A stretch of 64,000 nt of DNA from Candidatus Caldisaccharidevorator malaysiensis (GCA_025057575.1 JANXBO010000004.1:1-64000), one strand, 5' to 3'. Numbered from the stretch's first letter, positions 1-64,000 are shown. The notes: generated by a model from the sequence alone, not told the origin. Translations and numbers: made by a program.

Positions 1-233
1 ACATCGGGGACCGTTCCCTCGCCGACTTCGCTGATCGTGACCAGACCCTCCGCCTGGGCTTCCGTTAAAGTCAAGTAATCGGTCCTCGGTGTCCTTGTCG
101 TAGAGGTGATGGGGAAGATTGCCAGCGATTCATCAATGATCGGATCGCCAATGGTGTAGGATCTAAGGTGAACCGGACCGAAGACGACGCTCACGATGAC
201 CGCCATCGCCAGTGAGGTCATCAGCCATTTCAT
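1..233 (-). CDS. Partial (3' end off window) secreted protein resembling the ARPP-1/DUF6569 family; N-terminus MKWLMTSLAMAVIVSVVFGPVHLRSYTIGDPIIDESLAIFPITSTTRTPRTDYLTLTEAQAEGLVTISEVGEGTVPD
   Basis: Own translation of the minus strand from ATG at 231-233; signal peptide; 'YLTLTEAQAEGLVTISEVGEG' resembles the ARPP-1/DUF6569 N-terminus. Confidence 0.6.
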   Translation of the reverse strand, partial: MKWLMTSLAMAVIVSVVFGPVHLRSYTIGDPIIDESLAIFPITSTTRTPRTDYLTLTEAQAEGLVTISEVGEGTVPD

Positions 234-330
234 TTTGTCCTCCCCCGTCAAAAGAGGTCGTTTTTTATGGTCCTTTAGACGGGAAAGGAAGGGGGAAAGG
301 TTCCGGCAATCTGATTATTTGGCAATTTGA

Positions 331-1020
331 CTATCGGGAGAGGTCCCGGCTGGGTGGGGAAAGACGGATGTAAATATGATCGGCGATGGCGTCGTCAACA
401 GCATATTGAGTTAGTCCCACTTCAAAGACGAAAGACGGGAACCGCCGGATGAGTTTGATCGCTTCCCCAGGCAAAACCCCCATCGCCATCAATTTCTGCA
501 TTTGACCGGGATCTTTTGACTGCAGGTAGGCGATGACCCCTGTCTCGCCTACCTTCATTTCCGAAAGAGGGACGATGAGGCGGGTTCCCGACTGACGGGC
601 TTCCTCGCAGCACCGACCCTGGGGAATCTCTCCTCCGTGGGGGCAGAACCGGGGATGACCCAGAAGGGTGCAGACGGCTTCTTCCAAATCGGCGTGCAAA
701 AAGTGCTCCATACTGCACGCCGCCTCGTCCAAAATGGACCCAGAAGTCTGCAACAGATCCGCCAAAAGGCGCTCTGCCAGTCGTCGCCTTCGCAGGATCT
801 TCCTGGCGACCTCCTGACCTTTCGCGCTCAGCCGCCACGCACCCGAGTCGTTCCAGATAAATCCCTGCTGCTCCAGACTGGCTGTCGTCTCCGCCGTCAG
901 GGACGGGGTTAATTGATTCAGATAGGGTGGATGGGCCTTTTCGTGCTGCTGAATCCAGATCAGTTCCAGACAGTGTTCCTGCTCCCGGGTCAGATGCTCC
1001 GTTTCCGTTATCGGCGCCAT
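331..1020 (-). CDS. DtxR/MntR-type metal-dependent regulator with C-terminal FeoA/SH3-like domain
   Basis: Winged-helix N-terminus, 'ACSMEHFLHADLEEAVCTLLGHPRFCPHGGEIPQGRCC' dimerisation/metal region, FeoA-like C-terminus. Confidence 0.85.
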   Translation of the reverse strand: MAPITETEHLTREQEHCLELIWIQQHEKAHPPYLNQLTPSLTAETTASLEQQGFIWNDSGAWRLSAKGQEVARKILRRRRLAERLLADLLQTSGSILDEAACSMEHFLHADLEEAVCTLLGHPRFCPHGGEIPQGRCCEEARQSGTRLIVPLSEMKVGETGVIAYLQSKDPGQMQKLMAMGVLPGEAIKLIRRFPSFVFEVGLTQYAVDDAIADHIYIRLSPPSRDLSR

Positions 1021-1092
1021 TGCTCTTTCCCCTTATCGGTCACCATATAGTAAAACGAATTAACGTTGGATAGAATTCACCAGGGTGTTACG

Positions 1093-2406
1093 ATGATAAG
1101 GACAAAATGGGTTTTGACGGTCTACCTAACCCTCCTTTCCTCCTTTGTCTTTGCACAGGAGGACCGCCTGGTCCTCATCTCGCCGCACTGGGAGGGCATT
1201 CGGATAGAGTTTGAAAGGGCTTTTCGTGACCACTATCAAAAGACCTTCAACCGCTCTATCCGTCTTCAATGGATAGATGTAGGGGGGACTTTGGCGGTCC
1301 TGCGGTTCTTGCGGACCAGTTTCGCCAAGAACCCAAAGGGGATCGGCATTGACCTGGTTTGGGGAGGTGGAATGGACCCTTACCTTCAATTGAAGAGAGA
1401 GGGAATCCTTCAACCTCTCCGAATTGCGCCAAAAGTCCTGCGAAGTCTCCCGACAACAGCGTCGGGAGTGCCCCTCTACGATCGGGACGGTTTTTGGTAT
1501 GCATCGGCTCTTTCCGGTTTTGGAATTCTTTACAACAAACGCCTGCTCCAACTGTTGAAGGCGCGCCCGCCACTGGTGTGGGAGGACCTGGCGGATGGCG
1601 CCCTGTCGGGTTGGGTGGAGGTGCCCGACCCAAGAAGAAGCGGCAGTGCCCATATGATGTGCGAGATTATTCTCCAGGCTTACGGCTGGGAAAAGGGCTG
1701 GCAGGTTTTGACGGCACTCTTCGCCAACAGTAAAAGGGTCACTGCCGGCTCGGAGGATGTGGTCACCGATGTCAGCACGGGGGAAGTCGCTTGCGGTCCG
1801 TCCATTGACTTTTACGCTTGGGCAAAGATCGCCGAGGTCGGCAAAGAGACTCTTGGTTTCGTCTATCCCAAAGGCTTGACTGTGATCAACCCCGACGGCA
1901 TCGGTTGTCTCAAGGGAGCACCCCATTTGGTTCCGGCACGAGCCTTTGTGGAGTTTGTGTTATCGGAAAAGGGGCAGCGGTTGTGGATGCTGCCGATGGG
2001 TCATCGGGACGGACCCAAACAGTTTACCCTTGCCCGAATGTCCATCCTTCCCCAACTTTATGAGAAACTCGGCGACGATTCCGTGATCACGGTCAACCCC
2101 TTTCAGTTTCGTCCTGGTTTGCGATACGACGGCAAAAAGGGCGAGACAAGGATGGACATTCTTAACAGCCTTCTCGGTGCTCTTTTGGTGACCAATCATC
2201 GGGAACTGCGGCAGGCGTGGTCGGCTTTATTGAAACGGGGCTTATCCGGTCCGCAGGCAGCCAAAATCCTGTGCCGAGTGCCCCTATCGGAAAAGGAAGC
2301 CCTTGAACGGGCACCGTCGTGGGCGACCGATCGCAGGACGGCGACCGCCTTGGAAACGAAGTGGACTGCTGAAGCCAGAGAGCGGTATCGTCATATCAAA
2401 GGGTAA
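1093..2406 (+). CDS. Extracellular solute-binding protein, Fe3+-type ABC transporter family
   Basis: Signal peptide MIRTKWVLTVYLTLLSSFVFA; 'IDLVWGGGMDPYLQLKREGILQPL' and 'AFVEFVLSEKGQRL' typical of Fe3+/spermidine-type SBPs; ORF track start 1066, ATG at 1093 preferred. Confidence 0.8.
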   Translation: MIRTKWVLTVYLTLLSSFVFAQEDRLVLISPHWEGIRIEFERAFRDHYQKTFNRSIRLQWIDVGGTLAVLRFLRTSFAKNPKGIGIDLVWGGGMDPYLQLKREGILQPLRIAPKVLRSLPTTASGVPLYDRDGFWYASALSGFGILYNKRLLQLLKARPPLVWEDLADGALSGWVEVPDPRRSGSAHMMCEIILQAYGWEKGWQVLTALFANSKRVTAGSEDVVTDVSTGEVACGPSIDFYAWAKIAEVGKETLGFVYPKGLTVINPDGIGCLKGAPHLVPARAFVEFVLSEKGQRLWMLPMGHRDGPKQFTLARMSILPQLYEKLGDDSVITVNPFQFRPGLRYDGKKGETRMDILNSLLGALLVTNHRELRQAWSALLKRGLSGPQAAKILCRVPLSEKEALERAPSWATDRRTATALETKWTAEARERYRHIKG

Positions 2407-2486
2407 CGATCTCTATCCTTTCTGAACGATTTGGATGCGGGCACTCCCACTAAAGGACGATAGTCCTAAAGCCCATAGTCCGCCAA

Positions 2487-3257
2487 CTACCGCAACTGTC
2501 CGAACTCCAGTAGTCCGGCAGTCAGTCCCCCATCAACGACCATAACGGCTCCGGTGACGAAAGACGACTCGTCGGAAGCCAAATAGAGGCACATATGGGC
2601 GACGTCGTCCACCGTGCCGAGCCGTCCGATGGGATACCATCGGACCATTTGATCCCAAATGTGTGGTTGCTCTTTAAGGATCGGTTCCCAAATCTCCGTC
2701 TGAATGGTCCCCGGACAGACCACGTTGGCTCGAATTCCGTCCCGACCGTGACGGACGGCGAGGCTCCTGGTCAGCCCGATAAGGGCGGCTTTGGAAGCCG
2801 AGTATGCGTGAATCCCTTGCATCCCCAAAAGGGCATTGACCGAGGAGATGACGATGATGCTCCCGCCCCCTGACTCCTTCATCAGTGGCAACGCCTCTAG
2901 ACAGCACCAGTAGGTCCCTTGGACATTGACCCTCAGATTGGGTTCCAGGTTGTCCTGAAGGATGTCCTGGGTGGAGCAGACGGCATTGCAGACCAGAATG
3001 TGCAGGGCACCCAGTTCTGCCCGCACCCGCTCCATCATCGCCTTTACATCATCCCGATTACCCACATCAGCCTGAATGAAAAGAGCCCGTCCGCCCGCTT
3101 GCCTTATGTCATCAGCAACGGCTTGCCCCGTTTCCCGTATGTCGTTGACGACGACGGTAGCCCCTTCGGCGGCGAACTTCAGAGAAATTCCTTTGCCGAT
3201 CCCTCGTCCCGCACCCGTCACTAAAGCGACCCGATCCCTTAGCCTCATTTCCCTCAC
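2487..3257 (-). CDS. SDR family NAD(P)-dependent oxidoreductase
   Basis: TGAGRGIGKG cofactor motif, YSASK active site, 'VVDGGLTAG' C-terminus. Confidence 0.92.
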   Translation of the reverse strand: MREMRLRDRVALVTGAGRGIGKGISLKFAAEGATVVVNDIRETGQAVADDIRQAGGRALFIQADVGNRDDVKAMMERVRAELGALHILVCNAVCSTQDILQDNLEPNLRVNVQGTYWCCLEALPLMKESGGGSIIVISSVNALLGMQGIHAYSASKAALIGLTRSLAVRHGRDGIRANVVCPGTIQTEIWEPILKEQPHIWDQMVRWYPIGRLGTVDDVAHMCLYLASDESSFVTGAVMVVDGGLTAGLLEFGQLR

Positions 3258-3357
3258 CTCGTTCTTCTAACCGACGATGTGTGCCTGAATTGTAAAAAGT
3301 CTTGAGAGAGCCCGCCGATGAGCGATGGTTATGTTGGGAACTCGTCAGCGGATCCCT

Positions 3358-4536
3358 TTACGCTGCAACTGCCTTTTTTCCGAAGGCGTGAACGGCTTGG
3401 CGGACCCAGTCCAAACAGGAGGGTGGCATGATCCCATAGTGATAAAAGGAGATGTTCTTCGCTCCCCCTTCCGCAGCAGCCGTTGCGGTCGCAATCAGGG
3501 TTTGTCGGTTCGGAGAAGCGGGATAATACGCCTGCAGTCCGGTTACACACCGTTCGCCGTCCTTAACCTGGCGGACCAAATCTTCGGTTAACTGGCGGAC
3601 CTGATGGGCATCGTGAGTGTAAGCGAGAATTTCGTAACGATCCACCGCTCCCTCAAGGGACCCTGCGCTCGCTCCAATGTCCTGAGGGGAGCCCATTAAG
3701 ATGAATGAGAACGGCACCTTGCTCACGCTTCGGGCTTCAGCGACCAGGGACGAGACAATTTCCGCCCGAATTTGGAAGAAAGCCTTTAGGTCCGGCTCCT
3801 TAAAGGTCCTCTTTAGTTCGCCGTTACCGCCTCCTTGCAATGCACCGAGAACCACTTTTTCCACGAGCGAACGAAGTCCTGCGAGCCGTAACCCTTTTTT
3901 TCTGGCGAAATAGCGGCAATGAGGACAGAAGCAGAGCCCCAGAAGGGTCCAAAGGGGAGGATTGGGCGGGATACCGATTTTCTCGTGACCGTGATAGTGA
4001 CCGACGCCCCCAAAGTGCAGCGACTCGCATTCAATAGCGAAAAGGGGGTAGCGGGACAGGTCCTGAACCAGGGCGCGGACGAACTCACGAACTTCAGGGT
4101 TGGCGGGGCATAGGTTGGAGTAGTAGACATCTCCAAAAGCGTTGACCATACAAGCATCGGGATGCCTCCTGCCCAAGGCAGAATCGTGGAGGAAAACTGT
4201 CCAGGCGATCACCTTCAGTCCCTTCTTGTCAGCAGCCCTGCAAACTTCCGCTAAGGGATCGGTCTGTTGGCAGAGGGGCGATAAGATCGGCTGTAGAGAA
4301 GTCTTTTGATAAAGCCGTCGTTGGGGTCGGAAATAAACGCTCGCTGTCGCTGCGAAGAAACGGTTTCCCTTGCCCCGGCACAGCAAATGCTCTACGCTGT
4401 GATACTTGGCGGCACAGGAGACCGCATCCAGACCTGCCGAGGCAATGTCCTGAGCGACCCTTTCCGAGCCCAACAGAAGGAAATCCCAAGGATACACCCA
4501 GATCGTCCGATACCCCATTGTGGCTCCCACCTCCAT
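3358..4536 (-). CDS. Hypothetical protein, probable TIM-barrel glycosidase-like fold
   Basis: Full-length ORF; 'SAGLDAVSCAAKYHSVEHLL', 'KGLKVIAWTVFLHDS', 'FAIECESLHFGG' resemble beta-strand ends of GH-like barrels. Confidence 0.6.
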   Translation of the reverse strand: MEVGATMGYRTIWVYPWDFLLLGSERVAQDIASAGLDAVSCAAKYHSVEHLLCRGKGNRFFAATASVYFRPQRRLYQKTSLQPILSPLCQQTDPLAEVCRAADKKGLKVIAWTVFLHDSALGRRHPDACMVNAFGDVYYSNLCPANPEVREFVRALVQDLSRYPLFAIECESLHFGGVGHYHGHEKIGIPPNPPLWTLLGLCFCPHCRYFARKKGLRLAGLRSLVEKVVLGALQGGGNGELKRTFKEPDLKAFFQIRAEIVSSLVAEARSVSKVPFSFILMGSPQDIGASAGSLEGAVDRYEILAYTHDAHQVRQLTEDLVRQVKDGERCVTGLQAYYPASPNRQTLIATATAAAEGGAKNISFYHYGIMPPSCLDWVRQAVHAFGKKAVAA

Positions 4537-4613
4537 CAGTTCTTTCCATCACTCTGGTGAAAAGCCTGACACGGAATGAGGGTGAAAGCGATACAATTTG
4601 AATACGAAGGAGT

Positions 4614-5333
4614 ATGAAAGGGCAAGGGAAAAGACCGGTTGGGGTTTTGTTGTGGCTGGTGGCGGCATCGGTGCCGTTAGTTTTGGGTTTTGTTTTGGCT
4701 TTCTTTTGGGTGCCTCCTGCGGAGGAATTCGCCCAGCGCTACGGAAACGGGGAAATTGCCAAAATCGTTTTCGTTCACGTCCCCCTTGCCATTGTCTCCT
4801 TTTTCGGCTTTGTTTTAGCAGGGATCTTGGGTGGCGTCTACTTGATGAAACGAGATCCTCGCTACGACGACTGGAGTTTGGCACTTTGTGAGTCGGGTTT
4901 TCTTTTTGCCCTTCTGGCGACCTTGACGGGTGCCTACTTCTCTAAACTCGCCTGGGGGGCTTGGTGGCACTTTGACCCCAGACAGACAACGATGCTGATG
5001 GTTCTGATCACCTATGCTGCCTATTTGATCGTGCGCCAGTCGGTGGAGGACCCCGAAAGGCAGGCGGTGATCGGGTCTGCTTATGCCATTTTGGGTGCGA
5101 TCGCCTGCGTGGCTCTCTATTTCGTCATCCCTTACCTGCCAGCGGTGCAGACGGAGAGCCTCCATCCTTCTGGAATCATTGCTCGGGGCGGACTGGACTG
5201 GCACTACCGGGTCGTTCTCCTTCTCTGTCTTTTGGGCGCCGCGTTGGTCTATGCGTGGATCTCGTCTTTGAAGGCGCGACTCAGTTTCTTGGAACGACGC
5301 CGGTGGCTTTTCAGTCTTTCTCTGGGGGATTGA
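4614..5333 (+). CDS. ccmC: Cytochrome c biogenesis protein CcmC (heme handling, tryptophan-rich motif)
   Basis: 'WGAWWHFDPRQTTMLMVLITYAAYL' WWD-type motif, multi-TM, followed by ccmD/E/F-like ORFs. Confidence 0.88.
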   Translation: MKGQGKRPVGVLLWLVAASVPLVLGFVLAFFWVPPAEEFAQRYGNGEIAKIVFVHVPLAIVSFFGFVLAGILGGVYLMKRDPRYDDWSLALCESGFLFALLATLTGAYFSKLAWGAWWHFDPRQTTMLMVLITYAAYLIVRQSVEDPERQAVIGSAYAILGAIACVALYFVIPYLPAVQTESLHPSGIIARGGLDWHYRVVLLLCLLGAALVYAWISSLKARLSFLERRRWLFSLSLGD

Positions 5334-5335
5334 AG

Positions 5336-5500
5336 ATGGAAGGTGCTCTTCCTTTTTTTCTTGTTTGGTTGGTCACCTGGGCGGGACTGATGGCGTATCT
5401 TTTTCGTTTAGATTTAAAGGTCCGTCAGTTGGAGGAGGAAAGCGAAAAGACCTCCACGGGGCTATCCGGATCACCAGTTGGCGAAGGTGACAGGGAATGA
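5336..5500 (+). CDS. ccmD: CcmD-like small membrane protein (54 aa)
   Basis: MEGALPFFLVWLVTWAGLMAYLFRLDLKVRQLEEE: single TM plus charged coil, positioned between ccmC and ccmE; ATG at 5336 inside the 5255 ORF. Confidence 0.65.
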   Translation: MEGALPFFLVWLVTWAGLMAYLFRLDLKVRQLEEESEKTSTGLSGSPVGEGDRE

Positions 5501-5910
5501 ACGCAAACCTGATCTTTAAAATCAGCGTTGCCGGATTGGCAATGGGAATGATTCTCTACGGGATCTATTCCTTGGTTGGAACAGTGCAGCCCTATGTGAC
5601 CTTTCCCGAGGCAACGGTCCGAAGGGGGACCGTTCGGGTTGCCGCCTTCATTGACCACAAGAGCCGGCGGTATGATCCCCAGACGGGTCTCCTAAAATTC
5701 GTTGCGAAAGACACCAAGGGCAATGCCTGCACCGTTACCCTTTCCCAGGTGCCGCCAGGGGGCTTTGAGCAGTCGCCGATGGCGGTTTTGATTGGTCGGA
5801 TGAACGACGGGCACTTTCACGCCGACAGGGTCTTCATCAAGTGCCCTTCCAAGTATCAGGGCATTGATGAGCACGGTCAAAGAAATGCCAACAAAAGGTC
5901 CGGAAAATAG
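5497..5910 (+). CDS. ccmE: Cytochrome c maturation protein CcmE, CXXXY-type
   Basis: Signal anchor, OB-fold-like sequence, 'DGHFHADRVFIKCPSKYQG' C-terminal motif. Confidence 0.85.
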   Translation: MNANLIFKISVAGLAMGMILYGIYSLVGTVQPYVTFPEATVRRGTVRVAAFIDHKSRRYDPQTGLLKFVAKDTKGNACTVTLSQVPPGGFEQSPMAVLIGRMNDGHFHADRVFIKCPSKYQGIDEHGQRNANKRSGK

Positions 5911-5979
5911 GGGCAGCCCCCTGGTTGTTGTCCAAGCCAGGAAGATCGTGAGTCGGCAGAGAAGAGGGAGGCACCGACT

Positions 5980-8286
5980 GTGCTAATAGGACGATTGCTT
6001 CTGTGGTCATCGCTGGCTTTGGCACTGGCTGCCTCTATCGCCTTCTTCCGTTCGGAACGGGAAGTTCAGAGGCAATGGTCCAGCGAACCCTCTCGGCAAC
6101 TGACTTTTGCTCGCCGTTTGTTTCTGTTGATGGGTCTTTGTATTGCCTTGACAATGATCTACCTCTGGTATCTCATCCTTACCCAAAGGTATGAAGTTGC
6201 CTATGTCCACGAATACACGGATCGCTCCTTGCCCCTGCTTTACCGGTTTGCTGCCTTTTGGGGTGGGCAAGCCGGCACGTGGCTGTTGTGGGCGTTCTTC
6301 ACGACCCTTTGGGGTCTTTTTCTGACCCGCTTTGCCAAGCCCTATGAAACAGCAGCCCTTACGATCCTGAGCGGGTTGAACTTTTTGTTCCTCCTGCCGG
6401 CGGTTCTTGAAGATCCCTTTCGGGTTCTGCATCCGCCGCCCCGTGATGGGATGGGGCTCAATCCCCTCCTTCACAACCCCTGGATGGCGATTCATCCGCC
6501 CAATATGTTCATCGGCTATGCGTCAATGAGCCTCCCCTTTGCTTTGGCGCTGGCTGGTCTATGGAGAAAGGATTGGACGGGTTGGACCCGGTATGCCCTG
6601 CCTGCCTGTAACTTGGCGGTGGCTGCCTTGGGCTTGGGCATTTTTCTCGGCGGTGTCTGGTCTTATGAAGTCCTTGGCTGGGGCGGCTACTGGGCGTGGG
6701 ATCCGGTTGAGAACGCCTCTTTTGTTCCCTGGCTCGCCTGTGTGGCTCTCCTCCATTTCCTGATTGTCCACCGATCGGGCAAAGGAGCGGCTCGGTTAAC
6801 GACCTTTATGGGTCTTTTGCCCCTCTTAACTGTCTACTACGCCACCTTCGTGACCAGGAGCGGTTTTATCCAATCGGTCCACGCTTTCGGCACCAGCCCT
6901 ATTGTCTGGTGGCTGTTAGGAATAATGACTTTTCTAACGGTCGTCTCTATGGGGATCTTCGCTCTGAGAGTTCGGCAGGTGCCCGCACCAGAAGGACAGG
7001 TCATTGACCGGATCGGAGGCTACTCCTTCTTCGCCACAATGGGGGCGATCATTGCGGGGATCTTCGGTCTGGTCGTTCTCATCGGGTTGTCCTTGCCATG
7101 GATTAGCATTATCGGCAAGGCGATTGGCTTTAAAGATATGCCTGAGGTTGGGGTGGACCGAGCCTTTTATGACCGGGTGTCGTTCCCGATTGCCATCGTA
7201 ATGGCGGTCTCTCTCGCCTTTATGCCCCTGTTGACGCTTGTGGTGCCGAAAAATGAAGAAGACCGCATTAGTTGGTTGAAGTCGGTGCCGTGGCTGATCT
7301 TGAACATCGGTTTGGCAAGCGCCTTGGTCGGTTTCTGGATGGGCGTGCGTCAGCCCGTTTCCCTCATTTTAATCGGTCTTTCCGCTGCGGTGATCGCAAC
7401 CAATGGCTATGCGCTGATCAAGAGGCTGAAGACTTCTCCGTGGGCATCAGGGGCTTACCTGGCCCATACCGGGTTGGCTCTTTTTATCTTGGGAGTGGTT
7501 GGCTCTGAACTGCACGACGAGACCGCCCGCCTGGTAATTCCATCGGGGCAGCATCGCAGTGCCTTCGGTTACCTGCTCACCTACGCCGATTTGCGTCCTA
7601 CGGAAGATGGCAAGTTGCAGGTCGTTCTGGAAGGAGCCAAATTGAATGGCACAAACAGTCACGATGGCGCCCACTCAACCTTCACTGCCACCCCCGTGAT
7701 GTTCTTTGCACCCCGATTTGGTATGGTCCGCAGACCCCACATTGAGCGCTCCCTCCTTTACGACATCTACATTGAGCCTTTAGAATTTGCGTTGCCGGAG
7801 GAGGCGGGGACACTGACCCTCGCCAGGGGGGAGTCGGCCACCGTTAAGCCCTACACGATCACCTTTAATGGTTTTCGGCTCAGCGGCAAGGTGACAATGG
7901 GGATGCCCGAGAAGATTACCGCCCTCGTTGAGATTAAGGATGGGAAAAAGACCCATCTGCTCAAGCCCTATTGGCATTTGAAAGAGGACGGGATTGACAA
8001 AAAGTCCGACCACATTCCCGGAACCAACATCAAAGTCTCCATTGAAGGGATGAACGCTGAAGAGCGATCCGTTAAATTCCGAATTGAGGGAATAGACGGG
8101 TTGACGGGTCACTCGGGTTATGTGGTGATCAATGTGCTAAAGAAACCGGGCGTTAACCTGGTCTGGCTGGGTTCCATCTGCGTCCTGCTGGGTGCCCTGT
8201 TCACTGGGGTTCGGAGGATCCGAGAGGTAGCCAAAGCAGTGGGAGAGAGAAAGGGAAAAAAGAAGGGCACGAGTGTCACCGCCTGA
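5980..8286 (+). CDS. ccmF: Cytochrome c heme lyase CcmF/NrfE family
   Basis: 'WGGYWAWDPVENASFVPWL' WWD motif; multi-TM; GTG start. Confidence 0.92.
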   Translation: MLIGRLLLWSSLALALAASIAFFRSEREVQRQWSSEPSRQLTFARRLFLLMGLCIALTMIYLWYLILTQRYEVAYVHEYTDRSLPLLYRFAAFWGGQAGTWLLWAFFTTLWGLFLTRFAKPYETAALTILSGLNFLFLLPAVLEDPFRVLHPPPRDGMGLNPLLHNPWMAIHPPNMFIGYASMSLPFALALAGLWRKDWTGWTRYALPACNLAVAALGLGIFLGGVWSYEVLGWGGYWAWDPVENASFVPWLACVALLHFLIVHRSGKGAARLTTFMGLLPLLTVYYATFVTRSGFIQSVHAFGTSPIVWWLLGIMTFLTVVSMGIFALRVRQVPAPEGQVIDRIGGYSFFATMGAIIAGIFGLVVLIGLSLPWISIIGKAIGFKDMPEVGVDRAFYDRVSFPIAIVMAVSLAFMPLLTLVVPKNEEDRISWLKSVPWLILNIGLASALVGFWMGVRQPVSLILIGLSAAVIATNGYALIKRLKTSPWASGAYLAHTGLALFILGVVGSELHDETARLVIPSGQHRSAFGYLLTYADLRPTEDGKLQVVLEGAKLNGTNSHDGAHSTFTATPVMFFAPRFGMVRRPHIERSLLYDIYIEPLEFALPEEAGTLTLARGESATVKPYTITFNGFRLSGKVTMGMPEKITALVEIKDGKKTHLLKPYWHLKEDGIDKKSDHIPGTNIKVSIEGMNAEERSVKFRIEGIDGLTGHSGYVVINVLKKPGVNLVWLGSICVLLGALFTGVRRIREVAKAVGERKGKKKGTSVTA

Positions 8287-8303
8287 TCTTCGGAAACTTT
8301 CCA

Positions 8304-9011
8304 ATGGAAACAAAGATGGAAAACCTTCTGCCGGTGATGCTGCGGCTGGCAGGACAGAAGGTCGTCGTCGTGGGTGGCGGTGAGGTGGCTTTCCAGAAGG
8401 TGACCCAACTTTTGGAATGCGATGCCTGTGTGACGGTGGTCTCCCCCAAATTAGGCTGGGAACTGGCGACTTTGAACAGGCGGTTTTACTGGAAGCAGAA
8501 GGAGTATGAACCGGCAGATCTGGAAGGGGCAGTCATCGTTTTCGCCTGCACCGACGACCCGTCGGTCAATGATCGGGTCTATCGGGATTGTCAAGAAAGA
8601 GGTCTGTGGTGCAATGTTGCCGATGATCCCGAACGGTGCCGGTTCTTTATGCCCGCCCTTTTTCGTCGGGGACCGGTGACGGTTGCCCTCTCCACTTCCG
8701 GCACCAGCCCCTCTTTGGCAAGAAGGATGAGAATCTTTTTAGAGGAAATCTTTGGTGACGGGTTTGGAATGCTGGCGTTTCTTCTGGGCGATCTGAAAGA
8801 GACAATTCGGCAGGCTCTGCCCTCTTTCTCCGACCGCCGGCTCTTTATGGATCGGGTCTGGAACAGTCCGATCTGGGACCTTTTGGAAAAAGGGGATCGG
8901 CAAGGGGCAGAGAACCTTTTGAAAAGCATCCTTTCCGAACTGACCCTCAAGCCAGCGGATCAGGAGGCTTCTCAAGACACGGTCAAAAGTCCCGCAGAGA
9001 GCGCGATCTAA
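8304..9011 (+). CDS. Precorrin-2 dehydrogenase / sirohydrochlorin ferrochelatase-like (CysG N-terminal, Met8 type)
   Basis: 'LPVMLRLAGQKVVVVGGGEVAFQKV', 'CNVADDPERCRFFMPALFRRGPVTVALSTSGTSPSLAR'. Confidence 0.9.
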   Translation: METKMENLLPVMLRLAGQKVVVVGGGEVAFQKVTQLLECDACVTVVSPKLGWELATLNRRFYWKQKEYEPADLEGAVIVFACTDDPSVNDRVYRDCQERGLWCNVADDPERCRFFMPALFRRGPVTVALSTSGTSPSLARRMRIFLEEIFGDGFGMLAFLLGDLKETIRQALPSFSDRRLFMDRVWNSPIWDLLEKGDRQGAENLLKSILSELTLKPADQEASQDTVKSPAESAI

Positions 9012-9012
9012 G

Positions 9013-10377
9013 ATGAACCTTTTAATGGTCGGGATCAATCATCGGACGGCACCTGTTGAAGTCCGAGAGAAACTGGCTTTTTCGGACGAGAACGTTTCGC
9101 AAGCCTATGCCTATTTTCGGGAAAAAGGCTTTAACGAGATTGTCCTCCTCTCTACTTGCAACAGGACGGAAATTTACCTGACAAGGGCTGAAAAAATCCC
9201 CCTGAAGGTCGTCGCCCGATGGTGGGCAAGTTTCTTTAACCAAGATCCCGAGGAAGTCTTTCCTCACCTTTATCAAAAAGAAGGCGAGGAAGCGGTCCGG
9301 CACCTGTTTCGGGTTGCCTGTGGGCTGGATTCCATGATGCTGGGGGAGACCCAAATTCACGGTCAGGTCCGAGAGGCGTATCAGTTCGCCTTAGAGGGTC
9401 GGTGGGTCGGTCCCTTTTTGGGGGAAGTGTTCCGAAGAGCCCTCAAAGTGGGGCGGAGGGCACGGGCGGAGACGGCCATCAGCAAGGGTGCCCTATCGGT
9501 CGGCGGGGCAGCAGTAGAGTTGGCGAAACGCATCTTTGCGGATCTACGGACCTGCTCCGTTTTGCTCATTGGTGCGGGGAAGATGGGGAAGGATACGGCA
9601 AGGGCGCTCATACGGAGCGGTTGTCGGGACCTTTTGGTGTGCAACAGGACCTTTGAGAAGGCGCTCGCCCTCGCCAATGAACTGGGTGGACAGGTGATTC
9701 CCTTTGAAAGGCTTGCGGAACAATTGATCAGCGCGGACGTGATCATCGCCTCCACCGGTGCCACCCAATACCTGGTCACCCGAGCCACCGTCCAGGAAGC
9801 CGTAACCCAGCGAGGGGGGAGGCCTCTTTTCTTCATTGACATTGCCGTCCCCCGAAACATTGATCCAGAGGTCGGTCGTATAGAAACCGTTTTCCTTTTT
9901 GACATAGATGACTTAGAGAGGATCGTGGACACCTACGTTCAGGAGCGTCAGGGAGAGGTCCAAAAGGTAGAACACTTGATTGAGCAGGAACTCAGCAACT
10001 TCCAAACCTGGCTGGGCGAAAGAAAAGCGAAACCCCTTCTCCTTGCCCTCGTCCATCAGGCGCAAGAAATGAGTCGTCAGGCGGCCGATAATCTTTTTAA
10101 GGAACTCCCTCATCTTTCGGATAAGGAACGTCAGGTGATCCGAGCCAAGATGCACGCGTTGGCGATGCGGTTATTCCATCGCCCCCTCAGCCAGATCAAA
10201 CGCCTCGCCGAAAAGGACGGCTTACTCTCTACCGCTCAGGAACTACTTCTTGACCCAGAATGCGTGGTCAGCGACAAGGTCAAAGAAGACGAGTCGGAAA
10301 AAGGTAAGTCAGAAGAAGTCAGTCACGAGCCCGTTTTCTTTAGGCGTCCTGATAGCAGTCGGGACGGGTTACCATAG
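9013..10377 (+). CDS. hemA: Glutamyl-tRNA reductase
   Basis: 'VGINHRTAPVEVREKLAF', 'LLSTCNRTEIY', 'GLDSMMLGETQIHGQVR'. Confidence 0.96.
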   Translation: MNLLMVGINHRTAPVEVREKLAFSDENVSQAYAYFREKGFNEIVLLSTCNRTEIYLTRAEKIPLKVVARWWASFFNQDPEEVFPHLYQKEGEEAVRHLFRVACGLDSMMLGETQIHGQVREAYQFALEGRWVGPFLGEVFRRALKVGRRARAETAISKGALSVGGAAVELAKRIFADLRTCSVLLIGAGKMGKDTARALIRSGCRDLLVCNRTFEKALALANELGGQVIPFERLAEQLISADVIIASTGATQYLVTRATVQEAVTQRGGRPLFFIDIAVPRNIDPEVGRIETVFLFDIDDLERIVDTYVQERQGEVQKVEHLIEQELSNFQTWLGERKAKPLLLALVHQAQEMSRQAADNLFKELPHLSDKERQVIRAKMHALAMRLFHRPLSQIKRLAEKDGLLSTAQELLLDPECVVSDKVKEDESEKGKSEEVSHEPVFFRRPDSSRDGLP

Positions 10378-10413
10378 CAAAATAGCCACTCGTTTCGGAC
10401 GGAGGGTTTTTTC

Positions 10414-11214
10414 GTGTCCTTCCACTGGTGGCAGATCGGATGGGTTGTTGGCATTTTGTATCTGCTGCTAAGCGGTCTCATTCACTGGGCTTTGTGGAAA
10501 GGAAAAAGGGCACTGCCCGTCTCTGCCCGTTCCTTGACTTTTGCCCTCTTTGTTGTTCACAGCATCCTTTTAGGGGCTCTTTGGCTGATAAAAGGTCTCA
10601 GCCCTGACAGTCCCGAAGAACTGGCGCTGATCCTCAGTTGGTTGATCGTGGGGGTTGTCCTCATCCAATGGATGAAGCAGGAACTGGAAGCACCGTCTGC
10701 CTTTGCGATGCCCATTGCTGGTATTTTGATCGCCTTCGGTGCGACCGGCAATGATGTGTCCCGCTTGCCGCCCCACTTAAGTCGGGAACTATTGGCTCTC
10801 CATATTACCCTTCTGATGGCTGCCTATCTCCTTTTGATGCTGGCATTTAGTTCTGCTGTTGCCTACCTACTGACGCGGGCGTTCCTAAAAAGGAAGCGTC
10901 CCCTTTCCCTCCTTCAACGGTTGCCCCCTCTGGAAGTGACGGATCAGATGACGAGGCGGTGGGTTCTTTTCGGTTTGCCCTTTCTCATTGCCGGAATGCT
11001 GGTCGGTTTCCTTTGGGCAAAAGCGGAGGGTCGGTCTGCCTGGTCGGACCCCAAGGTGAGCCTGTCGGTCCTGACCCTCCTTCTCTTTCTGGGCTACCTT
11101 CACGGACGATGGGTTCGCCGTTGGGAGCCGACCATTGCCCACATCTTCATCATCGTCGGTTGCGGCGCTCTCTTAATCACCTTCCTCGTCGCCCAACACA
11201 CCCTCGCCCTGTGA
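10414..11214 (+). CDS. HemX/CcsA-like cytochrome c assembly membrane protein
   Basis: Multi-TM ORF after hemA; 'LALHITLLMAAYLLLMLAFSSAVAYLL' and 'RRWVLFGLPFLIAGMLVGFLWA' typical of CcsA/HemX; GTG start. Confidence 0.8.
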   Translation: MSFHWWQIGWVVGILYLLLSGLIHWALWKGKRALPVSARSLTFALFVVHSILLGALWLIKGLSPDSPEELALILSWLIVGVVLIQWMKQELEAPSAFAMPIAGILIAFGATGNDVSRLPPHLSRELLALHITLLMAAYLLLMLAFSSAVAYLLTRAFLKRKRPLSLLQRLPPLEVTDQMTRRWVLFGLPFLIAGMLVGFLWAKAEGRSAWSDPKVSLSVLTLLLFLGYLHGRWVRRWEPTIAHIFIIVGCGALLITFLVAQHTLAL

Positions 11215-11297
11215 CTGAGTTCGGAAAAATCCCTATCAGCCCATTGACGGAAGTAACGGAAAACAGCAAAATCAGACCACTTGTGGAGGTTTTTTAA

Positions 11298-12293
11298 ATG
11301 AGGGAAAACAAACTGCGCCGTATCATCCTGGCGGCGCCCAGAGGTTTTTGTGCCGGTGTCGTGCGTGCCATTGAAATCGTTGAGAAGTGCCTGGAACTTT
11401 TCCCGCCCCCGCTCTACGTGCGCAAGGAGATCGTTCACAACCAGTTCGTCGTCAACTCGTTCCGTCAGCGAGGGGTCATTTTTGTCAATGAACTGGATGA
11501 AGTTCCCGATGGCGCCACGGTGATTTTCAGTGCTCACGGGGTCTCCCCTGCTGTCCGAGAGACGGCTCGGCAAAAAAGGCTGCGGACGATAGATGCCACC
11601 TGCCCTCTGGTCACCAAGGTGCACTTGGAAGCACTGCGCCTCGCCCAGCAGGGATACAGCATCATTCTCATCGGGCACCGCGGGCACGAGGAGGTGGAAG
11701 GGACCCTTGGGGAAGCCCCCGAATGCACCTATTTGGTGGAGACGGTGGAGGATGTCCAAGCCCTTGAAGTGCCCAATCCGCAAAAAGTTGCTTACCTCAC
11801 TCAGACGACCCTGAGTTTGTGGGACACTCAAGACATTGTGGCCGCTCTCAAGAAGAAATTTCCCCAACTGGTCGGACCCAAGACCGATGACATTTGCTAT
11901 GCCACGCAAAACCGGCAGTTAGCGGTCCGTCAACTGGCGGAAAAGGTGGATGTGGTCCTGGTGATCGGTTCCGCCAATAGTTCCAACAGCCAGCGACTGA
12001 AAGAGGTAGCGCAGATGGCGGGGACAAGGTCCTACCTGATTGACGGTCCAGAGGATATCAAGGACGAATGGCTGGACGGAGTGGAAACGGTTGGCATCAC
12101 CTCCGGAGCCTCCGCTCCCGAGACGTTGGTGGAAGAGGTCATCGCCTATCTGAAAGCAAAAGGTGCTCAAGAGGTTGAGGAACTGATCCTAACGGAAGAG
12201 AGAGTCCAATTTACCCTTCCGCCGGAACTTCGGCAACGGCTCTCTGAAAGTTCGGCAGTAGACGAAGACCTTCCTGTCCGATCGTCACTGTAA
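11298..12293 (+). CDS. ispH: 4-hydroxy-3-methylbut-2-enyl diphosphate reductase
   Basis: 'APRGFCAGVVRAIEIV', 'HNQFVV', 'SAHGVSP', 'IDATCPLVTKVH', 'TSGASAPETLVEEV'. Confidence 0.95.
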   Translation: MRENKLRRIILAAPRGFCAGVVRAIEIVEKCLELFPPPLYVRKEIVHNQFVVNSFRQRGVIFVNELDEVPDGATVIFSAHGVSPAVRETARQKRLRTIDATCPLVTKVHLEALRLAQQGYSIILIGHRGHEEVEGTLGEAPECTYLVETVEDVQALEVPNPQKVAYLTQTTLSLWDTQDIVAALKKKFPQLVGPKTDDICYATQNRQLAVRQLAEKVDVVLVIGSANSSNSQRLKEVAQMAGTRSYLIDGPEDIKDEWLDGVETVGITSGASAPETLVEEVIAYLKAKGAQEVEELILTEERVQFTLPPELRQRLSESSAVDEDLPVRSSL

Positions 12294-12326
12294 ACCTGCG
12301 ATCGTTCTTTAGCAGTTGTTCTGTCA

Positions 12327-13163
12327 TTGTGGGGGGTGATGAGAGCGGTGATCCTGCTCGCTTGTGATGCCGGCAACACCAACATCACCGTTGGTCTATT
12401 TGACACAAAGCAGTGGTCGCCGGCACCGGCTTCGGGACACCTTTTTCCCAGACTGATCGGTTCGTGGCGGGTTCAAACAGACCTTCATCGGACGGCGGAT
12501 GAGACCTTTGGCATTCTTCTTCCCCTCTTTTATTGGTATAACATTGCGATCACCGATGTGGGAGCAGTCGTCCTGTGCAGCGTCGTGCCACCGGTCACGA
12601 CCTCTCTCAGTGAAATGGCGAGGAGATTCTTCAAGTCGGAGCCTCTTATCGTTACCGGCGATTTGGAGTTGGACATCGTGAACGCTTACGAGCCGCCGCA
12701 AGCGGTAGGGGCGGATCGGCTGGTCAATGCCATTGCCGCCCGCCATCTTTACGGGCTACCTGCTATCGTCGTGGACTTTGGAACGGCGACCACTTTTGAT
12801 GCCATATCGGCTCAAGGGGTTTACTTAGGTGGTGCCATCGCCCCGGGGATCACTTTGGCTGCCGATCTGCTCTTTCAAAGAACGGCTCAACTGCCTCGGG
12901 TCGCTTTGACAATTCCGTCCCGTCCTATTGGCCGGAATACGATGGAATCGATCCAGTCCGGTCTCCTTTTAGGCTATGGTGGGCTTGTCAAAGAGATTGT
13001 CGGACTCTTTATCAAGGAGTTAGGTCCTGATACGAAAGTGATCGCTACCGGCGGGCTGGCGCCGTTGATGGCTCCCCTTATTGGACCGCTAACGGATGTC
13101 AATACCGAAATGACTTTGCAGGGCTTGGGAATCATCTGGGCACAGAAGAACCGTATTCGTTAA
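12327..13163 (+). CDS. coaX: Type III pantothenate kinase
   Basis: 'LLACDAGNTNITVGLF', 'GADRLVNAIAA', 'VVDFGTATTFDAIS', 'GGAIAPGI'. Confidence 0.93.
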   Translation: MWGVMRAVILLACDAGNTNITVGLFDTKQWSPAPASGHLFPRLIGSWRVQTDLHRTADETFGILLPLFYWYNIAITDVGAVVLCSVVPPVTTSLSEMARRFFKSEPLIVTGDLELDIVNAYEPPQAVGADRLVNAIAARHLYGLPAIVVDFGTATTFDAISAQGVYLGGAIAPGITLAADLLFQRTAQLPRVALTIPSRPIGRNTMESIQSGLLLGYGGLVKEIVGLFIKELGPDTKVIATGGLAPLMAPLIGPLTDVNTEMTLQGLGIIWAQKNRIR

Positions 13164-13165
13164 GG

Positions 13166-14446
13166 TCAGGACGATAAGCGCCTCGTCTCGTAACGGAGTC
13201 TCTTGGTTCCCGTCGGGGTTAGGTCCTCTCCCCGCTCCAAGCGGTCAGCTTCTCGCTGGGCTTCTTGAGCGAGACCCGATTCCCCAAGGTTCAAGAGACG
13301 GGTAGCTGCCTGGCGGAGCAGGCGGGTTGCTGTCCCCCGGTCGCCTGCCCGAGCCGCTTCTAAGGCTCTCGTCTGCAACTGATGGGCGGTTACCTTCTCC
13401 ACCAACCGCATCATTTCGGCGTCTACTTTCTGTGCCTGAGCCGGATCGGCAACGAATTCCACGACCACATCCTGACGAACCTTCTCCTCTTTCTGATCGC
13501 TCGTCCGGCGATGGGATACCTCCACTTGACAGATGCGAAACAGTCCTTTGGGCTTCTTCGCAACGGTCAACTCCATTAAGACGGACTGACCCTCGTCCCT
13601 TTCCAAATCGCCCAAAGAAACTTGGATGTCCCGGTCGGAAAGGTTTTTGGGGCTCAGCGCCCCGATGAGGGGTCGGACTCTCCAGACCCGCCGCGGCGTG
13701 ACGCCCGCCGAGAGGCGGACCGTCAAAAAGGCGTCTCGGGCAACGACCTTCTTGGCGCCGGAAACGACTCTCTGGAAGAAGTCCACGATCTTATCGGGCT
13801 GGTCTATGAACTCGGAAAACCCACCCGCACTAGAGGTGATCGCTGCCATGTCATCCAAAAACTCTTCGTTCCAGTCCTCACCAAGTCCGAAAGCGATCAA
13901 CGGGATCTTCTTTTCGGCTAACTGGCGGGCAAGGTCTCGGCACTGCGCCTCATCGCCGTAAGTTTGCCCGTCCGTCAAGAGAATCATCCGGTTAACCCGA
14001 TCTGGTGAATAGTTTTTCAAAAGTTCCGAAAGCGCCCTTTCTATGCCGAGACTAATGTGGGTGCCGCCCCGATCGGTGATCTGATCTACCTTTCTTTTCA
14101 ACTCGTTTCTATTCACAACGGGGGCTGCCGGTGCCAAGACCTCTACTTGATCATCAAAAATCACAATGGTCACAATGTCATCGCTGTCCAACCCATCCAA
14201 AGCCAGTTTGACAGCCTCTCTTAGGTAGCGCACCTTTTCCCCTGCCATTGAGCCACTGCGGTCCAAGACAAAAGCCACGTTGACGGGACCCGCCCCACCG
14301 ATCCCTTCTCCAATGGGAATGATCTCTGCCAGAGCGTACACCACCTGGGGTCCCTGATCTGCCAGCATTTTCTCTCTTGCTAGCCGGCAAGATAATTTGA
14401 CCGATTCGCTCATCTTTGGATTCTCCCTTCCGTCTCGGGTGCTCAA
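13166..14446 (-). CDS. VWA domain-containing protein
   Basis: MIDAS 'FVLDRSGSMAGEKV', VWA continuation 'RMILLTDGQTYGDE'. Confidence 0.88.
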   Translation of the reverse strand: MSTRDGRENPKMSESVKLSCRLAREKMLADQGPQVVYALAEIIPIGEGIGGAGPVNVAFVLDRSGSMAGEKVRYLREAVKLALDGLDSDDIVTIVIFDDQVEVLAPAAPVVNRNELKRKVDQITDRGGTHISLGIERALSELLKNYSPDRVNRMILLTDGQTYGDEAQCRDLARQLAEKKIPLIAFGLGEDWNEEFLDDMAAITSSAGGFSEFIDQPDKIVDFFQRVVSGAKKVVARDAFLTVRLSAGVTPRRVWRVRPLIGALSPKNLSDRDIQVSLGDLERDEGQSVLMELTVAKKPKGLFRICQVEVSHRRTSDQKEEKVRQDVVVEFVADPAQAQKVDAEMMRLVEKVTAHQLQTRALEAARAGDRGTATRLLRQAATRLLNLGESGLAQEAQREADRLERGEDLTPTGTKRLRYETRRLSS

Positions 14447-14530
14447 CCAAAACGGTCATTGACAGCCGAATCTCCAGTCATAAACTATAAGGGAACGCGA
14501 AAGGGATGGACAGGGAGGAGGTGTCGGTCA

Positions 14531-14671
14531 TTGAGGAAAGGACAGACCTTGGTGGAACTGGCATTATTGCTGGCGTTTGTTTTCCTGGTGGCGGTTGCTG
14601 CCCTAACGGCTTTCAGCCTAACCCTTGGCAACAGTTGGAACACCTATGTCAACACCCTCCCAATGCAATAG
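14531..14671 (+). CDS. Small Flp/TadE-like prepilin (46 aa)
   Basis: MRKGQTLVELALLLAFVFLVAVAALTAFSLTLGNSWNTYVNTLPMQ; TTG at 14531 preceded by GGGAGGAGGTG; basic leader, G|QTLVE cleavage-like site, hydrophobic helix. Confidence 0.5.
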   Translation: MRKGQTLVELALLLAFVFLVAVAALTAFSLTLGNSWNTYVNTLPMQ

Positions 14672-14944
14672 GGAAATGTCCTTAAGGAACATCGGCTGCT
14701 ATTGGGGTTTCAGGGGGGATGGTGGCAGTAACGTCTTTCTCCTTTTTCACAGGAAGCCCTGCTACTCTCCCGGGGGATAAGGTCTTTATCCTGCAACGAG
14801 TCGGCAATTAGGGACCAACGTCATCCGCGTCATCCCCATCATCCATTGACGAAAAATCCATCGGCCAAAACGTGATCAATTTCAGTTGTTTTAAGCCAAT
14901 GTTCTCTGATCGTCCCCTGCTTACCTTAGGGACAAAGGGGATTG

Positions 14945-14975
14945 CCAAAAAACCGCCTGATTTGAGGCGGTTGGA
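14945..14975 (-). terminator. Rho-independent terminator for the minus-strand ABC ATPase gene
   Basis: AACCGCCT-gattt-gAGGCGGTT stem; on the minus strand it is followed by a T run. Confidence 0.75.
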
Positions 14976-14986
14976 GCAACGCCCTC

Positions 14987-16507
14987 TCAGACGGTGAGAT
15001 GTCCGCCGGTGGCGTAAAACATTACTTGCTCTTCCGTAACGCCTTTACCGAACTGGGCAGCGACCTGCCCGTGATGGAGAACGACGATTCGGTCGGCTAA
15101 TGAAAGGACCTCGGGCAACTCGGAAGAGGAGAACAGAACGGCAACTTTTTCCCGATGAGCCATATGGCGGATGAACCGGTAAAGTTCTGCCCGAGCACTG
15201 ACATCCACCCCCCTCGTCGGTTCATCCAAGAGCAGAACCCGAGGTCGGACCAAAAGCCAGCGGCTCAACAGAACCTTTTGCTGATTGCCCCCAGAAAGGG
15301 TCGTGACCGGTGCTGATGGAACCGCAGGCTGGATCTGAAGCCGTTCGTAGGCTTCCCTTACGCCGTTTTCCTCTCGCTCCCTATGGATGATCTGAAAAGG
15401 AGAGAACTTTGGCAGTGCTGCTAACGAAACATTGTGACCAGCGGTCATCGTGAGAATTAATCCCGTTACTTTTCGGTCTTCCGTCACCAGTCCGATCCCG
15501 TTTCTAATGGCGTGGGCGGGGCTGGTCGGAAAGTAGGGTGCACCGCGCACGAAGATCTGACCGTCCTCCATCAGCCCTGGTGAAGAGCCGAAAAGGGTCA
15601 GAAGAAGTTCCGATCGACCCGCACCCAAGAGACCGAAGAGACCGACGATCTCCCCCTCATGCACGGTCAAATGAATCGCCTTTAAGAGCCAACGATCGGG
15701 GTTGGACCGGTCCCGAACCCACAGGTTTTTAACCTCAAGGGCAGGATTCCCTTCCCCTTGCACCGCCTCCTCCTCAATTTCGCCGACCTCCCTGCCGACC
15801 ATCATCGTCACGATCTGGCGGGGATCGGCGTCGGCAGTCATCACCGTTCCCACCCGCTTCCCGTCTCTCAAAACGGTGATCCGGTCGCTGATGGCGAAAA
15901 CCTCTCGCAGCCGGTGGGAGACATAGAGGACCGTCACGCCGGTTTCCTTCAAACTTCGGATAATTTCGTAGAGTTTCAGTGTTTCCGCTTCCGTTAAGGC
16001 AGAGGTGGGCTCATCCATTATCAAGATTCGGGCATTCTGAGAGAGCGCCTTAGCGATCTCGCACATCTGCTGCTTGCCGACCGGCAAATCGCTCACTCTG
16101 GCGTCAGGGTTTATGGTCGGGTCCAGTAAGGAGAGAATTTGGGTGGCGCCCTCTCGCATTTTCCGATAATCCACCAAACCCAATCCTCTCGTCGGTTCCC
16201 TGCCCAAAAAGATATTCTCGCTGACGGTCATTGCCGGAACAAGGTTCAGTTCCTGATAGATCACGGCGATGCCCCAACGAATGGCTTCCCGAGGCGATCT
16301 GAGATGGACGGGATAACCGTCTATGGTAATCGTTCCCTCATAATCGGGGTAGACACCGCCCAGGATTTTCATTAAGGTGGATTTTCCAGCACCGTTCTGT
16401 CCGACGATGGCGTGGACCTCTCCCTTTTTTGCTTCAAAATCCACTCCGTCAAGAGCAAGGACTCCAGGAAAGCGCTTCGTAATTCTCCTCATTTCCAAAA
16501 ACGCCAC
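14987..16507 (-). CDS. Sugar ABC transporter ATP-binding protein (RbsA/MglA type, two ATPase domains)
   Basis: Two ATPase domains: 'GQNGAGKSTLMKIL', 'LPVGKQQMCEIAKAL', 'LLDEPTRGVDVSARAE', 'LSGGNQQKVLLSRWL'. Confidence 0.93.
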   Translation of the reverse strand: MAFLEMRRITKRFPGVLALDGVDFEAKKGEVHAIVGQNGAGKSTLMKILGGVYPDYEGTITIDGYPVHLRSPREAIRWGIAVIYQELNLVPAMTVSENIFLGREPTRGLGLVDYRKMREGATQILSLLDPTINPDARVSDLPVGKQQMCEIAKALSQNARILIMDEPTSALTEAETLKLYEIIRSLKETGVTVLYVSHRLREVFAISDRITVLRDGKRVGTVMTADADPRQIVTMMVGREVGEIEEEAVQGEGNPALEVKNLWVRDRSNPDRWLLKAIHLTVHEGEIVGLFGLLGAGRSELLLTLFGSSPGLMEDGQIFVRGAPYFPTSPAHAIRNGIGLVTEDRKVTGLILTMTAGHNVSLAALPKFSPFQIIHREREENGVREAYERLQIQPAVPSAPVTTLSGGNQQKVLLSRWLLVRPRVLLLDEPTRGVDVSARAELYRFIRHMAHREKVAVLFSSSELPEVLSLADRIVVLHHGQVAAQFGKGVTEEQVMFYATGGHLTV

Positions 16508-16543
16508 GACGGACCGTTGCCTCCTTTAACCAAACGGTCGCCG

Positions 16544-17332
16544 ATGACCCCTACAATTTTTGCGGTGACCTTTTTGCTGAGAAGGACTTTTCTCCACTTT
16601 ACCCAGATTGGGGAGCGCCGGGAACGGCATCTGTGGCGGATGGGTTTCTTGCAATGGGAGGATCTGCTGAGAGGACCACTTCTGTCGGAATACCGGTCCG
16701 CTTGGTCTCTTTGGGTGACGGAGGCAGAACTATCGGCAGATGCATTGGAAAAGGGCGACGCTTCCTTTTTCGCCGCTCGGCTGCCCCGACAAAGTTGGTG
16801 GCGGGCAGTTCCTGAATTTGCTCACAAGACCCTTTTCTTGGACATTGAAACGACGGGGCTCTTTTCCTCTGACGCCATCACTCTGGTCGGCATTTACGAC
16901 GGGAAGGAATATCTTTCTTTTGTTCGCCGAGACGATTGGGAGGAGTTAAGGGAGAGATTGGGATCGGCTGCGATCCTCGTCACTTACAACGGCACTAACT
17001 TTGATTTGCCGATTCTAAGAGACGCCTTCCCTGACTGGTCGTTTCCTCCTCTTCACATAGACTTGTGTCCTCTCCTTCGGAGGCTGGGCTATCGGGGCGG
17101 GTTGAAAGGGGTGGAACGGCAATTGGGGCTGGTCCGAAGTGACGAGACCGCCTCTCTGACCGGTCTGGATGCGGTTCGTTTGTGGTGGCGTTGGGTTGAC
17201 TATGGGGATAGCAAGGCGTTGGACCTTTTAATCCGTTACAACAGGGAAGATGTGGTTCATTTAGAGCCGCTGTTGGTAAAGGCTTACACGATCCTGTGGG
17301 AGCAGACCTATCGGGAAGGAGAAAACAGATGA
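16544..17332 (+). CDS. Ribonuclease H-like domain protein (YprB family)
   Basis: 'TLFLDIETTGLFSSDAITLVGIYDG', 'LVTYNGTNFDLPILRDAF', 'YNREDVVHLEPL'; start moved to ATG 16544 to avoid overlap with the ABC gene. Confidence 0.85.
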   Translation: MTPTIFAVTFLLRRTFLHFTQIGERRERHLWRMGFLQWEDLLRGPLLSEYRSAWSLWVTEAELSADALEKGDASFFAARLPRQSWWRAVPEFAHKTLFLDIETTGLFSSDAITLVGIYDGKEYLSFVRRDDWEELRERLGSAAILVTYNGTNFDLPILRDAFPDWSFPPLHIDLCPLLRRLGYRGGLKGVERQLGLVRSDETASLTGLDAVRLWWRWVDYGDSKALDLLIRYNREDVVHLEPLLVKAYTILWEQTYREGENR

Positions 17333-18501
17333 AGGTGGCGGTTGCGTGGAAGTGGGCGTGCGTGTTGGCTCTAATAGTAGACTTCGGAGGTGGTTTAACT
17401 TCGGTATCCGTGCCGGTGTTGGCGGTCCATTTAGGTGCTAGCCCGACTCAGGTCGGTTTTATCGGAGCCGTCGGATCAGCCTGCTACACTTTTTTTTGCC
17501 TGACCAGTTATCTCTGGACGGACCGGTGGGGTCGGCGCAACAGCATTTTCCTCGGGAGCATCCTGGTCACCCTTGCTTGCCTGATTTTGGCGGGCGTCTC
17601 TTTGCAGTCTTATCTGTTGCCCCTGGCACTGATGAACTGTTTTTTGGGTGTCAGTTATGCTTTCTTTTGGCCAGCCACACAGGCGACGGCTGGCGTCGGG
17701 GTGCCGCCGTCTCAACTCATCTCCGTTCTCCGCTGGTATAACCTTGCTTGGAGTGGTGGGAGAATGGTCGGAACTGGTATTGCTGGTTTTCTTTTCCTTC
17801 AGCACCCAGCCCTTCCATTTCTGACCGCCGCTCTTGCCAGTGGTTTGGCGGCTTTCCTGGCAACCAATCCGGTGACGGATCAGCCGACCAAGCAGAAACT
17901 TGTGGACGCATCCCATTCTTCCTTTTCGGGCGCTTCGGTCAGTCCCCTGCTGGTTACTTCTGGTCAATTAGGCAACCTGATCCGTGCCGTTTCCGTTATG
18001 GGGATTACCGTTTTGTTCCCCAAATTGGCGAAAACCTGGGGATGGGCGGAGCATCTGGTCAGTGGTCTTCTCTTCTGGATCTTTTTAGGTCACACAGCGG
18101 GCTTTTTTCTCGCCCCCTATCTCATCCGAAATGTCGGATGGTCCTGGGTTCAAGGTTGCAAACTGGTCATCGCCATTATGACCGCTCTTGTCGGTTTTTT
18201 GACAAGTCCCTTTTTTCTGACCGGTATCTTCTTCGTTATCGGTCTCTTTGCCTCGTGGGCGACGACCTTGAGTTTGTATCTCTCTATTTCCAGCCAGGGG
18301 AAGAGCGTTCGGGGAAGTGCCCGCCACGAGGCGTCTGTAGGAGCGGGAGCAGCCGGTGGACCGATCATTGGGGGGTTCTTAATGGAGCAATTTAGCCCTC
18401 AGGTGGCTTTTTTTCTTCCGTATCTGCTAACCGTTTTTCTCTTCCTTTGGGACGGCTATTGGCTGAGGAAGGAAGAAAGGTTGCCCTCTCTTTCGCGTTA
18501 A
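17329..18501 (+). CDS. MFS transporter
   Basis: ~12 TM, 'GFIGAVGSACYTFFCLTSYLWTDRWGRRNSIFLGS' motif A-like. Confidence 0.88.
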   Translation: MKVAVAWKWACVLALIVDFGGGLTSVSVPVLAVHLGASPTQVGFIGAVGSACYTFFCLTSYLWTDRWGRRNSIFLGSILVTLACLILAGVSLQSYLLPLALMNCFLGVSYAFFWPATQATAGVGVPPSQLISVLRWYNLAWSGGRMVGTGIAGFLFLQHPALPFLTAALASGLAAFLATNPVTDQPTKQKLVDASHSSFSGASVSPLLVTSGQLGNLIRAVSVMGITVLFPKLAKTWGWAEHLVSGLLFWIFLGHTAGFFLAPYLIRNVGWSWVQGCKLVIAIMTALVGFLTSPFFLTGIFFVIGLFASWATTLSLYLSISSQGKSVRGSARHEASVGAGAAGGPIIGGFLMEQFSPQVAFFLPYLLTVFLFLWDGYWLRKEERLPSLSR

Positions 18502-18510
18502 CCTTATTAG

Positions 18511-19512
18511 GTGAAGGAGATGACGGAGTCCTTTTCCCTTGCTTATCCATATATAGCCATCGGTGCCGCTGCCCTTTATGGACTGATCAGTTGGGGCGCT
18601 CGGGGCAAAGACACTTTTCCGTATCCGTCCCTCAGTCTTTTTTTGCAAATTGGTTCCGATTGGCGCCAAACAATCTCTCGGATTCTGAGAGCCGTTGCCG
18701 TCATTGCCCTCATTGGCGCATTGGGGCGCCCTCAGTGGGCGACCACTTCTGTCAGAAGGATTGAAGGCGTGGACATCGTCATTGCCCTGGATGTTTCCAG
18801 CAGTATGAGCGCCACCGATTTTCGTCCCAACCGACTGGAAGCGGCGAAGGAAGTCATCACCCGTTTTTTGGATTTGTTAGCCAGTTATCGGTCGGGGGAC
18901 CGGGTCGGTCTGGTGGCTTTTTCGGGAGAAGCCTTCACCGCTTGCCCGCTCACTAATGACTTGGAGTTTGTGAAAGATGCGGTTCTCACCGTGCCGACGG
19001 CTCAGTCGGGTGCCGTCCGAGACGGCACCGCCATCGGGGACGGTCTGACGGTGGCGATTGCCCGGTTATCCTCGTCCCCTGCGAAAAGTCGCATCATCAT
19101 CCTTGCTTCTGATGGGGAAAACAATACCGGTCGGGTGGAGCCACCGACAGGGGCTCAATATGCGAAAGAGAGGGGGATTCGGATCTATACCATTGGGATC
19201 GGCTCTGAGAGAGGCACTTCTTTTTTCATTGACCCTGCTACGGGAAGGACGAGCATCACCCGCCACTATGGCTTTAACCCCGATCTTCTACGACGGTTAG
19301 CCGCAACGACAGGTGGCACCTATTTCTTTGCTGGTGATGAGGGAACTCTGGAGGCAATCTTACGGGTGATCCTTCAGTTGGAGACGACCCCTTTGGTCGT
19401 TAAGAAAGAAAAAACCGTTCAAGAGTTGTCCGTCTGGCTGATCGGTCTGTCGCTAATGGCTTTTCTTCTGGACGGTTTTTTGAGCCACTTTGTGTGGAGG
19501 CGGGTGCCGTGA
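18511..19512 (+). CDS. batA: BatA-like VWA membrane protein
   Basis: N- and C-terminal TM, 'VIALDVSSSMSATDFRPNRLEAAKEV' MIDAS. Confidence 0.85.
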   Translation: MKEMTESFSLAYPYIAIGAAALYGLISWGARGKDTFPYPSLSLFLQIGSDWRQTISRILRAVAVIALIGALGRPQWATTSVRRIEGVDIVIALDVSSSMSATDFRPNRLEAAKEVITRFLDLLASYRSGDRVGLVAFSGEAFTACPLTNDLEFVKDAVLTVPTAQSGAVRDGTAIGDGLTVAIARLSSSPAKSRIIILASDGENNTGRVEPPTGAQYAKERGIRIYTIGIGSERGTSFFIDPATGRTSITRHYGFNPDLLRRLAATTGGTYFFAGDEGTLEAILRVILQLETTPLVVKKEKTVQELSVWLIGLSLMAFLLDGFLSHFVWRRVP

Positions 19513-20519
19513 AGGGGGCTTTCTGGGACATTGCAGCCCCTCAGTTTTTCTGGGCTTTAGTCCCTTGGGCAGTCGTCGTTGCGGGCATCCTATGGGGATT
19601 GAAAATCAAGAGGCGATCGTTACACTTTTGGCTGGGTCCCGAATCGCTGGAACGATGGTGGCAGCGGGCGAAAACTCAGGCTTTCCTCCTTGCCCTCTCT
19701 ACCCTTTTTTTGGTGGTGGCGATGGTGCGCCCCCGCATTGCCTTAGGAACCCAACAAGTGGTCGCCCAAGGGGCTGATATCGTCATCTGCCTGGACATCT
19801 CTCACAGTATGCTCTGTGAGGACTTGCGTCCTTCCCGTTTGGAGATGGCTCAAGCCATTATTTTCAACCTTATACAGAGGTGTGAGCCGGACGATAGAGT
19901 TGCCTTGGTCCTCTTTGGCGGGACCGCCTTTCCCCTGACACCCCTAACTTCTGATTTTTCCTTGATTGATCTTTACCTTCGTCTTTTAGAGCCGTCCATA
20001 CTGGCTCTGAACCCGACGACTTTTATTGAAGAAGGCTTGAAGGTGTCGGTGCGCCTTTTAAAGAAAAGGGCGGAGGAAGGGACCAGGGGGCGTCTGATTG
20101 TCCTCCTCAGTGATGGGGAGGATCAGGGCAGCAACTGGAAGGCAGCGGCGACTTCCTGCCGCAAAGAGGGCGTTCCGGTCATTGCCGTTGTCGTCGGCAC
20201 CCGCATCGGTTCGGCGGTGCCCCAACTGGATTCGTCAGGGCGAATGAGAGGATATAAAAGGGACAGAGACGGCAGAATTGTCATCTCCCGGGCGAACGAG
20301 GACATCCTTCGGCAAATCGCTCAAATGACCGGTGGGCAATTCCTTCGGGTTGTAGACGGGAAGAGAGAGGTCGGTCAGATTCGTGATGAAATCCAGCGGC
20401 ACCGTCGTCAAGTATCCGCCCGCGCCCAAGCCAACTGGACGGAGATCTTTCCCCTCTTTTTGCTTCTATCCTTTTTGTTGATCGTTGGAGAGATAAAATT
20501 GCGTCGTCCTGTGGAATGA
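19494..20519 (+). CDS. batB: BatB-like VWA membrane protein
   Basis: 'VICLDISHSMLCEDLRPSRLEMAQ' MIDAS; C-terminal TM; overlaps batA end. Confidence 0.83.
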   Translation: MEAGAVKGAFWDIAAPQFFWALVPWAVVVAGILWGLKIKRRSLHFWLGPESLERWWQRAKTQAFLLALSTLFLVVAMVRPRIALGTQQVVAQGADIVICLDISHSMLCEDLRPSRLEMAQAIIFNLIQRCEPDDRVALVLFGGTAFPLTPLTSDFSLIDLYLRLLEPSILALNPTTFIEEGLKVSVRLLKKRAEEGTRGRLIVLLSDGEDQGSNWKAAATSCRKEGVPVIAVVVGTRIGSAVPQLDSSGRMRGYKRDRDGRIVISRANEDILRQIAQMTGGQFLRVVDGKREVGQIRDEIQRHRRQVSARAQANWTEIFPLFLLLSFLLIVGEIKLRRPVE

Positions 20520-20532
20520 GGGCGTTGCGAAG

Positions 20533-21114
20533 ATGATGGGGGTAATGCTTCGGCTGACCATCGGCTTGGTCCTTTTGGGGTTCGGGGGGCTTTTGACCGA
20601 TTCGGTGCGTGAAATTCGCGCCTGGTGGATCAACCAAAGTGGAACGAGGGCTTATAAAGCCGGTCAGTTTCGCGATGCCTTGCAGGCTTTTGAGAGAGCG
20701 ACGGAATTAATGCCTCAAAGTCCGACCCTGCAGTTCAATAGAGGAACGGCTCTGTTCGCCCTGAAAAAGATTCCCGAGGCAAGGAGATTTTGGCAGTCAG
20801 CAGCAAGGTCCTTTGATCAGCGGAACGGGGCGCAACGAGCGGCGGCCCACTACAACATCGGTAACACTTACTTTGCGGAAAAAAACTGGAGGGAAGCCGC
20901 CGAGGCTTACAAAAGGGCTCTAAAATTGACACCCTCGGACCAAGACGCCAAATACAACCTGGAACTGGTTCTCCGACAGCAAAAGCAACAGCCCCAGACC
21001 CGCCAGCAGACGAGACCGCCCTTGCCGCCCCCGCCCCCTATAGAAAGAGAGAGCCAGCAAAAGCGCCTGCGGCGCCTTCTCATCTCACCCTGGCACGGAG
21101 ACAAGGACTGGTGA
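20533..21114 (+). CDS. batC: TPR protein, BatC-like
   Basis: TPR units 'GTRAYKAGQFRDALQAFERATELMP', 'AAHYNIGNTYFAEKNWREAAEAYKRALKLTP'; between batB and batD. Confidence 0.8.
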   Translation: MMGVMLRLTIGLVLLGFGGLLTDSVREIRAWWINQSGTRAYKAGQFRDALQAFERATELMPQSPTLQFNRGTALFALKKIPEARRFWQSAARSFDQRNGAQRAAAHYNIGNTYFAEKNWREAAEAYKRALKLTPSDQDAKYNLELVLRQQKQQPQTRQQTRPPLPPPPPIERESQQKRLRRLLISPWHGDKDW

Positions 21115-22760
21115 TGAAAAACATTTTATTGTTGCTGATGGTTTGTCGGAATGGTATTTGGAGCGCTCTCTTCTTTTTACTTTGGTGCGCCTCTGTTGCG
21201 GGGAGTCAGGGACGCTCTTCTGTCACCCTGACGAAAGAGGGCGTCACCCTGAAGGTCTACCTCAAGGAACCCAAGATTACGATGGGAGGGGTCTTTCTCC
21301 TAACAATGGAGACCACCCTTCCCGGCGACATAACCGTTCCCGTTATCCAGGCGGAACTCCCTGAAAAATGGTCAAAAGATTTGATCTTCCTTACGGACAT
21401 TTCCGATGCGGAAACCCTTTGGATCGGCAATCAGCAGTTCACGAAAGTGACGAGAATCTATCGTCTGGCGCCCCTTCGGTCGGGGACCATTCGGTTTGAT
21501 GGCTTGAAAGTAAGCGTGCCGCCAGCCTATTTTACCGTCCCAACCCTGATCGGATATGTGGTGAGTGGCAGCGGGATCGGACGAGCGGAGCCGGTCCCTC
21601 AAGAGCCGTTAAAAGTTTCGGCTGTCGCTAACCCCTTGACACCCTATATGGGTCAGCAGGTTGTTTATACTCTCCGACTGTTGGTCTCGCCGTTCGTTGA
21701 CCTGGAACCGTCCCCTAATTACGAACCCCCTCAGGCGGAGGGATTTTTCTCTGAGGACTACCCTCGCGTCGTTCGCGTTTTTTCCGGTGGTTATGATATT
21801 CAGTCCGTGCGCATTGCCTTCTTTCCTTTGAAAACGGGTCCGCTGTCCATCGGTTCGTCACGAGTGCTGGCAAGGGTCGTGGGCGAACCCGAGACAAGAG
21901 AACTGAGAACCAATCCCCTTCGTCTCCAGGTCCGCCCGTTGCCCCAGCCCGTGCCGGCTGACTTTTCTAACTTGGTGGGCAAGGTGCAGGCATCCCTGAG
22001 GATCTTTCCCGATCGCCTGCCTGCGGGAGAGACTCTGACCATTCAGTTGACCTTGAGAGGAACCGCTTACCTTCCCGGTTTGCCAACCCCCACCCTCACC
22101 ATTGCCGATGTCCTCTCACCACCACCAAGAGAAGAAATGAGAAAGGAAGTCGGACCAACCGGTCTTCTTTGGTTCCAGAGGTCCTTCACTTGGCGGGTCG
22201 TTCCCAGGCGCGAAGGAAAACTGGTGGTCCCTTCGTTTCGTTTTTCCTATCTGGATCCTGATGGGGGCATATATCGGGTCGCCCAGACGAAGCCGGTAAC
22301 GGTGACGGTTCTGAAAGGGACAGGGCTGGCTCCTTTGGCTGTTGAGGGAGAGGCACAGCGACCGACGGGGCTGATTTGGGGACTTGGTGCCGTGATTCTG
22401 GTTGGGGTGGGAGCGGTCCTTGGGTTCCAATATTACCGAAGAGGCAAGTGGCTGGCGGAACTGGCGGTGGACGATCCGGTGCTTAAGCAGACAGCCCTTC
22501 TTTTGAAAAAGGAAGGTCCTGGGGCGGTGGGAGAAGCCATTCGTCAGTGGATTCGAGAACAGATTTATCAGCGGACCGGCGTTCTCGTTTCCCCATCAGA
22601 GAAACCAGAGCGGCTTCAGGAAATGCTGACGAAGAGAGGGGTCAGCGAAGCGGCGGCGCGGTTTGCAAGGGAGATCTGGGAGACGGCTCTTTCGGCATTG
22701 ACAGACGAAGAAGCCTTGCTTCTTTTGAAGAGAGCCCAGGAGGTTCCCCGGAGGCTGTGA
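21111..22760 (+). CDS. batD: BatD family protein
   Basis: Signal peptide, 'VTLKVYLKEPKITMGGVFLLTME', 'SLRIFPDRLPAGETLTIQLTLRGTAYLPGLPTP', C-terminal TM. Confidence 0.8.
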   Translation: MMKNILLLLMVCRNGIWSALFFLLWCASVAGSQGRSSVTLTKEGVTLKVYLKEPKITMGGVFLLTMETTLPGDITVPVIQAELPEKWSKDLIFLTDISDAETLWIGNQQFTKVTRIYRLAPLRSGTIRFDGLKVSVPPAYFTVPTLIGYVVSGSGIGRAEPVPQEPLKVSAVANPLTPYMGQQVVYTLRLLVSPFVDLEPSPNYEPPQAEGFFSEDYPRVVRVFSGGYDIQSVRIAFFPLKTGPLSIGSSRVLARVVGEPETRELRTNPLRLQVRPLPQPVPADFSNLVGKVQASLRIFPDRLPAGETLTIQLTLRGTAYLPGLPTPTLTIADVLSPPPREEMRKEVGPTGLLWFQRSFTWRVVPRREGKLVVPSFRFSYLDPDGGIYRVAQTKPVTVTVLKGTGLAPLAVEGEAQRPTGLIWGLGAVILVGVGAVLGFQYYRRGKWLAELAVDDPVLKQTALLLKKEGPGAVGEAIRQWIREQIYQRTGVLVSPSEKPERLQEMLTKRGVSEAAARFAREIWETALSALTDEEALLLLKRAQEVPRRL

Positions 22761-23398
22761 AGGAGGGAACGTCCGGTCAACTGCAGGCAATCCTAAACGC
22801 CATCCATCGGAACCTGGACGAGAAAGAACAGATTCGGGAAAAAGCCCTGGTCCTTGCTCGGGACTTGATCCGAAGCAGTTCCCTTCTGATCAAGCATCTT
22901 CACCGCAACGAAGGGGGGCAGGCGGAACGGGTCAGGGACGAGATAAAAGAGAAAGTTAAGGAACTGCGGCAACGGCTCCTGGGTCAGCAAGAATTGTGGC
23001 TGAGTGGGTTCGTTCAAGATGCCCTCAAAGAAGTCGCCGAAGCCTTGATTCTGTTTGCGTTGATGAGAGGAGAGAAGGTTCCGGCTCCCGACGAAATTGG
23101 CTGCGACGACGTGCCTTACTTGAACGGTTTGGCAGAGGCAATGAGTGAGTTGAGGCGAGCCGTGCTTGACTCGTTGCGCCAAGACCAGTTACAACGGGCG
23201 GAGCAGTATCTTAACTTGATGGACGATGTTTTCTTTATGCTGGTTCGCTTTGACCACGCCAACGCCCTTACTCAAGGACTTCGGCATCGGGTGGATAGCC
23301 TCCGGGCGGTCCTGGAAAGGACCCGAAGCGACGTAACCATTGCCTTTCAATACAGCAAGATGACCGCCCACACGGGCGAGCCCAAACCTAACCCTTAG
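22757..23398 (+). CDS. Translin family protein
   Basis: From GTG at 22757: 'REKALVLARDLIRSSSLLIKHLHR' and 'YLNGLAEAMSELRRAVLDSLRQDQLQRAEQYLNLMDDVFFMLVRFDHANALTQGLRHRVDSLRAVLERTRSDVTIAF' fit the translin C-terminal signature. Confidence 0.72.
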   Translation: MKEGTSGQLQAILNAIHRNLDEKEQIREKALVLARDLIRSSSLLIKHLHRNEGGQAERVRDEIKEKVKELRQRLLGQQELWLSGFVQDALKEVAEALILFALMRGEKVPAPDEIGCDDVPYLNGLAEAMSELRRAVLDSLRQDQLQRAEQYLNLMDDVFFMLVRFDHANALTQGLRHRVDSLRAVLERTRSDVTIAFQYSKMTAHTGEPKPNP

Positions 23399-24683
23399 TC
23401 CCGTTGGACAAGGTCGGCATCACATAGGGTCCTTCGGGAACCACCACTACTTTGGCTTTGGCACCGTGTTTTTTCAGGGCTTGATCTAAGCCTTCCTGAA
23501 GGCTGGTCAGGGGCTTAACTTTTACCAGGACCAAATCGTCGGGGCTCACACCTTCGCTGTAAACCCAGATGTCCGCCTTCTCGGCGACCTTCATCTGCTC
23601 CTGAACCATCCATTGATCGTATCGGAAATAATCAGGCGACCAGAGAAGTTTCCTCAATTCTTCCCAATTGGTAAAGTCTTGGTAGACCGATCGGAAGTGA
23701 TCGGATCCCAGTCCTTCCGCCAGCGATGCCGCCAAAAGGATCGTGGTGCCGGGTTTGACGATTGGCAAGACGCCGACCAACCCTTTGATCGCTTGATAGA
23801 AAGTCAAATCCAAAGGGTAGCCGGCGCTGGAGGTAATGATGATGTCGGCAGGCTCGGCAACTGGCGCTCGGGCGACCTGATCCACTAAGCGAACGGCTTG
23901 GTAAAAGGTCTGATGAAGGGGACCAGCGAAAAGCCCCGTGATGCGCCGATGCTCATCCAAAGCAACGTGGACGGCAAAGTCGCAGCCGACTCGGTCCGCC
24001 ACCTCCATTGCCGTCAAATGGCACGGGTTGCCTTCCAGAACACCTGTCACCGAATTGGGATGGTCCATAAAATCGGGTCCGTGAAACACTCGCATACAGG
24101 GCATTGCGATCAACCCAGGGCACAAGACCTTGCGCCCGCCCGAGTATCCCGCCATCAGATGGGGTTCTACCAGACCCAAAACGATTTTAAGTTCCGCCAT
24201 TAAATAGCGCTGGTCCAGGAGGACGGGCATTCCGGTGCCCGTGGTGCCTAAGTCTTGGTGGCTGTCCAGGTCGGTTGCCTGATGATTGACCACAGGATAG
24301 GTCGCTGCCACTTCCTTCCCAAGGAGTTCGTCCAGTTCGTCACCCCAATTGGGACGGTGGGTGCCTGTTGCGATGAGGATTGTGGTCTTATCCTTGGGAA
24401 TGCCTGCCTCTTCCAGTCGTCTTAGGATGGGGGGAAGAAGTAGGGGATTGGGGACGGGTCTGGTCTTATCGCAAACGACAAGACAAGCCGATGATTTGCC
24501 TTCTGCTAATTGGCGAAGGCTGGGTCCACTGAGGGGGCGCTCCAACGCTTCTTCCAGTCGGCTCACCGGATCGTCCAAAGGCGGCACAGGTTTCAGACGG
24601 CAGACGGCCAGCAGATTCTCGTCCGGCACCTCCACCGAAACATTGCTTTTCCCGTAGCGGACCTCTATTTTCATAACCGTCAC
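23388..24683 (-). CDS. larA: Lactate racemase domain protein (LarA family)
   Basis: 'CDKTRPVPN', 'IATGTHRPNW', 'HLMAGYSGGRKVLCPGL', 'MDHPNSVTGVLEGNPCH'. Confidence 0.85.
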   Translation of the reverse strand: MTVMKIEVRYGKSNVSVEVPDENLLAVCRLKPVPPLDDPVSRLEEALERPLSGPSLRQLAEGKSSACLVVCDKTRPVPNPLLLPPILRRLEEAGIPKDKTTILIATGTHRPNWGDELDELLGKEVAATYPVVNHQATDLDSHQDLGTTGTGMPVLLDQRYLMAELKIVLGLVEPHLMAGYSGGRKVLCPGLIAMPCMRVFHGPDFMDHPNSVTGVLEGNPCHLTAMEVADRVGCDFAVHVALDEHRRITGLFAGPLHQTFYQAVRLVDQVARAPVAEPADIIITSSAGYPLDLTFYQAIKGLVGVLPIVKPGTTILLAASLAEGLGSDHFRSVYQDFTNWEELRKLLWSPDYFRYDQWMVQEQMKVAEKADIWVYSEGVSPDDLVLVKVKPLTSLQEGLDQALKKHGAKAKVVVVPEGPYVMPTLSNGTKG

Positions 24684-24740
24684 CTTCCCAGTCAGACTAA
24701 TTGTGGCGACAAAAACAAAATAAAAAGCCAGGTGGTTCTG

Positions 24741-26270
24741 ATGAGCCTGATGGGTGTGGATTTGGGCACGACGGGAGTGAAGGCGGTGATCTTCAATGAA
24801 GAGGGGCGGATTCTCGGATCCGGATACCGAGAATATCGGCTCATCTACCCTGGTCCGTCAGGATGGGTGGAGTTAGATCCCGAAGAGATGTGGGCAGCGA
24901 CCGTCCTGGCGATTCGCCAGGCGTCCCTTCAGGCAGGTTCTTCGGATCCGGTGCAAGCCCTTGCTGTTTCCAGTATGGGCGAGACCTTTGTTCCCATCGG
25001 AAAGGACGGTCAAGCCTTACGAAATGCCATTGCGAACTTGGATACCCGTGCCAGTTTGCAGGCACGCTTCATTGAGGATCGTTTTGGAGGCTTGACCGTT
25101 TTTCAAAAAACGGGTCATCCCATCCATCCGATGTATACCCTCCCGAAAATCCTGTGGCTCAAGGAGAACCAGCCGCAGATAGTTGCCAGGACCTGGAAAT
25201 TCTTGTGTGGGGAAGATTTTCTCCTGTATCGGCTGGGTGCCTCTGAAGCGGTAACCGATTGGACCCTGGCATCTCGGACGATGGGCTTTGATGTCGTGGG
25301 CAAGAATTGGTGGAGCGAATTAAGGGGGGCTTTGGGAATTGACGAGGCGCTGTTGCCTCAGCCGCTTCCTTCGGGCCGACCCGTTGGGACCCTCACCGAT
25401 GATTTGGCAGAAGAACTGGATTTGCCAAAAGGAGTCCTTTTGGCAACGGGAGGGCACGATCAGCCGTGTGGCTGTTTGGGATCGGGCGTCGTCAAGGGTG
25501 GCGTCGCTATGGACGCCATCGGCACCGTTGACTGCATCACGGTCGCCCTCTCTCAACCCGTCCTCTCGGAGACGATGTGGAACAACAACTTCTGCTGTTA
25601 TCCCCACACGGTAGAGGACCTTTATGTGACGGTTACCTGGAGTTGGACAGGGGGGATACTCCTTCGCTGGTATCGGGATACCTTTGCGACAGAGGAAAAA
25701 AGTGTCGCCATTCGGACCGGGACTGATGTCTACGACTTGATTCTGGCTCAGGTTAGTCAGGAGCCAACCAACATCTTTGTTTTGCCCCATTTCACTCCGA
25801 CGACGGGAACACCCTATATGGACACTCGTTCGTCGGGCGTCATAGCCGGTCTGAATTTGAATACGGACAGAGGTCAAATCATCCGGGCGTTGCTGGAAGG
25901 CATCAATTACGAAATGAGACTCAATTTGGAGCGGCTGCGGGAGGCAGGCATTGTCGTCAGCGAGATTCGGGCAATTGGTGGCGGTGCCCGAAGCCCTTTC
26001 TGGCTGCAACTGAAAGCCGATATGTTTTCGCTACCGGTGGTGCGCCTTTCGGTAACAGAGGCAGCAGCTTTTGGCGCTGCCCTTTTAGCCGGACAGGCAG
26101 CGGGCAAATGGTCTTCAGCCGGTCAACGAGCCCTTGAGACCGTCGTCAGAGAACGAGTTTTTGAACCCCGAGCCGATGTAGCGCGGCTGTATGACGAGCG
26201 CTTTGCCCTCTATGCCGATTTGTATCCAACCCTAAGAGACTGGCTTCACCGCCGGAGCGCTCTATCCTGA
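24741..26270 (+). CDS. FGGY-family carbohydrate kinase
   Basis: 'MGVDLGTTGVKAVIFNEEG', 'GGGARSPFWLQLKADMFSLPV', 'EAAAFGAALLAG'; start placed at ATG 24741. Confidence 0.92.
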   Translation: MSLMGVDLGTTGVKAVIFNEEGRILGSGYREYRLIYPGPSGWVELDPEEMWAATVLAIRQASLQAGSSDPVQALAVSSMGETFVPIGKDGQALRNAIANLDTRASLQARFIEDRFGGLTVFQKTGHPIHPMYTLPKILWLKENQPQIVARTWKFLCGEDFLLYRLGASEAVTDWTLASRTMGFDVVGKNWWSELRGALGIDEALLPQPLPSGRPVGTLTDDLAEELDLPKGVLLATGGHDQPCGCLGSGVVKGGVAMDAIGTVDCITVALSQPVLSETMWNNNFCCYPHTVEDLYVTVTWSWTGGILLRWYRDTFATEEKSVAIRTGTDVYDLILAQVSQEPTNIFVLPHFTPTTGTPYMDTRSSGVIAGLNLNTDRGQIIRALLEGINYEMRLNLERLREAGIVVSEIRAIGGGARSPFWLQLKADMFSLPVVRLSVTEAAAFGAALLAGQAAGKWSSAGQRALETVVRERVFEPRADVARLYDERFALYADLYPTLRDWLHRRSALS

Positions 26271-26821
26271 GCAGAGACAGGTTGGCGGCGCCGCTCTCTC
26301 CATCGCTGGAGTTTTCTTTTAAAATGCCGCCGCAGGCGACTAATTGTGATCTGCTGGGCCTTACTCACATAGTAGCCGGCAGCCACCAGTCCGACAAGCC
26401 CCCCTATCAGGAGAGGAGGATCCTCGCGCACGGAGGTAAGGACAAAGTTATAGGCATCGGAAACGAGCAGAACCAATCCCAAAAGAAGGCGGGACGGACC
26501 GAAACTGGACCAACCCCCTGGCGAGGCAGCGGGTGTTTCCAAGACTTCAATCAGGGTCACCGTCAGAATCCAGGCGGCAAGGAAGCCACCGATAGAATAC
26601 AGGACCAACTGGCGGAGCCGGATCCGAGGGCGGCGGCTTCTCCGGCGTGCTCGCCAATCAAGTCCGCAGTGGGGACAGGATGGCTCGGACCTCGGAATAA
26701 TTTCGCCGCACGTGCACTCTCGGAACAGCCGGTGCCCGCAATGGGGGCATCGGGCGTCAGGGGACGGTTCTGTCTGCGTGGGATGACCACACCGGCAGAC
26801 AACTATGTTCGGTTCCTTCAA
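26246..26821 (-). CDS. Zinc-ribbon membrane protein, hypothetical
   Basis: Several CxxC pairs ('CRCGHP','CPHCGHRLF','CTCG','CPHCGLDW') followed by TM segments. Confidence 0.65.
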   Translation of the reverse strand: MKEPNIVVCRCGHPTQTEPSPDARCPHCGHRLFRECTCGEIIPRSEPSCPHCGLDWRARRRSRRPRIRLRQLVLYSIGGFLAAWILTVTLIEVLETPAASPGGWSSFGPSRLLLGLVLLVSDAYNFVLTSVREDPPLLIGGLVGLVAAGYYVSKAQQITISRLRRHFKRKLQRWRERRRQPVSAQDRALRR

Positions 26822-26827
26822 TTTTCG

Positions 26828-27214
26828 TCACACACCTACCTTCTTTCCTTCCGAACCCTGCAAACGAACTTCCACGACACGATTTTCTGAATCCACCAGA
26901 ACGATCCGACTGTCTGGCACCTTTTCTCCTTCGCTGACCAGACCGTAAGCCATTACGATCACCCGGTCGCCTACCTGAACGAGCCGAGCAGCAGGACCGT
27001 TGACACACACTTCCCCCGAACCAAGATCCCCTTCTATCACATAGGTCTCAAAACGGTGACCCGTCTCCAGGCACAGCACCTGGACCTGTTCTCCCATCAT
27101 TAAGTCAGCAGCCTTCATTAACAAAGGGTCCAAGGTGAGAGACCCTTCGTAGTTCAGTTCGGTCCTCGTCACCGTTGCCCGGTGAATCTTGCTTCTTAGA
27201 ATCGTCCTTAACAG
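26828..27214 (-). CDS. panD: Aspartate 1-decarboxylase, proposed CTG start
   Basis: LLRTILRSKIHRATVTRTELNYEGSLTLDP...; Gly-Ser processing site YEGS, 'VNGPAARLVQVGDRVIVMAYG'. The ORF-track version starts at GTG 27172 and lacks the first 17 residues. Confidence 0.85.
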   Translation of the reverse strand: MLRTILRSKIHRATVTRTELNYEGSLTLDPLLMKAADLMMGEQVQVLCLETGHRFETYVIEGDLGSGEVCVNGPAARLVQVGDRVIVMAYGLVSEGEKVPDSRIVLVDSENRVVEVRLQGSEGKKVGV

Positions 27215-27329
27215 ATCCCCATCGCCGTCCTTCTCTTTTTCTCAATAGCGATATAACGATTTCACAAAGTTTTTCGTCCGTCAATGATGACGGACCTCAA
27301 CGGACGATGGCATACTTAATCTAGGTCTT

Positions 27330-28229
27330 ATGGTCAGAGCCGACTGGATCGGGGTCTGGTGGGAAAGCGTTGCGGCGGGTCTGCAAGAGTCGCTGCTGAG
27401 ACGGGTTCGTTGGCGGGCGCCCCAACCCTTTACCACGGTAAAAGACATCGTTTACTCTCGCGTCCAGAACCGCAATTTGACTTTGGACCTTTACCTGCCT
27501 AAGGACGCCCACTCGCAGACACCGATCCTTTTGGCTGTCCACGGTGGCGCCTGGTCAATGGGGAGCAAGGCGGGCGTCCAGTGGATCGGCTGGCTGATGG
27601 CGAGCAGAGGCTGGGCGGTTGTCTGCCCCAACTATCGCCTGGCACCGAAATTTAAGTTCCCCGCCCCCGTTGATGACCTGTGCCGGAGTGTGGAATGGAT
27701 CCATCGGTCCATCGGTGAATGGGGGATGGAACCTCACTATGTGTGTGCTTTTGGCATATCGGCGGGTGCCCATCTTGCCCTGTTGGTCGGCTTAAAGGAC
27801 CGACCCAGCCCCTTTTCTAAAATTCTCGCCATCTTTCCCCCGACCGACTTAACGGCGCCCTATTATGTGGAGGCTGCCCGCAATCCGCCTCCCTTTATGC
27901 CTAACTTCTTGAAGGATTTCCTCGGCTGCACTTATGAAGAGGGTCCCGAACTGTGGCGACAGGCATCGCCGATCTCTTACATTCATCCCAAAGCGCCTCC
28001 CTGTTTCCTCATTCAGGGAACCAAGGACCGGCTGGTGCCTGCTGATCAAGCCGTTCGGTTCGCCCAAGCGCTCACCAAGGTCGGTGGACAAGTCCACCTG
28101 CGCCTCGTGGACGGAATGGGTCACGGTATCAGCCTTAAACCAGCGGTCATCCGAGAATTGCGTCGGGTCCTCTTAGAGGCTCTTGACTTCCTCCAACCCC
28201 AACCGAGCCGATCTCTGATCCCTTCCTGA
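27330..28229 (+). CDS. Alpha/beta hydrolase (esterase/lipase, HSL-like)
   Basis: 'LLAVHGGAWSMGSK' oxyanion motif, 'CAFGISAGAHLALL' nucleophile elbow, 'GMGHG' His. Confidence 0.92.
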   Translation: MVRADWIGVWWESVAAGLQESLLRRVRWRAPQPFTTVKDIVYSRVQNRNLTLDLYLPKDAHSQTPILLAVHGGAWSMGSKAGVQWIGWLMASRGWAVVCPNYRLAPKFKFPAPVDDLCRSVEWIHRSIGEWGMEPHYVCAFGISAGAHLALLVGLKDRPSPFSKILAIFPPTDLTAPYYVEAARNPPPFMPNFLKDFLGCTYEEGPELWRQASPISYIHPKAPPCFLIQGTKDRLVPADQAVRFAQALTKVGGQVHLRLVDGMGHGISLKPAVIRELRRVLLEALDFLQPQPSRSLIPS

Positions 28230-28249
28230 CCTGTCTCTATCCGAACCGC

Positions 28250-29755
28250 TCAGAGGGCATCTGGCTCTTGGGGCTCTCCAAACTGTCTCATCGCCTGATC
28301 CAAGAGGGCAAAGGCTTCTTCCCGGTCGCGGATTCTACCCTCCAGAAAGGCTTCTTCTACCAAACGAAGGGCTCTGCCGACCAGAGGACCGGGGCGAATG
28401 CCGTAGCGCTCCATCACCTCGTAGCCCGTAATCAAGCGGGGACGAAGCGCCAATTCCTTCAAGACGGCAAGTTCCTCAAGAAGGGCTTTGAGGATCTGAT
28501 AGTGGCGCCCGCGCCGCTCTTGAGTCATCTCGGGACCCCTGGTCGCCATTAGGTCCGCTGCCGAAAGGACAATGAGGCGCAGACCATCTTCTTCGCCTAA
28601 CTCTCTCCAGATGCGCTGAAGAGCTCGCCGGGATGCCGGTAACCGTCCTGCTAACTGGGCAGGTCTCATATGGTGGCGAACCAATCGGACCAAGCAATCG
28701 GTCTCTTTCCTTGACAGTCTCAATCGCTGGCAGATGTGCTGGCTTATCTGGGCACCCACTTTCTCGTGACCGTAAAAGTGAATGCGCCCCTGCTCGTCAT
28801 AGGTCATCGTTGCTGGTTTGCCCACATCGTGCAGTAGGGTCGCCATCTTGACGATCCACAGCCACTTCCGGCGCCCCGGTCCTTCCTCATCAAAACGAGG
28901 CAGGCAGGGGAGAAGAAGCCGGTTGAAGTCCGGGTCCTCTGTCTGCCCCCTCCGCACAAGATCCACCATCGCCACGGCTAAAAGGGTGTGATCCAATCCG
29001 TTGAGATGGTGATAGCCGATCCCCGGCACTTCCTGGAGGGCATCCAGTTCTGGAACAATTGCCCGAAAAATCCCTGTCCTCTTCATTTCCATCAACAGAC
29101 CGATTTCTGTTTCCGACTGAAAAATGAGGGACAGTTCAAAAAGAACCCGTTCGGGTGCGGTCCGACTCAGCAACGAGGAATGCTTGGCGATCGCTTCCAA
29201 GGTTCCGCCGGTCGGTTTTAAATTCGCCGTCGCCCAAAACCGAAATGCCCGCAGATTTCTTATCGGATCCTCTAAAAGAACGTCTTGATGGGTCAGCCGA
29301 AGGGCTCGGTGCCCCAGATCCCTGATCCCACCGAAAGGGTCAAAGAGAGGCGCGACCCCTTTTTGAACCAGCAAAGGGATGTCCACCGCCATTGCGTTGA
29401 CAGTAAAGTCCCTGCGAGCCAAATCATCTGTCAAGGAGCCCACCATCTCGCTTAGATCCACGTGGGCGTCCTTGGGGGCACCAATCCAGCCCAAAAAACG
29501 ATAGTGAGCCGGCTCCTGGTGAAGGAGCAGGAGCCGTCCCTTCAACTGGGACTGAAGGGCTCGGCCCAAATCCGCCGGATCACCAAGGCACACGAGATCC
29601 AACTCCCAACTCTTGACCCCCAGCAGGTGATCCCTCAGCCATCCGCCGACCAAGTAAGCAACTCGTTGGGATGAAACCGCCCAATGAGCCGTTGCCCGCA
29701 ATACATTGATCAAAGGCTCCGGAAAATCAGACAAGAACACTGTTGTTGGTTCCAT
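28250..29755 (-). CDS. CCA tRNA nucleotidyltransferase / poly(A) polymerase family with HD domain
   Basis: 'AYLVGGWLRDHLLGVKSWELDLV', 'LARRDFTVNAMAVDI', HD motif 'TLLHDVGKPATM'; start chosen at ATG 29755. Confidence 0.87.
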   Translation of the reverse strand: MEPTTVFLSDFPEPLINVLRATAHWAVSSQRVAYLVGGWLRDHLLGVKSWELDLVCLGDPADLGRALQSQLKGRLLLLHQEPAHYRFLGWIGAPKDAHVDLSEMVGSLTDDLARRDFTVNAMAVDIPLLVQKGVAPLFDPFGGIRDLGHRALRLTHQDVLLEDPIRNLRAFRFWATANLKPTGGTLEAIAKHSSLLSRTAPERVLFELSLIFQSETEIGLLMEMKRTGIFRAIVPELDALQEVPGIGYHHLNGLDHTLLAVAMVDLVRRGQTEDPDFNRLLLPCLPRFDEEGPGRRKWLWIVKMATLLHDVGKPATMTYDEQGRIHFYGHEKVGAQISQHICQRLRLSRKETDCLVRLVRHHMRPAQLAGRLPASRRALQRIWRELGEEDGLRLIVLSAADLMATRGPEMTQERRGRHYQILKALLEELAVLKELALRPRLITGYEVMERYGIRPGPLVGRALRLVEEAFLEGRIRDREEAFALLDQAMRQFGEPQEPDAL

Positions 29756-29807
29756 CGTTTCCTCTACCGCTTTTGTCTCTTTCAGAGACTTAGGATACCA
29801 TAATTCA

Positions 29808-31559
29808 ATGGGCACACGGGTGAAAAGGATGGCTCACGGCGACACTCGGTTAACGGACAAAAGGGAACTGGCTCTGGAACGACTGGGGCGGTTTCTGGGA
29901 GCCCTGTCGGACACGGAAGTCCTGCTGAAAGTGACCCTTGAGGAAGGGCTGGCAGCAGTCCAAGCCACAAGAGGCACCATCTCCCTGATTGACCATCGGA
30001 CAGGCACCCTAGTGATGAAGTATGCTGCTGGGGCGGGCTGGACGGAGGAAAAAAGAGCCATTCCCCTCAAAGTCACGGAAGAGCCTGGGGGCAGTATATC
30101 CGGCTATGTAGCCCTGACGGGTCAGCCGTATATCGCCCGAGATGTGACCCAAGACCCTCACTACTATCCCCTCTTTTCCGATACGCGGAGCGAGTTGGCG
30201 GTCCCTTTGACGGGCAGAGGGGGGAAAGTTATCGGTGTCCTCAACGCTGAGAAAGAGATGCCAGACGCCTTCGGCGAGCAAGACGCGCGGGTATTGATGG
30301 CAGTGGCAACTTTGGCGGCGGTGGCTCTGACCCTCGCCGACTACAGGCGAAGGGAGCAGGCGCTGATTGATGTCGGCAGAGACCTGTCGGCAGCGACCGA
30401 CGTGGAAGAAGTCCTCCAGCGCATTGCCGAGACAGCAGCATCGGTCTTGGATGCGGACGACTGCTCTCTCTTTCTAATGGACGAGAGCCTCAATCGGTTG
30501 ATCCTCAAGGCTTCCAAAGGGCCTTTGAAGGACCAAATTGGTCACGCCAGTTACAGGGTCGGGGAGGGGCTAACGGGCTGGGTCTTTATGACAGGACAAC
30601 CTCTTCGACTGAACGGCGTCCAAGCAGACCCCCGTTGGAAAGGTCTCTACACGGAACTGGAGCCCGAACAAATCAGTGCTTTTTTAGCGGTGCCCGTGAA
30701 GGGGCGCAGCGGTACGTGGGGTGTCCTGCGCGTCGTCCGAAAAAAGCCGGAATCGGAGCGGGCTCTGGAGAAACTCTTTGACGAAGAGGACGAACGGCTC
30801 CTATCTCTTCTCGCCAGTCAGGTCGGGGGCGCTTTAGAAAGAGAAAGAATGCAGGAGCGTCTCTTCCGCGCCGAACGCTTAGCCGCCATCGGGGAACTGG
30901 CAGCGAGAGGCGCCCATATGATCGGCAACAAAATCTTCGCCCTCAAAGGCGCTATCAAAACCCTGAAAACCCTCATCACGGGTCCCGATTCCGAGAAACT
31001 GTTTCAGGCAGTGGAGCGCGCGATTTACGAGACGGAGGTCCTCTTGCAGGAATTGAGGGACTTCGTCAAAGCAACCCATCTGACTTTAAACCCAGTTTGC
31101 CTGAACGACCTCATTAGCGAGGTCTTGGAAGAGCAAAGTAGGCGTCTGTCCCATATCCGCTTTCAAGCGGATATGCCGGAGGCGAAAGTATGGATAAAGG
31201 GGGACCAAGGCAAGTTCCGTAGCGTCTTGGAGGAACTGATAGAGAATTCCCGTCAGTGCCTGGGCGATTTCGGGGAGATCAAGGTAATCCTGACGGTGGA
31301 TCGGCATCCTCAAGAGTCCCGTCGGGTCCGGGTCATCGTCTTAGATAACGGACCTGGCGTTCCGGAAGAACTGAAGGAGAAAATTTTTGAGCCTTTCTTT
31401 ACTTCCCGACCCAAAGGCATCGGTCTGGGGCTGGCGACTGTCAAAGGTATTGTGGAAGCCCATGGAGGAACGGTGGAAGAAAGAGGGCGCCCGGGGGAAG
31501 GCGCCAAGTTCATCATCAGCCTTCCGCTGCTGACGGAGACAAAGGAAGGGAATGACTGA
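29808..31559 (+). CDS. GAF-domain sensor histidine kinase
   Basis: Two GAF-like domains, 'HMIGNK' H-box region, HATPase 'IVLDNGPGVPEELKEKIFEPFFTSRPKGIGLGLATVKGIVEAHGG'. Confidence 0.9.
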   Translation: MGTRVKRMAHGDTRLTDKRELALERLGRFLGALSDTEVLLKVTLEEGLAAVQATRGTISLIDHRTGTLVMKYAAGAGWTEEKRAIPLKVTEEPGGSISGYVALTGQPYIARDVTQDPHYYPLFSDTRSELAVPLTGRGGKVIGVLNAEKEMPDAFGEQDARVLMAVATLAAVALTLADYRRREQALIDVGRDLSAATDVEEVLQRIAETAASVLDADDCSLFLMDESLNRLILKASKGPLKDQIGHASYRVGEGLTGWVFMTGQPLRLNGVQADPRWKGLYTELEPEQISAFLAVPVKGRSGTWGVLRVVRKKPESERALEKLFDEEDERLLSLLASQVGGALERERMQERLFRAERLAAIGELAARGAHMIGNKIFALKGAIKTLKTLITGPDSEKLFQAVERAIYETEVLLQELRDFVKATHLTLNPVCLNDLISEVLEEQSRRLSHIRFQADMPEAKVWIKGDQGKFRSVLEELIENSRQCLGDFGEIKVILTVDRHPQESRRVRVIVLDNGPGVPEELKEKIFEPFFTSRPKGIGLGLATVKGIVEAHGGTVEERGRPGEGAKFIISLPLLTETKEGND

Positions 31560-32020
31560 TGGGACGAATCCTGGTCGTGGACGATGAAGAGTTAGCCAGG
31601 GAAGCCATCGAGCGGGCCCTGACCCGAGCCGGTCACCTTGTTGACACGGCAGGAAGTGAAAAAGAAGCCATCCAGAAAATTCGGGAAACGCCCGTTCCCT
31701 ATGACCTGGTCATTACGGATATGGTGATGGAGCGAGAAGACAGCGGTCTGGAAGTGTTGAAGGAAGCCCTTTTAAGGGACGTCTTGACCGAGGTCATAGT
31801 CCTAACGGCTTACGGAAGCGTCGCCAATGCGGTAGAATCTTTGCGCAGAGGAGCCTTTGATTATGTAGAAAAGAACATCCCAGGCGTGGATGTCTATGAA
31901 TTGTTGACCCTGAAAGCCGAGCGCGCAATGGAGCACCGGGTGGAATCGCTGAGTTTGCTAAGGCGATGGAATAGGCTTCTCTCCCAGACGCCGGCGGAAC
32001 CGGCACCAAACGAACAATAA
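31559..32020 (+). CDS. Response regulator, receiver domain only
   Basis: 'ILVVDDEELARE', 'DLVITDMVME', 'VLTAYGS', 'DYVEKN'; no output domain. Confidence 0.9.
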   Translation: MGRILVVDDEELAREAIERALTRAGHLVDTAGSEKEAIQKIRETPVPYDLVITDMVMEREDSGLEVLKEALLRDVLTEVIVLTAYGSVANAVESLRRGAFDYVEKNIPGVDVYELLTLKAERAMEHRVESLSLLRRWNRLLSQTPAEPAPNEQ

Positions 32021-32061
32021 ACAAACCATAGAAAATTAGGAGACCGAAGGAGGTCAAAAGG

Positions 32062-32853
32062 ATGAGCCTTTTCAAGCCCGTCGGAGAAAAGGATGTCACC
32101 CGGGCGATTGTCCGGGGCTTTCTCCGGCAACTGGATGAGTATGCGGAGAATGATGTGACGATTGTCGGCGGAGGACCTGCCGGACTGATGGCGGGAAGGG
32201 AACTCGCCCGTCAGGGCTTCAAAACCCTTGTTATTGAGCGGATGAACTACCTCGGCGGGGGCTTCTGGATTGGGGGCTATCTGATGAACAAGGCGACCTT
32301 CCGAGAGCCCTCGCAGGAAGTCCTGGACGAGTTGCAGGTGCCCTACGAGAAGGTCAGCGACGGACTTTATGTAGCCGATGCTCCCCACGCCTGTGCCCGC
32401 CTCATTGCCGCCGCAGCCGATGAAGGGGTCAAGTTCAGCAATATGACTGTCGTTGAGGATGTCATCCTCCACAACGGCAGGGTTGCTGGGGTCGTCGTCA
32501 ACTGGATGCCCGTCACCAAACTCCCCCGAGAGATCACCTGCTTGGATCCCGTCGGCTTTCAAGCGAAACTGGTCATCGACGCCACCGGTCACGACGCTTC
32601 CATCGTTAAGGCTTTGGAGCGCCGGGGTCTCTTGCGGGTCCCTGGTATGGGGGCAATGTGGGTGGAGCGCAGCGAAGATGCCGTCGTGGAGCACACCGGC
32701 GAAATTTTCCCTGGCCTGCTGGTCGCTGGGATGTCGGTCGCCGAAGCCTACGGTCTCCCCAGAATGGGACCGACCTTTGGCGCCATGCTGCTGTCGGGCA
32801 AGCGCGCCGCCGAAATTGCTGCCGAAATCTTGACAGGCGCTCGCCTCGTCTGA
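32062..32853 (+). CDS. thi4: Thiazole biosynthesis protein Thi4 (ADP-thiazole synthase)
   Basis: 'DVTIVGGGPAGLMAGRELARQG', 'YLGGGFWIGGYLMNKATFR', 'VIDATGHDASIV', 'GPTFGAMLLSGKRAAEI'. Confidence 0.92.
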   Translation: MSLFKPVGEKDVTRAIVRGFLRQLDEYAENDVTIVGGGPAGLMAGRELARQGFKTLVIERMNYLGGGFWIGGYLMNKATFREPSQEVLDELQVPYEKVSDGLYVADAPHACARLIAAAADEGVKFSNMTVVEDVILHNGRVAGVVVNWMPVTKLPREITCLDPVGFQAKLVIDATGHDASIVKALERRGLLRVPGMGAMWVERSEDAVVEHTGEIFPGLLVAGMSVAEAYGLPRMGPTFGAMLLSGKRAAEIAAEILTGARLV

Positions 32854-32867
32854 TGCGTCCCTCCCTG

Positions 32868-32900
32868 ATGAGCCCCCGTCGCTAAGGCGGGGGCTCGTTC
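32868..32900 (+). terminator. Stem-loop downstream of thi4
   Basis: GAGCCCCCG-tcgctaagg-CGGGGGCTC followed by pyrimidine-rich GTTCTTCTCTC. Confidence 0.65.
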
Positions 32901-32905
32901 TTCTC

Positions 32906-33394
32906 TCAGGACGATCGGCTGGTCACCGCTGCTGCCTGGCGGTCCTTCCACCCCTGCCACTGCCCCTGAAGGGCTTCTTCCACTCTCTCCCAATTGGGAA
33001 TCCGAAGAGCCACCTTTTTACCACCCTCATAGGTGAGCCAGACCTCGGCATAAGGGAGACCCAACTCCTTCCATCGCCTCCGGACGCTCACTTCTTCCAG
33101 AGCAGCATAGGGAATTTCCGATATGTCCAGACCAACCCCCATCAGCAGCCTTCGGTCTGTGATCCAAACCATTCTCGGCTGCCCCCAGGTGGCAATGCCC
33201 CAAAGATTGACCATCAAAAATTCCCAAAGGCTCACCCAGTAACCTTTCAACCCTCCCTGCACCGGTTGGTCCCTGACGTCGGCGCAGAAAGCCAATGCCA
33301 CCTTTTCCTCGCCGACAAGCGATTCTTTAAGAAGGCGAAGAGTGTGGACCGTGATCCTTGTCGCCGGCGGATACAGTTGCGGTCCCTGAACCAA
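32906..33394 (-). CDS. Hypothetical protein, PH-like (YdbT/GRAM-like) domain
   Basis: 'WITDRRLLMGVGLDISEIPYAALEEVSV' resembles bacterial PH-like domains. Confidence 0.5.
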   Translation of the reverse strand: MVQGPQLYPPATRITVHTLRLLKESLVGEEKVALAFCADVRDQPVQGGLKGYWVSLWEFLMVNLWGIATWGQPRMVWITDRRLLMGVGLDISEIPYAALEEVSVRRRWKELGLPYAEVWLTYEGGKKVALRIPNWERVEEALQGQWQGWKDRQAAAVTSRSS

Positions 33395-33432
33395 AAGATA
33401 CTACCCCCTTCCCTCCGTCGGGTTAATTTCCA

Positions 33433-34278
33433 CTACCTTTGCAGTGGTTCTCTTTTCGCCAAAAACTCCAACGAATGGGGCACCGACGCTCCTTCGTGAA
33501 CGATGGCGCGCAGAGCCGAAAGGAAGGCGACGGGATCCGGATGCTGCCACACATTCCGTCCAAAGACCAGTCCGCACGCACCTGCCCTCAAGGACTCCTC
33601 CACCATCTTCAGAACGTCCTCGTCCCGATCCATTTTGGGTCCCCCACGAATCAGAATCGGAACGGTGCTTGCCTGGACGATTTCCTCAAAACTCTTTGGA
33701 TCCCCCGTGTAGTCTACTTTTAAAAGGTCAGCCCCCACCTCGCAGGCGATTCGGACAGCCAGTCTGATCCGTTCTGGGTCCCTGACAGCATGGGCACCTT
33801 TCTCTATGACCAAAGGTTCAATGATGAGGGGCATTCCCCAATCCTCACACTCGGAAGCCAACATTCCTAGGGTTGTCAAATTCTCGCCTTCCTGATTGTC
33901 TGTTTCATATCCAACGAAAAAAAAGGCGACGACGGCTTCCGCGTCCATCCGAACGGCATCTTCCACCGTGCAGACCGGCACCCGGTAGCCCTCTTTCGGT
34001 TCGGGGCGGGAGCGCCAGATGTTCGTCGCGTCCACCCGCAAGACGAAAGCCGGACGATCTTTGCCCATTAAGTCCTCCACCAGCGCACTGGCGACACCTC
34101 GGGACACCTGAATCCCATCGGGTTGTCCTTCTATGACCCGACGGGCGGCACCTCTGATGTCTTCCACGCCCTTGATGGGACCCAAAAAAAGTCCGTGGTC
34201 CATCGCCACGATGATGGACCGCCCCGATTTTCTGTTGAAGAGGCTTGCCAGTCGTCTCCTCTTTCCGATGTTTGCCAT
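33433..34278 (-). CDS. DhnA/LsrF-type class I aldolase family protein
   Basis: 'SIIVAMDHGLFLGPIKGVED', 'ADLLKVDYTGDPKSFEEIV', 'PILIRGGPKMDRDEDVLKMVEESLRAGACGLVFGRNVWQHPDP'; start moved to MANIGKRRR. Confidence 0.9.
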   Translation of the reverse strand: MANIGKRRRLASLFNRKSGRSIIVAMDHGLFLGPIKGVEDIRGAARRVIEGQPDGIQVSRGVASALVEDLMGKDRPAFVLRVDATNIWRSRPEPKEGYRVPVCTVEDAVRMDAEAVVAFFFVGYETDNQEGENLTTLGMLASECEDWGMPLIIEPLVIEKGAHAVRDPERIRLAVRIACEVGADLLKVDYTGDPKSFEEIVQASTVPILIRGGPKMDRDEDVLKMVEESLRAGACGLVFGRNVWQHPDPVAFLSALRAIVHEGASVPHSLEFLAKREPLQR

Positions 34279-34345
34279 TTCCCAGACCTCTCTTCTCACC
34301 TTATCTTGACATTCCCTGCTGTCGTCGGCAAGATCGCCCAGGGTC

Positions 34346-34374
34346 TTTACAAGACCGCAATTTCGTGTTATATT
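34346..34374 (+). promoter_or_regulatory. Sigma70-type promoter of the prepilin gene
   Basis: TTTACA - 17 bp - TATATT, with ATG 54 bp downstream of the -10. Confidence 0.75.
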
Positions 34375-34427
34375 CTTAGCAGGAGCGGGAAGGCTCCACA
34401 AACTATTCACATAGGGAGGGTTGGTTT

Positions 34428-35225
34428 ATGCGGTATCGGCGTTTCGGATTTACGCTCATTGAACTCCTCGTCGTGATCGCCATCATTGCGATCCTCGCGG
34501 CTATTCTGTTCCCGGTCTTCTCCCAAGCGAGGGAGAAAGCCCGCCAGGCGCAATGTATGAGCAACGTCCGCAATATGGCGTCCGCTGCGATGCAATATGT
34601 CAGCGACTACGATGAGAAGTTGATGCCGACGGAATGTTGGGCTTGTGGCGGACAGTGGGGAGACCGGCACGACCCGACCCGGCGATGGCTCGTTCGCATT
34701 CAGCCCTATCTGCGGAACCATCAACTGTTTGATTGCCCATCTGGCGGGACGGAGACATTGGACTTCTCTCCGCCTAAGTGGTCTTCCGGCGGCGATCCTC
34801 AGATCTGGGGACGACCGACCTATGCCTGGGGCTGGTCCTTCCCGGGTGAATGGAGGGGTTTGAGAGTTGGCTACGGCTATTGCCTCCGCGTGGGCGGCTG
34901 GTGGACGGGTTCCTATTCCGAGGGTCGGAGCATCGCTCAAATTCAGACGCCTGCTTCGATCCGGTTGATTTCCGACTCTGCCCACAAGGATGCCTGTTGC
35001 AACCGGGCTATCTCTGCGAATCACTGTGGTTCCGGTTGGTGGTGCGGTGACCCGGACAACGATGGGGACGCCTGGACGAACGAAGAGCGCGAGAAATACA
35101 CCCGCCACCAGTTGGGCACCATCTTCAACTTTGCTGACGGGCATACCAAGTGGTATCGTTGGAACTCAATCTACCGAGTGGACAATAGCAAGATCGGTGA
35201 GATGAGTGGATGGGGTCAATTCTAA
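34428..35225 (+). CDS. Prepilin-type protein, DUF1559-like (H-X9-DG C-terminus)
   Basis: 'RRFGFTLIELLVVIAIIAILAAILFPVFSQAREKARQAQCMSNVRNMASA', C-terminal 'HQLGTIFNFADGHTKW'. Confidence 0.95.
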   Translation: MRYRRFGFTLIELLVVIAIIAILAAILFPVFSQAREKARQAQCMSNVRNMASAAMQYVSDYDEKLMPTECWACGGQWGDRHDPTRRWLVRIQPYLRNHQLFDCPSGGTETLDFSPPKWSSGGDPQIWGRPTYAWGWSFPGEWRGLRVGYGYCLRVGGWWTGSYSEGRSIAQIQTPASIRLISDSAHKDACCNRAISANHCGSGWWCGDPDNDGDAWTNEEREKYTRHQLGTIFNFADGHTKWYRWNSIYRVDNSKIGEMSGWGQF

Positions 35226-35240
35226 AGGGGTGATCCAACG

Positions 35241-35528
35241 ATGAAGCGAGAAGTTCCCCTGGTCCTCGCCGTGATTGTTGTCGTCGTGATCGTTGCTCTG
35301 GCGGGCTGGCTGGTCTGGACGCGAGCTGGGCAAAAGCCGGTGGGCACCTACGAGGAGTTTCGCCAACAACAGCAACAAATGGGCGGTCAGTTAGGTGCGC
35401 CGAGGGGGATGCCCGGAGGAAAGGGCGGGCAACCCGGACAGCCAGGGGGAGCGCCTGGCGGACCTCCTGGTGGACCTCCTCCCGCTGGTCCGATGGGACC
35501 GCCTCCAGGACCGGGTGCAGGACGGTAG
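35241..35528 (+). CDS. Small membrane-anchored Gly/Pro-rich (collagen-like) protein
   Basis: One N-terminal TM then 'GGQPGQPGGAPGGPPGGPPPAGPMGPPPGPGAGR'. Confidence 0.75.
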   Translation: MKREVPLVLAVIVVVVIVALAGWLVWTRAGQKPVGTYEEFRQQQQQMGGQLGAPRGMPGGKGGQPGQPGGAPGGPPGGPPPAGPMGPPPGPGAGR

Positions 35529-35538
35529 GGGCTTCTAT

Positions 35539-35564
35539 GGGGGGCTGTCCGCTGGCAGCCCCCC
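35539..35564. terminator. Hairpin between convergent genes
   Basis: GGGGGGCTG-tccgctgg-CAGCCCCCC perfect 9-bp stem; no clear T tract. Confidence 0.5.
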
Positions 35565-35571
35565 GTCTCCT

Positions 35572-36981
35572 TTAGGAAGCCAACGCTTCAAAACGCACCT
35601 GCCGCAGTAACGGGTGTTGCCGCAGCCGCCTGATGGCAACATCCGCGATCTGCTTCACCCGCTGACGGGAAAGACCCAGTTGGACACCGATCTCTTCGTA
35701 AGTGTGCTGCTTACCGTCTTCTAAACCGAACCGCAAAGAGATGACGGACCGGTAGTTCTCCGGCAACTCCTGAAGAGCCCGGTGGATGCTTTCTTTCAAG
35801 GTTGCCTGAGCCATCTCTTCCTCGGGATTTCTAATGGAAGTATCCTCAATGGCGTCTAAGAGGGTGACCTTATCATCGGGATCCACGGGCTCGTCCAGAG
35901 ACGAGACCTGATGAGGATAACTCTGCAGTTCTTCCACCTGAGAGCGGGGCATCCTCAGGACCCTGGCTAACTCGTGAGCGGTTGGCTCTCTGCCATATTC
36001 CTGAGTGAGAATTTCCCTTGCTCGGCTCAATTTATGCAATTGTTCGCTGATGCGGGTCGGTAACTTGACTAATTGGCTCTGCGCCTGAATCGCCCGAATG
36101 ACGGCTTGACGAATCCAAAGAGTCGCACAGGTGGAAAATCGGGTTCCCTTCCTCCAGTCAAATCGGTCCACCGCCTGGATCAGACCGATGTTTCCCTCCT
36201 GGATCAGATCGTTCAAGGGAACACCGTAACCGCGGTATTTTCGGGCGATGGAGACGACCAACCTCAAATTAGACTCAATCATTATCTCCCGAGCCTGGTC
36301 CCCTTCTTTGAGGATGAGGCTTTCCTTGGGGTTCGGGTTCTCCAGGCAGCGCACTTGAGCCACCTCAGCGAGATAACCTGGTTTCCTCTCTGGGGACAGA
36401 CGCTTCCATTCCTCTGGCGTAATACCCATCTTTTCCGCCATCTGATCTAATTGCTCTTGGGGGACCTTTCTCAAGGCGTCCTTAACGATCAGCAGATACT
36501 CCTCAAAGGTCTCATTCTCTTTGCCTCTTCTTAGTCGGAGTCCAAAATGCTCCATACAGAACTTCCTCAGCAGCCGATTGCGGATTTGGGTCGCCTTCTC
36601 CATCGTCTTTGCCAAAATTTGCTCCTTATCGCGGGTCAAGAGCGGTCGGCGCCTCAGTTCGCGAGCCCAGGCAGCCATCGGGTCTTCTACCGCGGCGTGC
36701 ACCTCTTCGGCTGCCAATTCCTCGGCGCTCACCATTAGTTCTTCCGGCAGGGTAGGAGTGTCCTCTTCCTCAAACCACGGCTCTCCCCAATCGTCCGGTA
36801 ACTCGGACGAAATCTCGTCCGAAATGATCTCCGTCTCGGCTTCCAATACTTCCCCAATCGGCTCTTCAATGAGGAGGGGCGAGTCTTCAAAGGATGTGGT
36901 CAAAGGCTCTAAGGCATCCTGAAGTTTCACTGTCGGTCTGGACCGACTTTTTCTTCTTTTCTCCTTCGGCACTGCTGCCAT
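35572..36981 (-). CDS. rpoD: RpoD/SigA-type sigma factor
   Basis: Region 2 'ESNLRLVVSIARKYRGYGVPLNDLIQEGNIGLIQAVDRFDWRKGTRFST', region 4.2 'YEEIGVQLGLSRQRVKQI'. Confidence 0.9.
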   Translation of the reverse strand: MAAVPKEKRRKSRSRPTVKLQDALEPLTTSFEDSPLLIEEPIGEVLEAETEIISDEISSELPDDWGEPWFEEEDTPTLPEELMVSAEELAAEEVHAAVEDPMAAWARELRRRPLLTRDKEQILAKTMEKATQIRNRLLRKFCMEHFGLRLRRGKENETFEEYLLIVKDALRKVPQEQLDQMAEKMGITPEEWKRLSPERKPGYLAEVAQVRCLENPNPKESLILKEGDQAREIMIESNLRLVVSIARKYRGYGVPLNDLIQEGNIGLIQAVDRFDWRKGTRFSTCATLWIRQAVIRAIQAQSQLVKLPTRISEQLHKLSRAREILTQEYGREPTAHELARVLRMPRSQVEELQSYPHQVSSLDEPVDPDDKVTLLDAIEDTSIRNPEEEMAQATLKESIHRALQELPENYRSVISLRFGLEDGKQHTYEEIGVQLGLSRQRVKQIADVAIRRLRQHPLLRQVRFEALAS

Positions 36982-37080
36982 TCTTTGCCGTCACCTCTAA
37001 GACAGACGCTATCAGTCCCCAAAAGTTTTTAAGGGAAGCGACCACCCGGTGCGACCCAACTTTCCGTCATACTGCTAATT

Positions 37081-37109
37081 ATTATACGCAAAATCGGGAC
37101 CAAAATCAA
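37081..37109 (-). promoter_or_regulatory. Sigma70-type promoter upstream of the sigma factor gene
   Basis: Minus strand TTGATT - 17 bp - TATAAT, about 100 bp upstream of the 36981 start. Confidence 0.75.
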
Positions 37110-37135
37110 CCCCCAGAGCGACCCAGCCTTCCTCA

Positions 37136-38443
37136 TTATGCCACAAGCCCAGCGATCAGGTCCGTTTTTCGGGCTTCCGCTTGCTGAATATCAAAACAGG
37201 CGCGGGTCTCGTTCACCTCCTGCGGGCTCACCGGACGAGGGGAAAAAAGGATCCCCAGAGTCTCCCCTGCCGTTACTGGGTCACCCACCTTTTTGAGCAG
37301 GCGGATCCCCGCACCAGGGTGCCAGTCCGATCCCGTCCCCCTGCCCGCACCCAGCCTGCTTGCCAGAAGCCCCAACCGGCGGGTCGCTATGGACCCGACG
37401 ACTCCCGACGCCGTCGCTTGCACCTCCACCCGCTCGGGTGCCTGGGGCAGTAGGTCCATTTCCTCCAGCACTCGAGCATTGCCTCCCTGGGCTTCTATCA
37501 AGCGCTGAAACTTCTCCAACGCCGACCCGTTGGTTAAAAGTTCCTGTGCCTTCCTTCGGGCTTCCTCGTTTGGAATCGAAAGACCGAGCCGGATCATTTG
37601 GGCGGCTATCGCCAAGGAAACTTCCCGCACATCCGACGGTCCTTCTCCCTTCAAGACCTCAATCGCCTCGGCGACCTCAAGAGCGTTTCCCACCGCACGC
37701 CCTAACGGCTCGTCCATAGACGTCAACAGGGCGACGGCTTGTTTGCCGGCTTTTTGGGAGACAGCGACCAGAGAGCAGGCGAGCCGTCGGGCATCTTCTA
37801 AAGAATTCATAAAGGCACCGTCACCGAACTTCACATCAAAGACAAAGGCATCGGCTCCGCCCGCCAGTTTCTTGCTCAAAATGCTGCTAACAATCAGGGG
37901 CAAAGAGGCAACCGTTGCCGTCCGGTCTCTGAGAGAGTAGATCAACTTATCGGCGGGGGCTAAGTCCTTGGAAGCAACAGCAAAAGCACAGCCGATTTTT
38001 CTAACTTGGTCGATCAACTCATCTTCTGTCAATTCCACCCGAAAGCCGGGAATACTTTCCAATTTGTCGGCTGTCCCGCCCGTATGACCCAGAGCCCGAC
38101 CCGTCAATTTCGGAACGGGCACCCCAGCAGCGGCGGCAATTGGCACAGTGATCAAAGACACCTTATCCCCGACTCCCCCACTGCTGTGCTTGTCTACTTT
38201 GATCCCAGGGATAGAGGATAGGTCAAGGGTCTTTCCGCTGGCGACCATTGCCTCGGTCAGCCAAAGGGTCTCCTCCTCGCTCAGCCCTGTTAAGGTGACC
38301 GCCGTCAACCAGGTCGCCATCTGTTCAGGGAGGACCTTGCCATCAACAAAACCGTGAATCAGGGCACGGATCTCCTCTTGATCGTTTGTCTCACCCCTTA
38401 GTCTTTTCTCCAGTATCCGGTAAACTGGCATTCCTCTCATCAC
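37136..38443 (-). CDS. Thymidine / pyrimidine-nucleoside phosphorylase
   Basis: 'VDKHSSGGVGDKVSLI', 'KLTGRALGHTGGTADKLESIPGF', 'YSLRDRTATVASLPLI'. Confidence 0.93.
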   Translation of the reverse strand: MMRGMPVYRILEKRLRGETNDQEEIRALIHGFVDGKVLPEQMATWLTAVTLTGLSEEETLWLTEAMVASGKTLDLSSIPGIKVDKHSSGGVGDKVSLITVPIAAAAGVPVPKLTGRALGHTGGTADKLESIPGFRVELTEDELIDQVRKIGCAFAVASKDLAPADKLIYSLRDRTATVASLPLIVSSILSKKLAGGADAFVFDVKFGDGAFMNSLEDARRLACSLVAVSQKAGKQAVALLTSMDEPLGRAVGNALEVAEAIEVLKGEGPSDVREVSLAIAAQMIRLGLSIPNEEARRKAQELLTNGSALEKFQRLIEAQGGNARVLEEMDLLPQAPERVEVQATASGVVGSIATRRLGLLASRLGAGRGTGSDWHPGAGIRLLKKVGDPVTAGETLGILFSPRPVSPQEVNETRACFDIQQAEARKTDLIAGLVA

Positions 38444-41301
38444 TGAAGGGTGAGGGGGACGAGTCGGTAAGGCTCAAAAACAGAAAGCCAGCGATCTTGG
38501 TGATCCACTCGCAGATAAAAGGCGACGCCAATATTCTCGTCCCTCTTTAGTTCCAGCCCGATGGTGTCGGTTCTTTTGATGGAAATGATCAGCCGATACG
38601 GGTAGGCAGCACTGGCAGATGATGAGGTCCCATTGCTCTCAATCCGAACGGTGATGTGCTCCGCTGGGACCAGCGACTCATCGGGGAAGGGCCACCGAGT
38701 CGGATCGGAGCCGTTGTTGATCGTTGCTTTCCATTGAACCTTCCTTTGAGACCAGTCGGGATCCACCCGCACGTCCAGATTATCCGCCCCGACCCAATAG
38801 CCGTCCTGATTGGCATCTAACTGAAGATGGAAGTGACGGATCGGTTGGTCCCACTCACCGACAACGGTGAGCCATTCGCCGTTGTGAAACATCCGCAGGG
38901 ATCCTTTCAGGGGCTGAAGAGGGCGGGCGAGAGGTTCGGGTGCCGGAACAGGCGACAAATCCTCCTCAAAGGTCAGCCATTGATAGGTTGGCAGTGCATC
39001 GGAGCGGACAACCACCGGCGCAGCAGCAATCAAGGGGAGCGGATCGTGACCGTCCGGGATACCGTCTCCATCACTGTCCGGTCGTTGGGGATCGGGCATT
39101 ACATATTTCATTCGGAAGTTGTTGACCGACGGCAGAAGTTCCCGCACCCAGGAAGAGGCTAAGACTTCATCCCGATCCGAAAGACCATCTCCGTCCGAAT
39201 CAGGAGCATCGGGCGAACTACCGAACCGTCTTTCGTCCAACGGAACGGCAGGGCAGTCATCGGGGATCCCATCCTCATCTCTATCGTCTACAGAAACGAG
39301 GTCACCAAACTTGTTAACAAACCAAAGGTATTCCTTCCCCTCGTGCCAGTTTCTCAAGATCCAGGCGTTGCCGTCGTAATGTTCCCCAAAGTTGTCTGCA
39401 AAACCTTCGGGTGTGATACTGAAATGGTTGAAAGGATGTTCTGGGTATCCGCTCTCGGAAAACTGGCTGTCCAATTGATGGTGAAACTCGTGGACGAAGA
39501 GCCACGCAATATCACTCCCACCTAAAAAGTGAGAACTACCTGGTCTCATATCGGCTCCATAGGTTCCTCCGCCACTTCCCTGAAAATAATACACTTGCCG
39601 TTTCGGGTCCCATCGCCTCTCGCAAACAATTTCCATTGCGGCAGGGTATTGAGAAAGAGATCGTCCCCTCAATCGCAGAAGCGCTTCCAAATCCCTTCTC
39701 CAGTCAATTTGCCCTGGCTCCTTTTCTCCAACCCATATCCTTTTGTCTATCACAAACCAGTCTACGTCCAACCAGACCTTCATTTTTGAGTTACACCAGT
39801 AAAAAAGGCAGGCTCTTTCCACTTCATACCTGAGATAGTCCAAATACTCCCGTGATACGGGAGGGGGTGGGGGTGCGTCAGGGGTCAAACTGTCCCGATT
39901 CACAACGTCTGCGTATACGACGAGGGCAATTGGGATACGCAAGAAAGTCGTTTTGCCTTTGTCGGGCAGTGTGGCGAAGGAAAATTCAAAGGACCAAGGG
40001 TTGATCATCGGTTGGTCGGGATCGGCGATCTTTATAATACCCGTTAGCGGAATCCGCAAGCGATAGAGGGTGCCGGGTTTGAGACCGCTCAACCAAATGC
40101 GGTGATGGGTTCTTTTACCGGGTAAGTCCTTTCGGATCCAGTTTTTTTCCCGACTTTCACTCGTTGCCAAATCAGGGAAAGGACCCGCTTCTCGGACTTC
40201 CACGACGGTGGGCTGAGGGCTGACGGTTCTCCACGACACCAACGCTCCCGTTTGTTCCGGTGTTATATCCGGTCGTGTTGGTGGAGGGGTCTTTTTTACC
40301 CATATTTCCTTACCCCTGCAAAAAGCCAGTAGTCGTCCTTTATCGGTTGAAACTAAGGAAAAGTCCCTTAAGGGAAACACGGGTGTTCCATACCTTCCGA
40401 AGGAAAACACATCAGGAACTTTCTCAGCGGCGAAAATAGAGTGAAGGGAAGGTCGTCCCGAAGGCAGCCGGTGACCAGAATGGACCGCACTTAATGTTCG
40501 CCCGTCGCCTGCTAAAAATCCCCCATCCGAATGCCAGACGGGATCTTTGAGACGATTCAATGGCAAAGATTTGATCTCTCCTGTGTGGGAACTCAACACA
40601 TAGAGATGACCATCACAAATCTCCACCGATCGGCTGGTCCAGAAACCCGTCAGTGTATAGGGTTCGTGTGGGACAGCAGTCTTTTTCTCATCATCCCACT
40701 TCCAAATGGACACCCGTGCGTTCAAGTTTTCGGCAATGAAAATAAGACCATCTTCCGACACCGCAATGTCCGTCGGATTGTTCAGTTGGCCGACTTCAAT
40801 TCCCTCTTCTCCAAAACTACTCAGAAGGTCTGCCCGCAATCCCGCCTGGTCAACAAGACGAAACACCAAAATCCGATCCCCCAACTCGTCAATGACGAAC
40901 AGCAAGTCCCGCCATACTGCGGCAGCACCTACCTGACGGAACAGGGATGCGCCGCCAACTCTGCCGACCGTTCCGTAATGCCGAAATCGCTTACCGTCCC
41001 ATCGGAAAAAGTTCACCGTTCCGTTGCTCCCGTCGGTGACGATGAGGCGATCATCGGTTGACCAAAACGAGTGGGTCGGTATCCAAACGCGAAGATTGAG
41101 GTCCTTCGCCGTAAGGACCTGGCGAATTCTCGGGATACCATCCTTTCCGAACTCAAAAATGTGTACTTTAAGTCTAAAATTCTCACAAGCGGCAAGCCAT
41201 CTTCCTTTAGGACTGAGGGAAACGGATAGAATTTCATCAAAAGGCTCAGCTGCCACAACGGTCGGCAGAAGGAAAAGAATCAAAAGACCCATCTTTTTCA
41301 C
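38440..41301 (-). CDS. Large secreted mosaic protein: beta-propeller, FN3-like segment, HEXXH zincin-like domain, thrombospondin-3-type Ca2+ repeats, C-terminal CBM9-like domain
   Basis: Signal peptide; 'SLSPKGRWLAACENFRLKVHIFEF'; 'FVHEFHHQLDS'; 'DSDGDGLSDRDEV' and 'DSDGDGIPDGHDP'; 'QLDANQDGYWVGADNLDVRVDP'. Confidence 0.7.
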   Translation of the reverse strand: MKKMGLLILFLLPTVVAAEPFDEILSVSLSPKGRWLAACENFRLKVHIFEFGKDGIPRIRQVLTAKDLNLRVWIPTHSFWSTDDRLIVTDGSNGTVNFFRWDGKRFRHYGTVGRVGGASLFRQVGAAAVWRDLLFVIDELGDRILVFRLVDQAGLRADLLSSFGEEGIEVGQLNNPTDIAVSEDGLIFIAENLNARVSIWKWDDEKKTAVPHEPYTLTGFWTSRSVEICDGHLYVLSSHTGEIKSLPLNRLKDPVWHSDGGFLAGDGRTLSAVHSGHRLPSGRPSLHSIFAAEKVPDVFSFGRYGTPVFPLRDFSLVSTDKGRLLAFCRGKEIWVKKTPPPTRPDITPEQTGALVSWRTVSPQPTVVEVREAGPFPDLATSESREKNWIRKDLPGKRTHHRIWLSGLKPGTLYRLRIPLTGIIKIADPDQPMINPWSFEFSFATLPDKGKTTFLRIPIALVVYADVVNRDSLTPDAPPPPPVSREYLDYLRYEVERACLFYWCNSKMKVWLDVDWFVIDKRIWVGEKEPGQIDWRRDLEALLRLRGRSLSQYPAAMEIVCERRWDPKRQVYYFQGSGGGTYGADMRPGSSHFLGGSDIAWLFVHEFHHQLDSQFSESGYPEHPFNHFSITPEGFADNFGEHYDGNAWILRNWHEGKEYLWFVNKFGDLVSVDDRDEDGIPDDCPAVPLDERRFGSSPDAPDSDGDGLSDRDEVLASSWVRELLPSVNNFRMKYVMPDPQRPDSDGDGIPDGHDPLPLIAAAPVVVRSDALPTYQWLTFEEDLSPVPAPEPLARPLQPLKGSLRMFHNGEWLTVVGEWDQPIRHFHLQLDANQDGYWVGADNLDVRVDPDWSQRKVQWKATINNGSDPTRWPFPDESLVPAEHITVRIESNGTSSSASAAYPYRLIISIKRTDTIGLELKRDENIGVAFYLRVDHQDRWLSVFEPYRLVPLTLQ

Positions 41302-41530
41302 CCTTGTGCACCCCCTTTTACCTTTGCCATTGTAGATTATAGCAGGTTTCTTTGCGCCACGGTAACTGTCACGCTACGAATCCATAAAAGAGTTCCTCGC
41401 CCGCAAGGTCCCTTAATTGTGTTGCTTTGCACAGGACGGTTAGGTGCCGACAACAATGGAAACTTCAAGATAATTGGATAGTCGGTTCGGGGTGTGTGAC
41501 TTAATGCTGATCTTGACATCCGGCGATCGT

Positions 41531-43156
41531 TTATCCCTTCAAAGTGCGGGCAAAGAGTTCTCCCAGTCTTTTAAGGGCGGGCGAGATGTCGGATGGGGAC
41601 AAACGGACATCCAAAACAGTGAATACGTCGCTATCTCGTGCCTGGTGCAGGGCTTTCCTTAACTGAAGTCCAGTCTCAACAACAACTCCCTTGCCGCCTA
41701 AGGCTCGAGCGATTTCCGAGAAGTTTAGCGTTGGAAGGTTGACAAAGGAAGCATTCTCGTGCCCCATCGCTCTCAGTGATGCGTAGCAAGAGTTGTTCAG
41801 CACAATGATGATCGGGTTCAGACCCAATTTCTTTGCGGTCACCAGTTCCATCCCCGTCATCAAAAACCCTCCGTCGCCTACCAAAGCGATGGCTCTTCGG
41901 AAAGGATCTGCCAGGCTGGCACCAATCACACCCGGAATGGCAAAACCCATACTGGCATAGTAGGCGGGACAAAGAAAAGAGGTGCCCTCGTGGGTCTGAA
42001 TATCATCACAGGCGAAAAGAGCGTCGCCCACATCGTTGACTAATAGGGTGTCGTCATTTATGAAGGCGTTAAGTTCATAAAGAAGTCCCTTCATTGTGAT
42101 GGGACCGGGTGACGGCTCCACTCGAGGTCTCATCGTCGGGATAGGTTCAGTATGATGGGGTTTTAACTCTTGGGAGCGGGTCAGTTCTTCCACGAACTCC
42201 CGGAAATCCACATTGGGGTATTCGTGGTATCCAATGGCGATCTTCTCGGAAGTTGCCAAGATGGTCTTTTCGGCGTTTAAATGCGCGGTGAACATTCCCA
42301 AATTAATGTCCGTAAGAAAGGCACCCAGCATCAGTAAGCAGTCGGAACCCTCAACTAATTCCCGAACGGTCGGATCGCCTGCTTCGCCGTTATAGATGCC
42401 GATGTAGAGAGGATGGTGTTCCGGAAAGGCAGATTTTCCCAACATAGTGGAGCAGACAGGTATCTGGAGTTTCTCCGCCAGTTCCACGACGGTTTCTTGG
42501 AGATTGAACCGGTGCACTTCTACATCAACCAAAAGGACAGGGCACTGGGCCTTGTTGAGAGCCTGAATGGTTTCCGAAAGGGCTTCCAACAAAGCACCCC
42601 TGCTGACTTTTTTAACAGGAGGGCGTTCATAGGGTAACTCGTCTATATTGGCATCCACCATATCTCGGGGCACTTCAATGTAAACAGGTCTTTTGAAAGT
42701 CAAAGCAGTCTCTATAGCCCTATGGATCTCTGCATCAGCCGTCAGGGGATTGTCCAGTATAGTGGCATAAGCAGTGACTTCTTGATACACCCGCCATTGA
42801 GTCTCAAAGGTCTTCACTTTGTGGTGAAGAAGGTCCCTCTCCCGTCGTTCCCGTATCCCCGGAGCGCCACTGACGACGACGAGTGGTGATTTCTCTGCAT
42901 AAGCCTGCGCCACGCTGTTGACCATATTTAAGGCGCCGACCCCGTAAGTGACGACAGCGACCCCCAGTCCCCGAACCCGTGAATAAGCGTCAGCGGCAAA
43001 CCCTGCCGACGGTTCGTGGGTCATCACCACGATCTCTAATGGACTTTCCTCAAGGGCATCGTAGAGGCTGAGGGCAAAATCGCCGGGAATCCCAAAAGCG
43101 TGGCGGACCCCGTGCGCATACAGCGTCTCAAACAAGTGGAGCGCCAACTTAGGCAC
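41531..43156 (-). CDS. Thiamine-diphosphate-dependent 2-oxo acid decarboxylase-like enzyme (pyruvate/indolepyruvate decarboxylase family)
   Basis: 'VRHAFGIPGDFALSLYDAL', 'THEPSAGFAADAYSR', ThDP motif 'LVGDGGFLMTGMELVTAKKLGLNPIIIVLNN'. Confidence 0.85.
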   Translation of the reverse strand: MPKLALHLFETLYAHGVRHAFGIPGDFALSLYDALEESPLEIVVMTHEPSAGFAADAYSRVRGLGVAVVTYGVGALNMVNSVAQAYAEKSPLVVVSGAPGIRERRERDLLHHKVKTFETQWRVYQEVTAYATILDNPLTADAEIHRAIETALTFKRPVYIEVPRDMVDANIDELPYERPPVKKVSRGALLEALSETIQALNKAQCPVLLVDVEVHRFNLQETVVELAEKLQIPVCSTMLGKSAFPEHHPLYIGIYNGEAGDPTVRELVEGSDCLLMLGAFLTDINLGMFTAHLNAEKTILATSEKIAIGYHEYPNVDFREFVEELTRSQELKPHHTEPIPTMRPRVEPSPGPITMKGLLYELNAFINDDTLLVNDVGDALFACDDIQTHEGTSFLCPAYYASMGFAIPGVIGASLADPFRRAIALVGDGGFLMTGMELVTAKKLGLNPIIIVLNNSCYASLRAMGHENASFVNLPTLNFSEIARALGGKGVVVETGLQLRKALHQARDSDVFTVLDVRLSPSDISPALKRLGELFARTLKG

Positions 43157-43370
43157 TGCCGTTACCTCCCGTTTGACTTAGCAGTTTCTGCCCCAATCCT
43201 ATTTTGCCACGACTTAAATGGGGTTCGTCTCGTGCCGCTCAGCCTTGAATCAAGAGTCGCACAAACCCTTACCAAACGCACTGTGATGAGCAATTTGTGG
43301 TGTGTGTGCGCAAAAATCAAAGCCTCTGCGCATAAAGGTCATTGTTGGTAAAGGGTTGAGAACCGTTGGT

Positions 43371-45947
43371 CTACTCTATCGGAGCCAGGGGGGTCACACG
43401 AAATTGGGAAATGGCGACCCGGGTGTGTCCTTGAGAACCGGACCAACGCCGAGCCGATAAAACCACCATTCCAGAAGGAATCGGGGGACCTCCTGCTAAG
43501 TTCTCATCCTTGATCCGGAAAATTTCCGTTCCGTCCAGCGTTGCGTGCAGTTCAGGACCCTTTAACCGAATCAGAAGCCGATGCTCCTCTTGGTCAGCGA
43601 CCCAACTGGTGTCCACTAACGGATTGTCATCATTAGTGCTGACTCCATTGGAGATTTTGTGCAACTGGACCCGTTTCATCTTCGGTCCATAAAGGTTCAA
43701 GGAGTAGGAGTTGGACGGGTCCTGATGGCGAAAGGCAACCCAAAAACCATCTCTCCAATCCGAGCCATACTCCAAAACACGAAACCGAATTTCTACTTCA
43801 TAGTCGGACCAATCCCCAAATCCGGTCTGAATACCCGAAGCGATCCATCCGTCGGTTCCGCTGTCTTCGCCGATAAGTTGACCGGAGCGAACCTGCCATT
43901 TGCCCTCTGTCACTTTCCAGGTGGGGTAGGGCTCTGCGCCTTCCTGATAGGAACGGAAATCCTCATTGTATGGGTTGCCGGCAAAGAGGACGCGGGCAAA
44001 TCGTTCGGGTTCGTGAAACCAGCGCTGACATCGGGACCAGGCTAAAAGGAGGGGATCATTTTCAGAACCTTTCGGACGGTCAATCCGGTAAAGGTTCAAT
44101 CGCCATTCGTTACCGGTTCTGGGTGTTTCTATCCCCAAACTCTTGAAGGGAATTGCCATCTCTACTGTCCAGCCATCGTCTTTATCGTCCCGCTTGTTGA
44201 CGGTGCCCCTAACGTGAACAGCCGACAAAAACCCCTCACAGTTCCACAAGGCGTTCTTTTTGGCATCCTTCACACCCTCTACGGGATCGGGAATGATCAG
44301 GTCAATTTGAGTGTTAAGGGGATTGATCTGAAACTCAAAGTAATTCAACCCATCACCGTCTGGATCAATGAAGGCTTCTACCACTTCTTCTTCCCATAAA
44401 AAGTCATCCCGTTGTGTTTTTGTCGCCCATATATCGTCATCTTCGCACTCAAAGGCGATGTATAGGTAAGACGAGTCCCAAGTCAGTCGTGCAATTGTCC
44501 TGGGGTAGGGACGCCCTCTAATGTCCGATAAAAGTAAAGCAGGCGTCTGTTTCCATATGGACTCGTTGAGAACGCCGTCAACGGCAACTGGTTCGGTGGT
44601 TCTCAGAATTAAACTTTTTTTCAGGGGTGGTTTCTCCGACACTTGTTTGGCGGCGAAGTGCAAAATGGAGCGGGCTAAAAGGGGAAGAAGATTATCACTC
44701 CACAAGCGGTGCCAAACATACAAAAAACGACCGGGCGCCAAGGGACCTTTGTGATATTGAAGAAAGGCAATCGCGTCACCGTATGATTTGCCTTGGTCGT
44801 CCTTCAACGTCCAGACGGGTAAGTAAGTAAAATCCACCGGTTCGCCGCTGGGGGGATAAACAGGTCTCCATCTCAAGTCGCCGGAACGAGGAAAGGGGAA
44901 CCGGTCGGGGAGTTCAAAGGCTGGGTCCGGCTGGGCGGTTTTTTCAAAGACTAAATTGACGCCCTCTGGCGGTCCTTCCCATCCCCCACTGACGGGCAAC
45001 CCGACCTCCAGAGCGTTGCCCACCACCCTTCCTTTCTCGTCATAGTAAAAAGGGAAAGGTTGGGTTGGTAAGACGATGAGAAAGCCACCATCCCGCAGAT
45101 AGTTCCTTAAAGCCTTGATGGCATCCCTCTCCCTTTTGATACTGTAAAAAAACTGCTCTCCTGTCAGATAAAGGGCAATCGGAAAGCGGGAGGCATTGAA
45201 AAAGTCTTCATCAATCAGTTGCTGGGGTGTCAAGAGAGTCCAGTTTGTGGTAAGACCTGTTTTTACCAAATAACTGACGAGAGGATGGCTGAGAGGGCTT
45301 GACGGTGGCACGGCAGGAAGAATGGCAACTTGCCCCATATCTTTTAAGAGAGTCGCAAGGGACTCAAGTTTCTCCATTTCCCTCTGCTCCTCCTTCCACC
45401 GCTGTTGTTGTGCTTTCAAGCGGTTGATCAGCGAGTCCAAGGAAGCAGGAGATGAAGAGGTGACGGTTAGTGCGAACAGGTCTGCACCTTTGATAAAAAC
45501 AGTGGAGACCTTTTGGGGCTTTTCCTTTCTGTGAACCGTTACATAAAAGAGGTCTAAACGCCATCGGTAAAGAGGCGGATGGGCTCTAATGGCAGGAAAA
45601 AGGTCTGTTAAGGGGCGTTCCATCTGGGTCCCGTCAGCAAAGTTAATAACAGCGATAGGAAGTTTTTCTCGGGCAGCAACCAATCCGAAAAGGTAAGTTG
45701 CTGGCTCGTTGATCGGAATCTCTCTGTTGCGCACGAAACCCCTGCCCCTATTCAGCCTTGGATCTATGAGGTAAAAAGGAACACCATAGAGCCACTTTTC
45801 GCCAAATGGAAGACCGGCAAAGGAGTGGGGATCATTCCAGTCAAGAACAGGTCCCACGACGCAGTAGGGGGCGAGGGGGACAATTTTGAAAGGCGTTCCG
45901 GGAATCGTCCCCAGTAAGGAGGTCAGCAGAAAAGTCGGCAAGAACAA
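43371..45947 (-). CDS. Secreted protein with CBM9-like domain and C-terminal concanavalin-like (DUF1080-like) domain
   Basis: Signal peptide; 'VAVDGVLNESIWKQTPALLLSD...RLTWDSSYLYIAFECEDDDIWA'; 'NSYSLNLYGPKMKRVQLHKI...RLLIRLKGPELHATLDG'. Confidence 0.7.
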   Translation of the reverse strand: MFLPTFLLTSLLGTIPGTPFKIVPLAPYCVVGPVLDWNDPHSFAGLPFGEKWLYGVPFYLIDPRLNRGRGFVRNREIPINEPATYLFGLVAAREKLPIAVINFADGTQMERPLTDLFPAIRAHPPLYRWRLDLFYVTVHRKEKPQKVSTVFIKGADLFALTVTSSSPASLDSLINRLKAQQQRWKEEQREMEKLESLATLLKDMGQVAILPAVPPSSPLSHPLVSYLVKTGLTTNWTLLTPQQLIDEDFFNASRFPIALYLTGEQFFYSIKRERDAIKALRNYLRDGGFLIVLPTQPFPFYYDEKGRVVGNALEVGLPVSGGWEGPPEGVNLVFEKTAQPDPAFELPDRFPFPRSGDLRWRPVYPPSGEPVDFTYLPVWTLKDDQGKSYGDAIAFLQYHKGPLAPGRFLYVWHRLWSDNLLPLLARSILHFAAKQVSEKPPLKKSLILRTTEPVAVDGVLNESIWKQTPALLLSDIRGRPYPRTIARLTWDSSYLYIAFECEDDDIWATKTQRDDFLWEEEVVEAFIDPDGDGLNYFEFQINPLNTQIDLIIPDPVEGVKDAKKNALWNCEGFLSAVHVRGTVNKRDDKDDGWTVEMAIPFKSLGIETPRTGNEWRLNLYRIDRPKGSENDPLLLAWSRCQRWFHEPERFARVLFAGNPYNEDFRSYQEGAEPYPTWKVTEGKWQVRSGQLIGEDSGTDGWIASGIQTGFGDWSDYEVEIRFRVLEYGSDWRDGFWVAFRHQDPSNSYSLNLYGPKMKRVQLHKISNGVSTNDDNPLVDTSWVADQEEHRLLIRLKGPELHATLDGTEIFRIKDENLAGGPPIPSGMVVLSARRWSGSQGHTRVAISQFRVTPLAPIE

Positions 45948-45951
45948 GGAT

Positions 45952-46986
45952 TCACACCTCCTGTTCGGTCTCTTCTGGTGTGAACGGTTCCCTCCCTGTC
46001 TTGCGGGACAAGAGGGCGGAGCGGATCATCAAGGGAATAGACCACTCGGGCTGGAAACCGATCAGGCTCCGCGCTTTTGTGTTGTCCAGATCAAAGACCC
46101 AGCGGACAGGGGTCTCATAGGACAAGACGGATTCGCCGGTCAGGTTTGCAATCAGGCGGCAGGCTTCGGGAAAGGGGAGTGGACCCGGACCGCTGACATT
46201 GAAGGCTTCCCCGTCCGCCGACGGATGTTCCAGACTAACGGCACAAATTCTTGCCACATCGCGAGCGTCCACAACCTGCTGGCTCCAGGGTCGTCCGTTT
46301 GTGTCGGTTACCGCACACAGCCGGTCCGATCCTTGTTCTTGCAAAAGGCGTTCCGCCAGTTGATCCCCTTCGGGATGATGGATTTCGCTTTTAGGATGTT
46401 GCCAGCCCGCCCGCAGAAGGGCAGCAACAAATCCGGTCGTCCAACGAGTCAGGATCTTATCCTCGGACAGAATAGCGGTCGGTCGGATCACGGTCACCTT
46501 TAGATTGGTGGATTGGGCAACGTCCCAGACGATCCGCTCCCCCGCCCACTTGCCGATGGCATAAACGCCGACCGGTCTTTTCGGGTGGGCTTCGTCTACG
46601 GGATGGTAACACGGGGCAAGTAAATGGGAATCGTTGGGGTAAACGGCTGACGAACTGATATGGACGAACCGATGGATGGCGGAGGAGCGTTGCGCCGCTG
46701 CGTGGACCAAATAGAAGGTGTTCATCAAGTTGTTTTGAAAGGCTTCCAGAGTAGAGGACACAAAATTCGCCGTATGAATCACAGCGTCCACTTCGCCGAC
46801 CACCGATTGGACGAACGACCAGTCCAGCAAGTTCCCCTCCCGAATGTCTACCGGAAGACCCGTTAGGCGCCCGGCAAGGGGATCATTCGGCAAGATGGCG
46901 GCAACGACTTGGTGATTCTTCGCTACTAACTGGCGCGTCAGTCGGGAGCCGACCTGACCGGCGGCACCGGTAACGAGGACTTTCAT
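45952..46986 (-). CDS. NAD(P)-dependent epimerase/dehydratase
   Basis: 'MKVLVTGAAGQVGSRLTRQL', 'HISSSAVYPN', 'GVYAIGKWAGERIV'; start moved to MKVLV. Confidence 0.9.
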   Translation of the reverse strand: MKVLVTGAAGQVGSRLTRQLVAKNHQVVAAILPNDPLAGRLTGLPVDIREGNLLDWSFVQSVVGEVDAVIHTANFVSSTLEAFQNNLMNTFYLVHAAAQRSSAIHRFVHISSSAVYPNDSHLLAPCYHPVDEAHPKRPVGVYAIGKWAGERIVWDVAQSTNLKVTVIRPTAILSEDKILTRWTTGFVAALLRAGWQHPKSEIHHPEGDQLAERLLQEQGSDRLCAVTDTNGRPWSQQVVDARDVARICAVSLEHPSADGEAFNVSGPGPLPFPEACRLIANLTGESVLSYETPVRWVFDLDNTKARSLIGFQPEWSIPLMIRSALLSRKTGREPFTPEETEQEV

Positions 46987-47244
46987 CCCTGCTCCTCCTA
47001 CTGTTCTTCTGCCCTCGGCGGTTTCTGAGGATCTCAAACTGATTAAGAAGGCGATCCGCATCCGTCCTTTGGGCTTGTAACCTTCAACAAGTTAGCGATC
47101 CGTTCCCCTTCCATTAGTGTCCCTCAACCCCTATGCCAAACGCTGCGTCGTAAATCGGTTTTCCTAACTTCACCATTATGCGGTCTTTTGCTTTGGCTGA
47201 AGGATAGCCCTCTTGTCGGAACTCTTCCTATTCTTTTTTCGGTG

Positions 47245-49251
47245 ATGTATCTGATCGGACGGGTGTGGTTCATTAGCCTTTTATGCTGTTGGGCGGTAAG
47301 TGTTGGACTGGGCGGGGAGGTGAATCAAGTGAAAGTTTCCGCCCGTCTGGCGGGCAAGGGGCTCAACAAGTGGTATGGAGGCAACAGAGCGCCACTCGTT
47401 CCATCGCCACTGGTAAAACTTCCGTGCGGGGCAGTCAGACCATTGGGTTGGCTCAGAGAGCAATTGGAGCGAATGGGATCGGGTTTGACCGGTCGCCTGA
47501 CGGAATTAAGTGCTTTTTGTCAGTATGAAAAGAGCGCCTGGGCTCGTCCGGATGGCGAGGGCGAACGGGGCTGGGAAGAACTTCCCTACTGGCTGAGAGG
47601 GCTGACGTCTTTGGCTTACCTTTTGGACGATCCGAAACTAAAGAAGGAAGCCCAACGGTGGATAGAACCGATTCTTGCCAGTCAGACCAAGGAGGGTTAC
47701 TTTGGTCCGCGAGAGAATTGGCGCCATCGGGACCTTTGGCCGAATATGCTGGTCCTTTATGTTTTAAGGACTCATTTTGAGGCGACCGGCGACAGAAGGA
47801 TCCTCAGTTTTATGACCAAATATTGCCAATTTTTGAACACGATTCCCTTGGAACAATTTCTGCCCGGCTCCTGGCAGAAGTGGAGGGGCGGAGACCTACT
47901 GGACTCGGTCCTGTGGCTCTACAACAAGACGGGTAACACCAGCCTGCTGGAACTGGCGCGGACAATTCATCAACGGACGGCGGACTGGTCCGGCGGGATT
48001 CCAACGTGGCACGGCGTCAATATCTGTCAAGGTTTTCGGGAGCCGGCGATCTACTATCAGCAATCGGGAGACCCCCGGTATCTGGCGGCGGCGGAAAGGA
48101 ACTACGACACAGTGATGGGCACTTACGGTCAGTTTCCGGGCGGTATGTTTGCTGCCGATGAGAATTGCCGGGAAGGTTACACCGGTCCTCAGCAGGCGGC
48201 GGAAACTTGCTCAATGTCCGAGTTCATCCACAGCCACGCTCTGATGACTAAAATCACCGGACAGTCCCTTTGGGCGGATCGGTGCGAAGAAGTTGCTTTT
48301 AACTCTTTACCCGCTGCCCTCACACCGGACATCAAGGGTCTTCACTACCTGACAGGTGCCAATATGGTTCAATTGGACCGGGAAGACAAATCTCCCTATC
48401 TTCAGAACGGCGGCACGATGCTCTCTTACAGTGCCACCGAACCAGCCTACCGGTGCTGCCTGCACAACTTCTCCATCGGCTGGACCTATTTTACCGAATA
48501 CCTGTGGATGGCGACTCTGGACGAGGGTCTAGCCGCCGTTCTTTATGCCCCCTGCCAGGTCCAGGCAAAAGCCGGTGATGGGACTCTTGTGACTCTGACG
48601 GTGGAAACGGACTACCCTTTTTCGGAAGACATCAGGATCACGGTCACTCCAAAGCGCCCCATTTCCTTCCCCCTCACCCTTCGCATCCCTGGTTGGTGTG
48701 ATCAGGCACAAATCTTGGTCAACAAAAAGGCGGTCAGGGGTCGGTGGAGCGCCGGTGATTTTGTCACCCTGACCCGTCCCTGGGTTAAGGGTGATGAGGT
48801 GCTGTTGAGGTTGCCGATGTCCTTGAAGGTCAAAGTCTGGGAGAAGCAGGGTGGTGCCGTATCGGTCACTTATGGTCCCCTCGCTTTCAGTCTCAAGATC
48901 GGGGAACGATGGGTGCGCTATGGCGGGACGGATGATTGGCCTGCTTACGAGGTTTTCCCGACAACGCCCTGGAACTACGGGTTACTGGTGGATCCGAAGG
49001 AGCCAGAGAGGTATCTAAAGATCGTGAGAGAAGACCGCCCCTTGCCCGAACAGCCTTTCGTCTCAGACGGTTCGCCGATCTGGATCCAGGCAAAGGGACG
49101 GCGTCTCCCTTCTTGGCAAATGGTGGGGGGCATTGTCGGTCCTCTCCCCAAAAGCCCTGTCACGAGCGACCAGCCGTTGGAAGACCTCCAACTCATCCCG
49201 ATGGGCTGCGCCCGATTGCGACTCACGGTGTTTCCCTTGTTGACGGAATAA
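47245..49251 (+). CDS. GH127 beta-L-arabinofuranosidase-like glycoside hydrolase (DUF1680)
   Basis: Signal peptide; 'AAETCSMSEF' and 'YRCCLHNFSIGW' Cys/Glu Zn-site motifs; 'LRIPGWCDQAQILVN'. Confidence 0.88.
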   Translation: MYLIGRVWFISLLCCWAVSVGLGGEVNQVKVSARLAGKGLNKWYGGNRAPLVPSPLVKLPCGAVRPLGWLREQLERMGSGLTGRLTELSAFCQYEKSAWARPDGEGERGWEELPYWLRGLTSLAYLLDDPKLKKEAQRWIEPILASQTKEGYFGPRENWRHRDLWPNMLVLYVLRTHFEATGDRRILSFMTKYCQFLNTIPLEQFLPGSWQKWRGGDLLDSVLWLYNKTGNTSLLELARTIHQRTADWSGGIPTWHGVNICQGFREPAIYYQQSGDPRYLAAAERNYDTVMGTYGQFPGGMFAADENCREGYTGPQQAAETCSMSEFIHSHALMTKITGQSLWADRCEEVAFNSLPAALTPDIKGLHYLTGANMVQLDREDKSPYLQNGGTMLSYSATEPAYRCCLHNFSIGWTYFTEYLWMATLDEGLAAVLYAPCQVQAKAGDGTLVTLTVETDYPFSEDIRITVTPKRPISFPLTLRIPGWCDQAQILVNKKAVRGRWSAGDFVTLTRPWVKGDEVLLRLPMSLKVKVWEKQGGAVSVTYGPLAFSLKIGERWVRYGGTDDWPAYEVFPTTPWNYGLLVDPKEPERYLKIVREDRPLPEQPFVSDGSPIWIQAKGRRLPSWQMVGGIVGPLPKSPVTSDQPLEDLQLIPMGCARLRLTVFPLLTE

Positions 49252-49285
49252 GGCGGTTTTAATAGCCAATGTCTTCACGGGTAAG

Positions 49286-50392
49286 GTGACGAATGTGGGA
49301 GTCTGGTCTTTTTCGCTTCTGCTCACCATTGTGGCTGGTCTGGCACCGAAAGGATCCGCCCGACCGGCTCCGGAGTGGGAAGCAGTGTTGCACAACCGAC
49401 AAGGGTGGATCGGCTCCGATTGTGCCTATTCGGTGGATTTGGGTAGGGAGCGGATCCTGTGGTTGTTTGATGATACCTTCTGCGGGGTCATTGAGCAGGG
49501 ACGCAGGGTTCAGGCGACGATGGAGGGGATTCGCAATAGTGTGGCGATTATGAGAGGGCGCCGGGCGCCGACGGCTTCGGTGACATTCTTTGTCAGGAAG
49601 GATCAGGATGGCAAGCCCTGCTCCTTTTTCACTCCACCCGACGGCAGTGGATGGTTTTGGTTCGGAGACGGGTTGCTGGTTCAAGACAGACTCTTCCTCT
49701 TTCTGTGGCAAATGATCAGTGATCCGAAACCGGGGACTCCTGAGGTGTTTCATTTCACTTTGAAAGGATCCAGTCTGGCGGTCATTTCCAACCCAGGGGA
49801 TGATCCAGACCGGTGGATGCCTACCTTTCACCCAATCCCTTTTGGTTCAGCCGGTGAGGTTTTTTGGGGAGGCGCCGTTGTTCGGGTTGGTGAGTGGGTT
49901 TACATTTACGGTCTGCGGGTTCAGGAGTCGGGGAAAGGAAGAGGGTTGGTGGTGGCGCGGGTGCCGGCTAATCGGATGGCTGACTTTTCCCACTGGCGAT
50001 TCTATTCATCGGATGGCTGGTCGGAAACTTTGGACCGGGCTCTTGTCCTCGTGGAGGACTGTCAACCGGAACTCTCCGTCTGCTACCTTCCAGACAAGAG
50101 AGTTTTTCTTATGGTTTACTCGCCATCGGATTTGCGTTCGGTCATTTTGTTGCGACGGGCACCCTCTCCGGTCGGTCCCTGGTCGGATCCGGTCGTCATC
50201 TATCAGTGCCCTGAACCTGCCCGAAACTCAAGGGTCTTCTGCTATGCGGCAAAAGCCCATCCGGAGATCTCGGAGCCGGGCGAACTGGTCGTTACCTATG
50301 CGACCAATTCGTTTCGCTTTCAAGATTTGTTGGACGATGCTTCCCTCTACTTTCCCCGCTTCCTTCGGCTCTTCCTAACGGCTGACCGATAG
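49286..50392 (+). CDS. Secreted five-bladed-propeller-like protein (DUF4185/DUF5005-like)
   Basis: 'GSDCAYSVDLGRERILWLFDDTFCG...IRNSVAIM', 'VTYATNSFRFQDLL'. Confidence 0.65.
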   Translation: MTNVGVWSFSLLLTIVAGLAPKGSARPAPEWEAVLHNRQGWIGSDCAYSVDLGRERILWLFDDTFCGVIEQGRRVQATMEGIRNSVAIMRGRRAPTASVTFFVRKDQDGKPCSFFTPPDGSGWFWFGDGLLVQDRLFLFLWQMISDPKPGTPEVFHFTLKGSSLAVISNPGDDPDRWMPTFHPIPFGSAGEVFWGGAVVRVGEWVYIYGLRVQESGKGRGLVVARVPANRMADFSHWRFYSSDGWSETLDRALVLVEDCQPELSVCYLPDKRVFLMVYSPSDLRSVILLRRAPSPVGPWSDPVVIYQCPEPARNSRVFCYAAKAHPEISEPGELVVTYATNSFRFQDLLDDASLYFPRFLRLFLTADR

Positions 50393-50647
50393 AAGGAAGG
50401 GGGATTAGTGACAAAAGGCAGGGAATCCCAGCGATTGCCTTTTAGAGGAATCCCGATCGTGCATTCTTAACGTTAAAAAGTTGGTAGTGAGGTCGGGCGT
50501 AAGGTTGAAATCTTTTATCGGTTCTGCCTTGCTTTTTTTGGCAGCCCCTTTCGTGCCAGGTCAAAAATTTATGGAAGCCGTCTGTCTTTTGCAACACTCT
50601 TGTTGAGCATCACGGCACTTGGGAGGCGGTAGCAGTTTCTTTAGATC

Positions 50648-52201
50648 GTGCTATTAATTTCCTTAATGATCTCGTTGCGAGATCAGGGGTGGTGGATTTT
50701 GAAAAGAGGGATCGTGACAATATGCCTGTTGATTGCCTGGGTTTGGACCACATTCGGCGATGAGCGAGACGACTATCAGGTCCGATTAAGGGAACTGGGT
50801 GCCGACCCTGCGGCGGTTGAGGCAGTCGTCGCGACCCTCAGAGAACTCTTGGAGAAAGGTCCCTCAGAAGCCCGAGTTGGGGCGTTGGATTGGCTGTTGA
50901 AGGACCCAAAGGCTCGTGATCCGTCGTTGGCTCCCTTGATCCTGCAACGGGTTCACGATCAAGACAAAGAAGTCCGTTGGCGTGCGATCCGAAACTTGCG
51001 CTGGCTGTCCGAGGAAGCCGGCAACGGCGATGCCCTGCAGCAATTGATCCAGTTCGCCCAGGGACCTGATAAGAGCGACCGGCTAACGGCTCTGGCGGTC
51101 ATCCGGCAGGCGGTAGAGTCCCGATCATCGTTGTCCCGTTCGCCGGCTATTCACAGTCTTTTACTAAGTCTCCTTCGCCATTCGGATGGGGAGACAGCAG
51201 CCGAAGCGATCAGGTTGGCTCACGCTATAGAGGATTTGAAGGGTCATCCTCAATTTCTGTCGGCGCTGGATGATTTGATCGGTTCTGACGAGCCCCGCAT
51301 CAGGGAAGCGGTCTCCCAAATTTTCCTCGCCCGCCTTGAGGCACTGCAGAAGGAGACGGAGAAACTCGTTCAGAGCCTGCAGAAAGCGGCAGAGAAAGAT
51401 CCCGCATTGAAAACTAAGATTGCTCAGTTAACGAGGGAACGCGAATCGGCTCACGGACCTGCTCAGCCCCTCTTAGTCACCATTCCTCCTGATGCCCCGG
51501 ACCTCACTTTCTTCGCTGCCTTTGTCCAGCCGGCTCTGGCGGAACCCTTGAGAGAAGCCGATGGCAAGGCGTGCGTTTCCTGTCATCAGTCGGACGGCGC
51601 TGGTCGCTATCGGTTACAGCCTCCCAATGCTGCGGGACAGTTTTCCCTTGCCGCTACCCTCTTCAACTACCAAGCGACCCTTCCGTGGGTGCGACCGAAA
51701 GGTCCGGGGGCTCGGTCCCTACCGCAAATCCTCCAGGAGCCTCACGGGGGGGTCGGACCCCTCTGGGCACAGGAACAAAATATTGCCCGACAACTCTTCG
51801 AGGCGTGGGTGTCAGGGGAGAAGTTGGACGCATCCATTCGGAACCTTTTGGATTTTCGCTTTTTCGTCCAGACGATTCAGCCGCTGCTGGTGGAATCAGG
51901 GGAAGACAAGGCATCCTGTGCGCAATGCCACAACACCCACGCTGTCTTCAACATCCGACCCCCCGCACCGGATGGAACCTGGACCCTCGCCGACGCTCGG
52001 CATAACTATGCCAGCGCCCTGAAAGTGGTGAATCCGGACGATCCGATGGGTAGCCTTCTCGTGAAAAAGCCCATTAGTGCCCGAGAAGGATCACCGGATA
52101 CCGGTCTCGCCCACGCCGGTGGCATCCGCTGGTCTCAAAGAAAAGACTCACCGCAGTGGCGGGCATTGGCTCAGTGGGTGAGCAAGACTTTGGTAGAGTA
52201 G
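50648..52201 (+). CDS. HEAT-repeat protein with two cytochrome c CXXCH motifs
   Basis: HEAT-like repeats 'RVHDQDKEVRWRAIRNLRWLSEEAG'; 'ACVSCHQSDGAGR' and 'SCAQCHNTHAVF'; real start may be TTG 50699. Confidence 0.78.
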   Translation: MLLISLMISLRDQGWWILKRGIVTICLLIAWVWTTFGDERDDYQVRLRELGADPAAVEAVVATLRELLEKGPSEARVGALDWLLKDPKARDPSLAPLILQRVHDQDKEVRWRAIRNLRWLSEEAGNGDALQQLIQFAQGPDKSDRLTALAVIRQAVESRSSLSRSPAIHSLLLSLLRHSDGETAAEAIRLAHAIEDLKGHPQFLSALDDLIGSDEPRIREAVSQIFLARLEALQKETEKLVQSLQKAAEKDPALKTKIAQLTRERESAHGPAQPLLVTIPPDAPDLTFFAAFVQPALAEPLREADGKACVSCHQSDGAGRYRLQPPNAAGQFSLAATLFNYQATLPWVRPKGPGARSLPQILQEPHGGVGPLWAQEQNIARQLFEAWVSGEKLDASIRNLLDFRFFVQTIQPLLVESGEDKASCAQCHNTHAVFNIRPPAPDGTWTLADARHNYASALKVVNPDDPMGSLLVKKPISAREGSPDTGLAHAGGIRWSQRKDSPQWRALAQWVSKTLVE

Positions 52202-52300
52202 GGGGGTGATGAAGGGACTTAAGCAAGAAGAAGAGTGACGGGGGAAAGTTCGTTCATACTAAACCGACAAGATCAGCCACATAAGGAGGCGAACAAGACG

Positions 52301-53116
52301 ATGGTGACGGAAGAACAGAAGAGGTTCTTTCAGGAAAATGGCTACCTTCGGCTGGAACAAGTGTTCAGCCCAGCGGAGGTAGAGCAGTTGCGGGAAGAAC
52401 TGGATTACATCATCTATAACTTTGCCGACTGGAATTCCGCTTGGAGGGGCGAATGGCGCAAGGAGTATGTGGACGATCCGCAACTGGTGGAGTCCGTCAA
52501 ATTGGTCGCCATTCACGAACTGCAGCATTACTCGGCCGCTTGGACGCGAGCGATCACCCATCCGGGGCTGGCGGAAGCCATCGCCTATCTGATAGATGCC
52601 GACTGCCTGGAATTCCATCACTGCACCCTCCACGCAAAGCCTCCGGGGGAAGGAGCGCCTTTTCCCCTTCATCAGGACCTTCCCTTCTACCCTCACGAAG
52701 ACGGTCTGCAGTATGTGGACGCCTTGGTCCACCTGGATGACGCCGATGAGGAGACGGGCTGCATCAAGTTTCTGAAGGGAAGCCACAAGTTGGGCGCCTT
52801 GGAGCATATTATCGGTCCCGAAACGGCGCCCCACCTGCCGACGGATCAGTATCGCCTTGAGGATGCAGTCTCGGTTCCCGCCAAGGCGGGCGATGTGGTC
52901 TTGTTCTACCTTTGGACGATTCACGGATCCGCCGTTAATAAGAGCAATCGGTGGCGCCGAATCGTCCGAGTCGGTTACCGAGATCCGAGGAACCGACAGA
53001 CAGCAGGACAGGCAATGGGGCGGCCGGGTATCATTGTCAAGGGAGTCCGTCCCAAAGTGGAAGGCATAGAAATTAATGTCTACGGAAACTGGACTCCCCA
53101 ACCGGCACAGGCGTAG
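52301..53116 (+). CDS. Phytanoyl-CoA dioxygenase (PhyH) family protein
   Basis: 'FFQENGYLRLEQVFSPAEVEQLREEL', 'PLHQDLPFYPH' HxD, distal His 'LWTIHGSAVNKS'; start ATG 52301 after AAGGAGG. Confidence 0.9.
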   Translation: MVTEEQKRFFQENGYLRLEQVFSPAEVEQLREELDYIIYNFADWNSAWRGEWRKEYVDDPQLVESVKLVAIHELQHYSAAWTRAITHPGLAEAIAYLIDADCLEFHHCTLHAKPPGEGAPFPLHQDLPFYPHEDGLQYVDALVHLDDADEETGCIKFLKGSHKLGALEHIIGPETAPHLPTDQYRLEDAVSVPAKAGDVVLFYLWTIHGSAVNKSNRWRRIVRVGYRDPRNRQTAGQAMGRPGIIVKGVRPKVEGIEINVYGNWTPQPAQA

Positions 53117-53215
53117 GACAGGACCTTTTGGGGACCAAGTTGCTGGACAGCCGGTGCGATCCGTTGTCCGCTGATCGGACTAAAACCTGGGTTACTTGAG
53201 GAGGGGAGATGGGCG

Positions 53216-53314
53216 ATGGCACGATATGGGCTCTCCACTATAGGAATGATGGGTCTGTTTCTGTTAACCGCCCAAGCCGATCCGGTCTACCTCTTATCTG
53301 CGGGGCAATCTTGA
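53216..53314 (+). other. Signal-peptide leader terminated by in-frame TGA, same frame as the downstream 1021-aa ORF
   Basis: ATG 53216 after GAGGAGGGGAG: MARYGLSTIGMMGLFLLTAQADPVYLLSAGQS*, TGA 53312-53314; downstream codons in the same frame are open to 56413. Confidence 0.8.
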
Positions 53315-53347
53315 ACCCTCACGGTCACGGAAAAGAGTCGGTTTCAG

Positions 53348-56300
53348 GTGCGCCTGCGGGGGCTAAAGGATTCGTCCCTTTATACCCTCTCTGTTAGCGT
53401 TCAGAGCCCATCTGCCCTCCTCGGATCCCACGACCCTGGCTTCATCGCCTCTCCCAGTGTGTTCAATGTAGAGCCGGACAAGTTCCTGCCGCCAAAAGGG
53501 GCGCTCAGGTTAACCCTATTCTTTCCCGGCAAAGCGCCAATCGTTCAGAAAAAACTGTGGTGGGGCGACCCATCCTGTCTGGTCCGTTTCCGACCGCCTC
53601 AGGACGGCGATGGCTATTTGACCGTTGAGCCGTCACCGGGTGGGCTCAAAGGGTCCGTTCCCCTGAGCGTTGAGTTAAGGGAATTGGACATAGATCGGGA
53701 TCAATGGGTGAGGTTTGAATTTGAACCGAACGATGATTGGAAATCAGCCAATCCGATCGTGATCGGCAGAGCGGTCTTTGGTCTGGGTGATGATGTGGAT
53801 TATCTTTACAACACCCAGGAAGGAACCACAGGCTGGGACTGGTTTACCTTTGAGTGGGATGGTCCGGAAAGACTGGTCTTTTTTGAGGTAGACCTTTTGG
53901 ACCGAGATGTGATTACGACCCTGAAACTTTATCGGCTGGAAGGTGAAAAGGGCAACGAGCGACTGGTGGAATACCGAAAGGGTGCAGACCCGACAGAAGT
54001 TCGGCACGACGACCAGGGTGACGATCTTTTGGCATTTAAGTTTTTGACGAGGGTTTTAGAACCGGGGCGTTACTATCTTGCTGTGAAACCCAATCATCCG
54101 TCCTATGAGTTGCGGACGGCTGTTTACGAAGCGCCCCCTTACTGGCAACCGTCCGACAGCGGTGGTGTGAAGGAGCGACGGCAAGCAGCCAGGAAAGCGA
54201 TTGAAGTGGCGATGAGGTATATGATTGACGGGGGTGATAGTTTCTTTCATAACACACCCCGCAAAGGCGGTCTTCGTGTCCGAGCGGAAAATCCGACGGA
54301 CGAGACGGAACGGTGCTTGACCTGCCATCCCGGTCACTTCACGATGTTCAGCGTCCTTAGTGCTGCCCAGCAGGGCTATCGTGTGTCCAATCGTTCCCAA
54401 TTCTACTGGATGATGGATAAACTTTACAATGCGATGGCGCCTTTTTACGGGCACGAGGGGGCGTATTGGACCCGTTTTGACTTGGCTCCCGTCAACGGTG
54501 TGTCGCGCTTAGGGCATATGATCGCTTTGTATGAGAACTATGTGAGCGGGCGAAGGACGGACTTTCCCGCCCGAGCCGGCGGTTTCCCACTGGTCGCTTA
54601 TCGCGAAAGGGAGACATTGCCCCAGATCGGTTTTGACGGCAATCCCCATCGCAATTTTGAATTTGACGGGAATCGTCCCATCAGCGACCTGAGGGTCGCT
54701 TGTGATAGTTGGGTGTGCTTTGTGGAGGCGTATCGGAGGACAGGGGACAGGAAGTGGAAAGAAGCAGCCGACCATTTGGCTGGATTGATTCGGTCGGGTC
54801 GCCTGAAGGATACAGAAGATATCGTGGAGCAGACCAAGTGGGCTCTTTATATGAGCAATCCCGCCTTCGGTTATGTGGACAAGATGAACCGAGCCCTGGA
54901 CGATCTCATCAGAGCCAATGGGCAAGAGATTTTTAGGCGCCAGCAGGACGACGGGGGTTGGCTGACGGCGGAGTATTTGGACAACGGTCAGATTATCCCC
55001 GCTTGGGAATTAGCGAAACAAGTAAAGAAGAGTGATCCGTCCCTGATTTTCTTTACCGCCGAAACAGTGTATGTGCTGGCAATGTCCCTTTACCATCTCG
55101 GAGAGATCAAGTCTCCCGAGGAAATCGTGTCGGACCCACGGCTGTCCAGAGCCGTTGACTGGATTTTGACCAGCCAGAAGGAATTTGGCGGTTGGCTGGA
55201 TCCGAAGGGGGAACTGTTCGTCACGCCCTATTTAGAAACCAAATGGGCGCTGATCTTACTGAGTTACCTTTTCCCCAACGACGCAACGGCAAAGGCAGCA
55301 GGTTCGGACCCTTGCGCAAGGGATGAGGTCTGTGCCCCTGAGGGCTATCTGGCGCTCATTGACTGGCTGGACGAAACCTGGGAAAAGAGGGCTCCTCAGC
55401 AACTGACTCAACTGATTGCCCTCCTTGATGCGCCAGACCCATTAGTTCGGCAAAAGGCAGCGGAAGCAATCGGGAGAATTGCCCGAGACGCCGTTGACCG
55501 AGAAGGTCTAAAGGCAGCCATTTTGCCGTTGATCGCTGGTCTGAAAGATGATTGCAAGCCTGTCTGGCGCGCTTGCGCTTGGGCCTTGCGGCAATTAGCC
55601 AACAACGGGATCGGACTGGACCAAATTACTGCTGCTTTCCGATCCGACGATGAAAGAGTGCGCCGAGGGATCACCCGAATCTTTGCCCAATACTTCTTCC
55701 ATTTGACGGAACAAAGGCAGATGGCGGAAAACCTGATTGTCTTACTTCAGGACCCTGACCCAATGGTGCGCATTCAGTCGCTCAAAGCCTTGTGGAGATG
55801 GTGGTATCGGACGACGGATTTTGATCTGCGGCGAGCGGTGGAAAGGGGTTTCCTGCAACTGGCGAGGCAGGAGGAGGAACCTTTAGTCCGGTTAAATATC
55901 GCTCAGGCGCTGCATAACATTCTTGATGAAAACACTGTGCAGTTCTTCCACAATTGGCTTCGGGTCATCAACAGGGAAGAGGACAAAGAGAAAGCCAGAA
56001 AGGTCCGAATTGAATGGGTGGAGAGACCCCTGGCAGAAGGCATTGCGGAGGCTCTTAGGGATGCCAATGCTTTGGCGGCGGAAACCATTTTGACCGCCTT
56101 CAGTTACTTTTACCTTAGGGGCGGGGTCGGCAACGACTACGACTTCATCACCTTCTACGATGAGGACGCCGCCAAGACCCTTGCCCAAGCCCTTCTGCCT
56201 TACCTTGCCCATCCGAATGCTCGGATCCGACTGCGGGCGACTCAGGCCGCCATCGCCGCTCGTGCCGCCAAGGACGTGCGGTTATTGACCGGTTTGATGA

Positions 56301-56413
56301 ATCGCCTGACGGATCCCGATCCCGAGGTCAGAAGAGTTGCCCTGATGAGCCTGCAGCATCCTGCCTTCCCGACCGACTACAGGACCGTTTCGGTAAGGGT
56401 TGCGGAAAGGTAG
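53348..56413 (+). CDS. Large secreted-type protein with CXXCH motif, alpha/alpha-toroid-like region and C-terminal HEAT repeats (5' end disrupted or recoded)
   Basis: 'TERCLTCHPGHFTMF'; 'WILTSQKEFGGWLDPKGELFVTPYLETKWALILLSYL'; HEAT 'LIALLDAPDPLVRQKAAEAIGRIA'. Confidence 0.75.
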   Translation: MRLRGLKDSSLYTLSVSVQSPSALLGSHDPGFIASPSVFNVEPDKFLPPKGALRLTLFFPGKAPIVQKKLWWGDPSCLVRFRPPQDGDGYLTVEPSPGGLKGSVPLSVELRELDIDRDQWVRFEFEPNDDWKSANPIVIGRAVFGLGDDVDYLYNTQEGTTGWDWFTFEWDGPERLVFFEVDLLDRDVITTLKLYRLEGEKGNERLVEYRKGADPTEVRHDDQGDDLLAFKFLTRVLEPGRYYLAVKPNHPSYELRTAVYEAPPYWQPSDSGGVKERRQAARKAIEVAMRYMIDGGDSFFHNTPRKGGLRVRAENPTDETERCLTCHPGHFTMFSVLSAAQQGYRVSNRSQFYWMMDKLYNAMAPFYGHEGAYWTRFDLAPVNGVSRLGHMIALYENYVSGRRTDFPARAGGFPLVAYRERETLPQIGFDGNPHRNFEFDGNRPISDLRVACDSWVCFVEAYRRTGDRKWKEAADHLAGLIRSGRLKDTEDIVEQTKWALYMSNPAFGYVDKMNRALDDLIRANGQEIFRRQQDDGGWLTAEYLDNGQIIPAWELAKQVKKSDPSLIFFTAETVYVLAMSLYHLGEIKSPEEIVSDPRLSRAVDWILTSQKEFGGWLDPKGELFVTPYLETKWALILLSYLFPNDATAKAAGSDPCARDEVCAPEGYLALIDWLDETWEKRAPQQLTQLIALLDAPDPLVRQKAAEAIGRIARDAVDREGLKAAILPLIAGLKDDCKPVWRACAWALRQLANNGIGLDQITAAFRSDDERVRRGITRIFAQYFFHLTEQRQMAENLIVLLQDPDPMVRIQSLKALWRWWYRTTDFDLRRAVERGFLQLARQEEEPLVRLNIAQALHNILDENTVQFFHNWLRVINREEDKEKARKVRIEWVERPLAEGIAEALRDANALAAETILTAFSYFYLRGGVGNDYDFITFYDEDAAKTLAQALLPYLAHPNARIRLRATQAAIAARAAKDVRLLTGLMNRLTDPDPEVRRVALMSLQHPAFPTDYRTVSVRVAER

Positions 56414-56453
56414 GAACATCCGCCACTCTCAAGAGCCCGGTTGGGTGGCGGGG

Positions 56454-57290
56454 CTAAGGGTTTTGGAGGACGAAATACCATCGTTCGCTTTCCGGTTCGG
56501 GCTTTTTGAAGGTGTAGGCTTCCAAAACCTTGATCCACTGCCAACCGGCTTTGTCTGCCATCCACCGAATCTCGTCAATCGTGTAAGCCCTCTGCCAGTG
56601 AACCTCCTTAAAACAACGAGACTTATCGGTTCCAGTGTTGACGGCAAACCACATATCAATTCGGCAGAGTTTTGTCGTGGGGTCATAGTGGCTCTTCCAA
56701 TAGTAATAAAGGGGAGCATTCTTTCTCCAGAGGTTGTCCTGGTCAAATAGATGGGCGGCAAGGGAATATTCACTGTTGAGGTCAAAAATGAAATAGCCTC
56801 CTTTTTTCAAAGCGGGTCGGGTGTTCTGAAAAACTTGTTGGAGAGCATTAGGGTCAATGATGTAGTTCAGACTATCAAAAAGGCAGATCGTGAGATCAAA
56901 AGGACCCAATGCTGAGGGATCAAAAGCCGCTGCGTCGGCGGCTGTGAAGAAAGTCCTTTCGGAAAGGCCCATTGATCGGGCTTTGTTCCTGGCAATGTCT
57001 ATCATCGGTTGAGAGATGTCAATGCCGACGACTCGGCATCCTTTTTTTGCGTATTCCAACGAAAGGGTTCCCGTGCCACAGGCTAACTCAAGGACCGTTT
57101 GGTAGCGAAAGTTGGGATCCACCTTGTAAAGAAGGTCGTCCACATATTGCACCCAAGACCGATAAGGGACATCTCTCATCAGTTGGTCGTAATAGGGTGC
57201 CAAAATGGTGAATTCGGGAGCCTCTGGATAGTCGCCCGTCCCAAAAATCTGCCGAAATCGTTCCTCTTTCCGATCCGCAAGCAGTTCCAT
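56454..57290 (-). CDS. Class I SAM-dependent methyltransferase
   Basis: 'VLELACGTGTLSLEYAKKGCRVVGIDISQPMIDIARNK'. Confidence 0.92.
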   Translation of the reverse strand: MELLADRKEERFRQIFGTGDYPEAPEFTILAPYYDQLMRDVPYRSWVQYVDDLLYKVDPNFRYQTVLELACGTGTLSLEYAKKGCRVVGIDISQPMIDIARNKARSMGLSERTFFTAADAAAFDPSALGPFDLTICLFDSLNYIIDPNALQQVFQNTRPALKKGGYFIFDLNSEYSLAAHLFDQDNLWRKNAPLYYYWKSHYDPTTKLCRIDMWFAVNTGTDKSRCFKEVHWQRAYTIDEIRWMADKAGWQWIKVLEAYTFKKPEPESERWYFVLQNP

Positions 57291-57388
57291 CTTTATTGCA
57301 TTTTAACACTAATGTCCTGACCCATTGAGAGGTGGCAAACTTGGGGACGATGCCCGAGGTGTAGAGGCAAGGAGCGCTGATATCAATA

Positions 57389-58252
57389 ATGATGAAGCCG
57401 AGTATTTTGATTATTACCGGTCTTTCGGGTGCAGGCAAGACGGTGGCTCTTCAGACGACCGAGGATCTGGGGTTCTATAGCGTCGACAACTTGCCCCCAA
57501 GGCTCCTTGGCACCCTGGCCGATCTTTGTGCCCAGTCCTCCCAGCCCATCGCAAGGGTCGCTCTCGTGGCGGATGTGCGAGGTGGTCAATTTTTAAAGGA
57601 CCTGAGGAACTCCGTTGAGTCCCTTCGGCAGAGGGGCTACGAGGTAAAAGTCCTCTTCTTAGAAGCCCCCGACGAGGTCTTGATTCGGCGGTTCAAAGAA
57701 ACAAGAAGACCCCATCCTCTTTTGGGGGAAACAAAAGACCTGGCTCTTGCCATCACGAAGGAAAGAGACTTGCTGTCAGAGGTCCGTGACCTTGCCGATC
57801 ATCGGCTGGATACCGGTTCGTTCAACCCCCACCAGTTGAGACAAGAGGTGGCGCGCCTGTTGAACCTGGGCAACGGGCAAGTGTTGACCATCCGGATCTT
57901 GACCTTCGGCTTCCGCTATGGGCTTCCCGCCGACGCGGACTTAGTTTTTGATGTTCGGTTCCTGAGAAATCCCAACTACGTTCCAGACTTGCGACCGAAA
58001 ACCGGTTCGGATCCAGAGGTTCAAGAGTTTATCTTTTCCGATCCCGATGCGGTGCGTTTTTTAAAACTTCTGGAAGAGTTTCTGGAATTTACTCTTCCCC
58101 GCTATCAAAGGGAGGGCAAGGTGTATTTGTGCATCGCTATCGGGTGCACGGGGGGACGACACCGGTCGGTGGCGGTCGGTCATTTCTTGATGGACTTCCT
58201 CTCTAAGAAGGGCTACTCTTGCCATATCGTCCACAGGGATGCGGATCGCTGA
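57389..58252 (+). CDS. rapZ: RNase adapter protein RapZ
   Basis: 'IITGLSGAGKTVALQTTEDLGFYSVDNLPPRLL', 'FDVRFLRNPNYVPDLRPKTGSD', 'IGCTGGRHRSVAV'. Confidence 0.95.
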   Translation: MMKPSILIITGLSGAGKTVALQTTEDLGFYSVDNLPPRLLGTLADLCAQSSQPIARVALVADVRGGQFLKDLRNSVESLRQRGYEVKVLFLEAPDEVLIRRFKETRRPHPLLGETKDLALAITKERDLLSEVRDLADHRLDTGSFNPHQLRQEVARLLNLGNGQVLTIRILTFGFRYGLPADADLVFDVRFLRNPNYVPDLRPKTGSDPEVQEFIFSDPDAVRFLKLLEEFLEFTLPRYQREGKVYLCIAIGCTGGRHRSVAVGHFLMDFLSKKGYSCHIVHRDADR

Positions 58253-58309
58253 GGTGGCAAGGAACCAAAGGCGCCCAAAGAGCGTTTTCAATCAGAGGCG
58301 GTGGACTGA

Positions 58310-59095
58310 TTGAATCTAACGGACCAAGAAAGAAACCGATACGCGCGGCACTTAACCTTGCTGGGAGGTGAAGAAGGACAGGAAAGGTTAAGGAGCAAGA
58401 CGGCCCTGATCACCCGATGCGGAGGTGTGGGAGGAGCCGCAGCCCTTTATTTGGCAGCCGCCGGTATCGGCCGGCTGATCTTGATTCACGAAGGGAGGAC
58501 GACGCCGTCCAATCTGAACCGAATGATCCTTCAAAGGGATGACTGGATTGGTAAGCAGCGAATTCTGCAGATACGCGAAAGCATCCATCGGCTCAATCGG
58601 GATGTGGAGATTGTCGGCGTGGACGGTGTTTTCGACGAAGAGAGGGGTCGGGATTGGGCATCATCGGCTGATGTGCTGCTGTCTTGCAGCCCTGTCTGGC
58701 AGGAACGGGTTGCCCTGAACGCTGTTTCTGTTGCCTTACGAATACCTTTGGTGGAAGCAGCAATGAACGGGATGGAAGGGACGTTGACGGTCTTTATCCC
58801 TGGTCAGACGCCCTGCCTTCGTTGCCTTTATCCCGTTGATCCTGATCCGGACTGGTGGGATCCTTGGGGCTTTCCGGTTTTGGGTTCCGTCGCGGGGCTA
58901 ACTGGCTGTTTGGCAGCGACGGAGGCGATAAAAGTCCTACTAAAGGATGGGGACCGCCCGTCGGGTCTTGTCGGACACCCTCTTATCAACCAGATGCTTC
59001 TTTTTGACTTAAGAACTCATCGGCATCGGCTGGTCACTATTCGGCGCCGGACGGACTGTCCATCCTGCCATCACCTTACGATAAAGGAGAACTAA
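58310..59095 (+). CDS. ThiF/MoeB/HesA-family E1-like adenylyltransferase
   Basis: 'RYARHLTLLGGEEGQERL', 'GGVGGAAALYLAAAGIGRLIL', 'SNLNRMILQRDDWIGKQR', zinc pair CLRC...CPSC; TTG start. Confidence 0.87.
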   Translation: MNLTDQERNRYARHLTLLGGEEGQERLRSKTALITRCGGVGGAAALYLAAAGIGRLILIHEGRTTPSNLNRMILQRDDWIGKQRILQIRESIHRLNRDVEIVGVDGVFDEERGRDWASSADVLLSCSPVWQERVALNAVSVALRIPLVEAAMNGMEGTLTVFIPGQTPCLRCLYPVDPDPDWWDPWGFPVLGSVAGLTGCLAATEAIKVLLKDGDRPSGLVGHPLINQMLLFDLRTHRHRLVTIRRRTDCPSCHHLTIKEN

Positions 59096-59103
59096 GAGGG
59101 ACG

Positions 59104-60366
59104 ATGACACCGGTAGAGCAGCCAACCGGAATAGCAGGGGAGATGTTGGCTGATGTCGTGGATATTTTTCAGTGCTGTATTTTGACCTGGGATTTTCTTC
59201 CGGTCGTCCTGCCCGCTTACCTTTTGGCGGGTGCGGTGGCTGCTTTCGTTCCCGTTGAGAAAGTCCTCAAATACCTGGGTTATCGGGCGCACAAAGCCGT
59301 TTCCTATGGGACCGCCGTTTTCAGTGGGGTTGTCGTTTCTATGTGCTCGTGCAACATTGCGCCTCTCTCTTTGAGCATCTACAAGAGAGGGGCGGGAATG
59401 GGTCCGGCTTTTGCCTTCCTCTTTGCCGGTCCGGCTCTTAATCTGGTGACGCTGGTCTGGACCTTTCAGGTCTTTGGGGGTCTTTTTGGTCTCTGGCGAC
59501 TGGGAGGAACCATCCTTTCCGCTCTCGTGATTGGTCTCGTTATGGCGATCCTTTTCCGGAAGGAAGAACTTGCCCGATCTGGGGCGGTGGCTGCCGAAAG
59601 CCAGCCTGTTTTCCTAAACAATGACCTGGAGAAGACCCATCCCTACCGAAGTTGGGTCGTGATGGGGTTGCTGTTAGCCCTTCTCCTCTTGGGGGCAAAG
59701 GGTCTTTTCCCTGCCATTCGCATCCCTGCCAGCCTTTTGGTCGGCATCGCCCTTGTGTTGACCCTGAACTCCTGGTTCACCCCTCACGAAGTGAGAGAGT
59801 GGCTCTTAGAAACCTGGCGGTTTATGAAGATGACCCTCCCCATTCTGATTCCGGCGATCCTCTTTATCGCCTTTGCCGCCCGCAAAGTGCCGATTGATTG
59901 GTTCACCGTTCGGGCTGAGGGTGAAAAACCCTTCTTTTTCCTCGGTGATAATTCCCTCAAGGCGACAGTGATGGCATCGGTTTTCGGGTCCTTAATGTAT
60001 TTCCCGATTCTGACAGAAATTCCCTTTGTCAAGGCTTTTCTAAAGAATGGGATGGGCGTGGCACCCGCAATGGCGATTCTGCTGGGCGGTCCAGGGGTGA
60101 GCCTTCCGGGAGCCATCTTGATCGCTCGTTTCTTTGGCTGGCAGAAGATGGTCATCTATGAAGTTCTGGAGATCAGCCTGGACGCTGCCGTTGCTTACAG
60201 TTTCGGAAGACTGTTCGGTGACTACCAGTGTCCGTGCCTAACGGGTGCTGAAAAACATGTCAACTTGGAATGGGTAACCGTCGCCTCGGTCCTCATTGCA
60301 GTAGCGGTGTTGGCGACCGTGCTGGTTGCCTGGCGACGGCACAGAAAGTCCCTTAGACAACCTTAA
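59104..60366 (+). CDS. YraQ/DUF318-like permease
   Basis: Two halves of TM helices; 'VVVSMCSCNIAPLSLSIYKRGAGMGPAFAFLFAGPALNLVTLVWTF'. Confidence 0.82.
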   Translation: MTPVEQPTGIAGEMLADVVDIFQCCILTWDFLPVVLPAYLLAGAVAAFVPVEKVLKYLGYRAHKAVSYGTAVFSGVVVSMCSCNIAPLSLSIYKRGAGMGPAFAFLFAGPALNLVTLVWTFQVFGGLFGLWRLGGTILSALVIGLVMAILFRKEELARSGAVAAESQPVFLNNDLEKTHPYRSWVVMGLLLALLLLGAKGLFPAIRIPASLLVGIALVLTLNSWFTPHEVREWLLETWRFMKMTLPILIPAILFIAFAARKVPIDWFTVRAEGEKPFFFLGDNSLKATVMASVFGSLMYFPILTEIPFVKAFLKNGMGVAPAMAILLGGPGVSLPGAILIARFFGWQKMVIYEVLEISLDAAVAYSFGRLFGDYQCPCLTGAEKHVNLEWVTVASVLIAVAVLATVLVAWRRHRKSLRQP

Positions 60367-60389
60367 GAGATGGGAGGTGGTCTCTACGA

Positions 60390-61223
60390 ATGCCGCTGGG
60401 GAAAGGGATTAAAGGGCTCGTTGTCGGTCTTTCTCTGCTGTTAGCGACTATTGCCGGGGCTCAGAAGAAACAGAGCCTTCATTTGTTCGTCCCTTGCGGG
60501 ATGATCGTGCCCTTCACGCGGATCAAAAGCGATTACGAGCAACGGACTGGGGTGAAGTTGGATATCACTTTTGACAATGGTGTGATGTTGGTTCGCCGGA
60601 TTAGGGACAAAGGAGAACGACCGGACATTTTGGTGGCTCCGGGCGAACTGGAGATACAGGAGATGATCCGTTCGGGTTTCATAGACCCCAAGTCGGTTGT
60701 TACCTTTGGGACCTTCCGGCTGATCTTAGTGGTTCCTGGAAGGAATCGGGCAAGGATACAGTCGCTGGACGATCTGACCAACCCGAGAGTTCGCTCCATC
60801 GTCATCGCCGACCCGAAACTCAATTCTGTTGGCTACTACGCCCGAGAGGCGTTGAAGGGTCTGGGGCTCTGGGAGAAGATAAAGGATCGGGTCGTTACCC
60901 ACTGGCACGCCCAGGAGGCGGTGAACTACATCTGTATGGGTCGGGTAGATGCCGGCATTTACTATGCCAGTTGTCCCTTTGACAGCGCCCCCGAGAAGGT
61001 GATGTCACCCACTTATCGGATTTTGGAAACCCTTCCCCTCTCGTCCCATCCCCCTGTCAGAGTTCAAGCGGGCATTCTCAAGTCATCCCGAAAGAAAGAC
61101 CTGGCGAAGCGGTTTTTGGACTATCTGTTGGAACCACGGACGCAAGCGACCCTGGCAAAGTTGGGGATCCCCAATTATCGCCAAACTAACGGGCAGAGGG
61201 TGAGTCTGAACCCGAAGCCGTAA
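60390..61223 (+). CDS. ModA-like substrate-binding protein with conserved cysteines
   Basis: Signal peptide; 'LFVPCGMIVPFTRIKSDYEQRTG', 'DILVAPGELEIQEMI', 'SVGYYAREALKGLGLWEKIKDRVV', 'GRVDAGIYYASC'. Confidence 0.8.
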   Translation: MPLGKGIKGLVVGLSLLLATIAGAQKKQSLHLFVPCGMIVPFTRIKSDYEQRTGVKLDITFDNGVMLVRRIRDKGERPDILVAPGELEIQEMIRSGFIDPKSVVTFGTFRLILVVPGRNRARIQSLDDLTNPRVRSIVIADPKLNSVGYYAREALKGLGLWEKIKDRVVTHWHAQEAVNYICMGRVDAGIYYASCPFDSAPEKVMSPTYRILETLPLSSHPPVRVQAGILKSSRKKDLAKRFLDYLLEPRTQATLAKLGIPNYRQTNGQRVSLNPKP

Positions 61224-61256
61224 AGAGAAGAGAGACGGTTGAAGGAGGTGTCGTTG

Positions 61257-63284
61257 ATGCGACGGGCTGTCGTTGGCATTCTCTTGATCTTCGTTTTGGG
61301 CACCGCAGCGGCAACACCCAAAGGGTCACCAGCCGACAAGAAGTCACCCGCCAAGGTAACGGTTCCCGTCAAGAGGGAGGGCTGGCGGGTCACCATCGGC
61401 TGGTCTGATGCGAAGGTAAAGGTGGAAGCCTTTTACCCCCTTGGTGTCGTCGGTGGCGAAGGGCACGATTGGGTCCTTGAGTATGCGATGAAGATCGCCC
61501 AGGCTCATCCCAAAAAGGTCCTCTTTACCATTTACGACTTTACGACGCCAAAGGGCTCCCAAGAGTGGCAGAAGAGAGGGCTGACCTGCGGAGCCTTCCT
61601 GATAGGCGGAAAGTTTTCCTACACCTTTAAGGGTGGCAAAACGGTCGCCTTTATGAGAAGCGAAGCCCTGGGCGGCTGGACCTTTGACCAATTAAAGACG
61701 GCAGTTGCCCAGGAAGTGGAGAAGGCGTATAAGAAGGAGCCGGCAGGGGGAAAAGGGACACCAGTAAAAAAAACCAGCCTAAGGCTTGAAAGCCGTTCGT
61801 CAACAGGATTTGTTGAGATCTATGTCCCGTGCGGTCTGGCGGGTCCTTATGGCGAGATCGCGCGAGCCTTTCAGAAGGCTCATCCCGACATCACCCTTCG
61901 CCCGACCGTCTCTGGGGTTGTGGCTCTTCTCAATGCCCTGCGGGATTATGCCAAGCCCGACATCTATCTGGCTTTGGGCACCTACGAGTTGACCCACCTG
62001 GCGGAGAAGGGGCGTTTCGTTGAGGGCAGTATGGTGACGGTCGCCCAGATGCCCTTGGGTCTGATCGTCCACCGGAAGAATCCGGCAGGGATAAAGACTT
62101 TGAACGACCTAACCTCTCCCCGGGTCAAAACCATCGTCACCTACAGTTACCAACTTTCCGGTGGTCGAGCCGCTAAGCAGGCTCTTCAAAAGGCGGGTAT
62201 CTGGGAACAGGTCAAGGGGAAAATCGTAACCCCGAAGGTGCCGGACCTGGCGAAGCAGATGTTGAAAAAAGGACAGGCAACGGTCGGCATCCTCTACACA
62301 ACTTGCCTGAAGGAAAGTTATGTCCCCGACCAGCCGCCCGTTGAGGAGAAGGACCTAAGAGTCATCCAGACCCTGCCTCCTGACAGTTATGAGCCGATCT
62401 ATGTGGCAGCGGTGCAATTAAAAGATGGTCCTAATCCCGAGGCAGCCAAACAGTTCCTTGAGTTTTTGAAGAGACGGGAACTGAGCCAAATTTGGAGAAA
62501 ATGGGGTTTTCGAGAGGTTAAAGGGGCACCTCTTGCCAGTTCCCGGCGGGGTCGCCTTCTCGTTTTTGCCGGAGCCGCCTTTCGCCCACCCCTGGAAGAG
62601 ATGGCAAAGGCGTTTCAGAAAAAATACGGCATTCCCGTCCAGTTCAACTTTACCGGTTCCAACTGTCTCCTCGCTCAAATCATCCTGACCCAAAAAGGCG
62701 ATCTTTTCCTGCCAGGCGAGGACTTTTATGTTGAGCAGGCAGAGGCACGGGGTTATGTGGTCAAGAAGGCTGTCCTCGGCTACTTCATTCCCGTGATCTT
62801 GGTGCGCAAAGGGAATCCGAAGGGGATCAAAAGTCTGGCTGATTTAGCCAAGCCGGGGCTTCGGGTCGGTCTCGGTGATCCCCGAGCGTGCGCCATCGGT
62901 GCGGTGGGTGAAGAAGTTTTGAAAAAGAACGGCTTGGCGGAAAAGGTCCGAAAGAATGTGGTCTTGAGAGCCGTAACGGCTCCGGAACTGGCGAACGCTT
63001 TGCGCCTCGGCGCTATTGATGCCTGTCTGAATTGGGACGCCATCGCCAATTACCCCTGGGTCCGTCCAGCAGTAGAGGTCATCACCATTCCACCCCACCA
63101 GAATCTGGTCACCTCCAATCCCCTTGCCATCTTGAAGACGGCGAGTCATCCTCAAGAAGCCGAATTGTTCTTTGAGTTTGCCCAAAGGGAAGGACAAAAG
63201 ATTTTGCAAGCCCACGGATTCACTACTCGCGATGGACTCCCAAAGGCGCTTCGCCCCTTCGTTCTCACCTCTGCAGGCAGGTGA
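61257..63284 (+). CDS. Three-domain protein: thioredoxin-fold-like N-terminus plus two ModA-like substrate-binding domains
   Basis: N-terminal 'VKVEAFYPLGVVGG...KKVLFTIYDFTTPKGSQEWQKRGLTCGAFLIGGKF'; domain 1 'IYVPCGLAGPYGEIARAFQKAHP'; domain 2 'LLVFAGAAFRPPLEEMAKAFQKKYG'; start ATG 61257 after GAAGGAGGTG. Confidence 0.75.
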   Translation: MRRAVVGILLIFVLGTAAATPKGSPADKKSPAKVTVPVKREGWRVTIGWSDAKVKVEAFYPLGVVGGEGHDWVLEYAMKIAQAHPKKVLFTIYDFTTPKGSQEWQKRGLTCGAFLIGGKFSYTFKGGKTVAFMRSEALGGWTFDQLKTAVAQEVEKAYKKEPAGGKGTPVKKTSLRLESRSSTGFVEIYVPCGLAGPYGEIARAFQKAHPDITLRPTVSGVVALLNALRDYAKPDIYLALGTYELTHLAEKGRFVEGSMVTVAQMPLGLIVHRKNPAGIKTLNDLTSPRVKTIVTYSYQLSGGRAAKQALQKAGIWEQVKGKIVTPKVPDLAKQMLKKGQATVGILYTTCLKESYVPDQPPVEEKDLRVIQTLPPDSYEPIYVAAVQLKDGPNPEAAKQFLEFLKRRELSQIWRKWGFREVKGAPLASSRRGRLLVFAGAAFRPPLEEMAKAFQKKYGIPVQFNFTGSNCLLAQIILTQKGDLFLPGEDFYVEQAEARGYVVKKAVLGYFIPVILVRKGNPKGIKSLADLAKPGLRVGLGDPRACAIGAVGEEVLKKNGLAEKVRKNVVLRAVTAPELANALRLGAIDACLNWDAIANYPWVRPAVEVITIPPHQNLVTSNPLAILKTASHPQEAELFFEFAQREGQKILQAHGFTTRDGLPKALRPFVLTSAGR

Positions 63285-64000
63285 GGGGGGCTTTCTTCTG
63301 GAAGCGCTGCTGACGGTTCGCCGGTCCGACCTATGGTTTGCGGGAGTCTTTTTAAGTTTCCTATTCCTTTATGCCGGCTTTATCCTGACTCTCGTCATTG
63401 CGGATGCCCTTCTCCCTTTTCGTCCCATTGAAGAGGGGGGTGCCAGTGCCGTCGCTCTCTTGTGGCAAGAAGAAGAGTCCAGAAAGTCCCTTTTTAATGC
63501 CTTCCGATTGAGCCTGGTCACGTCTCTGATCACCGCCTGCTTGGGGCTGTTGGTCGGACTGCCAGCTGCCTACGGCTTATCCCGATATCGATTTCCCCTT
63601 TACTCGCTGATTGACACGTTGGTGGACATCCCGATTGTGGTTCCCCCCTTGATAATGGGGCTAACCCTTCTCGCTGTCTTAAGGCAAACGGCAATAGGCA
63701 CGGCTCTTGATGAGAAAGTGGGCATCCTTTACAGCCCGAAGGGGATCGTCCTGGCTCAGTTCAGTGTGGCGTCCGCTTTTTCGGTTCGTGCCCTCAAAGC
63801 CGCCTTTGACCAGGTCAACCCTCGTTTTGAGCAGGTCGCCCGGAGCCTGGGTGCATCGCCATTCTATGCCTTTTTCCGGGTAACCCTTCCCTTAGCCAAG
63901 ACGGGGATCCTTGCCGGATTTGTGATGACTTGGGCAAGGGCAATGGGTGAGTTTGCCCCCATTTTGGTCGTTGCTGGAACCAACCCTGACACAACGGTTC
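63232..64000 (+). CDS. ABC transporter permease, ModB/CysT-like, truncated by window end
   Basis: Own translation: MDSQRRFAPSFSPLQAGEGGFLLEALLTVRRSDLWFAGVFLSFLFLYAG..., ending in 'RSLGASPFYAFFRVTLPLAKTGILAGFVMTWARAMGEFAPILVVAGTNPDTTV' (EAA-like loop). Confidence 0.88.
   Translation, partial: MDSQRRFAPSFSPLQAGEGGFLLEALLTVRRSDLWFAGVFLSFLFLYAGFILTLVIADALLPFRPIEEGGASAVALLWQEEESRKSLFNAFRLSLVTSLITACLGLLVGLPAAYGLSRYRFPLYSLIDTLVDIPIVVPPLIMGLTLLAVLRQTAIGTALDEKVGILYSPKGIVLAQFSVASAFSVRALKAAFDQVNPRFEQVARSLGASPFYAFFRVTLPLAKTGILAGFVMTWARAMGEFAPILVVAGTNPDTTV

Follow-up and report, generated by a model that had tools for sequence, protein, structure and literature searches.

Cysteine-bearing relatives of molybdate-transport proteins in Armatimonadota form an apparently undescribed system that points to a thiophilic ligand

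Among the described systems closest to the locus reported here, the SAO system of clostridia combines selenocysteine- or cysteine-bearing ABC binding proteins (SaoB and SaoX) with the permease SaoP, the thioredoxin-like protein SaoT and the efflux transporter SaoE, according to a published summary (PMC13188914) and to the NCBIfam family names. In ars operons, MIP channels count among the chief transporters, and ArsP is an exporter of methylarsenite (PMC6205960). AioX belongs to the oxyanion-binding group of periplasmic-binding proteins, and arsenite is linked to a cysteine in its pocket (PMC5908839). A ModA protein with engineered cysteines is represented by PDB entry 3axf, entitled 'Perrhenate binding to A11C/R153C ModA mutant'. 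In this work, we analyzed a 64,000-nucleotide stretch of DNA (hereafter the window; bases 1-64000 of contig 47 in the 2.78 Mb draft genome of Candidatus Caldisaccharidevorator malaysiensis) with a locus in which molybdate-transporter parts appear to have been rebuilt with cysteines, a composition that points to a thiophilic metal, metalloid or sulfur compound as the ligand. The system, found mostly in Armatimonadota, is apparently undescribed: our literature search found no report on a ModA-permease-desulfurase-ThiF combination in Armatimonadetes and none with the string CDENCPC. Its components belong to known families, and what look new are their combination, a clade of cysteine-bearing ModA proteins (Cys-ModA), a thioredoxin-like domain and a desulfurase tail.

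The ORF list agrees with the first-pass annotation, made from the sequence of the window, in that five co-directional and tightly spaced genes extend from 58310 to 64137, all on the plus strand. Successive genes are separated by 8, 23 and 15-33 bp, and the last two overlap. The third spacing depends on the start of the gene for the fused secreted protein (61257..63284; ORF and Pfam), for which a TTG at 61239 was called mechanically and an ATG at 61257 yields a signal peptide. The last gene encodes a ModB-type ABC permease (63232..64000 in the window, continuing past its end to 64137 on contig 47, with alternative starts at 63172 and 63232 among the contig ORFs) that belongs to the Pfam family BPD_transp_1 and has Mo_ABC_porter, WtpB and ModB as best NCBIfam matches. 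Around the locus, a RapZ gene lies upstream of ThiF at 57389-58252, an adjacency retained in the related genome G001 (L029), and a ferritin-like gene follows ModB immediately on its 3' side (64190-64606 of contig 47; L026:2191-2607) and recurs after ModB in G001 (L029:5353-5784); the genes further downstream on contig 47 are unrelated. Another weak solute-binding match (4.5e-8) was observed far from the locus, at 1567-1986.

The three binding modules of the locus all belong to SBP_bac_11 (PF13531) and score 93.3, 76.9 and 65.8 bits against the ModA equivalog TIGR01256 (cut-off 62.5 bits), which is evidence of homology and no proof of the ligand. The first of them, A1 (60390..61223; ORF and alignments), and the second, A2 (61803..62546; alignment and tree), had been described as sharing cysteines at matching places (VPCG near the start of the fold and YYASC or LYTTC later), and these cysteines, C36 (60495-60497) and C195 (60972-60974) in A1 and those at 61830-61832 and 62304-62306 in A2, proved to be conserved in homologues. 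In nine A1 sequences, P35, C36 and G37 as well as C195 and P196 are invariant, and since the relatives are only 31-67% identical to the window protein, the pairing of the two cysteines goes beyond chance. In a wider set of 44 A1 sequences, position 36 is cysteine in 38/43 (four Met and one Gln in the others) and C195 is present in 43/43; the first and second cysteines of A2 are found in 21/21 and 22/22 sequences, respectively. The five exceptions at C36 are confined to a single family, f20; every one of them retains C195, and each of their loci holds a second A1 copy that bears the cysteine. In these f20 loci (L095, L096, L097, L098 and L104) the A1 genes are paired, Met or Gln replaces the first cysteine in the first copy, and a small thioredoxin-type gene stands beside the pair. 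The remaining module of the fused protein, A3 (62547..63281; alignment), had been taken for an ordinary ModA; this was mistaken, as it carries a GS[NA]C motif in the second ligand loop (GSNC in the window, Cys at 62664-62666) whose cysteine is present in 14/15 sequences. A fourth class, A4, has five invariant cysteines, including a CPPC, and is absent from the window.

A maximum-likelihood tree unites A1 and A2 in a clade (support 100/99) that is separate from both ordinary ModA and A3, and each of the two is a single group within it (95/93 and 100/97, respectively). Among plasmid-encoded proteins, five ordinary ModA sequences show cysteine at neither site in the alignment, one of these five fragments beginning downstream of the first site, and the loop on which the second cysteine lies is missing from them. 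The plasmid search for Cys-ModA gave, among the matches listed, ordinary ModA-like proteins only (25-29% identity), and none was found in the viral contigs searched. When A1 was aligned to solved ModA structures, C36 matched Ala11 of the E. coli protein, adjoining Ser12, and C195 fell three residues past the position of Tyr170, where an inserted loop begins. Of the E. coli residues Ser12, Ser39, Ala125, Val152 and Tyr170, which we take to be those that contact the ligand, Ser12 is replaced by Gly37 and Ser39 by Gly or Ala in A1, Tyr170 is retained, and cysteines are gained. In the AlphaFold2 model of A1 (pLDDT 85), C36 lies where the first helix begins, its N-terminus being the element that usually binds oxyanions, and the prediction is poor for the loop that follows C195. 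The solved folds nearest to this model are those of ModA proteins, including 3axf. Judging from the alignment, both cysteines would face the ligand cleft.

The earlier account of the fused protein was incomplete as well, since it overlooked a thioredoxin-like domain at the N-terminus (61347..61802; alignment, profile search and predicted model). Based on about 34-36 sequences, this domain has one invariant cysteine (36/36; 61587-61589), located in an LTCG turn, and one near-invariant histidine (34/36; 61464-61466), which stands in place of the CxxC motif. None of its members has a convincing match to a Pfam family. By profile, it matches a designed thioredoxin (3e-5) and reconstructed ancestral thioredoxins (about 0.04), and its predicted model (pLDDT 91) resembles thioredoxins most, albeit weakly (best E 0.02, TM 0.4-0.6).

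At the start of the locus, the product of 58310..59095 is, as proposed from the sequence, an E1-like enzyme: a ThiF/MoeB-type E1 adenylyltransferase (ORF and Pfam PF00899, E 2.6e-44) with the ATP loop CGGVGG, the motif SNLNR and the zinc cysteine pairs CLRC and CPSC, whose best matches are MoeB-type. Its ThiF subfamily was found in 20/30 genomes carrying Cys-ModA. The permease encoded next (59104..60366; ORF and Pfam) belongs to ArsP_1 (PF03773, also ArsP_1/YraQ/CSC; E 9.7e-49, 166.5 bits against a cut-off of 32.3). The CSCN (59344-59355) and C-terminal CPC (60229-60237) motifs first noticed in it hold up in its relatives, where CSC is found in 23/23 and the C-terminal CxC in 24/24, and a CC (59173-59178; 22/22) can be added to them as a third invariant cysteine motif. 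Against the SaoE equivalog of NCBIfam, the permease scores 88 bits, the cut-off being 325.

Regarding the ModC ATPase expected past position 64000, none adjoins the locus on contig 47, but a matching ATPase is encoded at 79628-80776 of contig 36, and among the loci of this genome compared, it has the top score against the ModC profile of the system. It opens a second operon with overlapping gene ends (contig 36:79628-83335; L124:5629-9336), in which the gene after ModC encodes a cysteine desulfurase, the next a CxxC thioredoxin of the MTH895/ArsE type and the last NN, a protein with two of the thioredoxin-like domains. A relative of the same family (L137) has the identical desulfurase-thioredoxin-NN order, and the second operons of other families (L167, L168 and L178) have the gene order MIP, Thioredoxin_3, desulfurase, ModB, ModC, ThiF, together with a ThiS-type carrier in some of them. 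The desulfurase of the window genome ends in CDENCPCFFE. Within the same genome set, such a C-terminal C-x3-C-x-C (CDENCPC or variants) is found in 13/13 desulfurases linked to the system versus 0/7 of the others. Of the signs that sulfur delivery is part of the system, this is the clearest.

By hand count, A1 was found at E <= 1e-60 in about 31/291 Armatimonadota genomes from about 18 families; at E <= 1e-40 it was also found in 2/384 Omnitrophota genomes and in 2/388 genomes of the phylum of a Lentisphaerae record. The conservation of the gene neighborhood, on which the first-pass annotation had staked its proposal beforehand, is indeed observed: relatives retain the permease and A1 with the thioredoxin-like domain, A2, A3, ModB, A4 and ModC, with variation in fusions and completeness. 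ArsD, a DGC domain, MIP and a CobW-like GTPase variously adjoin the system in loci L035, L049, L052, L152, L167 and L168; MIP is linked in all of these except L035, and ArsD, with a score over the curated cut-off, in L035. A thioredoxin of the Thioredoxin_3/MTH895-ArsE type is linked in the window's own genome and in L152, L167 and L168. No ArsR, ArsC or ACR3 was recognized adjoining the locus. As further observations, a NapH/NosR-like Fer4_5 protein and a PQQ-type beta-propeller gene adjoin ModC in L052, L152 and L153 (from Omnitrophota and a second genome of the phylum of the Lentisphaerae record), an FtsX-like permease and ABC ATPase pair adjoins the system in two phyla (L052:11152-13184 and L108:10962-13143), and a lipoyl/biotinyl-type domain lies close to the desulfurase, alone or fused to Thioredoxin_3 (L167:6849-7100 and L169:12317-12877).

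At the level of sequence, the components are secreted proteins of the ModA fold (A1 and A2), a thioredoxin-like domain with Cys and His that is secreted as well, a cysteine-bearing permease, ModB and ModC, a cytosolic desulfurase and an E1, to which relatives add a ubiquitin-like sulfur carrier. The explanation we favor, at roughly even chances, is that they traffic a thiophilic metal or metalloid, perhaps an organometal, and that desulfurase, E1 and carrier form a sulfur relay dedicated to this task. Outside the membrane, the ligand would be captured through cysteines and relayed by Cys-ModA and the thioredoxin-like domain; the PF03773 permease would move it out of the cytosol in the manner of ArsP; ModBC with A3 might bring in a companion oxyanion or ligand, or the thiophilic ligand itself, alongside or instead of such export; and the relay would supply sulfur to convert or cage the ligand inside the cell. 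The conserved cysteines at what align as ligand-loop sites favor a thiophilic ligand, as do the fact that the first cysteine, where it is lost, gives way mostly to methionine, another soft ligand, with the second cysteine always kept, the separation of the A1-A2 clade from ordinary ModA and the engineered cysteine of 3axf. For the relay, the evidence lies in the desulfurase tail and in the frequency of the E1 subfamily among carriers. By analogy with the pocket cysteine of AioX and the precedents of ArsP and MIP, and with ArsD, MIP or an ArsE-type thioredoxin present in some loci, arsenic or antimony species would plausibly be the most economical guess for the ligand. Several points weigh against this favored explanation, namely the lack of recognized ArsR, ArsC and ACR3 nearby, the low SaoE score of the permease and a desulfurase, E1 and carrier that suit a sulfur pathway at least equally well. 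Besides, ArsD occurs in 24/291 genomes overall and in 4/30 carriers, the window's own genome having none and one carrier (L035) having it at the locus, so that it is not tied to the system; the argument for arsenic from ArsD was accordingly dropped except as evidence from one locus. A narrower version, which we put forward tentatively and consider rather improbable, holds that the dedicated desulfurase, with its putative metal-binding tail, the E1 and the ubiquitin-like carrier sulfurate a soft metal(loid), imported or toxic, and that Cys-ModA, the one-cysteine thioredoxin-like domain and the PF03773 permease carry the thiolated product across the membrane.

Reduced sulfur species are a serious rival to an arsenic-type ligand. 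The system might acquire sulfur (or selenium), Cys-ModA capturing thiosulfate or some other thio-oxyanion, or else sulfane sulfur, by its cysteines and the thioredoxin-like domain freeing the sulfur for the desulfurase-E1-carrier pool; the linkage of desulfurase, E1 and a ThiS/MoaD-type carrier in several lineages, the lipoyl-type domain in L167 and L169 and the suitability of the ModA/sulfate-type fold for tetrahedral anions would fit this, although a desulfurase, whose sulfur source is cysteine, would be superfluous if sulfur were imported, and the links with ArsD and MIP would be left unexplained. Furthermore, we know of no sulfur substrate in the permease superfamily, and on balance sulfur acquisition seems possible but doubtful. 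Secreted cysteine-bearing proteins with thioredoxin-like partners could instead form disulfides and act as periplasmic redox or folding proteins with neither a metal nor a sulfur ligand. This is very unlikely: the thioredoxin-like domain has a single invariant cysteine and no conserved CxxC, the exchange of C36 for Met or Gln while C195 stays is unlike the behavior of disulfide partners, and such a role accounts for neither the transporter nor the desulfurase. Uptake of molybdate or tungstate had been one half of the ligand proposal of the first-pass annotation; as a supply for pterin cofactors, in which case the E1 would take part in molybdopterin synthesis, it finds some footing in the homology to ModA, ModB and ModC, in the MoeB-type matches of the E1 and in the presence of MoaC in the window genome. 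However, MoaC is missing from 9/30 Cys-ModA carriers, including all those tested in families f11 (3/3), f25 (2/2) and f26 (2/2), which still hold the permease-A1-A2-A3-A4-ModC locus, several of the carriers without it being 95-98% complete; a complete ModABC is encoded separately on contig 35 of the window genome; and two ligand positions of ModA, Ser12 and Ser39, are replaced in A1 while cysteines are gained. The absence of MoaC from every genome tested of three families and the separate ModABC indicate that supplying Mo or W to pterins is not the common function of the system. We therefore rejected it for much of the family and give it scarcely any credence overall, whereas the other half of that proposal, a soft or thiolated ligand bound through cysteine, is supported by the conservation of the cysteines.

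Because the system persists without MoaC, ModA, ModB and MoeB annotations in these genomes should not be taken to mean that molybdenum is used. If the favored thiophilic explanation is true, little-studied bacteria possess a widespread system for thiol-loving elements, with a sulfur relay dedicated to and coupled with transport, and molybdate-binding proteins have undergone a natural conversion to cysteine ligation at the site of the engineered perrhenate-binding cysteine. Should the ligand be sulfurated by the relay, sulfur-carrier chemistry would be joined directly to metal transport.

Compared with known systems, the locus resembles ModABC in the fold and family of its three binding modules and in ModB and ModC, and differs from it in the cysteines at the ligand loops, the inserted loop, the linkage to a PF03773 permease and the occurrence without MoaC. 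With ars systems it shares the PF03773 permease and, in some loci, ArsD, an ArsE-type thioredoxin or MIP, whereas ModA-type proteins and a sulfur relay set it apart, as do the unrecognized ArsR, ArsC and ACR3 and the restriction of ArsD to one locus. Its logic resembles that of SAO, as both have Cys- or Sec-bearing binding proteins, an ABC permease, a thioredoxin-like protein and an efflux transporter, and SaoE is weakly matched by the permease. Membership in SAO was rejected on sequence, given that SaoE score and the fact that no model for SaoB, SaoX or SaoT was among the hits of the binding modules and thioredoxin-like domain at E up to 10; neither selenocysteine nor a MerB-like lyase (SaoL) was recognized in the ORF lists of the locus, and the binding proteins here are ModA-type and accompanied by desulfurase, E1 and carrier. 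AioX/ArxX proteins likewise have a periplasmic-binding fold of type II, and their pocket cysteine might have a counterpart in the cysteines that the alignment places at the ligand loops here, but AioX is a PhnD-like sensor whose Cys106 corresponds to Gly65 of PhnD (PMC5908839). Lastly, the ModA mutant of 3axf is a laboratory construct with its second cysteine elsewhere, yet its first engineered cysteine occupies the very site at which C36 occurs naturally.
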